Source of the DNA: Glaciozyma antarctica PI12 | Taxonomy: Eukaryota; Basidiomycota; Microbotryomycetes; Kriegeriales; Camptobasidiaceae | NCBI GenBank assembly: GCA_002917775.1 | Contig: KZ627155.1 | Coordinates: 468,675-532,674, forward strand | DNA length: 64,000 bases | Reading direction: 5' to 3' | In this document: positions 1 to 64,000 of the stretch, piece by piece | Layout: every line of letters begins with the position of its first letter | Numbering within the stretch: position 1 is the first letter of the stretch | Position numbers and translations under genes: made by a program | The notes under the pieces: generated by a model | What the model was told of the DNA's origin: nothing | What the model saw: the letters and a program-made list of their open reading frames with translations, nothing else | The model's database searches: none

Positions 1-260
1 CAGTACCTGAAACGAGGGACCCTCTTCGCAAGACCTGTCGCGCGCCACTAGGGACTGACGCGACGACTTGGGTATAGCGAAGAAGTAGAATGGCCTACGA
101 GAACATTAACGTCGCAAGCAAGTAAAAAGCATGCCGTGGATTACCGCAAATAACGCAAATACCGCAACGCCCCCTCCCCCGCCTCCTCAATCGTAACAAA
201 CGCCACCTCGGCCCACCAAACGAAACCCTAAGCGTACACCCTGCAAGCAAAGTTAATCAG
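1..260. other. Intergenic flank, nothing recognised
   Basis: No reading frame with coding character is visible here. The stretch lies downstream of the minus-strand thioesterase stop and holds a C-rich tract near 168-185. It is probably 3' flank. Confidence 0.4.
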
Positions 261-2306
261 CTAGCCTCCCGCTTCGCAGCTGGAGTTGACGAACCTCTGT
301 AGAATGCGCTTATCCTGCAGCCTCGCCTCACGTCGAGCATCAGCTCCCGCAGCCACTTCGCTCGCCGGTCCTTCGGGCACGCGGACATGCCTCAAGCCTC
401 CTCGGAGAGGGCGACCACTGTCCTTGTCGATCGCGACCTGAGCCGCAACGATTAGCGAGCTTCGGAGCGGGCGGAGGGAGAGACGCACGAGGGAGAAGAA
501 GGATTCGCTGACGAGGCGCAGCTTCGGCTTGGGCGAGTTTCGGTCTTCTGCGAAAGAGAGGAACGTCAAATTGGACAGAGGGCGAGGGAGGAATCGTGCG
601 TACCCGCCATCGCGAGCGCGTAGCATTCGACCGAGCTGTCCCAGACCTTGATTACACATGCGCGAACGTACACGACCTCGCCAGGATGAACAGCGCTCTT
701 GAAAGTCAAGCTGTCGATAGCCGCGCTGCAATCAGGTATCAGCGTTCGATCTCGTTCGGTGGGCGGCTGAACTTACCTCGACCACGGACAGTACGATACG
801 CGACGAGCGGCGATGCTGCTAACCTCCTCGATCCACCTTATGAGAGCGCCCCCGAAGAGGATGGACTTGCTGTTGCCTGTGGAGGGGAGGAAAGGGTCAG
901 CCAATCCCGCAGATCGGGAGGACGTCGAACTCACAATGCTGAGGACGAACGATCCACAGCGACATGACGAGAGTCTCCCCCATCTCCAGCGGAGAAGTCA
1001 CGTCCGCCGTCCTTCCCGCCATCACCTTGACCTCCCCCGTCGTCTCCATATCACCCCCCTCCTCCGTCGGCACCCTCAGCTTCCGATAACCTCCCAATCC
1101 CCTCGACCGCGCCTCCTTCTGAACGGTCGCTAGCGGCATTCGCACTGGCTCCATAAAGCCCTCGATAGCAGCGACGACCCAATCTCCCTCGAACTTGAGA
1201 TCCTGATCTTGACGCATGTACGCTTCGACCATCAGCTCGAGCTGAAGCTCGAGGATCAGGTTCTCCTTATCCTCGGACGACTGGGGAGCCACCGCTTTCA
1301 CCTCCTTGATCGCCTGCTCGATGTCGAGGAGCTGAGCGCGAAAAGCTCCGAGGAGAGCGTCGTTTGCTTTGCTGCCTTTGATGCGGTGAGCGCGACGGCG
1401 GCCGGCGAGGAGGTAGCGCTTTGATTCGAGGGTGGAGAGGGGCGTGATTTCCGGGACTTGGAAGCGGGTTGGTGGGGATGGGGATACGAGGTGGAGAGAT
1501 TGGGCGAGGGAGAGGAGGAGTCCTGGTGGTGGGGTAGGGGGAGACCTGGCGACGAAGGTGAGGTAGGCTGCGAGAGGTCAGCGAAGCGGCTAGGGAGTGG
1601 TTGGCTGCGACGGACCGTGGCAACAGTACGTGTGACGCCCGGTCTCAGCAGACTCGCGCAAAACTCGGACCCCAATCTCCATAGACCTGTTGTGCGAGGT
1701 TAGCCCTCGAAGGCGATTCCCAAACAAAGAGAGCGACTTGCGTTCCCCAAGCGCGGTTCACGGCGACCGACAAGTGCACGCAATCGCTAACGCGGATCTC
1801 CTGCCTGCGACCAAAGGTGTTAGGTACTTGAGATCGATATAGGCGATGCGTGCGCACAGAAAGATGACTCGGCTGAAGGGAGAGCAGTCAGCGCTTGGTC
1901 GACAGCGGAGAAGCGAGGAAGCTCACTCGAGAGATACCGTTAGGCATGGGCCGCCACCGTGCTTCGCAGCTACGACTCCAGCAGCGACGTCGATAAGTTT
2001 GAGCAGCTCTCCTCCGTAGACTCGTCCGTTTTCGTCGCAAAACTCTGGACTCTGCAAGAGGAGAGGAGAGGGGTCAGGTTCCCTTAATCCCTCGACGTGT
2101 TTCTCCTGAGCCCCCAAGGAGGTCAAACCCACAATCTTGCAGCTGTACGAAACGGAAGACTCGGCTACGGCCTTCTTCCCTTGCGGAGTGGGTCCTTGTG
2201 GAGGAGCGCGCGCCTTGACGACAGCGAGAACGGCAGCTCCCGCGAGAACAACAGCTCCGGCGGACGAGAGCGCAGTGAGCTCAGACCTGTGGGACGGCAT
2301 GGGCAT
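261..2306 (-). CDS. Double-hotdog acyl-CoA thioesterase (ACOT-type)
   Basis: This gene probably hydrolyses fatty acyl-CoA to free acid and CoA. The first exon starts MPMPSHRSEL and has a hydrophobic stretch at about residues 10-32 that could be a membrane anchor. Two hotdog folds are visible, each with its typical G-G helix start: RVYGGELLKLIDVAAGVV near 1930-2000 and SILFGGALIRWIEEVSS near 800-890. Between them is SMEIGVRVLRESAETG followed by AYLTFVAR, which is characteristic of HotDog ACOT-type domains. Exons are joined by short GT-AG introns. One intron has a GC donor (GCAAGT), and one exon of 15 nt encodes the middle of LDRVIFLQEI. The stop is TAG at 261-263. It is transcribed divergently from the mL45 gene about 130 bp away. 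A double-hotdog architecture resembles animal ACOT7/ACOT12; substrate length cannot be read from sequence. Confidence 0.8.
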
Positions 2307-2433
2307 TCAATGAGAGGCAAGAGCAGTCGGAGTTGGAGGAGTCGTGGTGGAAGTCAAGGAGCGAGAGCAGAGGAGCGGCTCCTCCAGGACCTTCGCGCGC
2401 GTGGCCCTTCTCCTCCTCCCACACCTCCAACAA

Positions 2434-3700
2434 ATGCAAGGCCTACCTCGACCTCTTGTGACTCTCGTCTCCTCCCAGCTCCACGGCGCCCGCTCCTGCG
2501 CCGCCCCCGCCGCTCGATCGGCTCTTCCCTCCTGTTCGACTCCGACTCTCTCTCGGGCTCAGCCGGGGTTCCAGTCCGTTCGAGGAGTAGCGACCGAGTC
2601 GTTGCAGGATCGTGTGAATGCGTTGCAGGAACGGCAAAGGAAGATGGCAGAGAAGGCAGGGAGGATGAAGCAGATGCCTGGAGTGGTGAGCTCTTGATCT
2701 TTTTGGAGGTGGAGAAAGGGAGCTGATGCGGGTTCGGTTCTGCAGATGGCTGCTATCCCGGTGTTCGGTGAGCTTGATTGCAAGCTGGAGCGAAAGGATG
2801 TAGCTGACGCCCTCCTGTAGCGAACCACATCCGACCAAAAGGCACCAGGACGATCCCTGCCGAAGTCAAGTTCATGAGCAAGGACTGGCGCCAGTACAAG
2901 AAGTCGGACTGGGGAAACGATGTTTACACGCTGTTCTTGTGAGCTACTCGCCGTCGCTACAGGTGTTGGGGAGCTGACGGAGCTCTGCCAGCCGCAAGTG
3001 GACCTTCACGAAGGCGCTGAGCAAGGACTGGGAAGCCAAGTTCTCTGCACGAACGAAGGATGCCTACATTGCCCTTAACCAAGCCACCGCAACGTACGTC
3101 TTCTCACTCGTCGCAGCTGCTTCTCCGCTAAACCGCAGCTGCAGCGGCAACTTCACCAACCTCACCAACCTCATCGCAAGCGGCGCCGTGATTGACAGCG
3201 TCAAGGCTCAGCGCTCTCGGCTAGCTGCTGGATTACAGATGAGCTGGCAGATGCACGGGGAGCTGGAGCAGGAGATTCTGTGTATTCGGCAGCAGGAGAT
3301 CTCCAAGACGGATGAGTTTGTCGCTCAGATCGCGGTGCGGTTTACGGCGGACCAGGTGCGTTCGGGAGCTACTGCGGGAGGAGGATGGGAGCTGACGGAC
3401 TGTTCAGAGCTTGGAGTTGAAGAATGCGAGGGGGAACATCGTTGGGAAGGGTAACCACGATTCACCGAAGCGTGTTACGGAGGTGAGCTCGCGTGCGAAG
3501 GGAGGAAGAATGCAGCTGATCCTTAACACTACGCAGTACTTTGTCTTCCAGCGGGAAATGTGGCGACCTGACGACAACTGGCGTATGGTCAAGCGAGTTC
3601 AGGTTCGTCCCAACCCATCATCGCAACCTCCGAAGCTAGCTAACCTTCGCCTTCACAGGAGTCCAACCCTCTGGATCCTCTTGCTGGTATGATGGCATAG
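2434..3700 (+). CDS. Mitochondrial ribosomal protein mL45 / Tim44-like (Mba1-type)
   Basis: The ATG at 2434 gives an Arg- and Ala-rich, acid-poor N-terminus (MQGLPRPLVTLVSSQLHGAR) typical of a mitochondrial presequence. It is followed by a helical DRVNALQERQRKMAEKAG segment. Later exons give RPKGTRTIPAEVKFMSKDW and RKWTFTKALSKDWEAKF, then a Tim44-like fold ending in YFVFQREMWRPDDNWRMVKRV and a TAG stop at 3698-3700. I count about eight exons with introns around 2690-2745, 2768-2820, 2941-2992, 3094-3138, 3355-3406, 3482-3537 and 3603-3658. Members of this family sit at the exit tunnel of the mitochondrial ribosome and help insert nascent proteins into the inner membrane. Family assignment rests on domain resemblance only. 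A general Tim44-domain protein is the alternative. Confidence 0.68.
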
Positions 3701-3967
3701 ATGCGGGAATCTCACTACTCTCCTCGGATCAGCCGGTGTCGCATTTCGCTGAGGAGAGAGAGGTCAGGGAGAGGGATCGGAAGCGAGAGCGAAAGGGGCA
3801 GTCTTCGGCGTTGATCAAGCCTGACTTCTAGCAGTTAAATGCTACGAGAAGAGCGTGCTTGGCTGGCTTGTTTCTCGCAGGGGAGTTGGGGAGCGGCCGC
3901 AAGTTGACCTTCGCCGCCTCGAAGCGCACACCTCTCAGCTTCTCCCCACACCTTCCCCTCCGGGTCC

Positions 3968-6097
3968 ATGTCGTCCTTCTCTCCGACCCGTGTGCAGGAC
4001 GGCCCGCTAAACAATCACGCCTTTGAATCGCCAACCAAAGGCAGAAGAGGCTGGGAATCGGACCCGTGGACGACAGGAGGCGCTTCTGGATTCGGGAGCA
4101 GCAGCCCTGGGTCCGCCATCTGTGAGTCCTGTTGGCACGATGGCTCTGAAGAGTGCTAACTGTGCTCTGCGTACCCGCAGCTGAGTCCTCGGTGCCGCCG
4201 CTGTACGAGCGCTTGTTCGCCGTCAACGCTGATCCCATCGAGGGAACCGTCTCGACGGGAGCGTTAGAGCTCGTCCTACGCGCGGGTGGGATCAAGTCGA
4301 GTGCCGTGGATAAGGTACCTTACTCGTCTGTAGGGTTGCAGGCCGTGCTGACCCGCCCGCAGATTGTCAACCTCGTCGCCGACCCCACCTCACCCCGCCT
4401 CTCCAAACAATCCTTCTACGTCGCTCTCGCCCTCCTAGCCTTTGCCCAGACTCACCACGAGCTCTCCATCGAAGCCGTGTCCGCCTCGCGCGACTCCCTT
4501 CCCATCCCCACCCTCCCCTCGACCATCTCAGCCACCCCGCTCCCCACGATGACGAGCGAGACCCGCACGACACGCTCAACTTCAGACGCCTCGCTTGATC
4601 CATGGAACACCGGCCCGAGAATCTCACCAGGACTAGCGGAGGGGTATGGCGTCAACTCGAACCTCGGCTTCTCGATCCTCGAGGACGACGGGCCGGCGAA
4701 TGCGTTCGGGGAGGACTTGCCTGCGAATGGGTTTAGCTATGGAGCGGAGGGATGGGCGCTGGGGAGGCAGGACAAGGTCGAGGTTATGAAGAGGGAGGAG
4801 CTGGGAGGGTGGATCCTCAAGCACGACGTCTACTACGGCGAGTCTCGCTGCAGTTCTCAAGTGGGGGAAGGAGCTGACGCTGGGACCAACGCAGTGCGGT
4901 GCGAGAAGACTGGGAGCAATGTCGAGCGACGGTACAGCGACTTCGTCTTCTTGGCCAACGCTCTCGTCCGACGGTACCCCTTCCGCATGCTCCCCAGCCT
5001 ACCACCAAAGCGGGTGGCCGTCTCGGGCCACTACCTCGGGACCGACGACCTCTTCCTCGAGCGCCGAAGACGCGGATTAGCACGCTTCCTGACCTTCTGC
5101 GTCAATCACCCCACGCTCAAGCGCGATGGGCTACTCCACACATTCCTCACCGAACAGACGGTGCGTACATCGCCGATATTCACTTCTGGCAGCTGCTGAT
5201 GCCGTATTATCAGGATCTCGCTCTCTGGCGTAAAGACCGCCCTATCTCCCTCGACGAGGAATCGACCTCTCGCTCCCTCACGCCAGGCGAGGAGATGCTC
5301 ATCCCCGAAGACCTCGAAACGAAGCTCTCCGCCCTCCGTTCCCGAATCCATAATCATCGTCGAGCACTGGAAGAAGATCTGCAGCACGTACGACCGGATC
5401 GCTCATCGGCGCGAGAACCAAGGTGCCGATTGGACGCGCCTGAGAGTCGGGATGGACGCGGTACTGGAGACGGAAAGAAGTGGGTGGAGGGTCGCTGAAG
5501 TCGAGGGGATGGAGAGCGAAGAGGTTGCGTGGGCGGAGGGGGTGGGAAGGGCAGGGGACATTGAGGGAGCCAGTGCGGCGAGGGCGCTGGATTCGACGGT
5601 TGAGGAGTTGAAGAGGGTGAGTGCGCTTTTAGGGAGGGTGGAGCGGCGCTGACGAGGACACGCCATAGCACCGCGAGCTCTACGTCAATTTCAAGGAGCT
5701 TCTGGTGCGACAGACGACGCTCAGCCCTGATGCAGTCGACAAGCTCAAAGCTCGCGTCTCGGCTTCCGTCACCAAGGTTCGCACTTTCCGCCTTCGCTCT
5801 CGCTCTTATTAATGCCCTCCCTCACAGCTTGAAAGCCTCCGAGAAGCGCAGAAAGAGAACTATGAAACGGACGTCGACCGCCTCGCCTCGTCCATCGAAG
5901 CTGATCAGCGCGGAATCGACGCTCTCCTCCGCCGCCGCGTCTTCATCCGGTACTGCATGTGGGAGGAGATGCTGTTCCTTTGGCGCTCGACGAGCTTGCT
6001 TTCGAGTGCGTTCAAGGAGTTTGCGAGGGAGGAGGGGGCGTTTGCGAGGAGGATGGGAGCGAATTGGGAGGGATTGGGAGAGACGCTCGGGGCTTAG
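3968..6097 (+). CDS. MVP1: Sorting nexin Mvp1 (PX-BAR)
   Basis: This is an endosomal sorting protein that binds phosphatidylinositol 3-phosphate and remodels membrane tubules. The N-terminal third is low complexity with an EH-like SVPPLYERLFAVNADPIEG segment. The PX domain shows GGWILKHDVYY, then the lipid-binding RRYSDFVFLANALVRRYPF and LPSLPPKRV. The long helical C-terminal half fits a BAR domain and ends RYCMWEEMLFLW...WEGLGETLGA with TAG at 6095-6097. The PX domain is split by an intron with a GC donor (GCGAGT at about 4838) and a normal GCTGAC branch and CAG acceptor. Removing it gives an uninterrupted ILKHDVYYVRCEKTG. Other introns are near 4122-4180, 4315-4362, 5160-5213 and in the BAR part. 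It converges on the minus-strand gene ending at 6255. Confidence 0.85.
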
Positions 6098-6254
6098 GGG
6101 TTGAGCGTGTATTGTGTCGTTTTTCTGCATTTGCAAGCGTTATTGCTTTATGGGTTTTATTGGTTTATGGGTTTCATGGAGAGAATGCGGCGTGATCTAA
6201 GACGGAGGCGAGAGCTTCGCACGAGCCGAGGAGAGAGAGTACGTCCGGAATCGG

Positions 6255-7172
6255 CTAAATTACATCGTCCCTGTTCAACCACCAGGCCAGGAAAACAGAG
6301 AACAGCAGTACCAAGGCCAGGCTAACCCCTGTGCGCCAAACTACCGTCAGCAAGTTCGCGTAAGGACAGCGAGCCGAGTACGACTCACAGAGCATCAGAT
6401 GCGTGTACATGTCAATCTTGTCCAGCGTAGCCTCCTCATCGACCATCCGAGTCTCCAGCACAAGGATCTGCGAGCGCATCAGCTCCCTCCTGCTCCCCAA
6501 GAGCCACCAGGCACTCACCGTCTTCTTAGCTTCCCGTATCGTCCGCTCTGCTTCCGCTAACGACCTCCGCGACTGCCCGACCTTGTCATCCGCTTTCACC
6601 ACAGCTTCCTTGGAAGTGAGGATCTGTTCCGTCGTCGTCGTGCGGAGCGTGGCGAGGGACGAGTGTATCTGCTCCGTGAGGTTCTGTTCCGGACGTCAGC
6701 TCCTGCAGCGGCGACAGGGCTGCAAGCGAGCGGACCTGTGCTTTCTCCTCGGTTTCGTGCAGAAGCGCTGTGATGGCGTCCCAGCGGGAGATGCGGAGCT
6801 CGATGTCGTGCTAAGGACCCCTGGCTCAGCTGGGAAAACGGAGAGAGAGGCAGCGCTACAAACCTCCAAGTGCGCGATGAGTTGCTCGTGGGCGTTACAG
6901 CGAGCAGTGGTGCGGGCGCATATCTCCTCTAGGTGCCTGTGGAGTGGGCCTCAGCTGCTGGACTGGGACCGGCTGGGGAGGACGCACTTGAGGTCCGCCG
7001 AATCGTCCTCGTCCTCGTTCTCGTCTGTTTCTGGGAGTGGCTTGAGGAAGGTGAGACTGGCTCGACGATAGAGTGGTCGGCGGCGCATCTGGAGAGACGG
7101 GAAGAGAGGAAGAGGAGCTCGGTGGGCGACTTCGCTACTTCGGCTCACCTCCCTTGGTTGATCTCCCCCCAC
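6255..7172 (-). CDS. Unrecognised coiled-coil protein with C-terminal membrane anchor
   Basis: After joining exons the product is about 190-220 residues. It has a basic N-terminus (MRRRPLYRRASLTFLKPLP), an acidic patch (ENEDEDDSADLK), then a long helical heptad-like region including HLEEICARTTARCNAHEQLI and AVVKADDKVGQSRRSLAEAE. It ends with one hydrophobic segment, VSLALVLLFSVFLAWWL, and the tail NRDDVI. The plan of coiled coil plus C-terminal anchor is that of SNARE or SNARE-associated tail-anchored proteins, but I see no certain SNARE zero-layer residue and do not assign one. Introns are near 6340-6390, 6483-6528, 6690-6735, 6815-6865 and 6939-6988. The start could be 7172 or the internal Met at 7088. 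Function unknown. Confidence 0.6.
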
Positions 7173-7645
7173 TCGACAGGTACTCAGTTTCGCTCGAAGG
7201 AACTCTCAAGGCAGTCACCAAGGGATCACTTAGTCCACCCAGGTTTCCTACGACCTTCCCCCCTCTTCCCCCCCGTGGTTCGACACTGCCCCGCAGACTT
7301 CTCCCAACCTCAGTCCTCGACCAAGCTCCGACTCCCCTCGCCGTCCGATCATCGCTACGTGCTAAAGGAGTCTCGCCACCAACCACGCCAACTCCTCTCA
7401 TCCCCAACCGACCCGCCCTCACAAGCTCGACTCACCCGCGTCCTCCCCCTCGTCAGGCCCACTTCCCCTCGGCCTCGACTCCCTCTCTCGCCAGCCTCAA
7501 GACTGGCTCAGGCCTCTGAAAGGGTTCCTTCACAACCAACGTCCGGTCCTCGCTACGTCGTGAACCCCATCCTTCGTCCGTCGTCTTGTCCTGCCAAGAT
7601 CTGCCCACGCGAGCTATCCTCACTTCGCCACCGCAGATCTTCAGA
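7173..7645. promoter_or_regulatory. Divergent promoter region and long leader of WC-1
   Basis: This 470-bp interval separates the minus-strand coiled-coil gene from WC-1. It is pyrimidine-rich on the plus strand (repeated CCTC/CTCC tracts), as is common for transcription start regions in these yeasts. I find no defensible protein-coding exon. Confidence 0.35.
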
Positions 7646-10600
7646 ATGAACTTCGACCCTTACCTCGTCTCCCGTGGAATCGTGGACTACGGTCAGGCTT
7701 CTCCCCAGTACCCTCCGACCAGCGCCTTCGACTCGTCCTTCTCCTCCCTCTCCTCCGCCGGCGACGACTTTAGCTTCGACCACCCCGTCAGTAGCTGGGC
7801 GAATGGCGCAGGCGATTACCAGCAGAACCTCGGAGGAGATGGAGGAGGATTCGGCATGGAGCAGCCTCAGCAGCGCCGGTTCGACGACCGAGGGAACGCA
7901 GACCAGCAGACGCAACCGCAACAGTCGACCTTCAACCCTTTGGACCACGCTCGCCTCTCCCCCTCCGCCTTCAACCCTTCCCTCTTCACCCCGTCGTTCG
8001 TCCTCCCGCGCTTCAGTCGCGGACCGAGGAGCGAGTTCGAAGAAGGCCCCGCCGTCGTCGAGCCGTCGGCCATCGCCAACCTGAACCTCGGCGGCGGCAG
8101 CGACAAAGGCGACTCGTTCTTCGCCCCCCTCGCCCTCGCCGTTCTACCAGTCATCGGCGCACCAACCCGTGGCTGGCCTCATGGGTCCCCCGCCAGTCCC
8201 GGCGCCTCGCGTCGTCCGCCCCTCGAACGTCACCCGGCTTCCCAACACCCTCCCCAGTCCTACGCCTTCTCCCAGCCCACCCCTCGAGACTTCCCCCGTC
8301 TACGACCTCTATGGCTCCTCCGTCGTCTCCATTAACCCCTCGGCTGCACGCAAGCTCGCCCCGCCCCCTCTCTCGGTCCAGTCCAACCTCCCCACCGGCC
8401 CAGGGGCGCCTTTCGACCCCGAGGCACTCGGCTTGCCCATCCCGCCGAACAAGGAGCAAGGAAACACGAACTGGAAGGGACTGTACTCGAGCAGCGGATT
8501 CGACATGCTCGGCGTCCTCGCTCGCGTTATCGCCCGCCCGAACCCGCAGATCAACATCGGACCCGTCGATTCCGCTTGCAGCTTCCTGGTCGTCGATGCG
8601 AGGAAGTTCGACTTCCCCATCGTTTTCGCGAGCGAGACGTTCACAGCGCTCACGGGCTACACGAACAAGGAGATCGTCGGCAAGAACTGTGCGTTCCAAT
8701 CCCTTTCGCAGTGGCGTTTGACTAACGAGCGTTCGTGGGCAGGTCGCTTCCTGCAGTCTCCCGACGGAGTGGTCGTTCCAGGCGAGAAGCGCAAGTACAC
8801 GGACAGCAACGCCGCACACCATCTGAAGCGCCACATCGTTGCGGGGAAGGAGTCGCAGACCTCGATGATCAACTACTTCAAAGGTGCGCTTTTCGCTCTC
8901 ACACCGTCCTCGAGAATGACAGGTGACGATTTCGCAGGCGGCCGACCCTTCATAAACCTCATCACCGTGTTCGTCCTCCTTCCCCCGGTCTCCCGCAAGC
9001 TTGACTGACCCTTCGTCTCCAGCGTCCCCATCACCTGGGACTCGGACGAAATTGCCTACTACGTCGGCTTCCAAGTTGACCTCGTCGACCAGCCCTCGGC
9101 AATCCTCGAAAAGATGAAGAACGGCACCTACTGCGTCAACTACTCGCTCGTCACCGCCTCGATCGTTCAGAACCCCACCGTCAACTCGGAGGACATGTGG
9201 AAGCCCGTCGCGGCGCCCGCTGAGACGACGATGGCGATTCAGCCGGCGGAACCGATGATGGTCGACGTCGACGTGTCGATGACCGCGGAGCATCTCGACG
9301 TTTTGAGCGAGCTCGGAGATAATGGGAAAGGCCAGCTCACGAATGAGCCGAGTCGGAAGCAGCTCAATCGCATGCTCTTGGACAACGTGCGTTCCTTTCC
9401 GCTCTCGCACGCTTGGCGCCACTAACCCCGCGAACAGTGCGACGACTTCGTCCACGTACTCAAGGTCAAGGGCTCCCTCCTCTACGTCTCGCCCAGCGTT
9501 AAGCGGCTCCTCGAGTACGAGCCGCACGAGCTCATCGGCAAAGGCCTTTCCGCCATCTGCCACCCCTCCGACATTGTCAGCGTCCTTCGCGAGCTCAAGG
9601 ATTCGACCTCGACGACGACGGTCAACCTCGTCTACAGGATTAGGAGGAAGAACTCCGGCTACATGTGGATGGAGGCCTCGGGAAAGCTGCATAGTGCGTT
9701 TCGTTTTTCTCCTTTCGCCACGCGATCGCTAATGAACGTCTGTGCGATTAGTCGAGCAAGGCAAAGGCCGCAAGAGCGTCATTCTCATCGGACGACCGCG
9801 CGAGGTCTACAAGATGTCGTGGCATGACCTCGAGCGCGTTGGCGGCTTCGGAAAGCGCGAGTACTGGTCCAAGTTGAGCGCGCAGGGGATGTTCCTTCAC
9901 GCCACGCCAAGCGTGCAGGACGTCTTGGGCTACTCGGTCGAGGAGATTGGTGAGTTAAGTCCCTGCTGAGGTGGGGATGAGGGCTGATGAGGGCTTCGCA
10001 GTTGGAACTTCGCTTCTTCAGCTGGCGCCCGAATCGGCCGTCGCGGACACGATTCGCACGCTGCAGCAGTCGAACGACACGACGCCTATGAGTCTCAGGC
10101 ACAAGATCGCGACGCGCAATGGCTTCGTCGACGTCGTTACCAGTGTGTTTGCTCCTGGCTTGATTCACGAAGTCAAGCTCACCAACTTCTTCCAGACTTC
10201 TTCTCAAGCCGCGATACCGACAGCAGCTCTACTCACTTCGCCATCCTGTGCGTTCCCTCCCATGCACGAAGCCTCGATTCAGACCACTTACGTCGACTTG
10301 CAGCGCCCAAACGAACCTCTATGAGAGCGAGATGGCCAAGCGACCGATCGCTCCCTTCCCGAGCTTCCCTCGCCGCGGATCCACCTCTTCGCACAGCAGC
10401 GGCCGCGACTCTCCCGTCGCCTTCGCCCTACGCACCGAATCGCCCAGCGGCTCTGACCAGGAGTCGACGGGCTCGGCTGCCTCCTTCTCCGCCATCCCGA
10501 GCACGTTCAAGACCCTCGCCGACCCCTCGACTCTCTCGGACAACCTATTCGACGAGCTCGACACGACGCGCGGGACGAGCTGGCAGTTCGAGCTACATCA

Positions 10601-10985
10601 GCTTCGCCTTACGAACAAGAAGCTGCGCGAGGAGAAGCACATGCTCGCGGCGCTGCAGAGGAAAAAGCGCAAGCACCAGCAGGGACGCAGCGTGCAGCAG
10701 GCTCCGAGTAGCGGCGCGCACACGTGCGCCAACTGCGGTCGAGCTGATTCTCCCGAATGGAGGTCGGGACCGACGGGACCCAAGACGCTCTGCAACGCGT
10801 TCGTCCTTTTCTCCTGCGCTCTCGCTGGGCGTGAGCTGACGTTTCCTGGCTGCAGGTGCGGTCTTCGTTGGAGCAAGGGCAGCTCGGGGCCGGGATCGAG
10901 GTCGAGGTCTAACTCGTCGCGCGAGGGTTCGCAGTCTTCGCACAACTGTCCTCATCTTCAGCCTTTCCGTCCCGCCGCGCAGTAG
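7646..10985 (+). CDS. WC-1: White Collar 1 blue-light receptor with GATA zinc finger
   Basis: This is a flavin-binding transcription factor that senses blue light. The N-terminus is low complexity and Gln/Ser/Pro rich. The LOV domain spans about 8510-9230 and its photoactive cysteine motif is split by an intron: GKNC joined to [11 protein letters not shown] second PAS lies in [20 protein letters not shown]...[15 protein letters not shown] (about 9438-9690), and a third in [21 protein letters not shown] (about 9880-10210). A basic stretch KKRKHQQGR precedes one GATA finger, [20 protein letters not shown]...LCNACGLRWSK, again split by an intron at 10800-10855. The stop is TAG at 10983-10985. 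Before the LOV domain the frame changes once; a six-C run at 8124-8129 with one base too many explains it and gives [17 protein letters not shown]. The finger resembles that of WC-2 more than WC-1. Confidence 0.9.
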
Positions 10986-11821
10986 GATCTCTCGCATCGT
11001 CGCTACCAGCCGCTACCAGCCCCTCCTCCCCTTCCCCTCCCCTCGCGCCGATACCATAGCATTGTCCCTTTCGTTTTCTCCCCCCCTCACCTCTCCACGC
11101 CCGTATCCTTTCTCTTCCCTTCCGTTATACACGACTCCGTCGCCGGCTGTTCAGTGCCGAGCCTCTCTTGATCGTCTGTAGCGCTTGTAACACGCAGTCT
11201 CGACCCTCTGCTGCCGCGCACTTGCTCGTATATATCTGCTCGTGAATCTTCTCGACTCTCTCTAGCGATCTTAATAGATTCCAGCTCGTTCCCCGCTCCC
11301 GACTGGCCTCTCTTCAACCCCTCACACCCTGCCTTCGACTTCGACTCGCGCCTCCCCCCAGCCCCAAGTCCTAGGTCCTTTGAACCGGAGCGAAGTCGGT
11401 TGAGGAGCCGAGGGAAGACGTTCCGGAGGGAGAGCGGAAGCAAGAGCCGGCGTGAGAAAGAGCAGTGTGGACGAAGGTATGAAGCAGTCGAGAGTGAAAT
11501 CGGCGGAGGTATCAGGCGTTGAGCGAGAAAGGAGGCGTTGAAACAGCTCGCGAAACCGGCACCCTCCCAGCCCTCAAGACCCGACGACGACGCAAGCTCG
11601 CTACGGCTTAGAACTGAGGCTCATCTGTGTCCCATGCGTTTAAATCCAAGTCAAAGCGATCGCAGAGGACTCACGCAACACGAAACAAGCTCGGCATCGC
11701 CCGTCCTCATTCTCGCTGCCGACGAACCAGAATGGGAGGGTCAGCACGATGCGCAGAAACGGAATCAAGAAAGAGATCAATTAGGCATTGTGCCATTTGG
11801 TACACTCGGAGTATCCTCCCG
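10986..11821. other. Long 3' intergenic region between convergent genes
   Basis: WC-1 and the PWI/RS gene end toward each other here, 836 bp apart. Open frames on both strands are not supported by codon pattern or splice signals. The stretch probably holds both 3' untranslated regions. Confidence 0.4.
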
Positions 11822-13447
11822 TCATTCGTCCTTCACCGTGGCGGCTCCCTTGACGGAGATCGAGTTGACGACCTTGCGCCTCAAGAGTCCCTCCTTCAGA
11901 TCGCCTTCCCTCTTCTTCAGCGCCTGCGCAACCTCATCAGCTCCCGCGTACACGCTTCTCGAGACGGCAAACGCACCTCCTCCTCGGCATTCTCCTCCTT
12001 CGACCACTTGGACTTGGCCAACGGCTCGTCCTCCTCCATCTTCGGCCTCTTGTCCGCCCTCACATCCTCCGCCCTCGAATCCCTCCTATCCCTCGACCTG
12101 GACATCGAGCGCGACGGGCTCCTCCTCCTCCTCGGCGGCGGCGGCGACGAACGATCCCTCCTCGCCGGAGCCGGCGAGCGACTCCCACTCCTCTCGCGCT
12201 TGACCCTGTCCTTCCCAACTGGACTCCTGCTCCTACTCATACTCCTGCTGCGGCTTCGGCTGCGACTGGGACTGCGACGACGGGGCTTGAATTCGCGAGG
12301 GCGGGAGACGGAGCGAGAGCGGCGGCGGGGAGAGGCGGAGTAGGAGGGGGAACGACGCCGGCGGGGAGGAGGGGAGCGGCTGCGAGAGCGACTGCGGGAG
12401 GAGGAGGGGCTGCGAGAGCGAGAGTAGGAGCGTTGGCGGCGCTGTGAGTTCAATGGATTAGTATCAGGCAATGCGGACGAGGGAGAGAGACGTACGCGGT
12501 CGTCGTCACGGCGGTAACCTCCTCCTCCTCCTCCGCGGTCGTCGCGTCCACGACCAGACCAGCCATTCCCTCCGTCACGGCGGAAGTCTCCACCGCGGTC
12601 GTCGAAGCCACCGCGTCCACCGCGCCCTCCTCCACGTCCACCTCGATCACCTCCGCGGTCGCCATAGCCTCCTCGTCCGCCCTGGTAGCCTCCACGATCC
12701 CCACCACCGTATCCTCCTCTCCCTCGGTCTCCCCCGTACCCTCCACGGTCTCCTCCATATCCACGGTCTCCTCCCCCGTACCCTCCCCTCCCTCGTCCTC
12801 CCCTATCTCCTCCACCGCGCATATCATCCCTCTCCCCCCTCTCCCTCTGCCTAATCTCCTCCAACGCGCCCCCACTCGCTCGACTCTGCTCCTCCCCACG
12901 CCGCTTGACCGCCTCAGCCGCCTCGCGCGCGCGCATCTCCTGCTTCTTCTCCTCGAGCAACTCGGTCGGTACGCGGAGAGGGTTGGATTGAGCGGAGAGG
13001 AGGAGGGTCCAGAGAGCTGACATGAAGATGGGAGTCTTGCGCTCTAGGAAGCCGGTAAGGAGGAGCTGCATCTTCTTCGCGTCGATGATCTGCGCGCTCG
13101 TGTTAGCAGTGCCGAGAGGGGGAGAGAGGGAGAACGTACGGTGTTCTCGGTATCCTCGAGGAGACCGCTCACGTACTCGATCAGGACGTCGTCTTCGAAC
13201 CCGAGTAGCTCGATGATCTTCTTTGCGATCCAGGGCTTGAGGACCGCGAGCTCAACCTTGCGCATGTCGACCTTGGTATCGAACGAAGGGGGGAACTTCA
13301 TCTTCTTAATCATGAGCTGCTCCTTGTCTGCGAACCGGCCATCCTGGAGAGAGAGGAGGCGTCAGTCGACCGGACGTGTGAGGGAGTGAGGCGTGGGCGC
13401 ACCTGTTCGGAGGTCGTTCCTTTGAAGAATCCACCGCCACCGTCCAT
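11822..13447 (-). CDS. PWI-domain RGG/RS splicing factor (SRRM1-like)
   Basis: The short first exon MDGGGGFFKGTTSEQ leads to a PWI nucleic-acid-binding domain: FDTKVDMRKVELAVLKPWIA, then FEDDVLIEYVSGLLED and KKMQLLLTGFLE. This is the family hallmark of SRm160/SRRM1. It is followed by a charged helical linker, a glycine-arginine region of repeated GGYGGGDRGG/RGGRGG units (about 12480-12830) and a long RS domain of SRSRSRS and SPPPRRRRSPS blocks (about 12050-12440). The last exon, ALKKREGDLKEGLLRRKVVN, follows an intron at about 11925-11975 and ends at 11822. Other introns are near 13345-13400, 13090-13140 and 12440-12500. Such proteins act in the nucleus as spliceosome coactivators and in 3'-end formation. 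The large RGG block between PWI and RS is a variation on the animal layout. Confidence 0.85.
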
Positions 13448-13898
13448 GGCTGGATGGGCTGAGGGGGAGTAGGGGGAGGGGCGGGGAAGGTAAGTCGAGT
13501 GACTTGGTGCTGGGAGAGGAGACCGCTCGGGGGCTGGAGGGTTGGTGGGACCTGGTTTGCTGGCTTGAGGTGAGTTGCTCTGCTGGATTCAGCGAATCCT
13601 TTGCGGTGGTGGGGGAGGAGGGGAGGAGCGGAGGAGGGAACGTCGCTGCAAACTTGGCGGGGGGGAAGAGAAAGAACACCTGGAGTGGAACGTCGACCAC
13701 CGACTCCGGAGTCCGAACAGCCCGTTCCACCTCCTCCCCACTCCTCCTCCCCGTTTTACTGCTCGCCACGACCTTGCTCAGACGGTACATGCGCCTTCAA
13801 GACCAGCTCCCACGCCTAGACAGGCTCCACAGCGCGCCTAACCCCCACGCGCTTCCCTCTCCGAGTTGTTCTCCTTCCTCCCCTCCTCCGCCGCCGTT
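13448..13898. promoter_or_regulatory. Divergent intergenic region
   Basis: This 450-bp interval lies between the start of the PWI/RS gene and the first hydrolase. It has purine-rich then pyrimidine-rich tracts but no supportable exon. Confidence 0.3.
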
Positions 13899-15353
13899 AT
13901 GACCCCCAGCAAGCTCTCCCCCAGCTCCACAGCCGCTATTGATTCCGCCCTCTCCCGCGCTACCGCCGACCCGTACCGGGACCTCCCCCGCATCGTCCTC
14001 CTCGCCGCCTCCTCCACCGCCCTCCTCTACTCCGGTGCCGCAGGCTTCGCGCGGCTTCCAGTCCAGGGAAGCTCAGACAGAGCCGAGCCAATCTCAGCAG
14101 ATTAGATCTTTGATGAGTGGAGCTGCACGAAATTGGGGACGGTTATCGCGGCGTTGCAGCTTGTGGAGAGGGGGTTGATGAGGATGCAGGACGATGCGAG
14201 TGCGTGGATTGAGGAGCTGAAGGAGGTGAAGCTGTTTGTGGGGTTTGGGGATGATGGGGAGCTGCTCTCTGATGATAATGAGGTGCCGATCACGGTTGAG
14301 CACCTGGTGTGCCACACGGCTGGGTGAGCTCTCTCTTTCTAGCTCCCGCTGCAGCAAGTTGAACCTGCTCCTTAGATTCGAATGGGAAGATCTGCGAGTC
14401 GCGAGGATCAGGGATCATCTGGGGCTGGCGGACGTCTACGGTCCTGATGCGACGCGGGTACGCCTCTTCGCACGTTCTTTGCGCTCGCCGCTGATTTCAA
14501 GTTGACCGAGATAGGAATCGCTCACGAAGCTGCCTCAACTTTATAAGCCGGGAACGCGCTGGCATTACGGAACGTCGAACGACTGGCTAGGACTGCTCAT
14601 CGAAGCGGTGAGCGGCCTCAGGCTCGAGGAGTACTTCCAGTCGCACGTCTTTAAGTGCGTGACTATCTCTCACAATCTACACCTGCTCATCCTGCTTCCT
14701 TTAGACCCCTCGGCATCACCGACACCTCGTTCCTCCCGAACCCCTTGATGATCCCCATGGCGACCTCTCCCGTCCCCCCTTCCACGACCTACACCTTCGC
14801 CCCCATCACTCGCTTCTCAGCAGCCGTACACCACGGCGGTGCAGGTCTCACAGGCTCTCCAGCCTCCTACCTCCTTGTCCTCCGCATGCTCCTCGGCCGA
14901 GGGACGCTCGATGGCGTAAGGATCCTCAGTCCCTCCAGCGTCAACTCGATGTTTGTCTCGCGCCTGAGTACGGAGCAAGCGAAGGACGATGTACAGATGT
15001 ATACGAAGACCGGGTGCGATCTGTTTACGCGGAAAGCGGAGACGCTGGATGAGGGAGCGGGGTGGGGGTACGGTGGGCTGCTGAGTGGGAGGGAGCTGGA
15101 GAGTGGGAGGAGTGAGGGAAGTTTGACGTGGGCTGGGATGGCGAACACGTACTGGGTAATTGACAGGGAGAAGGAGGTGGCGTTTGGTGAGTTCCCTCCT
15201 GGGTTGGCGTCGCAGAGACCTCGCTGATGAGCTCTTTTCGCAGTTGTTTGGACGAATACAGCACCGTATGGGACACAGGCGTTGTTTGATCTCTGGGAGG
15301 AGGTAGAACCACATATCTACCGGGGATTGGAGGAGGAGGAGGAAGTTCGGTAG
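13899..15353 (+). pseudogene. Serine beta-lactamase-like hydrolase, copy 1, with in-frame TAG
   Basis: This copy is clearly homologous to the next gene. The ATG at 13899 begins MTPSKLSPSSTAAIDSALSR. The conserved run up to the nucleophile reads PISAD, then TAG at 14103-14105, then IFDEWSCTKLGTVIAALQLV; the intact neighbour has a serine codon at that place (PISEDSVFHLFSCTKL), so a TCG to TAG change would explain it. Downstream everything still looks coding: HLVCHTAG, GTRWHYGTSNDWLGLLIEAV, HGGAGLTGSPASY, GWGYGGLLSGRELESG and WTNTAPYGTQALFDLW. Introns lie near 14323-14374, 14457-14514, 14653-14704 and 15185-15243. No plausible intron removes the TAG. Because SxxK follows the stop, a truncated product would lack the active site. 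It is either a recent pseudogene or a base error. Confidence 0.75.
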
Positions 15354-15433
15354 CGAGATTCAGAACTCCCATCTCCCAACGCGATCGCCGAAGTCCTTCC
15401 TCGCGCTCGCCTGCTTCCTCCTTCCCATCCTGC

Positions 15434-17048
15434 ATGCTTCTCAGTTCTTTCTTGAGGAAACACTTTGCGCAACTTCGTCCTCACCCCAGTCTCTCATTCG
15501 GCCCCACAACAGCCGGTCGTCGACAGCTTTGTCAGTCCGCCATCCTCAACTCGCCCCTCTCCACCACGACCATGTCCAACTTCGACCCTACCTGCGCCTC
15601 CGCCATCGACGCCTTCCTCGCCGACTCCACCGCTCAGCCCCTCCACAACCTCCCGCGCGCCGTCGTCATCGTCGGCTCCTCCTCAACACCCTCCCTCTAC
15701 TCCGGCAGCTCAGGCAATGCGACCCTCCCCGCCGACTTGAGCACCGCAGCGCCCATCTCCGAGGACTCGGTATTCCACCTCTTCTCCTGCACGAAGCTGG
15801 TGACGATCATCGCGACGCTTCAGCTTGTGGAGCAGGGGAAACTGAGGGTTGAGGACGAGGCGAGGAGGTGGGTGCCTGAGTTGGAGAAGGTGATGGTGTG
15901 TACGGGGTTCAATGGGGAGGAGCCGGTGCTGGAGGAGGCGAAGAGGGAGGTGACGGTGGAGATGCTGATGAATCATACGAGTGGGTGAGTGGGTCGCGTT
16001 TGCGTGAGGAGGGGAGACGCTGATCAGTGCGAAGCTTTACGTACGAGTTTTCAGGGAATCATGCGGATCGGCAGGGGAAGATGAGGGAGAGGTTGGGATT
16101 CGAGTCGGGGGTTGCGACGAAGGTGAGCTCGCCTCGCTCCTCACCGCGTTCTGAAGCTTCGCTGACGGCGAGAGCGGCAGGCGTCCATCACCGGAATGCC
16201 AGCGATGTACCAGCCTGGCGAGCGCTGGCATTACAGCACTTCCAACGACTGGCTCAGCCTTGTCGTCGAAGCCGTCAGCGGGCAAGATCTCGAATCCTAC
16301 TTCCAAGATCACATCTTCGGGTGCGTCGCTCCCTCTCCCTCCCTCTTCCTTCCTAATCACCTCCCTACAGACCCCTCGGCATCACCGATATGTCCTTCAT
16401 CCCGAACCCCTGCCGAATCGACATGGCCGTCGACGCCATCCCTCCCTCCACAGAATACACCACCCGTCCCATCGACTTCACTCCCAAATCCCAGCACTTC
16501 GGCGGAACAGGTCTCCAAGGCTCTCCGAAATCCTACATGCGACTCCTCCGACTCCTCCTCTCCGGCGGGACGCTCGACGGGCAACGCATTCTCTCTCGCG
16601 AAACGGTGGAGACGATGTTCGAATCGCACCTCGCTACGCCGGAGCTGCGAGCGGAGATGGGGTCGTTGACGAGGAATGTGGCGGACCCGTTCTCGAGGAG
16701 GGATCAGAAGGCTTATGAGGGCGTTAGTTGGGGGTACGGAGGGCTGTTGTCGGGCGAGGGGATCGAGTCGGGGAGGGGGAAGGGCGCGATGACGTGGGCG
16801 GGGTACGCGCATACGTTTTGGGTCGTGGACAGGGTCAAGGATGTTGCTTTTGGTGAGTCCCTCTCTGTGCGTTGACGATTCGAGGCTGACGGAGCTGTGC
16901 GCAGTGGTTTGGACGAACCTGTTCGTTCGCTTTCGCTTGTGGTGCTGGTGCTCGAGCTGAAGCGCTTTGCAGTGTTCCTTTTGGCTCGCAGAAGATTTTT
17001 GACCTATGGGAGAAGGTCGAGCCGGAGATCTATAAGGGAATCGAGTGA
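15434..17048 (+). CDS. Serine beta-lactamase-like hydrolase, copy 2 (intact)
   Basis: Members of this family (class C beta-lactamase fold; includes esterase EstB and transesterase LovD) use a Ser-Lys-Tyr site for ester or amide hydrolysis or acyl transfer. The SxxK motif is SCTK in DSVFHLFSCTKLVTII. The tyrosine motif is in GERWHYSTSNDWLSLVVEA. GGTGLQGSPKSYMRLLRLLL and WGYGGLLSGEGIESG are also kept. Introns are near 15987-16036, 16121-16180, 16321-16371, 16853-16904 and 16921-16971, and the TGA stop is at 17046-17048. Translation from 15434 gives an Arg-rich N-terminal extension that could target mitochondria. The ATG at 15572 (MSNFDPTCASAID) aligns with the start of copy 1 and may be the main start. 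Natural substrate unknown. Confidence 0.8.
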
Positions 17049-17049
17049 T

Positions 17050-18265
17050 GGATTTGAAGAGAGGGGTACGTCCGGAGTCCGAGCAGGTCGAAGTCGTCGC
17101 TGATTCTGCCCTTCCTTTCGTTCAAAGCAGATTGTTCATATCGTCGGAACCGCCCCAGCTATTTATCATGCCTCGGCTTCTCTCCTGGAGCGAGGAGCGA
17201 AGAGGAATACAGCCACCGGATTCAAATTCATCCTCGCTGCGAACCTCTGCTTCCGCTCCCCTCCCTAAGCGAGAACTTCTGAAGCTCTCTACCCTTTTCT
17301 CTCGCCACTCGTCTCTCCCCTCCCAATCTACAGTTTACGAGAAAGATTTCAGTCCTCAGTCTCGTTTCGCTCCCAGCAGAGAACTCCCTCGCTCCATTTC
17401 GCTCTCCCAGCCCAATTCGCAAGTCCACCCAAATCCATTCCAGCAACCTCTCAGGAATCCTCACTCCTCCGAAATCCCCAATCATGAGCTTCAGCACCAT
17501 ATTCCCATCCTCTTCCTCCCCTTCAGCAGCGTCTCAAACGCCTCACGCCTCGTTGACCTCCGTTCCACTGGGCCCCGAAGGTCTCTCCCCAGTGAAGGTG
17601 GCGGCGGTGAGAGAGGCAGTCGCTGGAAGGGCCACAGGGGTATGGGCGGAATTGGAGCCAGAAGAGACGGCGACGGAGGTCGAGGGAACGGGCGGACGTC
17701 GAGTCCAGGGGTCTTGCTGAGCATAAACATCATCAAAGCTGATGAGCGCGTCTGTCATTTCGGGCCAAGCGGCGTCAGCAAGCCGTCGTCGAGGCGTTGG
17801 GGAGCGATGAACACGCACGGCCTCCTTTGTCGAATCCTGCGAACGAACAAGGCGTGAGTGGGTGCTACATGACCGGAACGAACGCTCTCACCCTTCTTAA
17901 ACCACTCCTCCCTGCCTTGCGGGTTACACGAGTGTAAATCACCCCCGTTTCCAACACACGGATCCATTCGATCGTCGCAGTGCACGCCCTCTCACCGATG
18001 ACTTCTTCCTTTGCCGGAGGTGCAGCGGGGGCTGCATCTTGTTGCTCGTGCGACATTGTCGTTGAGGTAGAGCCGAGAGAGCGATGGAAAGAGAGCAAGA
18101 AGCGAGCGGTCCGGGAGCGGTCCCCTTTGTTCACCCTTACAAAAGGCCTTTTTTTGTAGTCGCTGCGCTGGACTTAGCGGGATAGCAGACAGGAGACGCT
18201 GGAGCTGTGGTCGATGTGGTAGGGCGTGAAGAGAGCCGAAGAGGAAGCTGTGAAGGACTGGGAGA
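17050..18265 (-). repeat. Degenerate tandem duplicate of the polyol dehydrogenase locus
   Basis: This block is an imperfect direct duplicate of the locus at about 18266-20290. Shared landmarks in the same order include GGTCCGGAGTCCGAGCA (17070 and 18270), CAGCCACCGGATTCAAA versus CAGCCACCGGGTTCAAA (17210 and 18395), CGCAAGTCCACCCAAATC versus CGCAAGTCCATCCCAAATC (17420 and 18604), and AATCCCCAATCAT (17473 and 18641). At the other end, GTGGTCGATGTGGTAGGGC (18207) matches GTGGTCGATCCGGTAGGGC (20250). The left copy is shorter, so internal sequence has been lost. Confidence 0.7.
17480..18056 (-). pseudogene. Decayed polyol dehydrogenase copy
   Basis: Inside the duplicated block, remnants of the neighbouring dehydrogenase can be read on the minus strand. 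GNGGDLHSCNPQGREEW near 17890-17950 lines up with the zinc-site segment CGSDLHYYVHGRNGDY of the intact gene. Near 17480-17560 the C-terminal end DGNMVLKLMIGDF matches DGNMVMKLMIGDY. An ATG at 18056 opens MSHEQQDAAPAAPPAKEE, but the frame changes within 60 nt. The cofactor-binding middle of the enzyme is missing, so this cannot encode the enzyme. A new small gene built on the remnant cannot be excluded. Confidence 0.6.
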
Positions 18266-18635
18266 GAGGGCAGGTCCGGAGTCCGAGCACTGATTCTGCC
18301 CTTTATTTCTCTCAGAGATACTTATCCACGTAACCGCCCCAGATTTTTATCCTGCCTCGGCCTCTCTCTTAGACCAAACCCAAACAGGAATTCAGCCACC
18401 GGGTTCAAACCCATCGTCTTCTCGCTCCGCGCACTTCTCCTTTCTCTCCGTCGTCTCGAAGCAGAACCTGCGCAGCTCAAGCCATTCCTATCATTGCTCT
18501 GTTTCCTCAATCCTTGACGGCAAGACAGAAAAAGGAGTCCTATCTCTTATACCGCTCCCTTCAAGAAAGCTCGCTCGCTCGCTCCGCTCCCCCAGCCCGC
18601 TTCGCAAGTCCATCCCAAATCTATTCCAGCAAGCC

Positions 18636-20138
18636 TCAGTAATCCCCAATCATAAGCTTCATCACCATGTTCCCATCCTCATCCGTGCCCCTCAAGAGCG
18701 TCTCAAACGCCTCATTCACCCTCGCAAGCGAGTATCTCGTGGTCACGAGCTTCTCGACGTTGGGCAACCTCCCTGCGCCAAAGAGCGCCAGAGCATCGGG
18801 GTACGTGTTTCTGCGCTTGAAGTTAGCGAGGGATGAGGGAGGAAAGCGTAGCGGAAGAACGCGTAGCGGAAGACGCCGAGGAGGTCAATCTCGCGGAATA
18901 CGGCAGACGAGACGGGCAGGACGGCGTTGGGAGTCCCCATGCCGATATAGACGACCTTCCCTCCTGGTCGAGCCGTCTGCACGTACTTGGTATCAGCGAG
19001 CTAGTTGCCAGTTTGGTGGGGAGCGAAACTTGCGTGAATGGCGGCTTGCATGCAGCTCTCGACGCCCGTGCACTCCATGACGACGTCGAAGCCATCTGTA
19101 TCGACCAGGCCGTGCTTCGTGAGAATATCCTGAGCCGTTAACTTAGCGGCTTCGAGGCCAGCAATGACGGATTCGGGTTTGGGAGAGCGAGGGAGAACGT
19201 GGCCCGATGTTGCGAAGCCCTCTTTGACGGCAAAATCTACTCGGTCCTCGTTGCTGTTGCGCTCAGAATTAGCTACAATTTGGGTAGAGGATTGGAGGAA
19301 GCTCACATGTCGACGATGACCGTCTGCGTAGCTCCATGAACCGCAGCGACGGCGCAAGCAAGCAAGCCCACTGCTCCAGCGCCGAGGACGAGGACGCTCT
19401 GGCCTGCGCCGATTCCAGCTCGACGCGAAGCGTGAAGAACGACTGAGAGAGGCTCGACGAGGGAAGCTTGCTCGTAGGAGCACGAGTCGGGGAGCTTGTG
19501 GAGGTGGCGAACGCGATGGTTGATGAGGGATTGGAGGGTGCCGTCTTGGTGGGGGTAGACTTTTGCGGAGGAGGCGAAGCGCACTGCAGTGTGATAAGTT
19601 AGCGAAATTTTGATCAGGGAGAGGAAAGCGTACTCTTGGGGCAGAGGTTGTAGCGACCTATCTTGCAGAGGCGACAACTTCCGCAATAGACTCCTGCCTC
19701 GATTGCGACGCGGTCGCCAACGCTGTAGTCCACAACCCCCTCACCAACCGAGGTCTGACGAAGGAAATTAGCTTCCGAACGCATTCCTGCTCCAGCAGCG
19801 CCTCACAATAATTCCAGCGCTCTCGTGCCCCAAACACATCGGGTCCCTCAGAACGTAGTCTCCGTTCCTTCCGTGAACCTGCGCGCAAGAAGTCAGATCC
19901 CACCCCACCCCAAAAGCATAACTCGCGCACGTAGTAGTGCAGATCTGATCCGCAGAGTCCAGTAGCCTTGACAGCGACCTGAGCTTCTCCGGGACCAGGG
20001 GCTTCGACGGAGCGCTTCTCCTGCGAGAGGGACTGAGGCTTCAGCAGCGCCGGCAGGCAGGGACGCGTGTTAGGTGCTTACGAGTCGGAGGTCCTTTGCA
20101 CCGTGCAGGACTGCAGCGTAGTTAACTTGAGCCGACAT
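18636..20138 (-). CDS. Zinc-type sorbitol/xylitol dehydrogenase
   Basis: This is a medium-chain NAD(H)-dependent polyol dehydrogenase. It starts MSAQVNYAAVLHGAKDLRL. Seen in order are the catalytic-zinc segment ATGLCGSDLHYYVHGRNGD, LRDPMCLGHESAGIIV, the structural-zinc segment GVYCGSCRLCKIGRYNLCPK with its four cysteines, LVEPLSVVLHASRRAGIG, the Rossmann motif VLVLGAGAVGLLACAVAA, a GFDVVMECTGVESCMQ strand and the C-terminus RYSLARVNEAFETLLRG ending KLMIGDY. These match L-iditol 2-dehydrogenase and xylitol dehydrogenase (D-xylulose reductase); which polyol is preferred cannot be told. Introns lie near 20020-20080, 19870-19925, 19740-19790, 19585-19640, 19255-19310 and in the 3' part. A degenerate duplicate sits just downstream of its 3' end. 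Confidence 0.85.
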
Positions 20139-20430
20139 TGAGGAGGAGAGCGTGGGGGAGATTGTTTGGAGCGTGGGGGAAGAGAGTGGGGGTGGGAGAG
20201 GGCAGGCTCGTAACTTGGCTGGATTACAGAGGGAAGATGCTGCAGCCGTGGTCGATCCGGTAGGGCGTGTGGGGAGAAGAGCAGGAGAGAAAGGAGACCG
20301 CCGCTTCCCGCTATGTGCCGGCCCGGACTCCGAAACGTAAAAATAAAGAAATGAACAATTTTCGACTTATCGCCCCTCGTCGAGGAGACGGTCGTTGCCT
20401 CTGCCAACAGCACCTCCCTAAGCTTACGCG

Positions 20431-21896
20431 ATGTCAGCTTTCAGCAGGTTCGTCTATACCTCCGCCCACCCGCTGCGTCCGCAGGCTCACTTCTGCTCGC
20501 GTTCTCTCAGCACAATCGAGGTCCCCTTCATCTTCGACCTTGTCGCCTCTTCCCCCAACGAGGAATTCACCCTATCGACTCCACTTGCCTTGCCTTTCGC
20601 CCCCTTCAACAGCGGTACCTGGGCCGTCACCTTCAAGGCTGGGCCCGCCGCGAACACTAGTAGGCGGGCGGGCTGGTCGGGCTGGACCTGCAACGGGGTG
20701 CCCGACGGCGCGCGTGCTCTAGTCGACCAAGTCCTCTTACGCACCAGTACCACCAGCTTCCCCATCGGATCTTTCTCTCTCGACTCTACGACTCTCGTAA
20801 GGGGGGACCTGCCGTTTGCGAAGGAAGAGCTCTTCCCGCAGACAAGAGATTGCGGTGGAAGTGTCAGCCTGGGGAGTTTCGGTCTATTGCACGGATTGAC
20901 AACGCGGTTCGTCGTCGCGTTCGTCGTTAAGATGCACCTCAACGGCGTCAAGCAACCTCCTCCGCCGCGTGTTTTTGAGCCGCACTTGGCCCGAAACGCT
21001 CTCGGTAAGTCGTTGCTGACGGCGCTGGCAAAGTAGCCATAGCTGACTATTCCATCGTGCAGGCTTGCTCGCAAGGCACCCCAACAACGTCCGCTTCTTC
21101 TTCCCCCGCACCAACCACGAACTCTGGGCCAACGCGAGCTTCCTCGCTTCCTCGTCGTCGTACTGGAAGGACCTCCTCTCCTCCGGCCTCGCCGAATCCT
21201 CCATCATTTCGTCGAAGAAGCGTCGCAAGGGAGCCGCCGAAACTCCCACTGTCGAGGACGAAGCGGAGGAACCTCAGGCTTTCGACGATTCGGACGACGA
21301 AGTCGATTTCGAGCCCCCTCCAGGCACGGAGGACGCAGCCGACTGCGACCTCAACTACCAGGAAATCATCATCAAATCCATCTCGTACATGACCTACCGT
21401 GCCCTACTCATCTACCTCCACTCGTCCCAAATCTCCTTCGCCCCCCTCTCCTCCTCCTTCCTCCCCACCCCCCGCCCTCCCACCCCGCCTCCCAACTCCG
21501 TACCGCCTCCCTTTTCTCCCTCGCTCAGGACGACCCCGCAGCCCTCCCTCCCGTCTCCCCTAAATTCATTTACCGCCTCGCGCACCTCCTCTCCCTCCCC
21601 TCGCTCAAATCCCTCGCGCTGGCATCCATCGCTTCCCAGCTCTCGATCGCCAACGTCGCTACCGAGGCTTTCGGAGAAGTAAGCGGGGTGTACGAGGAAG
21701 TGAGGGAGGTGGAATTGGCGTTCGTGGTGAAATTTTGGGACGAGGTGATGAGGAGCGAGGGGATGAAGGAGGTGGGGAAGAGGATGGAGGAGGGGGAGAT
21801 GCCGTATGCTGGGGCGGTGAGCTGGAGATTGGCGACGATGATGAGGGAGAGCATAAAGTTGAGGCTGGAACTCGAGAGGCTTGTTGTGCGGATCTA
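20431..21896 (+). CDS. MATH/BTB-like protein, paralogue A (one frame break)
   Basis: This belongs to a family with two more members here (about 43300-44566 and 48629-50027). The N-terminal part has a MATH/TRAF-like pattern (APFNSGTWAVTFKAGP). After an intron at 21004-21060 a BTB-like domain follows: NNVRFFFPRTNHELWANASF, SSSYWKDLLSSGLAESS, an acidic AFDDSDDEVDFEPPP insert and ISYMTYRALLIYLHSSQISF. The frame then changes in a C-rich tract (about 21440-21500): one missing base gives SLFSLAQDDPAALPPVSPK followed by IYRLAHLLSLPSLKSLALAS and the conserved end EVELAFVVKFWDEVMRSEG. The stop is at 21894-21896. BTB proteins commonly bring substrates to Cul3 ubiquitin ligases; that role is an inference. 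The break may be a sequencing error or real decay. Confidence 0.65.
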
Positions 21897-21972
21897 GCCT
21901 CGGTGAGCGAGGAATGTTCGAGCGCGGCTCAGGCGCACCGAAGTAGAGTTCCTGCGAGGTCACCCTGAAGCC

Positions 21973-22022
21973 GAATCGCGCACGCGCAGAAAGCTGCGAA
22001 TCGCGCACGCGCAGAAAGCTGC
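21973..22022. repeat. Two copies of a 25-bp direct repeat
   Basis: GAATCGCGCACGCGCAGAAA plus GCTGC occurs twice head to tail at 21973-21997 and 21998-22022, just after paralogue A. The repeat is exact. It lies in the 3' flank and has no evident function. Confidence 0.85.
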
Positions 22023-22245
22023 GCGAAGGAGCCTCAGACGTCGTTAGAAAGCGGAATCACCGCCTGAGAGAAGAGTGCAGGACCAAGGAGCAGAAACGAA
22101 AGCGCCGACCCAGCAAGGACAAGTTGAGGACAGCTAAAGCTGTTTCTAAATTAATGCGGCGTTTGTTACGCTTCCATGGTGGGTAGTGTTGAGGGGGAGT
22201 AGTAGCGAGGCGGGGGACGTCCGAGAGGAGGGGAGGAGACCGGCT

Positions 22246-24275
22246 CTATGCCTTCTCGGAACCGCGCACGACGTAAGTGCGACGGTGCTTGTCGTCCGAG
22301 TGAGCGAGGTAGTAGGCGCCCTCCCAGATATCTTCGACCTTGCCGTCGGGGGTGTAGTTGTCAAGGTTGTGCTTGTCTTCTCGGAGCTGCGATTCGTCGC
22401 TCATCAGCGCCATCCCGCGCAGGAGCGGAAACGGAAGAACGTACCTGGAGCGCCGCGACGTACTCGGCACAAGGCCTGACCTCCATCTGCGCCAACCGAG
22501 CCTTCAAATCGAGCTTAGTCTGCATCTCCGCCGTGCTGCCCTTGACGCGAATCGTGAAGAACGACGCCGCCAATCCACTGCCGTACGAGTACATGCCGAT
22601 GCGCTTGCCCTGGAGCACGTCGCTGTCGGTCGAGTCGAGGAGGGAGGCGAGGGAGCCGTAGAGGGATGCCGTGTACATGTTGCCGAGCTTCTTGGACGTG
22701 ATGGTGCAGGGCTGGACCTTGGCGGTGAAGATGTCCTTGGAGGCGGCCATGAACGCCTTCTCGACGTCCTTGTTGAGGAGAGTCTCGGCGCGGGGGAGCT
22801 CGCCGAGCGCAGCGGGGATGTTGGCAAAGGAGGGGTGGGTGGGGTTGGAGAGGTAGTCGTTGTAGAGCTGCAAATCTTCGTCAGCGCGCGTTCGTGGAGC
22901 GAGAGGGACGAGGGACTCACGAGACGGGAGAAGCCCTTCTGAACGAGCTTGCCGTAAGGCGAGTGGAATGCCACGTAGTCAAAGTCCTCGAGGCTGACGT
23001 CGCCCATGTCACCGTTGCCGCCCTTGCGCTTCGACTCCTTGACGCGGAAGTGGTCGTAGGACCGCTCGAGAGCTCCGGGGTACGAGGTCTGGGTAAGAGG
23101 GCCGTCGACTTCAGGGTACTCAGGTGGAGAGGTGGGGCTTGTAGAAGTCGTAGCTGTGAGGAATGACGGATCAGCTTAGTCGTTCGCGCGCAGAGAATCG
23201 TAGGTACTTACACGTTCGCCATGTGGGTTCCGTGGATGGCTGAAAGGCGTGAGAAAGGCAACGATCAGCTCCTCGGCTCCCTAGACAAAGCGAGAAAGCA
23301 CGCACGCTCAAGCACGAGAGGGAGCCGTTGGGTCCAATGAGCATCGCAACACTTCCAGCACCTCCGACGGTCCGACGGTCCTCGAGCAGCGTAGATGGCA
23401 ATATCTCCCGCCACAACCAGCGCGTACCGTCCGTCCCAGCTCGAGCTCTCGATCCAGTTGACCGCGTTGAACAAGGCGGCGGTTCCACCGTAGCAGGCGT
23501 TCTTGGAGTCGATTCCCTCAATGTCCGAGTTGCCGGGGAAGAGGTCCATAAGGTGGGTCTTGACCGACTTAGACTTGTCGATGAGGGTCTCCGTGCCGAC
23601 GTCGATGCGGCCGACAGAGGCGATGGGGATCTCATACTTGGCGAGGAGTGAAGCGGTGACTGTGGAGCGGGGTAAGCCGTCAGCGCCGTGCTCACTGAGT
23701 GGCTTCTTAGAAGGCTGTGTGTGCTCAGCTCGCGCGTGAAAGCACCGCGGGCACCGGCGCGCGCGCAGTCCGTGAAGAAAAGCACGACGTTGACGTGAGT
23801 AAGTCGGCAACTCGCTCCAGCTCCTCAGGAGCAGCGCAGAGCCCCAGCCGGTGACCAGTGACAAGGGCACCTCCTTCGGCTCCTTCCATTGGTGTTCTCT
23901 TCTCCTGAGCCCTGCAAGCCCTAGCTTGAAATGCGAAACAAGCACGCGCCGACTTACCGGTCAACAAAAAGCTGTTGATGTCCTCGCGGTCGTCACAGAA
24001 TGCCATGCGCTCCTGTCCGAGTCCAAGGGTGTACTTGCCAGCGCTGACTCCGTCGAACGCCTCAAGGTCCGACTCGGCGATGCAGCGGCGAGGGAAGTAG
24101 AGGTCGATAGCGTCTGCAGGTTGGGGAATCACGCAGGCGGTCTCCGGTCAGCGGGCGGCGCGCCAGGATGCAGGGAAGAAAGCGTACGGATACCGACGTT
24201 GGAGGGGCGGACGGAGGGGTTGGGGGAGAAGGTGGGGAACTTGTCAGCGCCGTTGGAGGTGGAGCCGTTGGACAT
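22246..24275 (-). CDS. ERG13: HMG-CoA synthase, with two apparent frame breaks
   Basis: The mevalonate-pathway enzyme condensing acetyl-CoA and acetoacetyl-CoA. Start [19 protein letters not shown]; then [19 protein letters not shown], the glutamate region and [20 protein letters not shown], then [20 protein letters not shown] and the catalytic cysteine in [74 protein letters not shown] and [18 protein letters not shown] follow. The frame changes by +1 between GDIAIYA and GGAGSVAML (about 23372-23395) and again at KPHLST/EYPEVDG, where an extra base near 23122 makes ACC TGA. Both sites are inside strongly conserved blocks, so error or decay is equally visible; the rest is intact. One intron (23660-23956) is about 297 nt, far longer than others here. 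Confidence 0.85.
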
Positions 24276-25157
24276 TTTGAGGGTGGTTGCTGATTCGAAG
24301 ATGGTGCGGTGCAGCAGTGACGGGATACGGGTGGGATTGTCTCGGCGAGGAGAGTGAAGTTGCAGAGGAGTCTGCGGGGTGGACAAGGAGGTGGAGGAGG
24401 TGGGGAAGAGGAAGAAAAGCGAGAGGCTGAGTGGGTCGAGGTCGTCCCACTCGCGCGTTGGGGGAGCGTGCCCTTCCTCTTCGCCAGGCACTCAAACACT
24501 CCGACACGACCAGCACAGTCCTCAACCTGCCACAGCTGAGGGCCACAGCTCCGGCACCTCAGCGCAGGTCTTGTCGCGAAACGATCTCGCCTACGCCGTC
24601 GCGACCAACGTCAACTCGAACGACCGGCCGTCCTCTCGCCATTCTCGTTGTGCCGGTGCCAAGCAAGGTCAACAGCATAGGGATAAGGAGCAGGGTACGC
24701 AGGATTCGCGGGAAACCTGCCGTGGAGGAGCTTGGTTGGGGAAGGGCGCGTGTTGTAGGAGCAGAAGGGGACGCGACGGGAGGGACTCCTGGAGCTGACT
24801 GCTAGGTTCCTGGTCAAGGAGATATCTCTACGGTCGCCGCTAGGCACGTCCGCGGCGCCTTGCTTCCCTTTGCAAGGTAGAACGGGGGATGCTGTCAATC
24901 CAAGAACAAAGTCCGAGGATCCTAGCCCGCGTTTCGCGACGGAGAGGGGGAGAAGCTGCTGCATTCCAGACCTTTGCTGCCAGGTCTGGGAGAGAAAGCG
25001 AGGAGAGCACCGGTGTTGTCGCGAGTTGAAACGTTGACAGCGGAAGCCGACGCGACCTTGCGCTGGCACCTCGAGCTGCCTTTCTCCCTCCGCCCACCAC
25101 CCGCACACACCAAGAGCGTCCACTCCTCTCCTCTGGAGACTCCTCCACCACCTCAGC
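24276..25157. promoter_or_regulatory. Long divergent promoter region (HMG-CoA synthase / PMT)
   Basis: This 880-bp interval separates two divergent genes. It has purine-rich and pyrimidine-rich blocks and no supported exon; open frames on either strand lack splice-consistent coding pattern. A sterol-responsive element would be expected for HMG-CoA synthase, but I cannot point to one. Confidence 0.35.
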
Positions 25158-28100
25158 ATGCAGTCGCCGTCTCAAGACCGCCTGCTGCACCGCAAGCCCG
25201 CGCCAGCTCCTTCCCCGTTCTCTGAACCCCGGCTCGACAAGCGTGACGACGAGCTCTACCGCGACGGACGGAGCGTGGAGGCAAACAAGACTGGATTACT
25301 ATTTGGCAAGGTGGGCCTTTCGGTGCGCGGAGGACGGGCCAGACGGAGGGAGGAAGGCGACGTGGAGCTGATGCCTTCCTGGTCGCTCCCCAGGGACTCG
25401 ATGAGGATGTCAAGGACAGCAAGCGGCTCGACTGGATTATCGTCGGTGTGATTGTGGTGATTGCGCTGGCGATGCGGCTCTACAAGATCGACCACCCCGC
25501 CGGAGTCGTGTGCGTCTCCTTCCCAGCTCGAGGTGCTCCCCTGCGTTCGCTTACTTCTCTCTCCCTGGCCATCAGGTTCGACGAGGTTCACTTTGGCAAG
25601 TTTGCATCCTACTACATCCGACGAGAGTTCTTCTTCGACGTCCACCCTCCTCTGTGCGTTCCTCCCTCAGCTCGGCAGCGGCAGCAGCTCACGCGTCTTT
25701 CTCTCCGCAGAGCCAAGCTCATCCTCGCGTTCGCGGGCTGGGTGATTGGCTACGACGGTCACTTTGAGTTCGACAATATCGGCGACTCGTACATCGACAA
25801 CAAGGTTCCCTACATCGGCTTTCGCGTCTTCCCTGCGGTCATTGGGAGCTTGATCCCTGCGGTCGTGTACATGATCATGCGGGAGAGCGGCTACCCCTGG
25901 ATTGTTGGCGTGCTTTCGGCATCGTTGGTGCTCATCGGTGATTCTTGGAAGCTGGGAGTTCGGGCGGGAGAGCTGATGGCATGCTCGACGTAGACAATGC
26001 GCATGTCCTCCAGACAAGGCTCATCCTCCTCGACGCTCCCCTCATTCTCTTCATGGCGCTCTCGTTCTACTGCTACATTCGCTTCCACAAGCTACGCTAC
26101 AGGTGCGCTGCTCCAGAGCTACGTTCTCGCTCCGCACGACTGATCTTTTAAACTCAGCGAGTTTACGAAGCCTTGGTGGACTTGGATGCTGCTCACTGGC
26201 GTTTTCTTGAGTCTTACCATCTCGTGCAAGATGGTCGGGCTCTTTGCGTTCATGACGGTCGGGACGGCAGTCGTTATTGACCTATGGAACCTGCTCGACA
26301 TCAAGCGCGGATTGACGATCGTGCGATCGTGCGTCTTCGGTATCTTTGCGAACCGGAGGCTGACGGCTTGCTGCACCGCAGGATCACGTCGCGAAGCACT
26401 TTGCAGCTCGCGTCGTCGGCTTAATCGTCGTCCCCGCCATCGTCTACCTCTTCTGGTTCTGGGTCCACTTCACGGTCCTCAACAAGAGTGGAACGGGAGA
26501 CGAGTTCATGAGCCCAGCTTTCCAGCAGACGCTCCTCGACAGTCCTTTGACGCTGAACGCCGAAGGTTCGTCGAGCTCTACCTTGGCGCAATGCTGGGTG
26601 GCTAACTCGCTCCGCTGGCTCCCTCCCAGAGATTCGCTACTTCGATACCATTATCCTCCAGCACAAGGGCACCAAGGCGTTCCTACATTCTCATCCGGAT
26701 CGATACCCTCTTAAGTACGACGATGGGCGCATCAGTAGCGCAGGTTCGTCCCTTCCTCCGCCTACTGAGTTCGCTCCCGAGCTCCCGAGCTCCCGAGCTC
26801 ACGCATCCACTCTCCAGGCCAGCAGGTCACCGGATACCCCTTCAACGATACCAACAATCACTGGATCGTCGAGCCGACGAAGGAGATTCCCGAGACGGGT
26901 CGAGGTCGCGTCGTTCGCCAGCACGACATCATCACCCTCCGCCACGTTATGACGAACACGTCGCTCCTCACGCACGATGTCGCCTGCCCTACGCTCGCAA
27001 CCAATACCGAGTTTACGACCTGGGACGGCGTCGACCTCGAGAAGGAGTCCGACACGCACTTCAAGATTGAAATCGACGACGCGCACGAGGGACAGCAGTG
27101 GATGACGAAGAGCAGTCATTTCCAGCTCGTCCATGTCAACACGAAGGTCGCGATGTGGACCCATACGGATCCTCCGCTTCCCGAGTGGGCGTTCAAGCAG
27201 CAAGAGGTCAACGGCAACAAGAATCTCAAGGACAAGTCGACCTTCTGGCTCGTCGACGACATCGTGCGCGATCCGAGTGAGCTCTCCCGCTTTTGCTCGA
27301 GCGTTCTTGCGCCGCTGCTGACGCGACGCCGCAGACGTTACGACCCCCTTCCGCCCTCCACCCTCCGCCGTCGAGCAGAAGAAGGTCAAGTCGATGAACT
27401 TCTTCCGCAAGTTCTTCGAGCTTCAGATCGCCATGCTCCAGCACAACGCCGGCCTAACCGACTCGCATCCCTACGCCACGGGCCCGTTGAACTGGCCGTT
27501 CCTCGTCAGCGGGATCAGCTTCTGGACGGGACCGAGCACGGAGAAGGAGCAGGTCTACCTCATCGGCAACGTCGTCAGCTGGTGGCTTTGCGCCATCTCG
27601 CTCGCGGTGTTCTCCGGCGTACTTCTGGCGGACCAGCTCGCAAAGCGACGAGGGTTGATGCCCCTCACCGAAGGTTCGTTCCTCTCCGTTCCTATCGCGA
27701 GCCGTTGCTGACCCAGACGGCTTCGCAGCTACGCGCAACCGCTTCTACAACTCGGGCGGATTCTTCCTCATCGCCTGGGCGTACCACTACTTCCCCTTCT
27801 TCTCCATGTCGCGCCAACTCTTCCTCCACCACTACCTCCCCGCCCACCTCTGTTCCTCCCTCGTCGCCGGGGCCCTCTTCCACTTTATCGCCTCAGACAC
27901 GATCAACTACCCGGTCTCGGTCGCGGGACAGACGACGAGGAGGAGACCGAAGACCGTCGCGGAGGTGTCGGGGAAGATGGTGCTCGCCGTCGGGATTATC
28001 GTGCTGTTCGAGTGCGCGGGATACTACTTCCTCTCGCCTATGACGTACGGGACGCCGGGGCTGGACCCGGATGCGGTGAATCGGAGACGAATCATGTCGA

Positions 28101-28183
28101 CGTGGACTTTGGTGAGTCGCCTTTTTCCGTGTTCGAGGAGCGCGGGCTGATGTTGGGATTCGATGCAGCATTACGCCAAGTAG
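25158..28183 (+). CDS. Protein O-mannosyltransferase (PMT, GT39)
   Basis: This ER membrane enzyme transfers mannose from dolichyl-phosphate-mannose to Ser/Thr of secretory proteins. After a cytosolic N-terminus comes the first membrane span (LDWIIVGVIVVIALAMRLY) and the catalytic loop FDEVHFGKFASYYIRREFFF followed by DVHPPLAKL with the Asp-Glu pair. Further spans follow, then DNAHVLQTRLILLDAPLILF and the lumenal MIR region (GQQVTGYPFNDTNNHWIVEP, SLLTHDVACPTL). The C-terminal part includes PFLVSGISFWTGPSTEKEQV and NRFYNSGGFFLIAWAYHYFPF, ending HYAK with TAG at 28181-28183. GYDGHFEFDNIGDSY plus VPYI looks closest to Pmt4-type enzymes, but I would not fix the subfamily. About twelve short introns; no frame break seen. 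Confidence 0.9.
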
Positions 28184-28248
28184 GAGCTTGCGATGGACAC
28201 GAAGGAGGAACGGGTCGATCTCTCGGCGTACTGGATGTCGGCCGAAAT

Positions 28249-31200
28249 CTATTCGAGTTTCAAGGACGTTATCGAGAGGTCGTCGAGAGATGCGAGCGAC
28301 ATGAGATGCTCGAAGCACTTGTCCAGCTGCGGGGAACTACCGTCAGCTGAGTTCGCAAAGTTGGAGGAATCAGCGTACCCTCGTTCTGAGCTGCGCTAGG
28401 TGAGCCGTCTCCTTCGCAGGAACAGACGCTTCCTCCTCGCCGGCGTTCTCCCGCGCCTGCCTGACTCGGGCAAGAACGAGCGCGAACGCCTCGCCACTCC
28501 CGTAGCCACTCCGCTGCGCGGGAACCATCAAGCCCGTCGCAACTTGGATCCGAACCTTGAAGTTCCGGCAGTCAATCAGGGTCGCCGATAGCGCGTCGAG
28601 GAGATCGACGCTGGCTTCCGCTGACGATGAGGCGAGAGCCGGACCTGCGAGCGCGTTCGCGATAGCTGCTGCTGCGTTCCAGCGTACCTGCGGGGGTCGT
28701 CAGCGTTGTAGATCGCGACGGGCAGAACAGAACTCACCTTCGCTGGACCGCTCCGAACGCCTTCGCAGAGGGACGTTACGACGCGCGCCATGTCTTCCCG
28801 CTCTGCTGCAACCTTCGGAACGAGAGATACCCTAAGGAGAGATCCGAGAGCTCGAAGACCGTTCGTGTGGACCTGGAAAGCAAGGGAATTAGAGTAGTTC
28901 GTCTTGCGAAGCAGTGGACGAACCTTCTCGCCGTTCGCCGGCAACCCAAGGAGGAGAGCTTCATGCACCAAGCTTGCGGTGTCGATCGCACGGGAGTTTC
29001 TGCGAGATACAGGATCAGCGATGCTTCGAACAGCGACAGGACGAGCTGGCGTACTCCGGCGTCAGGATATCGCAGCAGTTCGCTAGAGACCAGCTGGCGG
29101 ACGCTCGCACCGAGTCCTGATCTTCACAGCGCTGAAGAAGCGCCTCAACGATAGATTTGAGCATCGGTGTATTCTGCGAGGGAGGATTCAGCGCATCTCT
29201 TCACGGTTCGTGAGGAAGAACGTACCGAATCAAACAGCGACGACTTGACCAGCAGCCCTAATGCCCTGCACGCCGCAGCCCTCACGCTCGCATCCCCATC
29301 TTCCAGCAGCTTCAGCCCTTCTTCAAACGGGTTCAATGGCAGCGATACAGCGTCCAGCTCCGCCAGCACAGGACTCGCGAGAACTCCGCATCCCTGCACG
29401 CGCAGCTGGGGACGAAGGCTCTTGAGCGCTACTCGAACGATCTGAAGGAGACTGAGAGCGTAGGGTTGTAGGGGAAGTGGGATCGCGGAGTTGTGGAGAG
29501 GCGATTTGAAGAGCGAGGCGATGAAGGCCATTTGTGCTTCTTGCGTCGAGATAGAGGAGGTCTCGAAGCCGGCGTGGAGGACGACGAGTGCTGGAGTACT
29601 GTGAAAATAGTGCTGGGTGAGTGCATCCGAGGAGGAATGAGAGCGGGGACGTACAGGTCAAAGCTCTCCGCTCGCGGAGCCGTCTCAGCGAGCAGCGACC
29701 AGACTTCTGCGTGGACGCTCGGGAACAACCTCGAAGATTGGAGGACCTCGACACAGGCCGCAGTTATCTCGACTGAGTCGAGGAGCTGAGTGCACGGCGT
29801 TGGCTGAGCAAAGACATTCCGAGCGATAGAGGTGAGGGCGACGCATGCCGAGCCTGCGATAGCCTCATCTGTGGAATACCGAATCAGCAGTAGAAAACAC
29901 GCGAGAAGCAGCAAGACTCGCCCTCGCTGCGAATGAGAGGTACGATTGCACGCGCGAGAGGCTGAGCGAGCGGCCGCTGAAGTCGACCGTAAGGCGCGTT
30001 TTCGGCGAGAGTGCTGGCGAGTCCAAGGAGAACAACATGGAGGCCCGGTTGGCTGAGAGAGGCCGGAGAGGAGACGAGACTGGCGATTTTGAGGTGCAGC
30101 TCGCTGACGACTTCGCCAATTTTGCTCGAAAGAGAGGTAAAGGAGGCTTTGGTCGGGCTGAAGGATGAAATCTTAGCCGCAGGGAGATGAGGGACGCGGT
30201 GACCACTCACCGGTCTTTAGCGATGGCTAGGTAGGCCATCGATCCGTCGAGGAGGGCGACCACGACGTGACAGGCGCGAAGCCGGACTGCGATCGCAGGA
30301 TCGCTTTCGACGAGGGTGAGGAGAGTCCGGCGGGATCGGAGGTAGGGAGAGTCGGCCAGAAAAAAACCCCAGTGAGGATAGAGAGCTTTCGCGTTGTTCT
30401 GAGCGAGGCGTTAGAACGGATTCGTGAGATCTGTTGGGGAAAGACGCACGAGAGCGATGGTTCGCAGGCACCCGAGAGCGTCTAGTCGGACTTGAACGGC
30501 ACTGTTTCGGCTTCAGGCAAGTGTCAGAATACAGACTCGACCCAAGTAGTATCGAGCTCACCTTCGTTCTGTCTTGGCTGCCTCGTCGTCTTCAGACTCA
30601 GAGCTTCCTCCTTCGACCGTAGAGGACCTCGAACTGCTTCGGCCGCCATCCACGCGCTTCTTCTTCTGAGGACTCGTCGGAAGGAAGGCTCCCATCACGC
30701 CGAACGCCAGAGCTCCCCCGGACATGGTCGGTCTCCCGCGATCTGGCGCAGGACTCGCGCTCCCAGCGGTCCCAGGGCGATAGTAGATCCAGGCGCTTAA
30801 AATAGGCACGACGGTGGCGATGATGTCGACTGGAAGGGGCGATACCTTGGCGAAGATGGTGTTGAGGATTCGAAGGCAGGTGGAGACGAGGCGGAGGATG
30901 TTGGGGGATGCGGAGGAGGAGAATTGGCTAATGCTCTGGATAGGAGTGAGGGTGCGCGAAATGGTTGAGACGATGTCGGAGAGTTGATTGCGGAGAGTTG
31001 AGGTCGTTGCTGTACTACAGCATTGTAGAGCGCAGCCCGCCGCTGCGAGTTGAAGGGTCGGAGAGGTGTGGCTGAGGAGAAAGGGGAGGACGCCGCGGAG
31101 GACTCGGTCGCGTCCCTGCGAGAAGCGTAAGCTATCCAGTCGTCTGAGGGCAGCAATTGGGCTCACAGTATGGTCGGCGAGATGTAGGCAGGTCCTCAAG

Positions 31201-31451
31201 GCGCGAACGACAAGCTCCTTGGTCGACGATGAATGCGGCTCCTGCAGAGCTTGCAAGAAGAACTCGAGCAGCTCCAAGACCGGCGCCGGGAGTTGTACAT
31301 GATCCTGTATCGTTCCATCAGCTCTCACCTTGCCATCTCTTGGAGCGGGACTCACCTGAGGAGGCGCAACGCCGGGAAGGCGCGACGCCTTCAGCACCGT
31401 CTCGGCGAGCTGAGCGACCTCGCTGGCTTCCCCAGGACTCTGAGTCACCAT
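28249..31451 (-). CDS. HEAT-repeat protein resembling HEATR6
   Basis: The start is MVTQSPGEASEVAQLAETVL at 31451. The product is nearly all alpha-helical repeats: VLELLEFFLQALQEPHSSS, RDRVLRGVLPFLLSHTSPTL, ILRLVSTCLRILNTIFAKVS, then AKALYPHWGFFLADSPYLRS, ASTLAENAPYGRLQRPL, VRAAACRALGLLVKSSL, SVRASASWSLANCCD and NFKVRIQVATGLMVPAQRSG. The order of these blocks follows animal HEATR6 closely (the VLYGYWSAFIPD, NLVSNAPYDRL, AWSLGNLTD and NFKVRIRSAAAL segments), a protein of unclear molecular function. A low-complexity Ser/Lys segment lies near 30560-30700. The last exon LDKCFEHLMSLASLDD follows an intron at 28308-28360 and ends at 28249, 65 bp from the convergent PMT stop. About ten introns. Confidence 0.75.
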
Positions 31452-31582
31452 GAGCAATTCCACTGAAGCAACGCAAGCGAAAGAAGAAGCCAAGGTCCAG
31501 TGGAGGTCGCGGTGGAAGGACAACCTGCTAACGCTCTGTTCGCGTCGCCGTTGGCACCTTCTCCTCCTCCCACCACCTCGAA

Positions 31583-34514
31583 ATGGAACAACGAGCGGCA
31601 GCTTCTTCTCCAGCAGGCGACAACGAAGTTTCCCCAGCGCCACCTCTGCCCGACCTCCCCACCAAGCTCTCCTCTCTCTCCCTCGGCGACGACAACTCCG
31701 ACCCTTCCTCCATCTGGGGCTCAGCACCGTCGAGCTCAGCTCCTATCCATATATCAGCTTCTTCGACTTCCTCTCCCTATTCCACCACCTACCAAACCTA
31801 CCGAAAGCCCGAAGGGTACGCGGCCGACTCGCTGGCCGACCTGGATCCATTCTCGCCTTCAAGCTCGCAGCCCTGGTCAGACCAGACTTCGTTGGGAAGC
31901 GGAAACTCAGCGCACACGACTGCTCAACAGCTGCGATCAACCTCGGGCCCAACTCTCGGCTCCACCGTCACTCCTAGCTCACGGCTCGAGCTCCTCGACG
32001 ACTCTCCCTCCCCTTCCCCCACCTCCTCCATTCACCCACTACCCTCACCTCCTCCGCCTCCAATCGAGAATGAAGCTCCTCCGATACCTCTCAAGGTGGC
32101 GAAGCTCCTGGGTCCAGGGCCGGCACCGGTGAGCTCGGGCTTCCTGGGAGGGATGTTCAGGACGGCAAGCGGGAGTGGGACAGCGGGAGGGAACGCGCTT
32201 GCGCTTCCTGGGGCTACGGGGAGTGGGACTGTGAGCGCAGTGGAGGAGAAGGAGGGTCTACGCGTCGAGTTCAACGAGAAGGTCGCCCCTCCCACCACCC
32301 CTCGCCACCCTACTCCTCTCGCCTCGACGTCCGACTCTCCCGTCCCGTCCTCCCTCTCCAATCCTCTCGCCTCGATCGCTTCCGTATTCCGGTCCGCCAC
32401 CTCATCCAAGAACTCCAGCCTGCCAGGGACGCCGCCGAGCTCGTCGCCTCCGAGGAACGGTAGCGTTCCCTGAAGCTGCTCGGAGGAAGGAGTCTGGCGG
32501 GAAGGAGATGGAGAAGGAGAAGGGGAAGCTCAAGGAATTGGAATCCGAGGCTGAAGCTGTCTTCGATTTCAACAAGTTCATGGAGCAAATGCGGTCGCGG
32601 TCGGCAGATCCCATTGCGAAGTACCTGCGCTCGTTCGTGCTCTTTCCTTCCCAGCGCGCGTGAGGGTAGCTGATCTTCCACGACGCTTCAGCTTCCTCAA
32701 GGAGTTCTCGCGACGACCACCAGTCTCGACGGCCGACCAGATCCGCATCATCAACGACTTCCTCGACTTTATTTCGGTCAAGATGCGCGCTGTCGAACCC
32801 TGGAAGGAGATTCTGGCCGACAAGGACGGCGAGCGAGCCGAAGCAGAGTTTGACATGGCGATGGAAGCGATGGAGAAGCTCGTCATGAACCGCGTTTGGC
32901 ACCTGTGAGTCCTGCGAAGCTCGGTCGATCTCAGCCACTGACTCTTCGCACTGCCTGCAGAACTTTCACGCCCGCTCTCGATCTCAGCCTTCTCCCCGGC
33001 CACGTCTCTCCCACGGACGACCTCGAACGCGATCACGTACTCTCGCAGCGCATCCGTCTTTTCTCCTGGATCCAGCCCTGCCACCTCGACCTCCCCGTCT
33101 CTCCCCCAACCTCGCCCACCAGCTCCCAACAGATGAGTCCTTCAGCGAGCTCAAACGACGGAGATTCGGTCGGCTCGAGCGAGAAGCGGAGGGGGAAGGA
33201 GGGAGGCCCGGCGGCGAAGCAGAAGCAGGCTCAGGGGTTCCTCGAGTTTGCGCAGCGGGAGCTCATCAAGATCAACCAGTACAAGGCGCCGAGGGACAAG
33301 CTTATCTGCATTCTCAATAGCTGCAAGGTCATCTTCGGTGAGTCGATTGTTTCTCTCGCGTCGGCGGACGACGCTGACGATCTACGACGCAGGTTTGATG
33401 AAGCACGTCTCGAGCGATGAGGGTGCCGATGCGTTCGTACCTTTCTTGATTTACATCGTGCTCAAGGCGAACCCCGAGCACCTGGTCTCGAATATTCAGT
33501 GAGTCGCTACCCGTCCTCGAGCCAGCTTCGTTCTGACCTTGGCCTCTGCAGATACATCCAAAGGTTTCGGAATCCAGAGAAGCTCTCCGGCGAAGGAGGT
33601 TACTACCTCTCATCTCTCGTGAGTCCTCCCTCGTTCCACGTTCCTGCAGCGCGTCTGACCTCGCTCCTCTCGCGCAGAGCGGCGCCATCTCCTTTATCGA
33701 AACCATGGACGCCTCCTCCCTCTCGCACATCACCCAATCCGAATTCGAAACCCACGTCGAAGAAGCGATCCTCAACCTCCCCGTCGACCCCGAAGAACAA
33801 GCTCTCCGCATGCCCCGCCTTCCCTCCCAATCCCCCACCGCCAACCTCCGCCCCTCCACCCCTGCGGACCTAAGCACCGGCACCGACTCCGACTCCCCTA
33901 ACCTCATTCAGCAACCCGGCCTCTCCAACGCCACTAAATCCTTCCTTCTCCGCTCCTCCGATTCGGTCGAACGGATCGTCTCGAAACCTATCGACGCCCT
34001 AGGACGCATCTTCGACCAATTCGACGCTGTCCTCCCCCAGCCCGCTAACGTCCATCCCTCCACCTCTCCTCACGCCGGCCCACCACCGCTGAGACGGAAC
34101 TACCCCACCTATACCGGGGGCCAGAATCGATCGGTCGAGGTCGCGTCGCCGACTCGGGGGGCGTTGAGGAGCCCGCAGGGGGAGAATCCGCATGCGGGGC
34201 TGTATGTGTCGGATCGCGTGAGCGTGAGCGAGGTGACGGAGGAGATTGATAGGCAGCATGAGGAGCAGAGGCTCGCTGCGATTGAGGTTCGTTTCTCACT
34301 TCTCACTCGGTTCGTGATGGTGCTGATGCAGTGGGAGCAGACGCTGGTTAGTATCTTCCCGCAGTTGGAGAAGGAGGTGTTGGAGATGGTGAGTTCGTTT
34401 GATCGCCGCCGGGGCTGGTCGCTGATTCCGTCGCTTTTTCTCTCTCGCCAGGTCCTTTTGAGCAACGGTGGTGATATGGCGAGGACGATAGATTCGTTGC
34501 TCGACATGTCGTGA
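31583..34514 (+). CDS. VPS9: Vps9-type Rab5 GEF with CUE domain (one frame break)
   Basis: This activates Rab5/Vps21 GTPases on endosomes. A long Ser/Pro-rich N-terminus (31583-32470) precedes the helical bundle FNKFMEQMRSRSADPIAKYL and FLKEFSRRPPVSTADQIRII. The VPS9 core reads DKLICILNSCKVIF, GADAFVPFLIYIVLKANPEH, then YIQRFRNPEKLSGEGGYYLS and SGAISFIETMDASSLSHI. The C-terminus QTLVSIFPQLEKEVLEM followed by LLSNGGDMARTIDSLLDMS fits a CUE ubiquitin-binding domain, as in yeast Vps9. The N-terminal frame ends GSVP then TGA (32471-32473), while PEAARRKESGGKEMEKEK starts one base later; an extra T at 32471 would account for it. Introns near 32634-32690, 32905-32960, 33338-33392, 33500-33551, 33619-33678, 34288-34330 and 34388-34451. 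Confidence 0.82.
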
Positions 34515-35223
34515 ATGCAGTTCGTGTTCGACATGAGATCTCGCTCGGCCGACTCGCTCCTGGGAGGCTCCTGTCCTCTTCGCGCCAAGACTTGCTTCGT
34601 CTTTTGCTGATGACTATCAAAGCTCGGGAGAATAATGTACTGCTCTTACGGTCTTACCAGCCATTTGAAGGCCGAGGAGGACAAGTACTCGGGTGACGAA
34701 CTGCGAGGAGGCGCGTTGAAGTAGTAGCGGCGCTGCGAAGAGATTTTAGACCTCCCCCAGCCTTGTAGTGAGTCAATGTTCTTGCGCTGTACAGTGATGA
34801 ACTCTAACGAACTAGCTTGCGTTCAGAGCCTGCGAACGAGGAGAAGTCGAAAAAAGGAAAGATGGCGGGTCGAAAGCTGCGGAGAGGCGTGTCGATCGAA
34901 AAGTATCCCCTTGTCCTTCGAGCTCGTCCTTCCTCTCTTCTCTTCCCTCCACCGTTCGACACTAACCGCCACTTTCCCTTTCTCCGTTCTCCCTTAGGCA
35001 GTTTCAAGCACAGGACTGTGAGCAGCGAACGCTCTCCACGCAGTTGTAGACTACGGGGCTGACGGTTGACCCACCACCTACTCCTCTTGGCTTTCTCCAA
35101 CGTTCAGGCTTCGACTCTCTCCCTATCTCTCTTCAAGGCCGGCCCTTGCACATCCCTCTCCATCTTCGACAGATCAACCCTCTCCCCCTACCCTTCCCAA
35201 TCCAACCCTCAGGAACAGCCAGG
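34515..35223. other. Intergenic region, probably GH16 promoter and leader
   Basis: This 700-bp interval has no supported exon. The last 150 bp are pyrimidine-rich on the plus strand, as expected around a transcription start. Confidence 0.35.
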
Positions 35224-36702
35224 ATGCTTTCCTCCATCACCTCCATCACACTCCTCAGCCTCTTGGCAGTCACAATCCCCTCCAACGCTCAACCTCTCGA
35301 CGCCCGCCACCCCTCTCTCGTCCCCATCCCTTCCCTCCCCGGTCACGCCGCCGATATCAACTCGAACACCACCCTGCCGGTCTGGGGTCGTCGTCGGAGC
35401 AACCACCAGCGCGCACTCACGACCAAGCCCAAGAAGGATCGCAAGAGTCAAGCCTCCATCATCCCTCGCAGCAGCACCATGACCACCACCACCTCCAAAG
35501 CCCCCGCGCCAACGCCGACGAGTCCGTACGCTCTCACGCGCTCTCACCAAGGCGCCTCGTTCTTCGACGGCTGGGATTTCTTCACCTGGCCCGACCCTAC
35601 GCACGGACAAGTCAATTTCCTCAACAAGGGACAGGCGTACGACAAGGGACTCGTATCGACGACGTCGAGCGGGTCGACGATTCTCAAGGTCGATGATTGG
35701 AGTTGGTTGGGCGCAGGGCAGCACAGGGGATTCGGTGAGGATTACGAGCAAGGAGCAGTTTAGGGAGGGGACGATGGTTGTTATGGACGCCGCTAAGATG
35801 CCGCATGGACCTGGAGTTTGGCCGGCGTTCTGGAGGTGCGTTTTCGTCGGTTCCCTTTGTTCGACGGGCTGGGAGCTGACTTTCCTCACTGCAGTGTCGG
35901 AGCAGACTGGCCTTACAATGGCGAGATTGATATCGTCGAGGGCGTGCACAAGTGAGTCGAGCATCGTGGGCGTCGAAGGAGCGAGAGCTGATGGCGTTTT
36001 TTTTCTCGCTTCGCAGCAGCGTCAAGAACCAGTACACTCTCCACACCTACGAGGGCTGCACTCTCAAGCAGCCCATGCAAGCTAGCGGAACTCCTCTCGA
36101 GACCAAGTACGTCCCCCCTCGCCGTCGTCGTCGTTGCCTCGCTGACGATTCTGGTTCAACCAGCTGCGACGTAGCTGCGACTGGAAACGCAGGCTGTGGT
36201 ATCCGCGATACCTCGTCTCGCACTTTCGGTTCCGGCTGGAACAGCGCCGGTGGAGGAGTCTACGTGATGAACTGGGACTCGACTGGCATCTCGATGTGGG
36301 TCTTCCTCGTGAGTCCCTTTTTTTTCGCTTCTCTCGCTGTGATGATTGGAGGCTGACGGCTGGGGATTCACAGCGCGGCAACATCCCTGCCGATATCACC
36401 GCCGAGAAGCCCAACTACCAGAGCTGGGGACCTCCTCGCGCCCGCTTCGAGAGCGGCGAGACGTGCAACATCTCCCAGTACTTTGGCGCCCAAACCCTCA
36501 TCTTCAACATCACCGTGCGTTCCTTCCTCCTTCCTCTCTTTACTCGTGCTGACCTCGATAATAGCTCTGCGGCGACTGGGCTGGCTCGGTGTACAACCAA
36601 GCTGGATTCTCAGGAACGTGCTCGCAAGCCGTTCAGGACCCTCGCAACTTTGTCAACGCCGAGTTCGAGATCAACTACGTCAAGATCTTCAACCTCAAGT
36701 AG
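35224..36702 (+). CDS. Secreted glycoside hydrolase family 16 glucanase
   Basis: A signal peptide (MLSSITSITLLSLLAVTIPS, cut probably after NAQ) leads to a Ser/Thr-rich linker and a GH16 domain. The catalytic motif is GEIDIVEG, with the two glutamates and the aspartate in place. Other family blocks are SFFDGWDFFTWPDPTHGQVN, MPHGPGVWPAFW joined to SVGADWPYNG, NQYTLHTYEGCT, GIRDTSSRTFGSGWNSAGGG and LCGDWAGSVYNQAGFSGTC. The likely substrate is beta-1,3 or mixed-linkage glucan in the cell wall. The frame changes once in a four-G run at 35726-35729: dropping one G joins LGAGQHR to DSVRITSKEQF, the expected family sequence. Introns near 35835-35894, 35952-36016, 36107-36162, 36309-36374 and 36513-36564. 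TAG at 36700-36702. Confidence 0.85.
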
Positions 36703-37645
36703 GGCTCGCGTGGACTGGATTCGTTGCGCCCCTGGTTGGGCGTGCGGTCGGCTTTGGTTAGCCCCTCGATGGGGTGACCCTCTTGGGACGCGAGGATTGC
36801 GGACTGTGAGGGAGGGAGGTCGTTATTTATCTGCGAGTAGCGCGATGGAAACGAATATATATGGAATATACGACTTTGCGAATGAGGCGAGAGTGGGCGA
36901 GGTAGCGAGGTTACTACCGAATTTGTAGTAGTCGATCTAACTGAGCTGGCCCCGCTGCTATCGAGGGCACTCCGTTCCCGCCTGCCCCTTCCCCGCCAGC
37001 TCAACGCGCTCCTCCGCCCTCGTCCACCGAGACACACAGCAGCAGCAGTAACACCGAACCCGCCTGAGCCGCCTCGCCTCTCGACAACAGCACCAGCTCG
37101 ACCCGCCTCCGGTCCGTCCTCGACCCGTAAGAGCTTCCTCTACCGTCCCACCGCCTCCCCAGTCTCTCCACCGTTCTCTACGAACGCGCGTATCCCCCTC
37201 GTGCCGCGTTGGGCACTCGCAGAGCCACCGCACACACCCTGAGCCGACCGACGGAGCTGATCGCCCGCGAGGGAGCTAGGTCCCGTGTGGGCGCTATCGG
37301 GACGCCCCAGCTCCCTTACCAGCTCAAGACCTCGTTGATACCAAGTACTGACTCCCTCTTCTCCCACTACGCAGATCTCGCCCGCCTTCGACAGGCCTCA
37401 ATCCGACCTCCTGCACGTCAGTTCGCCGGACCCGGCATCAACAACCTCGCTTTATCGACGCTGCAGTGACTAGCCCACCGCCTTTCAACGACTCCTGAGC
37501 ATCTTCATAGAGCTCTCCGACCTTCCTCTCGCGAAGGATCTGGGTCCCGTGCGTCTTGCGCTTCCCACGCCCTGTTTAGGTCCCAGCTGACGCCTCTCCA
37601 GCCTCTCTCTCTCTCCCGCGCGCAACCCACGCACGCATCCAATTC
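36703..37645. other. Intergenic region, nothing recognised
   Basis: Over 900 bp without a gene I can support. The second half is pyrimidine-rich and likely contains the leader of the Sds3/Dep1-type gene. Open frames present have no splice-consistent or family-like sequence. Confidence 0.35.
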
Positions 37646-40600
37646 ATGGCATTCTCCCCCTCCCCGTCTCCCTCCGACTCCCTCTCCTCCGCCGGCGCTT
37701 CGACCGAACCCCTCCCCGCGTCCGACGACCAGCACCTCGATGCGCGCCCGCCTTCGGGAAAGGAGATGGCAGGAGGGGAGGAGAGTGATTCTAGTTTGAC
37801 GGAGCAGAGTAGCTCTGAGGGAGAGGAGGGGGGACGGAAGAGGAGGAAGGAGAGGGGGGAGGAGACGCCTAGGGGAGTTAAGGAGGAGGATAGTGCGGGA
37901 GATTCACAGGAGGAAGAGGAGGAGGAGGAGGAGACACCGGATGGGAAGAGGGGGAAGAAGCAGCTTAGGAGGGATCCGCTGCCGCGGAATGGGAACGGGC
38001 GGAAAGGGAGAGAAGAGGAGGAAGATGAGGACGACGACGACGAGGAAGTCCTACCGAAGCCTTCGACGCGCTACCCGATGGCACCGGAACGCTTTCCCTC
38101 CCCATCGCCCTCTCTCTCGGACCTGGAAGACGACGTCGAAGAAGCGCAAGTTGAAAGCGCGTCGCGTGGGCGTGGACGCGGGAGGGGACGCGGGCTGGGT
38201 GCTCGAGGGCGTATTAGGAGAGGCGCATTGCCGAGGCGTACGCCGGGGCAGCAGCGAAGAGCGCGGTTAGCGCGCTTCAAGTCGAGCAATGCGAGTGAGG
38301 AATTGAGTGAGGAGGAGGGGGAGGAGAAAAAGGAGGAGGAGGAGATTAGGGCTGGAGCGAGTGGGTCGACGAGTGGGAGGGCTTCGAGGTCCCGATCGTC
38401 CTCTTCCGTGCGTCCCTCTTTCCCGTCCCACGAGGATCGAGCTAAGCCCTTCTTCATCGCAGTATGGTTCGCACGCCGACGCGCACGCCGATGCAGAAGC
38501 CCAAGCCACCGCCGACGCCGAAGCCTCCGGCTCCCACTCCCCCAGCTCCTCTTCCCGCCCTCTTACCAAGAAACGTCCTCGATCCTCCTCTCTCACCCTC
38601 TCCACGCACGAAGCTCTCGAGGGACTCGTCGACCTCGCTGCGCCTGAAGCGGGCTTGATCGAGCTCTCTACGGAGCCCAAGACGCTCGCGGATGAGTTGG
38701 AGAAGATCAAGGGTGGGGAGGAGAGGGAGGTGGCGATGGAGGTAGAGGAGGAGAGGGAGGAGAGGGAGGAGAGGGAGGAGGAGAAGAAGGAGGAGGAGGC
38801 GAGGGAGAGGGAGAGGAAGAGGAAGAAGGCGGGGGAAGAGGGGGAAGGGGAAGGAGAAGGCTATCGAGGTTGAAGATGAGGAAGAGGGGGAGACGCCGGC
38901 GGGGAGTGAGCATGAGGCTGAGGTTGAGGAAGGTGAGTTCGTGCTGTGCGGGAATTGGGTGAGGAGGGAGCTGATGCGTGGCTGGGGTAGATACGTCCGA
39001 CGACGCGTTCGTGCGCAAGAGGGCCGACGCGATGGAGGCGCTTACGAAGATTGAGATCGAGTTCGCACGGCTGAGGGACAAGCTCTACCTCGAGCGTATG
39101 GCCGAAGTCGACAAGGAGCGGATAGGCGTCGAGAAGGGTGAGTTCTCCTCCTTTTCCGCACGTAAACGCGAGCTGACGGAGAAGGCAGGAACGCATCCTG
39201 AGCTGCTGCATCTTACGCAGCTGATCGAGCTTCGGAGGACGACCAAGATTGAGTTGGCGAGGAAGTGGCTCGAGGGCCTCGAGGGAGATTACGAGCGGCG
39301 AAGAATATCGGAGGAGCATACGGCGTGGAATTGGTGGACTGTGAGTCGTCGCTTTCTGCGTGGGCGGAGGATGCGAGCTGATGGGGTCGAGCAGAATGGT
39401 CGAGCGGATTTGAGGACGACGATGCTGGACGAGGCGAATTCGAAGCGGAGGAAGCTTGATCGCGAGAAGCGGTTCATCGAGCGACCGAAAGAGGGTACGT
39501 CCTTCCGCTCGTCGCTGCGGGGTTTCGAGGCTGACGCTCGACGCTTGCATAGGCGGCCTCACTCCCCTTTTGGCACCTCGGCCTCTACCTCAAGTCCCAT
39601 TGCAGCATCGCCGGCGCGTCGGCTACGAGGTGGAGATGATGCAGGAGAACGAGTTTGCGTGGTCGTTGCGGCATCAGGACCTTCGTGCGGACGCTTCCGT
39701 TAGCGGGCTGGACGACGATACGGCGTGGACCGATCTCGAGCGCATGGGGGTGAGTTCCTCAATGTGGTCGTAGAAGAACGTGAACTGACGAATGCGTCCA
39801 CAGCTTCGCGAAGCGGTTCGCCATCCCAATGTGTACCCCTTCGATCCCGCGTACGGCCACACCGCACCAGGGATGGGACCCCCTCGCCTTTGGTCCCGAC
39901 ATTCGCGCCGCCAACCCCCTCGCAGCTCCGTTCGGCTACAATGGCTCAGGCTACGAAGCGACCGGCCTCGCCCTCCAACAGCAGCAGCAGCAACACCAGC
40001 AGCAGCAGCAGCAGCACCACTTTAGCCAATCCCTCCCCTCCCTTCCCCCTCTCCCTCCGCCTCGCGTCGACTACTCCTCGCTCGAACCCTCTCGACCACT
40101 CTCGAACCCCCGCGCCCTCAACTACCCGCCAAAGGAGCCCAGCGGTGGACATAGTCGATCGCACAGCGGCGCGACGGCCATACGAGGCTTCCCCTCAAAC
40201 CACTTCGCCACTTCGTATGCGGACCTCGAGGCCGAGCGGATTCACGCTCAGTCGGCGTGGCAGAAGCATTCTGCGCCGACGCAGTACCCCTTCGACGACG
40301 CGCGGCGCGCTCCTCCCCCCGCCGAATCGCTCGACCTCGTCGCCGAACACCACCCGCGGAGATCAGTCGACGAAAGTCACCTCGCCGAGAACGGCAAGTC
40401 GCGCCTGACGCTCGATTCGCACATGGCGACGACGAGGTCGCCCAAGGCGGCGACGGTCGCGCACAAGGTCGAGCTCGGGCGCAAGAGTCCTTCGTTCATG
40501 TCGATCCCGGCGTTCGTCCCTCACCACTCGCAACACGCTCAATCCGTCCTCCACCCTCCTGTCCTCCCTCACACGACTCCCTCCGTCGTAGCGCCCACGC

Positions 40601-40740
40601 CAGCGCCGGTCGTCAAGGCTCCCGTGACGCTCTTCCCGCCGCCGGCGACGGCAGAGGCGTTCCCGCACTTTGGACATGGGTTGCCGGAACTGCCGGCGCA
40701 GAATGGAGCGGTGCAGGCGGCGCAGAAGGCGGGAGGATGA
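37646..40740 (+). CDS. Sds3/Dep1-type Rpd3L corepressor subunit (two frame breaks)
   Basis: The first 400 codons are highly acidic and Arg/Glu-rich with an RGRGRGRGRG block. The Sds3-like domain follows: RKRADAMEALTKIEIEFARL, RDKLYLERMAEVDKER, GTHPELLHLTQLIELRRTTK, then KWLEGLEGDYERRRISEEHT. This is the family signature of Sds3, Dep1 and BRMS1, coiled-coil scaffolds of the Rpd3L/Sin3 histone deacetylase complex. The C-terminal 300 residues are Pro/Ser/His-rich with a polyglutamine tract (39979-40020). The frame changes by one base in G runs at 38831-38850 (restoring GKGKEKAIEVEDEEEGE) and at 39870-39872 (restoring HTAPGWDPLAFGPDIRA). Introns near 38408-38462, 38933-38990, 39137-39188, 39341-39395, 39494-39552 and 39749-39804. 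Dep1 is perhaps likelier than Sds3. Confidence 0.72.
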
Positions 40741-41199
40741 GAGGGGGAGGAGGGAGATCGGTGTGGGATTTCGTGATTTCGCTCGAGGGGATAGGGCTTC
40801 GATGGACCTTGCAACGCTTTTATTTTGCTTCGCTTTTAGCTGTTATTATATCGTGTGTTGGATCGCATTTTTCGCTGTGGAGAAGGACTGCCAGCTCGAG
40901 GAGGCCGTGGTATGAGGAGAATCAGCGAAGAGGAGGGCCGCAGACCAACCGTTTTCGTCCTTGCCGCCGTTCGTCTGGGAGGCGCGTTTCTGCTCGGGGA
41001 GCTTAGCAATACCACCCTAGGAGCAGTGCAAATCTGTCGACGTGGAAGAGCCCCTTCGCAGAGTGCGTCTTCAACTTTTCTGTCTTCCGCTCCTTTCTCC
41101 CTCCTTCCCTCCTCGAGCGAAGCTTTTTAGCTCACAGGACGTTCCAGCAACTTCAGAGACGACAGACCTACAAGTCGACGCCAGCTGAAACCTCCCAGA
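40741..41199. other. Intergenic region
   Basis: About 460 bp holding the 3' flank of the Sds3/Dep1-type gene (T-rich near 40820-40870) and the leader of the F-box/JmjC gene. No exon is supported. Confidence 0.35.
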
Positions 41200-43106
41200 A
41201 TGCCCTCCCTCACCCCGACAACAACCCTCTCTCCGACCAAGCGATCCCTCTCTCCCGCCCCCTCCCCGCCCAGCAAGCGCCATCAACCCTCTTACTCGCC
41301 TAATCCTCTTCAGATCAAGCCACTTGGCAACCTCCTGTTCTGGCCTGAACACCGGGCGACGCGCATCGGAGGACTTGGGACGCTCGGAGTTCTCCCAGAT
41401 GAGCTGCTCCTGAGCCAGATCTTTAGTGCGTTGGATGGGGATGACCTGGTGCGGATGTCGGGCGTTAGCAAGGCGTTTTTTGGCTGGGGGAACGTGGAGG
41501 GGATCTGGAAGGGGGTGTACATTAGCGTCAGTTCTCCACTCGCCGGAGGAGGAGAGAGGGAGCTGACCTGGAGCTTGTCTGCAGAAGACAGCAGGGCGAC
41601 TGCTGAGCTGGCACGGCTCCTGGCGCTCCTCGTACATCGCCACCTTCCTCCGACCCTCCTCCATCCCCTCCTCGACGCCTCTTCCAACAGCAGGCCTCAC
41701 CATCCCAACCCTTCACTCGGACGTCCTCTTTCAACCCTCCCTCTGCGCCTCCTTCGACGCCCGGCCTCTCTTTCTCTCCCCCTCCTTCACCCCCACTATC
41801 CCACACGTCGACGGCCGGGCTCTCACTCCCTCCACTCTCCCCCTCGAACCCGTCATCTTCACCCACCTCATGACCTCCTGGCCCGCCATGTCTCTGACTT
41901 CCCGAAGATGGACTCTCCCCGTTCTCGCGACTCGCTTTCCAGCGACCCTCTTCCGCGCAGAGGCGACGTTGACGACGCTGCCGGACTACGAGAAGTACCA
42001 CGATCGGTGCGAGCTCGATGAGAGCCCGTTGTACCTCTTTGAGAGCGGGATTGTCGAGAAGACGCAGGGATTAGGAGCAGAGGGTCTGGGAGATGATTAT
42101 GAGGTGCCTGCGTGCTTTCAGGAAGATCTGTTCGAGGTGATGGGAGCGGAACGGCCCGATTATCGCTGGTTGGTACGTTCCTCCTTTCTCCTCCCATCGC
42201 AACCCTGCTTCCCAAACATCGCTCCTCCCATTTCCCTTCCCAGCCCTCTTCGCCTCTCGTTCAGCCGAATCTTGCGTGTGCTTACATCTTTCTGCAGATT
42301 GTCGGCCCTACGAGATCTGGCTCGACCTGGCACCAAGACCCAAACGGAACGTCGGCATGGAACGCTGTGACGGTCGGCTCGAAAGCCTGGGTTGCCTTCC
42401 CTCCCAACGTCACTCCTCCAGGCGTCTTCGTCTCGGAAGATCAAGGCGAGGTCGAAGGTCGAAGTCTCGCTCGCTGGTTCGTCGTTTCCGTGTTCCTCTT
42501 TAATCATCGCTGACGCTCGCAATTTGCAGAATGGTTCATGTCGTATTATCAGGAAGCGAAATCGACGTACGGTGCTCGCGCAAAGGACGCCTCGACGCGC
42601 GGACAGATGCGCGAAGGAATCTGCAACGCCGGCGAGATCTTCTTCGTTCCCTCCGGCTGGTGGCACAGTGCGTCCTCTCCCTCGATGCTCCTACCGCGCT
42701 AACTCTCTTCGCAGTCGTTGTGAACCTCGCCCCCTCCATCGCCGTCACGCAGAACTTTGTCTCAAAGCGAGAACTCCCCGCCGTCCTGCGCTTCATGAAG
42801 CATCGACCCGAGCAGGTATCGGGCTTTAAGTTGCGCAAGGTCGTCGATCCCGATGCGGAGGTTGAGGTGGAGACGGGGTTGGACGAGTGCGATGAGGAGG
42901 TTTCGGGCGTGTACGAGGCGTTTGTGGAGGCGTTGAGGAGGGAGAAGGGGGAGGTGATGGAAGGGCTGCAGGTTGAAGTGCTGGAGACGGTCAGGGAGAA
43001 GAAGGAGGATGGGATGTGGAGTAAGGTTAAGGAGGCGGATGGGGAAGCAGCTTTCTCGTTTGGGTTCTTCGAGGGAGAGGGGGAGGACGAGAACGGGGAG
43101 GAATGA
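41200..43106 (+). CDS. F-box plus JmjC-domain protein (JMJD6-like)
   Basis: The N-terminal F-box reads LGVLPDELLLSQIFSALDGD, then DLVRMSGVSKAFFGW. The JmjC part begins near 41990 (LPDYEKYHDRCELDESPLYL) and contains PACFQEDLFEVMGAERPDYR and IVGPTRSGSTWHQDPNGTSA. The HQD pair plus the later histidine in FFVPSGWWH can form the Fe(II) site, and the segment is close to the JMJD6 family (lysyl hydroxylase or arginine demethylase). The C-terminus is acidic and ends at TGA 43104-43106. Introns near 41525-41584, 42173-42298, 42476-42530 and 42668-42715. F-box proteins recruit targets to SCF ubiquitin ligases, so this protein may couple an oxygenase to ubiquitination. That function is inference. Confidence 0.85.
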
Positions 43107-43299
43107 AAGCACCGTTGTATCGCACGCTCGTTCTTAGAGCATTTGCCTGCTGTATCTTAACTTCTCCTTTCATCACACGAACTCAAGGGGGAGACGGCAC
43201 TTCCAACCGCAACTCCGTGGCAAGTCGTTGAACTTCGACTTGGGCGAGTCGACGCCGCTTCGCTTCTTTCCTCCTTCTCCCTCTCAACATACCTGCGAC

Positions 43300-44566
43300 G
43301 ACTACCACCACGATCACGAGAAAGGTTCAGTGCGACTTCACCCCCGCCGTCGACGGTCGCGAGCACTCCTCCTCCATCACTCTCCACGTCCCTCCCTTCA
43401 ATCGCGGCTCTTGGTGCCTGTTCTACGTCTGCAAGGGCTACCAGATGAGCTGGGGCGTGCGTTTGGCTGGCGTGCGTGGACCTCGAGCATCGTTCGCGTC
43501 CGGGACGCTTGCGGTGAACTCTCAGCGCCTGCCTCCGAGTCAGCGGACGCAGGAGCTCGTCGCGGCTAGCTTCGAGGGCGAGGCGGGCGAAATCACTGGC
43601 GCGGACGCTCACGAGTACCACGGTTTGCCCCACGGGCCGACCACCGTGTCGCTTTCGATCACGCAGGAGGCGCCGGATTCGTTTGTGCTGCCGCAGGACC
43701 GGGGACGCGTCGTGGAGAGGTACACCTGTGAGTCATGTGTCCGACCCCGGCACGCGTGAGACTGACTCGCTGGTGTAGCGCTTCTCAGCTCGCAACACAC
43801 CAACGACGTCCAGATCTACTTCCCTCGCCTCGGCCACCAGCTTTGGGCCAGCTCCCCTACGCTCGCGAACGCCTCCCCCTACTTCAAGGCTCTCTTCTTC
43901 TCGGGACTCGGCAAAACGCAACGCTCGAAGAGAGCTGCGAAGCGAGCTCACGCCGCCTTGAGGAAGTCGGCGGCCATCGAAGGTCTCTAGGACGACTCGG
44001 ACAATAAATTTACCGACCTTGAGCACCGCGAGGAATCTCAAGAGAAGAAGGAGGACGAGAGCTGCTCTCCAAACTTCAGGGTCGAGATCACCGAAGCCGC
44101 TTGGAGGACGTATCGCGCCGTCCTCTGCTGGATCTACACCTCGCACATCGACTTCGCTCTCCTCGCTTCGACCTACTCCCTTCCCAGCCCGACCTCCTCC
44201 TCCAAATCCCCCAGCCGCCACGACTACCTTATCTCTTTCGCCGAGAAGAATCCCCTTTTTCCTATCCCTGCCTCCCCCAAGTCGGTCTACCGCCTCGCCC
44301 ACTTCCTCGACATCCCGGAGCTCCAGCAACTCGCTCTTGCCTCGATCAAGTCGCAACTCAGCGTCTCAAATGTCGCTACGGAGCTCTTTGGCGATCTCAG
44401 CTTCAAGTACGAGAAGGTGCAGGAGCTCGAGCTGGCATTCGCGGTGGCGAACTGGAAGGCCGTGAGGGAGACGGACGGGCTGAAGGAGGTCGAGAGGCTG
44501 ATTGAGGCGGGAGAGCTCCCGAATGCTGGAGTAATCAGCTTCAAGCTTGCGAAGAGGCTTTACTAG
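43300..44566 (+). pseudogene. MATH/BTB-like protein, paralogue B, disrupted
   Basis: The family reading begins RKVQCDFTPAVDGREHSSSI, then HVPPFNRGSWCLFYVCKGYQ. After an intron (43728-43778) the BTB part is TNDVQIYFPRLGHQLWASSP, then LANASPYFKALFFSGLGKT, RTYRAVLCWIYTSHIDFALL, VYRLAHFLDIPELQQLALAS and ELELAFAVANWKAVRETDG. A TAG at 43988-43990 interrupts the frame between SAAIEGL and DDSDNKFTD, and the DDSD block is conserved in paralogue A, so the downstream part was coding. I find no in-frame ATG upstream before the preceding gene's stop. It is most likely a pseudogene. The final stop is TAG at 44564-44566. Confidence 0.7.
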
Positions 44567-45411
44567 CGAGTGGAAGAACGGGATGGCGGTGTGGATGCTT
44601 GGGGAGGGGGAGCGGAGCGGCGAGCGAGGCGTTGGAGGTTGCGATCTGGGGAGGACGGTCGGAGAGCGAGTAGGATGGGAGAGCTTGATGAGGAGATAGT
44701 CTTTAATACGTTTGCAATTCTTCGTTTGCACAACGCATGCTCATGCCTCTTTGAGCGCCTCAAAGGCGGGGGAGAGTGCGAAGCTCGGCAGCGAGAACCA
44801 AGGCGCGCGTCCTGGAGCCCGTAACTACGCCCTCTTCCGGTCCTGGAACGGAGGAAGTCTTCTAATGACGCTGCTGAACGGTGTGGACGCCAGGAAGAAG
44901 GAGGGGAAGCCGAGAAACGAGGACGAGGAAGAGGAGGAAGAGATAGAAGTAAAAAGGCGGACGCTCGAAGGGGGGGTCGTGCAAACACTTTTGACGGAAT
45001 TTGGTCAGTGATTTCTGGCTCCGTGAGGCTGCTTCCGGGTGGCGCTCACCTTTACGACGCAAAAGAGCGACACGCGAGATCTGGCTACGCGAAGGCAAAT
45101 AGAAAGAGCTCTGGATTCGCTTCGCACTCGGTTTGAACGTTTTTGCGGTGTGACCCTTGATCCTTGATCCTTCTGCAAAATCCCAGTAACCATATCAACT
45201 GAATAAAACAATTACAGCACAACATGAGGAGGAGGAGGAGGAGGAGGAGCAGGAATATTCCTCCGGCCTCCCAGCCTCTCGGCAAGGCCGGCGCATGACC
45301 CGTCTTCAAGCTCCAAGTTTGCGGAGTTGAATCTCTCCTTCCTCCCCTCATTCTAAGGCTCTCTAGGCTTTCTCCTCTTCCTCTTCCTCCCTTCCTCCCC
45401 CCGGACCGTCT
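44567..45411. other. Intergenic region
   Basis: About 840 bp without a supported gene. It holds a GAG-rich purine tract at 44925-44955 and an (AGG)n tract at 45227-45250. The first exon of the Mpv17 gene may lie in its right half but I could not place it. Confidence 0.35.
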
Positions 45412-46416
45412 TCACGCTGGCTGGCCTACTCCGCGCGTACAACGTCTCCTTAGTGCGCCGTCCCTACCTCACGGGCAGCGCCAGCGCAGGTACGTCTTAC
45501 AAGCCCAACAAGACGCGCTGTAGCTGATCATACTCGGTTTAGCTGTGCTGTTCGGCGCTGGAGACGTGCTTGCTCAGCAGGCGATTGAGAAGAAGGGCAA
45601 AGACCATGATGTGGGTGGAGCGTTCCTGAGGCTTGGCGGGCAGGATGGGGGCTGATTCGTGAGATCCAGTTCGTTCGTACGGCTAGGCTGGCGCTATACG
45701 GAGGTGAGCACGCGTGGCAGACAGGCTGAACGGCTGGAGCGGAGCTGACGCGACTGGTTTTTGCAGGACTTGCGTTCGCGCCGATTGTGAGGCGTGGTGC
45801 TCTGCTACGTTGTGTGAAGAAGCTGACGACCCGGAGAACAGGTCACTCGCTGGTACGCTATGCTCGAGACGATCAAGATCAAGTCCAAGCCTGCCCGTGC
45901 GTACTACATCGCGTTCTCGTCGGTCTCCTCGCTGACCGCTTCTCGCACAGTCGTCTTGACCCGTGTGGGACGTGAGTTTCTCCTCCCTCTTTGCGCTTCT
46001 TCGTCTACGCTGAACGTTCCTCGCAACAGTCGACCAGTTCGTTCTCACCCCCGTCATGGTCGGCTTGTTCTTCACCTCGATGTCGGTGCTCGAAGGCAAG
46101 GGATTGGGCGAGGCGAAGAAGCGTATCAAGAGCTCATGGGCACCAACTCTCTTCAAGAACTGGGGGCTGTTCATTCCCGTTCAGCTCGCCAACTTCTCCA
46201 TCGTCCCTGCACACATGCGCCTCGTGCTGGTGAACGTGGTGTCTTTGTTCTGGAAGTGCGTAGCTCGGCTTTCTTCAGCTTTCCGCACCCCAAACTGACG
46301 CACGATTCTGCAGCGCATACCTCTCTTACGCCAACTCAACCTCGGGCGGCGTCGACCGCGAGCTGCAGGACATCGTGGTGGAAACGAAGGAGGAGATTGA
46401 GGAGGTCCTCGCCTAA
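45412..46416 (+). CDS. SYM1: Mpv17/PMP22-family membrane protein (Sym1)
   Basis: Joined exons give GLLRAYNVSLVRRPYLTGSA, AVLFGAGDVLAQQAIEKKG, FVRTARLALYGG, then LAFAPI joined to VTRWYAMLETIKIKSK. They continue with LDQFVLTPVMVGLFFTSMSV, LFKNWGLFIPVQLANFSIVP and AHMRLVLVNVVSLFWNAYLS, and end EEIEEVLA with TAA at 46414-46416. These are the defining blocks of the Mpv17 family: four membrane spans, inner mitochondrial membrane in yeast Sym1 (stress tolerance, metabolite channel). Introns near 45492-45541, 45611-45669, 45704-45767, 45791-45841, 45970-46029 and 46257-46313. No ATG fits the first exon, so the true start is probably on a small upstream exon. Confidence 0.8.
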
Positions 46417-46463
46417 ACGAGAGAATGGAGATGCAGGCAATTTATTATATACGCAATAGAGTA

Positions 46464-48568
46464 TCACCTCGATCGTGCCGCCGCAAGCAAATCCATCGCC
46501 TTCTCCTTCTCCTCCTCCACCAACCGCTCCTCCTCCGCGATCCTCGCCAGCGTCCGCTCCCGCTCGCTCCTCACCGTCGCCGCCAACTTCTGCACCAGCG
46601 CAGCGACGTTCTGCCGCTCCTTCGCCGAAGTCGGAACGACCCACACCTTGTCCTCCTCGCTCCTAATCCCCTCCTCAACCTCGTTCGCCTCCATCTCCCG
46701 CACGTACTTCTCCAACTCCGCAAGCTTCCTCTGCCCCTCCTCCGCACTAGACCTCAGCGACGGATCCTCCTCCAGCCCCACCTCCTCCTCCCCAGGCGCA
46801 GGCCCAAACAAATCCGCCTTGTTCGCAATAACCCCTCGTACCCTCCCCTCCAACTCCCCCTGCAATCCTTTCATCCTCGCGTACTCCCTCAACTCTTTCC
46901 GCACGCTATCGAGCGCTCCGACGGGGTCCGCAGCGCTCAAATCGACGACGTACACGAGTGCAGCGCACCGCTCGATATGCCGCAAGAAAGCGTGGCCGAG
47001 CCCGACGTTGAGAGAGGAGAGAGGGACGAGTCCAGGGTTATCGGTGATGGTGAATCGCATGATTTCGGTGCGAGGGGTGTGAGTGGCGTCGAGGAGGCGA
47101 CGACGGTCTTCGCGTGAAGTGGGTTGGGAGGTAGCGGAGAAGGTTTCGGGAGTGGTGAGGGTGTCGGAGATGGAGGTGCCAGTGCGGGGACCGGAAAAGG
47201 TCGAGTCAGAGTAGAGGACGCAGGTGCCGTGGTGTGGGTTGAGAGTTGTGAAGGGATAGGCGGCGACGCGAGGTGTCGAGGAGGTGAGGGCGCGAAGGAT
47301 AGTGCTGCGTGCATAATTTATCAGTGAAGTCCTTGCGAGGAGCGAGGGACGGGGCGACGCACCTCTTGCCAGCGTTGGGCATGCCCACCAAACCAACCTC
47401 TCCGCCAGCCTTGACCTCCAGCTCCAGTCGCATCATCTCTCCGTCTCCACCCCTCGTAGCGTATTTCGGACTTCGATCCGAAGCAGACTGGAACGATGGG
47501 TTTCCAAGCCCAGGAGGTCCACCCGAAAGGAGGAGGATGGGATCCGACGCCGGGGTGGGGTTCGTGAGGTCGAGGTAGAGCGGAATGTCCTCTTCGTCCG
47601 CTACGCGCGCTCGGCGCCGTCGGGTCTTCTTCCCCGAGTTGGCTGCTTGTCGAGAGAGGAGCTTCGAGAGGAGTTGGTGCTCGGAGAAGAGGAAGGAGGG
47701 ATGGGAGGCGAGGTCGGTGAGAGGGTAGGTGACGAAGAGGGTCTTCCTGATCCGCTCCAGCGCTGCCTGCTTGTGCTCCTCGACAGGAAACGGGTCGTAC
47801 TCCTCGAAGACGTCGTAGTCCTCTCCCTCCTTGATCATGACCAGGATCTTCTTCTTCCACGCGTCCCACCGCTTCTCCCGCCGCTCCGCCTCCGCCAGCC
47901 GCACTTTACTCGCGTCCCAAGCCCACTCGAGCGCCTCCCTCTCCTCCCGTTCCTTCTCCGCCTCGCCTTCGATCTCCCACCGCACCTCCCGCACGACAGT
48001 CCCAACAGGCACTCGGATCACCATATCCTCGCCGCGCTTCCCTCCTAGCCACTTTCCGATCCCAGGAAGTCCTGATCCACCTCGAACTGTCCGCGGAAGG
48101 TGCGAGAGGGATGTGACGGAGGTGGAAGCGAGGAGGTAGACGGAGCCGCCTGCTCCTCCGGGACCGCCAGACGGAGGTCCTTTGGCCTGCAATGCACAAT
48201 CAGCCTTGTCCTGGAAGCTGTCCCACACGCACACACCTTGAACTTCTCGCGGTGGAAAGCAACGCCGCCAGATCCACCTTTGCCCGAGTGAACGTTCAAA
48301 GAGAGGGTATCGACAAAGTTGGATCCTTCCTGCAGGTACAGCACGGGTCAGCGGGGGTCCTTGGTAGTGGTTCCAGCTAGCTTGCCTGTCTCCGCTTCCA
48401 GTCGCTCTTGCGCACTTGCTTGAGGAGCACGCTTTGATGCTCAGCGACAGCTTGGGAGGTCGAGGCGGTTGGAGGGCTGGGCAAAGGAGCTGCAGCTGCT
48501 GTGGACGAGTACCGCACTCTACTAAAACGGCAGGTGCACTCTAGGCTGCTGAAGGAGAGTCGCAGCAT
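46464..48568 (-). CDS. MTG2: Obg-family mitochondrial GTPase Mtg2
   Basis: This is a ribosome-assembly GTPase of mitochondria. The N-terminus MLRLSFSSLECTCRFSRVRY is presequence-like. The Obg fold follows with glycine-rich SLNVHSGKGGSGGVAFHREK and PSGGPGGAGGSVYLLA. The G domain shows G1 GLVGMPNAGKS (split by an intron near 47305-47365), a G2 region with AAYPFTTLNPHHG, G3 as ITDNPGLV and G4 NKAD. A charged insert of about 100 residues (RRWEAWKKK-like, near 47700-47900) separates the two halves. The C-terminal end is helical and ends at 46464. It converges with Sym1 (about 50 bp apart) and diverges from BTB paralogue C (60 bp apart). Confidence 0.88.
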
Positions 48569-48628
48569 GGTCAAAGGAAGAGAAGTCGCCGCGTCCTCCT
48601 CGTCGACTTTCTCCCTTCGCCACTCGTG

Positions 48629-50027
48629 ATGGACGACAACAGGACGACGAAGCTCACTGGCAGCCGCCGTATCACGCACAAATGCGAGTGGACCGTCCCC
48701 CTTCTGAGCGCTGGGCCTGTCCCTCCCTCTCCCGCGATCCCACCAGTCGCCACGACCGAGTTCGGACCTGTCCGCCTCACGCTGTCGCACTTCGAAAACC
48801 GCACGAAGAAGGTGATTACCACTCTCACAGTGGAGCGTATGCACGAGTACGAGGAAGTGGGCGAGCCTTGGAGGAAAGAGGACATCCCCCTCACTCAGAT
48901 CGCCGCCGCCGTTAGCAGCGATGGTACGCTCTTCACGTCCGTGGGCAAGGGCAATATCGCAAACGTTGGCTCAAGCTGGAAGGTTTCTGGTCGCTGGATC
49001 CTCGCCTCGTCCCAGAAGTCCCTCTTCATCAAGCTCGACTTTACTCCCTCCAAGCCGTCGACCCTCCTCCTTGGCCCTCCCGAACCGACTGCCCGCACTT
49101 CGAGGGATCAAGCTCTCGACGCCCTTCCTCACTTCCTTTCCGAGCTTCCTAACGACGTCGCTTTTAAGATCGCTTCCTCCTCGAAGCCTCCGCTCTTCAG
49201 CAATCAAGCCCTCCTCTCCGAAGCGTCGAGCTACTTCGAGACCCTTTTCTCGTCCAAAGCTGTCGAGGATTTCGCGATGAAGTCGAATTCGAGGATGATT
49301 CGGATCGAGAGGACGCAGGTGACGGAGTGGAGGAACCGAAGCCGAAAAGGCGCAAGACCACCCTCCCCGGCGGCCAGCATCTTATCACCATTCGTGGCGC
49401 ATCCTACAACACTTTCCGAGCTCTTCTCGTCTACCTTCTTCGCGGGCACATTGAATTCGCGTGAGTTTGAACGTGAACGCCGTCGAAATTTCGCTAACGT
49501 GCTGCTTCGTACAGACCTCTCACTTGGCAGGCTCTCTCGAGTCTCCATGGTGGCCAGCCTCTTTCTCGAGAAGCGTATATCAACGAGTACACCATTGCGC
49601 ACCCCTCTCGTCCGGTTTCCGTCTCGGCCAAGTCCATCTAGTGCGTCCTTTCTCGACTCACTCTTTGTTCTCCACTGACTCCGAATCAGCCGTCTCGCTC
49701 ATCGCTACGAACTCGAATCTCTCAAGAAACTTGCTCTCGAGCACATCCGGGCTTGCCTTCATCCTTCGACTGCCGGTACGTCCTCTCCTCCCTCGTTTTG
49801 GTCAAAGCAGCTTTGACGTCTCAAAATCAGCTTACGACGCGTTCGCTGCCGACAGCGGGACTTTCGTCGAAGTTCGCGACGTCGTCTTCAACTAAATCAT
49901 CGCGAACTGGACCGAGGTCAAGACGAGCGTGGCGTGGCGAGATACGCTGAGCAGGGGAGACACGGGGGAGTTCCCGCACTTTGAGAAGCTTTCGGCGCAG
50001 CTGCTCTTGAAGATCTCCTTGCTGTAA
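48629..50027 (+). pseudogene. MATH/BTB-like protein, paralogue C, disrupted
   Basis: It starts MDDNRTTKLTGSRRITHKCE, followed by a MATH-like region (GPVRLTLSHFENRTKK, WILASSQKSLFIKLDF). The BTB part has LPNDVAFKIASSSKPPLFSN, EASSYFETLFSSK, then in another frame EDDSDREDAGDGVEEPKPKR, ASYNTFRALLVYLLRGHIEF, LAHRYELESLKKLALEHI and IIANWTEVKTSVAWRDT. A frame change near 49255-49270 and a TAA at 49893-49895 break it, although sequence after the TAA still matches the family end up to TAA at 50025-50027. Introns near 49460-49514, 49641-49688 and 49778-49829. Two independent breaks make a pseudogene the best reading. Confidence 0.65.
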
Positions 50028-51383
50028 AGCGGAGCGAGCGAGCTTTCAATCGACGCCGTCAGTGCTTTGTGCTTCGAGAGAGCGACGAGACCCGCTTCTA
50101 CCATCGCGCCTCCGCTCTCTCTCTCCGTTCTCCGCTCGTTCGCAGACTTCTGCTCGCTCGACACGATCTTCGACAACCAATCTGCAGTGCACCAACTGTT
50201 CAATCTCGAAGCGATTCCAGATTCAAGCTTTCAAGCCTTCCTACCTCCCCCTCGCGGCTCGCCTCTCCGCCTTCCTCGTCGCTTTCTTGAGGAGCTCAGC
50301 GGCAGCATCACTGCGAAGCTCGATCAGCGCCACTCAACAGAACGGATTGAGACGAGGGACGCACCCGTTCGGACCTTTCATGCACTCTGCGACCCTTCGA
50401 GCGAAGCACTGCCCTTCGTCCAGAGGAGGAGAGCGCGGGCGACCACGAGAGCGAGGTAGCTTTGGTGGGTCTTGGCTAGGCTCCGTGCGCATAATATCCT
50501 CGAGCGTCGTCGCGCTGAGAGGAGCTTCAGCGAGACGAACTCGGGGGTGGCGAGCGAACCGACTCACAAAAAGTACGCTGCGAACCGCGTATACTCCTCC
50601 AACCACCTCGGAGAAGCCTTTTCAGCCAGCGCCTCCGCCTTTTCCAGCTCCGCCGCGCTCTTATCGGACTCCCTCCCAAGCTGGATCTTGATCGTCTCCT
50701 AGCCGAAAATCTTGAGGTCGTCCTCGTCCTCGACGGGCGGACGATCCGGATCGAGATGCATGGAGATGATGTTGAGGTTGAGCCACGCTGCGAGGGAGAT
50801 GGCAGTAGTCATGCAGCCTATCGCGAACTCGTCCTTGTCGTAGATCGCTTGCGAGCGAACCGCGAGCATCTCGTAGCGATCCTCCGGTCCGAGGTTCGGC
50901 GAATCCATCCCGATAAACGCCTTTGCGTCTCCCCAGAGGAGGCACCACATGGCGTCCTTGTCGAAGAAGAGGCACTGGACTTGGCGGAGGAGAAAGGGGT
51001 TGAGGCGCGAGGTTGGGAAGTTGGTGTGGAGAGGAAGAGGGAGGGTCTCGCTGATCACTTTGCCGCAGAACTCCTTGTGGCGGTAGTGGTTCTTCTTCTG
51101 GCATTCGCTGCGGAAGTCAAGATTTCAGTACACGAGGAATGAGGGTCGGGAGCGAGCTTCGCACGCACGGAGAGCAGTACGCCACCTTGCGTCCGATCTT
51201 GAGGCACTTGCTGCAGTACTGAAGCTTGAGCTGCGTTCCTGGGTCTTTCGCGGCCGAACCTAGAGAATTGCAGTGAGCAAAGTCGGGAAGAAGGGAAACG
51301 GAGAGAGCTCACCGAGTTGATAACAGGTCGCGCAGTGGAGCGGCGCAACAGATGGCTTCATGATCGAGTTGAAGGCGTCCAAG

Positions 51384-51425
51384 GTCATTCCGTTGGGGTC
51401 ATTCCGTTGAGGTCATTCCGTTGAG
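51384..51425. repeat. 14-bp tandem repeat, three units
   Basis: The units GTCATTCCGTTGGG, GTCATTCCGTTGAG and GTCATTCCGTTGAG follow each other without gaps, and a partial GTTACC follows. The repeat lies inside the MYND gene. Since 14 is not a multiple of three, three units put the two halves of the gene in different frames; one unit would join them. Confidence 0.9.
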
Positions 51426-51765
51426 GTTACCGCTCGCTGCGAGATTCGGAGCGTTCGAAGCCGTCGCGACTCCAGTACCCTCGCCGTGAGGACGCAGCCT
51501 GACCATCTTGCCAGTCTATAATCCGAGTCAGCCTCGAGAAAGGAGAGTGGGGAGCAAAAGTCACTCACGAGGATCTCCAAGGCGTAGCGAACGAAGTTCT
51601 GAAGATAGGAAGCGCGAACGAGGAGCTCCTCGTCCTGCCAAGCTCGAAGCCGCTTGCCAGGCGGAGCGAGCGATTCGTCGGCGTCCGTTCGGAATCCGTA
51701 GAATCGTTCGTACGCATCGTTGCGAACGATAGAGAAGCTCGACGTCTCGCCCGGAAGCATCTCGG

Positions 51766-51840
51766 TGGCGGAGGTGGCGGAGGTGGCGGAGCTGGCGGAG
51801 CTGGCGGAGCTGGCGGAGCTGGCGGAGCTGATTCGGCGGC
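51766..51840. repeat. 9-bp coding repeat (GCTGGCGGA/GGTGGCGGA)
   Basis: About eight 9-bp units in a row. On the minus strand they encode Ser-Ala-Ser/Ser-Ala-Thr repeats in one frame and Pro-Pro-Ala/Pro-Pro-Pro in another; the length is a multiple of three, so copy-number changes keep frame. Confidence 0.85.
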
Positions 51841-52081
51841 GGGAGGAGGGGTACGAACGTCTGGAGGCTTTGTGAGATGCTCTGCCTTGTCCTTTTTGCG
51901 GGCTTTTGGCGGCATGGCGAGCTTGCTGGGTGACGAGGTGGTGAGCTGGAACCGGAGTTCGAGCGGAGACTGCAGGAGCTTCGAGGAAGGGCAGCCGATT
52001 AGCCCACTTGCGGGCGTAGAAGAGGAGAGAAAAAGCAAATAGCCAGGTGACCAGCTTACCTTGCGAGTCTAAGACGACCAC

Positions 52082-52683
52082 GGTGGTGGGAGGAAGAGCG
52101 GTTGAACGCGAATTTCATTTCTAACGCTCTCCGGGCTTCTGCGGAGGGCTTTCTGAATCAGGTCTGGCTTTTCCAGGTGGTTCAGCTTCTGTATACAAGA
52201 AGGGTCTAGGACTTGCAATACTCTTGACTGAAGGTCATCCGTCAGGTCTGCAGGTTCCCACCGAGAGGAAGTGCGAAAAGCGAAACCTCGCTACCGAGCC
52301 TCATCGTCAACTTTCTCAATCGCAAAGCGAACTGTTCCTTCTCTTGAATCTGCCATGTACGGCCCAAATTCTGATATGTTTTGAAGCCTGATCTGGGAGG
52401 CAGCGCCAGCAGAGAAGAGCTCGACACCACAAGCTCGCTGCTTTACGCTGAGCTCGCTCGTTCAGCTTGTTCTTGGTTTCCTCGTTGTCGCTATCGAATG
52501 AAGAAGGAGCTGAACTAAGACGTCTCAGGAAGCGCCCCCCGTTCCCCGTAGTTCGCCCCCTCGGTCCCTGAAGGCAGCTCCAGCCACCCCCCTCAGCTCT
52601 CCCACGGCAGCGCGGGCGCAAAAAACGCCCCAAGTACACAACGCTCTCCTCCTTCTCCACACCGCTCAATCAAAACTACCAAG
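52082..52683. promoter_or_regulatory. Divergent region upstream of ADE2
   Basis: About 600 bp between the MYND gene and ADE2. No supported exon. A run of pyrimidines lies directly before the ADE2 start (52640-52675). Confidence 0.35.
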
Positions 52684-54845
52684 ATGGACGACCAAGTTAT
52701 TGGAGTACTCGGTAAGGCAGGGTCAGACTAGCAGGAGGGGGGACTGAGAGCAGCTCCCCTCCCAGCTCACCCGCTTCCTCTCTGTACCTCGAGCTGACCC
52801 TCCTCTCTCCTCAACAGGCGGCGGACAGCTTGGACGCATGCTCCTTCAGGCGGCATCCCCTCTCTCCATCCCCATCGTCGTCCTCGACCCCGAAATCACC
52901 GACCCCGCAAATCAGGTCTCCTCGCCTAATCAGCTCGCCATCTCCGCCTCGTCCAACGCCCTCTCCCACCTCGACGGCCCCTTCACCTCGGAAGCCCACA
53001 TCCGCCAGCTCGCCCAACAGGTCGACATTCTCACGATCGAGATCGAACACGTCGACGTCGCCGCGCTCGAGACGGTCGCCAACGAATTCGCGACGACGGG
53101 AGGCCGCTCAGGAAAGGGCGTTAAGGTCTTCCCCGCGCCCTCAGTCATTCGCATCATCCAGGACAAGTACGCCCAGAAGGCCTACCTCGTCGCGCGCGGA
53201 ATCCCCGTCGCCCCCTTCCTCCCCATCACCGCCAGCGCCACCTCGACTTTTGGAGACGATGCGCGCCTCGTCCTCAAGGACTCTATCCTCGACGCAGGAA
53301 GCAAGTTCGGCTACCCTCTTATGCTCAAGTCGAGGCACCTCGCGTACGACGGCAAGGGCAACTTTGTCCTCAGGTCGCCAGAGGGCCTTCAGGACGCTCT
53401 CGAGGCTCTCATCCCTACGGCGTCTCTCGCGACCGGCAAGCCCATCGCCGACCGCCTGTACGCCGAAAAGTTTGCGCCATTCGTCAAGGAGGTCGCTGTG
53501 ATGGTCGTGCGGGGAGCCAAGGGGGAGACGAGGACGTACCCCGCCGTCGAGACGATCCACCGCGAGTCGGTCTGCCACATCGTCTATGCGCCTCTGCGGC
53601 CCCCAAGTGGACCTGCTGCTGGAGTTGGAAGGGAGCAGAAGGGATTCGGGATTATTGCTGGAAAGGACGTGAACGAGCGAGCGAGGGAGGACGCCGAGAA
53701 GGCGATTGACGCGCTTGGAGAGGGCGCGGTTGGAGTCTTTGGAGTCGAGATGTTCTTGATGGCAGATGGTGCGTTTCTCCTCTCTCCTCATAAGCTTCCG
53801 CTGACCATTGACATTTCACGCAGGCTCCCTCCTTCTCAACGAGATCGCTCCCCGCCCTCACAACTCGGGCCACTACACCATCGAAGCCTGCAACCTCTCC
53901 CAGTACACCTCCCACCTCTTTGCAATCCTCTCCATCCCCCTCCCTCTCATCACCTTTACCCCCGCATCCGCCGGCATGCTCAACCTCCTCGGCGCAACCT
54001 CCTCGACGGCAGACGACTTCCTCCTTTCGGACGGCGTCGTCCAGAAGGCCATCGCGATGGGCGCCGCAGTCCACCTCTATGGCAAGAGCGGTTGCCGCAA
54101 GGGCCGCAAGATGGGCCACATCACTATCCTCGGCACTTCGGACGAGGAAGTTCGCACCAAGATCGCTGCGTTGGTCGAGGCGCTGCCCCCGATGTACCGC
54201 GACGCTCCTCCCTCCCCTACCCTCCGCTCCCTCCTTCCCCACTCCTCCCGCCTCACTGCCCCGAATGGCCCCTTCTCTTCCCCCAACCCCCTCATCTCCA
54301 TCATCATGGGCTCCGACTCGGACCTCCCCGTCATGCTCCCCGCCACTACGATCCTCTCCTCCTTTGGAATTCCTTACGAGCTCAGCATCGTCTCGGCGCA
54401 CAGGACTCCTGGACGGATGGTCGAGTTTGCGCGGGCGGCGGCGGGTAGGGGAGTGTTGTGCGTGATTGCGGGCGCGGGAGGAGCGGCGCATTTGCCTGGA
54501 ATGGTGGCGAGCGAGACGACGCTGCCGGTGATTGGAGTTCCGGTACGAGGAAGCTCGTTGGACGGCGTCGATTCGCTCTACTCGATCGTGCAGATGCCTG
54601 TGCGTTCCATTCTTCTTTCCTCACGAAACGTGCTGACTCGGTTCTCGCAGCGTGGTATCCCCGTCGCGACGGTCGCGATCAACAACTCTACCAACGCTGC
54701 GCTCCTCGCCGTGCGAATCCTCGCATCTCAACTCCCTCGCCTCCGCAAGGAGCTCGAGCAGTACTCGACGAACCTCGAGGACGAAGTTATGGCCAAGGTC
54801 GCGCGATTGGAGGACGAGGGATGGGCGGCGTACGTACGTCGTTAA
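52684..54845 (+). CDS. ADE2: Phosphoribosylaminoimidazole carboxylase (Ade2, PurK-PurE fusion)
   Basis: This purine-biosynthesis enzyme converts AIR to CAIR. A tiny first exon MDDQVIGVLG joins across an intron (52713-52818) to GGQLGRMLLQAASPL, the PurK N-terminal nucleotide fold. The ATP-grasp part shows IQDKYAQKAYLVARGIPVAP, YPLMLKSRHLAYDGKGNFVL, YAEKFAPFVKEVAVMVVRG and, across an intron at 53769-53824, MFLMADGSLLLNEIAPRPHN then SGHYTIEAC. The PurE part shows IIMGSDSDLPVM, YELSIVSAHRTPGRM, VIAGAGGAAHLPGMVASETT and PVIGVPVRG. A last intron lies at 54600-54650 and the TAA stop follows YVRR at 54843-54845. All active-site blocks are present and no frame break is seen. Fungal ADE2 genes have this fused form. 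Confidence 0.97.
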
Positions 54846-54893
54846 GAAGTAGGGCTATTCAAGGTAGATTCTGCAATTGGGGCATCAAGCTAG

Positions 54894-57800
54894 TCAAGCT
54901 ACCTCCGAGAGATCCTCCCACGTCTCGTCCTGAGCCCACCTAGGCAGCTTCCTCCCCTTCGGCAACGAAGCAGGTCCCGTTCGACGAACGCGCGGTTTCC
55001 TAGCCACTGGCGTCGACTGAGCCTCCGTGTCGACACGCCGCTTCTTCGCTTTCGAAACGGGGATGCTCTCCGAATCGTCCGTCTCGTTCGCTTCCTCCTC
55101 GGGCCCCTCCTCCTGCTCCTCCTGCTTGGGCTCCTCCTCCGCGTCAGGCTCATGAACTACGACCTTCCTCTTCTTCCCCGACGCCAACGACGACAACGCC
55201 GTCTTGATATCCCACCAATTCCCCGTCGTCTTCCTCTCCCTCGACGGCCTCGTCGCCGAAGCAGGCGCTGGAGAACCCGCAGCGGAGGACGAGCGGCGGA
55301 TCGCAGCTGAGGCCGAACGGCGGGAGACAAACGAAGCTGACGCGGTGGTGGGAGTGGCAGAGGTGGTGGTGGTCGCGCGGGAGGGAGCGGGGCGGCGAGT
55401 TGGGCGCTTGCGAGAGGTGCGAGGTGGGGGAGAGGGAGGGGCGAAAGCTTTGTCGTCTTTCGACTCCTCGGCGGCGACTTCGATTTCTTCGTCCTCGTAC
55501 TCAACTGCGATCTCCTCCTCCTCGTCGACTGCAGCCTCCTCGACCTCGACTTCGACCTCCGCTTCCGGCTCAGACTCGGGAGAAGCCTTCGGCTTCCCCT
55601 TCGAGCGAGCCGCCGCGCGCTTCGCCGGGCGAACGGGTGAAGACCTGGGAGCGACGACCGACTCCTCGTCCTCGTCCGACAGAGGCCGAAGAATCGGCGG
55701 TCGTTCCTTTTGCGAAGTCGATGAGCCGAGAGAGGATGCGAGGGGTGGTGGGCTGGAGGATTTGGTGGTTGAAGGGACGAAGGACGAGGTGGATGCGACG
55801 GGTTGGATTGCGAGGTCGTCTTCGTCGTCGGGAATCGTCCTTCGGGATCGCTTGTTCGCTCGAGAGGGGAGTCGAAGGGCCCGCTGCGGGGTAACATCCA
55901 TTCCCATCTCGTCGTCCGAATCGTTTGAGAGGGTCCGCGGTGCCTTGGAGGTCGAGGGAGAGGTGGGCCCAGCGTCGACTAGTTCGGACGTCCCGCGCTT
56001 CGCAGGCGATCGAGGGGCGGACGCTCTGCGTGGGGAGGAAGGTACGCGGATCCTGGAAAGGGTGTTAGCTTCTAATGGACCTGGCGGCAAGCGAGAAACG
56101 TACTCGACGCAGAACGAGCGATTCCGCTTGTGAGACGCCTTGGACTCCGAACGATCATGGCGGCTCCTTGAAGACGATGGAGTGAAGAAACCCTCGGCGA
56201 CAGCCTGGAAGACGTTGTCATCCTCAACCTTGAGCTGCTGATCGTCGACGACCGCGGCCTCCTCGATAGCGACATTGGGCACCTCCCCTCCCTCCTCTCC
56301 CACCGCCGGCTTCTCCGCAACCTCCTCCGCGACCCACTCCACAACCTGCTCAACGACCTCCTCCTCGACCTGCTCCTCGACAGTCTCCTCGACGACATTA
56401 CCGGCGAAGGACTCCTTGATCGTATCGTCGACGAGCCTTTCGTCCTGCGCAGGCTCGCCGAGGTCGGCAACTGGCGTCGCGACGACTTCGACATACGGCA
56501 CCTCCTCCTCGACCTCCTCCTCCGCGAGCTTTGAAAGCGCGATCCGTTCCTCCTCGACCTCGCTCGCCTCCTCGAGGACTGGAACGGGGTCCTGTTCGTC
56601 GTTCGCGATATGCTCGTCGGGCTGGATGGGGTCGGCGACTTCGATGAGATCGACGACTTCGAGGGGGACAGCTTCGACGGGCGCGAGGTGTTCGAGAGGG
56701 ATGTCGGGCTGCTCGACGGCTTCGGGCTCCATCGTCTCGCGTTCAACAGCGTCGTGGTCGTCCGGGGCAGTCTTTACCTCCTGAAGCAGCTTTTGCGGCC
56801 CCGCGACTTCGCCCTGCTCGCCCGCAAATTCGAACGAGTCGCCCGCGTCCGAAGGCCGTTCCTCGACGATCTGCTCCTCGACCTCCGGCGAGTTCGCGAC
56901 CACTTCTTCCTCCTCCGCGACGCTCTCCTCGGCGAGTCCGTTCTTCTCCTTCACCTCCTCCTCTAGCACCTCAACTCCCGCCACCGGCTCCTCACTCATC
57001 CCCCTCCCCACGGTCCCCGCGCCAATCTCCTCATCCTCCATCACCGGCCTCTCCTCCCTCTGCACACTCCCCAACCCCTCCATATCCTCCCTCACAAACT
57101 CGACCACCTCCTTCATATACCCCTCCACAGACCCAGGGTCCGAATCCTGGTACAGCTCTCCAAAACGTAGGCGCGGCGGTTCGGCGGGACTCGAGGCGTG
57201 AGAGGGCGTTGGAGTGGCGTTGCGGAGTTGGGGGAGTGGGAGGTCGGATTCGGAGGAGGGGATGTAGGAGGTTGAGAGGGATGGCGGGGTTGAGAGGAGT
57301 TGGAGGGGGGTTGTGGGTCGTGGAGGGGGAGAGGAGGTGCGGAGGAGGGAGGAGGTGGGGAAAGCGAATGGCTCGAAAGGGACTGGGGAAGGTCGTTAGT
57401 GTGGAGTGGGAGAAGGAAAAGAGTAGGCGTACGAGCTGGAGAGAAGTCCTGCTCCGCGGCGTGCTCGACGGGTAGCTCGACTTCAGCTGGAGGACTCGGC
57501 GCTGCTGCTTCGGCTTCGAGGTTCGCTTCGAGTTGAGGACCGACTAATTCCTCCTGGGCTGGAGATCCAAACGCCTTTTCCTCGACGACGACTTCTGCAT
57601 TCGTCGCATCAGCTACTCTCCAAAACGAGCTGCGAAAGCGAGACCGACGTACCCGTGTCGACAACTCGCTCAACCTCTTCCAGCACCTCGCTCTCCTCCC
57701 TCACTGCCCCGTCCTGCACGAACTCATGCTCCACAGCCTCTCCCCTCCTCGCACCCACCTCACCCTCCTCGTCTCCCCCACTCATCTCCTCCTTTCCAAC

Positions 57801-59095
57801 CAGCATCCTCGCTCCCTCGCCTACTTCCTCCTCGTCAAGCTCCACCTCCTCCCGTGCCTCGTCCTCCTTTGCTGACGGGATGAGCTCCCGTAACTCGTCG
57901 TCTTTCGCTTGAATGCGCGGAAGGTCCTCCAGAGCTGGGTCGGAGGAGAGAGCTGGAGATGGCGGAGCTGGGCTGGTAGGGAGAGTGGGAGGTGGAGAGG
58001 CTGAGAAAAGTCGCTGGGGTGAGGAGGCGGAGGAGAGCTGGGGAGGGGGAGAGGGGGAAGATCGGAAGAGGGGCTGGGCGAGGGTGGTCGATAGTGGCGA
58101 GCTGGGTGCAGGAGGGGATGGAGCGGAATGATCGAGAGAGGCCGACGCGACGTCCGACTCCGGTGGAGCTGCGAAGCTCTGAGCAACTCCTACAGGCTCC
58201 TCCCCTTCGCCAGAGACCTCAGTCGCGTCCATCGCGTCGGCAAGGGGTCGCTCCGCCTTGTCCTCCCTCCGCTCCTCCTCCTCCTCAACGTACCCCGCAT
58301 CCCGGTCAACGTGTGTCCCCTCCTCCTGCAGGTCCGGACTCGCCTCCCTCGGCGTCGTAAGCAGTTTGTGTAGCTCCTTCCTCGTGCGCGCCGCTCCCGG
58401 TTTACGAACGTAGTTCGTCCCCATCGGAAAGAGAGAAGGCGGGAGAAGCTCGTCGTCCGAGTCGAGCTGGAGAGGTTCTTTCTCCTGGAGCGCTGGGAGG
58501 GCTGGTGAGGAAGGGAGGGAGTGGCCAGGGAGGACGAGCGGGGAGGGAGGGGTGGCGAGGGATCGGAGGGAGGCAGCCATCGCGAGGAGGAAGGTGTACG
58601 CTGGCGGGATACCCTGCTTGAAGTCTCGTATGAGCTGTTGCGGGACTCCTGCGGTGCGTACGAGCTGTTAGCGAGGAGCGCGAGGGGGGACGGGCAGAGG
58701 GGGGACGGGCAAGGGGAGGACGCACCTGCGCTTGCAGCGCGCTCGCTGTCACAAGGCCCCACTAGCTCCACCTGCCCTCCATCCGTTGAGAGGAAGAGGG
58801 TGTTCGTGAGGCGCTCCGCCATCTGCTGCCCTACGAGTCGCCCTCCATCGACGGTCCTACCCCAAGCGACCACAGCGTGCGCGTGCTCGCACTCTTCAAA
58901 GGAGACGAACCAGCTCTTGAGCTGAGTGGTGGCTGCCAGCTTGAATTTTGGCGCGTCTCGCCTGGACTTGAAGGCGAACTCGAGAGAGTGGAGAAAGGAA
59001 GAGTGTTGCGGCCCGTTCCGAGCTCGGGCCAGCAGCGAGCTCTCTCCTTCCGCCCACCAGTGACTCTCCTCGATTTCCTTTCTATTGAATCTCAA
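54894..59095 (-). CDS. SANTA-domain protein resembling centromere factor KNL2/Mis18BP1
   Basis: The first exon carries a SANTA-like domain: AATTQLKSWFVSFEECEHAH, VVAWGRTVDGGRLVGQQMAE, RLTNTLFLSTDGGQVELVGP, and after an intron (58680-58725) GVPQQLIRDFKQGIPPAYTF. The order (tryptophan start, T-x-x-G-x-x-x-x-L-x-G, then a G-[VF]-P...F..G[IF]P end) is that of SANTA domains in KNL2/Mis18BP1. A very long acidic, Ser/Pro-rich middle follows, with NLS-like KRSRR and KKRRV runs. Near the C-terminus ATRPSRERKTTGNWWDIKTA recalls the CENPC motif of KNL2 and CENP-C (R-x-S-x-R...P..[WY]W). It ends GRKLPRWAQDETWEDLSEVA at 54894. Introns near 58680-58725, 57610-57650, 57385-57440 and 56050-56100. No ATG fits the first exon, so the start is unknown. 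A centromere role is inference. Confidence 0.6.
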
Positions 59096-59208
59096 CTCCT
59101 ATCTACTGAATCTCAACGCCGATCTCCTGACTCTACGCTAACCCTCCTCGAGGCGGTGGTTCTCCCGACTCTCCCAAACAAGGCGCGTTGCTGCGAAGGC
59201 CTCACGAT

Positions 59209-60960
59209 TCAGTCTTCGCACCGAGAGAGAGAAGATAAATGCACGCACAGTACACTGCCAGTGTACACTCCATACGCTGTACGAGGGGCGACGAAGAGGA
59301 AGAGCGAGATAACCAGCACGCTGAGCCCCATCGAGATCCCTCTGAACGCCTCAATCTCGAGCGTCTTCCACAGCAGCGAGCTCGAAGTTGCCATCGTTCC
59401 TATTGGAAAGGTCAAGCCCCTGCGCAGATATTAGCTCGTCAATCTAGCACCGGCAGCGGAAAACGCACCACCAACCGAGGTTAAACGGGAACCCCTTCCG
59501 CACGCCTCTGCGAATCGCGAGCGTCGCCGCAATCGTCAACCAAAACAGTCCCAGCCCCCACATGAACAACGCCAACACAATCGACACGCCATAAATAGCC
59601 AGCGTGACCACCTCGTGCTCCGCCCTCGAGAGGTTTCCGCCCCCGCCTATCCCTATCCCCGTTTCGGCTTGGAGTTTGCGCAGGACGAGAGCGAGTTGGA
59701 GGAAGACGAAGGCGGATTGACCGCAGGGACCTACGGGGAGGAAGAGGGAGATAGTCATGGCGGACGTGGGCACTGCGAGAGCCGGGGTTAGTGAACGCGT
59801 GAGGAATGGGGTGCGAAAGGACTCGCTTTTGTGGAGGACGAGGCGCTGGAAGTACAAGCACATGACCCAGAGGACTGGTGGTAGGCTCAACCCGAGCATA
59901 ATGTAGCTGAGGACTAGAGTCAGGTGGGCGAACCTCGCGGCAGGCGGAGAGACGCACCAAACGACAACGGTCAGTCGTGCCTGAACTGAGGGAAGAACCT
60001 CTGCGACGATAGCGCCTGCCGCAGCGCCGATAACAGGACTGACGATGGGCTGAAGCCAGACTGCTGAAATGGCTCCATCGACGTGCTTCTGCTTCGTGAA
60101 CCTGCGACACCTCATCAGCGAGCGAACCTTGCGAAAAGGGAGAAAGCTCACATCAAGAAGGGAAGGATGATGCCCATACCGATTGATAGAACGGCTACGA
60201 TCCACCAGAGCCCCCAAGCGAGGTAGACGAACCTGCTTTGGAATCAGCGCCGTCTCCACGAGAGCTCGAAAGTGCGCACCTTGGTCCAGGGTACGCCGGG
60301 ACGAGCAGGAACACAACCATCTCCGACAGCGTCGCTAGTCCCATTGGAAACGTTCCCGTGTAGAGAGACTGGACAGGGTGGCAGATCATGAGGGACCACA
60401 CTTGAGGCCAAATCGCGTAGCGAGCGATCGACCTGCGAGCAAGTCAGTACTTGCGCGCTTGGAGTGGGGAGAAGACGCACGTGAGGAAGAAGAGAATGAA
60501 GAGGAGCGCGTTCATCGTGAATATGACGGCTGAGATCGCGCGTAGGCCTGAGAACTGGTACGGGAGGTTGTGGATGAGGATCGAGACGATGCCTGCGAAG
60601 GAACACGTTAGGAACGGGTCCTTCTTGAGCTACTGAGGCGCGACAAACCGAATCCCATCGTCACCTGCGAGCCCGAGCACACATCAGCAGCAGCACACTC
60701 TCACTCTCTGAAGCCACTCACGGAGAACCACCTGCGAAGAAAAAAAGATGTGTCAGTCACGCTCCTCCCCTCACAGAGCGGACGACTCACGCCGGAGTAA
60801 AGTGAAGCACCCTATACCTCACCGCATTCACCACCCCAGGCGGCCACCGCTTCCCTCTCGCGGCCGACGCGGTCGAGACGACAGGGAGCGGAGGGAACCT
60901 GGCAGGGCGTCGAGCCGGGACTCCATCGCTCGCTGCCTCCTCACATTCTCTCCTGCTCAT
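59209..60960 (-). CDS. SSU1: Ssu1-type sulfite efflux / SLAC1-family anion channel
   Basis: This plasma-membrane transporter of the TDT family exports sulfite in yeast. About ten hydrophobic segments are visible. The start ATG at 60960 gives MSRRECEEAASDGVPARRPA, then AVRYRVLHFTPA joined to WFSVTMGFG, the usual family opening. Further blocks are IVSILIHNLPYQFSGLRAIS, FPMGLATLSEMVVFLLVPAY, DGAISAVWLQPIVSPVIGAA, LSYIMLGLSLPPVLWVMCLY, PTSAMTISLFLPVGPCGQSA and FPFNLGWW followed by GLTFPIGTMATSSSLLWKT, ending at TGA 59209-59211. The F-P-x-G and G-P-x-G-Q-S motifs are characteristic. About ten short introns divide it. It lies head to tail with the KNL2-like gene 110 bp downstream. Confidence 0.88.
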
Positions 60961-61183
60961 GAAATGGGCGAGGAGAGGCGCTGAGAGCTGGTGGGAGACG
61001 CGCGGGAGCAGAGGTGGTGGTCGAGGAAGAAGAGACGAACGCGCCGGGCCTGTCGCGCCTTTCTCACGCGATTCGTTCTCTAGTTCCAAAGAATAAGAAG
61101 GATGGATTGACTACTAGACGAGATACTACACAGTGAACGGAATAGTGGTGGTGGGCATCTGTAACGAAAACTACCAAAAAGCC

Positions 61184-63823
61184 TCAAGGCAACTCGTACC
61201 CCGCCGACGACCCCCTCCCATCCGCCGGGCTGAGTGCGCGACTCTCCGCATCTCCATCTCCCACCGTAGGGATACGAAGCGGATGCGCGGTCCCTCGATC
61301 TCGCCCTGAGCTGGTGGTGGGCGTCGTGGGGGTACCGTCTCCTCGGGAGGCGCGACCGCAGAACCTGCGAGGAGGGGTTAGCGTGGGTGATAGAGGTGGA
61401 GGAGAGGAGATCGTACCAGCTGGGAATCTGGAGATGGGATTGTTAGCGAGCGCGAGATGGAGGAGAGAGATCGACGTACCCATCCTCGTTGACCGTCCTC
61501 CTTGATCGCGTAACTCCAGTGATTGTACCTCTTGAGAATCCTCAACTGCGTCCCCTTCTTGACATCCAACTCATCGCTCCCATTCCGCACGTAATCCATC
61601 AACGCAACTCCAGGGGTCGACACGCTAACGACGTAGGCCGGTTCGATCGGCACGTTCGCAGCGTTGTGCGGCGCCGTACTTGAGAGCGTGGTAAAGTCGG
61701 CGAGGGAGAGGGGAGGAACGTTCGTTTCGAGGAGGCAGCCGGCGGGGACCCAGGCGGACTTGCGAGTTCCCGTATCGGAGGCGCTGTTGGGGCCGAGGTC
61801 GCGATGGACGACCCACCAACCTTTCGTCTTTTGGAGGATGACAAAAGCTGAGAAAGGTTAGCTGTGAGAGACGAGCAGGAAGCAGAAGACTCACTATCGC
61901 CGACTGCAACGTCGAATTCGTCCCTGCGAAACGAGCGAGGTCAGCAACCGCCACGAGCGAACGACGAGGAAGAACCACGCACTCCCTCTCCGCGAGGTAC
62001 GGATAAATACTGATGCAGTACCCCGGCGCCTCCCTCGGACTGGCGAGCGGTCTCGCTCCCGGATCGTCCTCCACCTCGTCCTTGTCCTTGTCCTTCCCCA
62101 GCGGTAACAGGACCGGCGGATGATGCAGCCTGTTCGCTCTCGAGATCGGCTGGCCATCCTTGGTCGTCGTAGGGGGCTTGTCGACTCCGATCCCGGCGTT
62201 CGCAGGCCGCTTGTCCCGTCGCAGCGCGTGCTTGCCCGTCGCGACGGCGATGGGGGACTTGATGTCCTTGATGTGACGGAGCATGAAGACGGGGTTGGCG
62301 TTCTGCTCTTTTAGGCGCTGGAAGAGGAGGAGGGGTTTCTCGTCGTAGGAGAGGCAGCGTTCTGCGGTCGTCGGAGGGTCAGCTAGACGTTCAGCGCGGA
62401 ATGGCGAAGAACGCACCCGTGTTGCCGTAACAAATGAAGAGAGCATACTGCCGCCAGTCGTCGTTTATCTTGTACTTCTTGAGCGCGGCAGGAAGAACCT
62501 TGTAGCAGGGATCCTCGAGCGTGACCCTGAACGACCGGTACGGGTTGTCGGAACTCGAGCTCGCGCCGTGCCTGTCCGACCTCTCACGATCGTTCGTAGA
62601 TGAGCGGGTTGATGGAGGGATCGCTGGGAGAGGAACGTTCGAGGCGGGTGCGGCGGAGGAGGAGAGGAAGTGAGAGCTGTGGCTGGCGGGGAGAGAGCCC
62701 GACAGATCGTGGGCCGCGCCGGTGGGAGTCGTCGGCGTAAGGGTGCCGGAGGTGAAAGGAGGGGCGACGTATTCGCTTGCTGAGGAGTTCTGGTGGTACG
62801 CTCCACGACCTGAAGCGTCTGGGTCGAGGTCGGGGTGCAATCGCGGGGAGTCCATAGGGCTCCGAGGGCTGTCGGGGAGGCCGTTGGAGGTTTCGGAGGG
62901 ACGAGATTTGGCGGAGAGGTTGGTCGGAGGGTGAGTGGTGGAGTTCGAAAGGGGGTGGGGGAAGAGGTTGCTGGTGGGAGAGCGGACAGCGGGACGAAGC
63001 TGCAGGGACAGTACGCGTTACTCTGAGTCCCTTGAGCGTCCTGGGCGACGATGAAGCTCACCTTGCTGTTTGATCTTGCGAGAACCTCATCGCGCATGGT
63101 CACGAGCGTGTCGTGCAGCCGCTGTACCTCCGTCTCGAGGTTGCGTATCCGGTCGTCTGCGAGCGAGGAGCAAGCGCATCAGCTGCTGGCACTCCCACGA
63201 TTGAGCGAATGGGCACTGACCTCGTTCGTGAAGCATTCCAATGATCTGTTCAGGCGGCATAACGCCAGACGGGCTGTCGACCATGATCTGCTCCATATCC
63301 TCAGCTAGGGACGGAGGAGGTGTCAGCTCCCGCCCCTCGTCCCCAGCTCTCCGGCACGCACAAGGTGGTACATAATGCCCCTCCTCCACTGGAACGCTCT
63401 GTTGAACCTTGAGAGCGTACACCGCTCGCAAGATGGCTAGCCGTTGACCGACCGAGTGGATCCCTACGTCCTTGAGCGCTTCGTGGTCGAGGTGAACCAA
63501 GATGTCTCCCGTGATGCCGTGCTCTGTGTGTATTCAGCTATCAGTGGACGAGAGCACGGCCGTCTAGCTGCGAGCGCACCCTTGATCTGAGCTTCGTAGA
63601 AAGGGAAGCCCAGCGATGCGAACAGGTGAGCTACGCCGTCCTCGTCGAGCGTAAGGAGCGACGGCCTGGGAGCGTGAGCTTCCTGATCCATATCAGCCCG
63701 TTCACAGCTCGACGAGGATGCTCTGGGCGAGTTTAGATCGAGTCGTTGAGGGGAGAAGGGAGACCAACTACTCGGGCGGGGGAGTCCACGCTCTTGCTCC
63801 TTAACCCAACTCCTCTCCGGCAT
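61184..63823 (-). CDS. STE50: Ste50/Ubc2-type MAPK adaptor (SAM, RA, two SH3)
   Basis: This adaptor links Ras-like GTPases to MAPK-kinase-kinases in mating and stress signalling. The SAM domain reads DEDGVAHLFASLGFPFYEAQ, then EHGITGDILVHLDHEALKDV and GIHSVGQRLAILRAVYALK. A coiled coil (DDRIRNLETEVQRLHDTLV) and a Ser/Thr/Pro-rich linker follow. The RA domain is FRVTLEDPCYKVLPAALKKY, DDWRQYALFICYGNT and ERCLSYDEKPLLLFQRLKEQ. Two SH3-like units end the protein: FVILQKTKGWWVVHRD with SAWVPAGCLLETN, and VALMDYVRNGSDELDVKKGT with LKRYNHWSYAIKEDGQRGW. The SH3 pair, absent from ascomycete Ste50, is known for basidiomycete Ubc2/Ste50. The final exons are short (an 11-nt exon near 61424). The start at 63823 is the longest; Met at 63691 is an alternative. 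Confidence 0.85.
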
Positions 63824-63929
63824 TTACGACTTGGCAGGCCAAGCAGCCAACTGCCTGCGCGCCTAACACCTTCAGCCAACCTCCCATCGAGTCTCGCGCT
63901 TCAAGAACCGCCAGGGAGCCGACCAGCGA

Positions 63930-64000
63930 ATGACGACCCCCTCGCTACATCTCAACCTTCTCAAGGTCGAATTCGACTACGAGGCTCAGACTTCAGACGA
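63930..64000 (+). CDS. SH3-domain protein, 5' end only
   Basis: The ATG at 63930 opens MTTPSLHLNLLKVEFDYEAQ followed by TSDE, running off the window. The pattern V-x-F-D-Y-E-A-x...D-E is the first strand and RT loop of an SH3 domain, so an N-terminal SH3 is likely, as in cortical actin proteins such as Sla1. It is divergent from the Ste50-type gene, 107 bp away. The family cannot be settled from 23 residues. Confidence 0.55.
   Translation, partial: MTTPSLHLNLLKVEFDYEAQTSD

Follow-up and report, generated by a model that had tools for sequence, protein, structure and literature searches.

The gene described here lies on the minus strand of the window (the whole stretch of 64,000 nucleotides), where a spliced model running from 59095 down to 54894 joins five exons into about 1321 residues with a lone stop at the end. 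Exon 1 (58726..59095) was taken as far as its frame is open, an in-frame TAG lying two codons upstream of 59095. It is separated from exon 2 (57653..58648) by intron 1 (58649..58725; 77 nt, GTGCGT...CGCAG, with a branch-like CTAAC), and joining the two exons completes a match to the SANTA domain. As judged from the spliced model and its composition, exon 2 holds the end of SANTA followed by sequence rich in Pro, Ser and acidic residues, exon 4 (56104..57382) holds an acidic body, and exon 5 (54894..56052) contains a mixed to basic C-terminal part with a WW motif and extends to the stop codon. Exon 3 (57433..57594) is the weakest part of the model. All four introns (77, 58, 50 and 51 nt) are of the GT-AG type, and branch-like sequences are present as CTAAC in introns 1, 3 and 4 and as GCTGATG in intron 2. 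With regard to the neighbours, a fused PurK/AIRC gene of the ADE2 type (Pfam ATP-grasp, PurK_C and AIRC) is placed tail-to-tail with the SANTA gene, its frame ending at 54845, 48 bases before the SANTA gene's stop codon. Head-to-tail with the SANTA gene is one for a SLAC1-type transporter, and the last reading frame of this transporter gene runs to 59209. Among 18 pieces of the window compared with Pfam, none was kinetochore-related and four had no family at all. With a base composition of 60.2% GC, the short introns and the set of genes identified, the DNA is compatible with the proposed basidiomycete yeast.

The chosen frame is stop-free across 1321 codons, whereas every other frame of each of the five exons contains 1-9 stops. 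Its GC3 exceeds that of the other frames in exon 1 (0.71 vs 0.63 and 0.49) and in exon 5 (0.71 vs 0.63 and 0.60), is barely ahead in exon 4 (0.77 vs 0.75), and falls below that of another frame in exon 2 (0.69 vs 0.74) and in exon 3 (0.55 vs 0.85 in another frame with one stop), which makes exon 3 the least certain part of the model. The GC3 values of exons 2, 3 and 4, together with a first exon that has no ATG support, speak for a wrong model in which SANTA and the C-terminal part come from two neighbouring genes. We regard this as very improbable given the unbroken frame, which no other frame of any exon matches, and the four GT-AG introns with their branch-like sequences. We take the gene to be real and confirm what the sequence-only reading chiefly observed. 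That reading had placed the gene at 54894-59095; the stop at 54894 and the frame open back to 59095 were both found, but no start codon backs the full span, since the minus strand has no ATG between 59273 and 58848.

According to the ATG listing, the sole in-frame ATG of exon 1 is at 58820..58822 on the minus strand (residue 92), and a start here would halve the SANTA domain. A score based on the codon usage of the neighbouring ADE2 gene (514 codons) placed the SANTA frame best of three in most scored intervals from about 59005 downward, and not upstream of that point; at the two exceptions, 58885 and 58765, the higher score belongs to a frame containing a stop. This indicates that the 1321-residue model probably starts with 25 to 30 non-coding residues. 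A filtered search for an upstream first exon returned three candidates, none with a branch-like sequence, and the unfiltered search gave 281 ATG-GT-AG combinations, of which none had donor, acceptor and branch-like sequence together. When a slightly shorter stretch was used, donor and acceptor form were present in 16 of 262 such combinations; these 16 candidate first exons all begin at 59394, 59331 or 59273, within the last reading frame of the SLAC1 gene (59209-59415), and none was chosen. The true coding start lies either inside 58726..59095 or in an upstream exon joined to it.

The proposed N-terminal SANTA domain was recovered by Pfam above the curated cutoff of PF09133 (21 bits) with the whole protein, with a trimmed sequence and with the half that follows the ATG. 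In the whole protein the match covers residues 58-140 (58599..58924 on the minus strand, coordinates converted from residue numbers; split by intron 1) and positions 2-88 of the 92 in the profile, with 31.6 bits and an E value of 2.2e-07. Trimming to 103 residues raised the score to 37.9 bits (E 2.5e-09), the sequence that begins with the in-frame ATG at 58822 gave 29.8 bits, and two pieces of exon 1 alone, of 79 and 123 residues, stayed under the cutoff with 16.8 and 15.2 bits, respectively. These scores show that the domain is real, that it spans intron 1, and that it is matched better when the stretch upstream of the ATG is included. Single-sequence structure prediction of a partial domain (79 residues from exon 1) gave a model with five short strands and one helix whose confidence (mean pLDDT 47.7, pTM 0.31) is too low for interpretation. 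A PDB sequence search with 161 residues including the SANTA region gave no match up to E 10. Four scans of viral and prokaryote collections with the spliced SANTA region (109 residues) and the C-terminal 121 residues gave 5, 122, 37 and 158 pattern matches and no confirmed relative, fungal conservation lying outside their scope.

Because SANTA scored above its curated cutoff, the identification of the product as a KNL2-like SANTA protein is supported and withstands the profile check that the sequence-only reading had named as able to refute it, and its membership in the KNL2/M18BP1 family can be called well supported. SANTA was the sole Pfam family found for the whole protein at E up to 10, and a SANT/Myb domain was searched for at the same limit and found nowhere in the 1321 residues. 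The SANT/Myb domain is a feature of animal KNL2/M18BP1 and is not required in plants, where KNL2, like the protein described here, is not known to carry it. Two further candidates were considered: CENP-C/Mif2, whose cupin domain Pfam matched neither in the whole protein nor in its last 128 residues, and bridgin, for which it gave no FHA match. With neither cupin nor FHA, the protein is neither CENP-C nor bridgin.

The long acidic body that had been noted between the two ends is evident from the composition. Residues 601-900 contain 31-33 D+E and 4-7 K+R per 100, and the basic residues climb to 13-20 per 100 from residue 901 on. Hydrophobic residues in the same interval amount to 26-31 per 100, which is not below the first 200 residues; the body is probably flexible. 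Set against plant KNL2 lengths, this acidic body is longer. General chromatin proteins often contain long low-complexity regions of acidic and basic character, and SANTA alone has been identified here with statistical support, so that a SANTA protein acting in transcription or heterochromatin, with its domain reused for a non-centromeric function, has to be weighed. We judge this improbable. SANTA is hardly known outside KNL2/M18BP1-type proteins, and the C-terminal peptide points towards the same type.

Near the C-terminus, the basic stretch with a WW pair described by the sequence-only reading was found as proposed, with 21 K/R vs 11 D/E in 115 residues. It holds TRPSRERKTTGNWWDIK, the candidate CENPC-like motif, at residues 1203-1219 (55203..55253 on the minus strand; R1204, R1207, W1215 and W1216), which was recognised by its spacing pattern. 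R1207 and W1215-W1216 stand at exactly the distances seen in the CENP-C motif and in the CENP-C central region, a second arginine is present at -3 (R1204), as in the CENP-C motif, and position +5 is occupied by threonine instead of the motif's proline. The register of the peptide agrees with that of two sequences in chain 7xhn_C, Centromere protein C: NVRRTKRTRLKPLEYW, from 736 onward, and VTKSRRISRRPSDWW (517-531), which is the central region.

Residues 151-1321 and a local stretch of 218 residues were each shuffled 20000 times. The spacing R..R.{7}[WYF]W, a pattern picked after the sequence had been seen, was reproduced by 14 and 20 of these shuffles, respectively, and the looser R.{7}[WYF]W by 189 and 229. 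The six-frame open stretches of the window (80678 residues) contain 12 matches to the looser pattern and three to the stricter one. Two of these three stricter matches lie inside the gene model, one at residues 1204-1216 and the other at residues 2-14, within the probably non-coding 5' edge. A 16-column motif profile was also built. With no more than five seeds, of which three were CENP-C motifs of vertebrates, one was a central region and one a plant consensus, it leans to vertebrates. The peptide had the best profile score in the protein, 4.0 bits compared with 37 to 45 bits for the seeds, and this score was equalled or exceeded in 518 of 3000 shuffles and is thus not significant; among 71033 six-frame windows the motif ranked 26, with 25 others as good or better. 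A PDB search with a 39-residue C-terminal peptide gave two chance-level matches only, both to ReP1-NCXSQ (E 1.5 and 1.6), and for the last 128 residues five Pfam families appeared at E up to 10, none at its cutoff. The interpretation offered by the sequence-only reading is supported in part; for its CENPC-like motif, both arginines and the aromatic-Trp pair are in register, but the proline is replaced by threonine and the profile score is at background. Since the pattern was chosen post hoc, the profile was not significant and the spacing recurs at residues 2-14, the CENPC likeness of TRPSRERKTTGNWWDIK is no more than suggestive.

The same observations bear on whether the protein has a working CENPC motif at all. 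In a KNL2-family protein of the plant beta-KNL2 or mammalian M18BP1 kind, the centromere would be reached through SANTA and partner proteins, and the WW peptide would be due to chance or serve another role. The profile score, the missing proline and the second occurrence of the spacing all fit such a protein, and PMC9210943 describes both plant forms free of CENPC-k (beta and delta) and the absence of the motif from eutherian mammals. Against this, the WW peptide is located at the end where it would be expected and amid basic residues, and few shuffles (14 of 20000) reproduce the register of its four anchoring residues. On balance we consider a KNL2 without a working motif fairly unlikely. The reading we lean towards, at slightly better than an even chance, is that of a fungal KNL2/M18BP1-family protein that has the layout of plant alpha-KNL2 and a divergent CENP-C-type peptide and would take part in CENP-A loading.

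Several known systems resemble this proposed family member to different degrees. The overall layout resembles that of plant alpha-KNL2, in which, as described in PMC9210943 and PMC11879092, an N-terminal SANTA is likewise combined with an arginine/aromatic-Trp motif that lies among basic C-terminal sequence; in contrast to alpha-KNL2, the motif found here is without the SPLEF of CENPC-k, and its last two residues are WW, not FW. For the clades of plant KNL2 covered in PMC9210943, SANTA is present in all and CENPC-k, a C-terminal motif of the form KRSRSGRV/LLVSPLEFW that binds CENH3 nucleosomes directly, in alpha and gamma only. To hold centromeres, CENPC-k requires adjoining positively charged DNA-binding regions (PMC11879092), and the motif described here is likewise situated within a K/R-rich stretch. 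The M18BP1/KNL2 proteins of non-mammalian vertebrates (frog, chicken and fish) also combine SANTA with a CENP-C-type motif, and theirs binds CENP-A nucleosomes (PMC9210943, PMC4830207). Unlike these, no SANT/Myb domain was found in our protein, and its motif has diverged and is without the proline. The core of the CENP-C motif is RxxxxPxxYW and that of the central region RxSxxPSxWW (PMC4830207). The latter is alike in having an arginine eight and nine residues ahead of the WW pair, and changes of its arginine or its tryptophans abolish nucleosome binding (Kato et al., as reported in PMC4830207). CENP-C itself differs in its cupin domain and in the proline of its motif, both of which are missing here. 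Bridgin (Bgi1), a kinetochore protein of basidiomycetes, is similarly long, and its middle is disordered and its C-terminus basic (PMC9252888), but its FHA domain was not found in our protein; the main text of the bridgin paper lacks the word SANTA.

What the analysis shows is the reading frame, SANTA, the charge layout and the peptide spacing; in the mechanism we think most likely, binding, localisation and CENP-A loading are inferred from the KNL2 proteins of frog, chicken and plants. The C-terminal peptide would lie on the CENP-A nucleosome with R1207 extending to the H2A/H2B acidic patch, W1215-W1216 would touch the CENP-A tail, and the basic flanks of the WW peptide might hold DNA. In CENP-C structures, it is an arginine that contacts the acidic patch and a WW pair that contacts the CENP-A tail. 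SANTA may in turn contact CENP-C or other parts of the inner kinetochore, and the protein would thereby carry the CENP-A loading machinery to existing centromeres, allowing their renewal in each cell cycle. It should be underlined that binding of CENP-A nucleosomes by the predicted C-terminal peptide is plausible and not stronger than that, as the fuller profile was not significant and the spacing is repeated at the 5' edge. In frog M18BP1, SANTA binds CENP-C in metaphase and the binding of CENH3 nucleosomes is independent of SANTA; targeting in Arabidopsis is seemingly SANTA-independent as well (both from PMC9210943). A role of SANTA in targeting is thus not general, which counts against the proposed mechanism.

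That such a factor is poorly described in fungi, as had been stated, fits the literature searched, but a KNL2 with CENPC-k has already been mentioned for chytrid fungi, in one sentence of PMC9210943. The chytrid protein is comparable as a fungal KNL2 with CENPC-k; if the gene described here comes from a basidiomycete, it differs in belonging to another fungal branch. Among the open-access matches listed, no basidiomycete KNL2 was recognised by title and start of abstract, a weak negative with subscription papers mostly outside. Fission yeast is described as being without an M18BP1 orthologue, Mis18 being recruited by other routes (PMC7618776). Across basidiomycetes, no CCAN part other than CENP-C is conserved (PMC7794384 and PMC9252888). 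CENP-C is the only known linker in 23 of the 31 orders surveyed, and a few orders, within Pucciniomycotina and Ustilaginomycotina, have retained further CCAN parts (PMC7794384). The targets of the latter survey were CENP-A, CCAN and the KMN network; the terms Mis18, SANTA and KNL2 do not occur in its text, nor do Mis18, KNL2 and M18BP1 in PMC5579357.

Against this background we tentatively propose, at somewhat less than an even chance, that some basidiomycetes keep a KNL2 of the animal and plant type which reads CENP-A nucleosomes directly via a divergent WW peptide resembling the CENP-C central region. This would provide a direct KNL2 route for centromere renewal, absent in fission yeast, within a phylum whose orders have for the most part also lost the greater share of the inner kinetochore. 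If true, the retention of KNL2 would point to a way in which these fungi can load CENP-A and would make available a tractable yeast-form model of the animal and plant pathway. Fungal KNL2 is little described, and the gene offers a test of CENP-A loading in fungi with reduced kinetochores.

Finally, the model sequence ends in a Trp-containing C-terminal tail, KGRKLPRWAQDETWEDLSEVA (54894..54959 on the minus strand), which is a possible second short motif.

On the coding strand, the ATG listing revealed no ATG within 58848-59273 (minus strand), a stretch of more than 400 bases spanning the start of the SANTA gene (the five-exon model for a probable KNL2-type centromere protein), although its reading frame is open from 59095. 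This ATG-free start may mean that the first exon is still hidden, that translation begins at a codon other than ATG, or that the sequence contains an error. At the opposite end of the protein, the last 21 residues, KGRKLPRWAQDETWEDLSEVA (54894-54959, minus strand), contain two of the five tryptophans present in residues 151-1321, downstream of the SANTA domain, and this tail may represent a separate short binding motif.

With regard to the other genes, a LOV-like stretch (Pfam PAS_9, 23.5 bits, under the cutoff of 27), a PAS_3 domain (9426-9824, 54.1 bits) and a GATA zinc finger (inside 10248-10982, 38 bits) apparently form a single candidate gene for a White-collar-1-like light sensor at 8169-10985, all on the plus strand. 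Since the WC-1 proteins of many basidiomycetes lack the zinc finger, a copy bearing one would be worth attention. On the minus strand, two overlapping reading frames share an Obg-type GTPase (46467-48234; Pfam GTP1_OBG and MMR_HSR1), presumably with an intron where they join. An Sds3-like protein is encoded at 38978-39700 (plus strand; Pfam PF08598, 43.5 bits), a family that forms part of a histone deacetylase complex. Upstream of it lies an acidic low-complexity reading frame (37646-38647).
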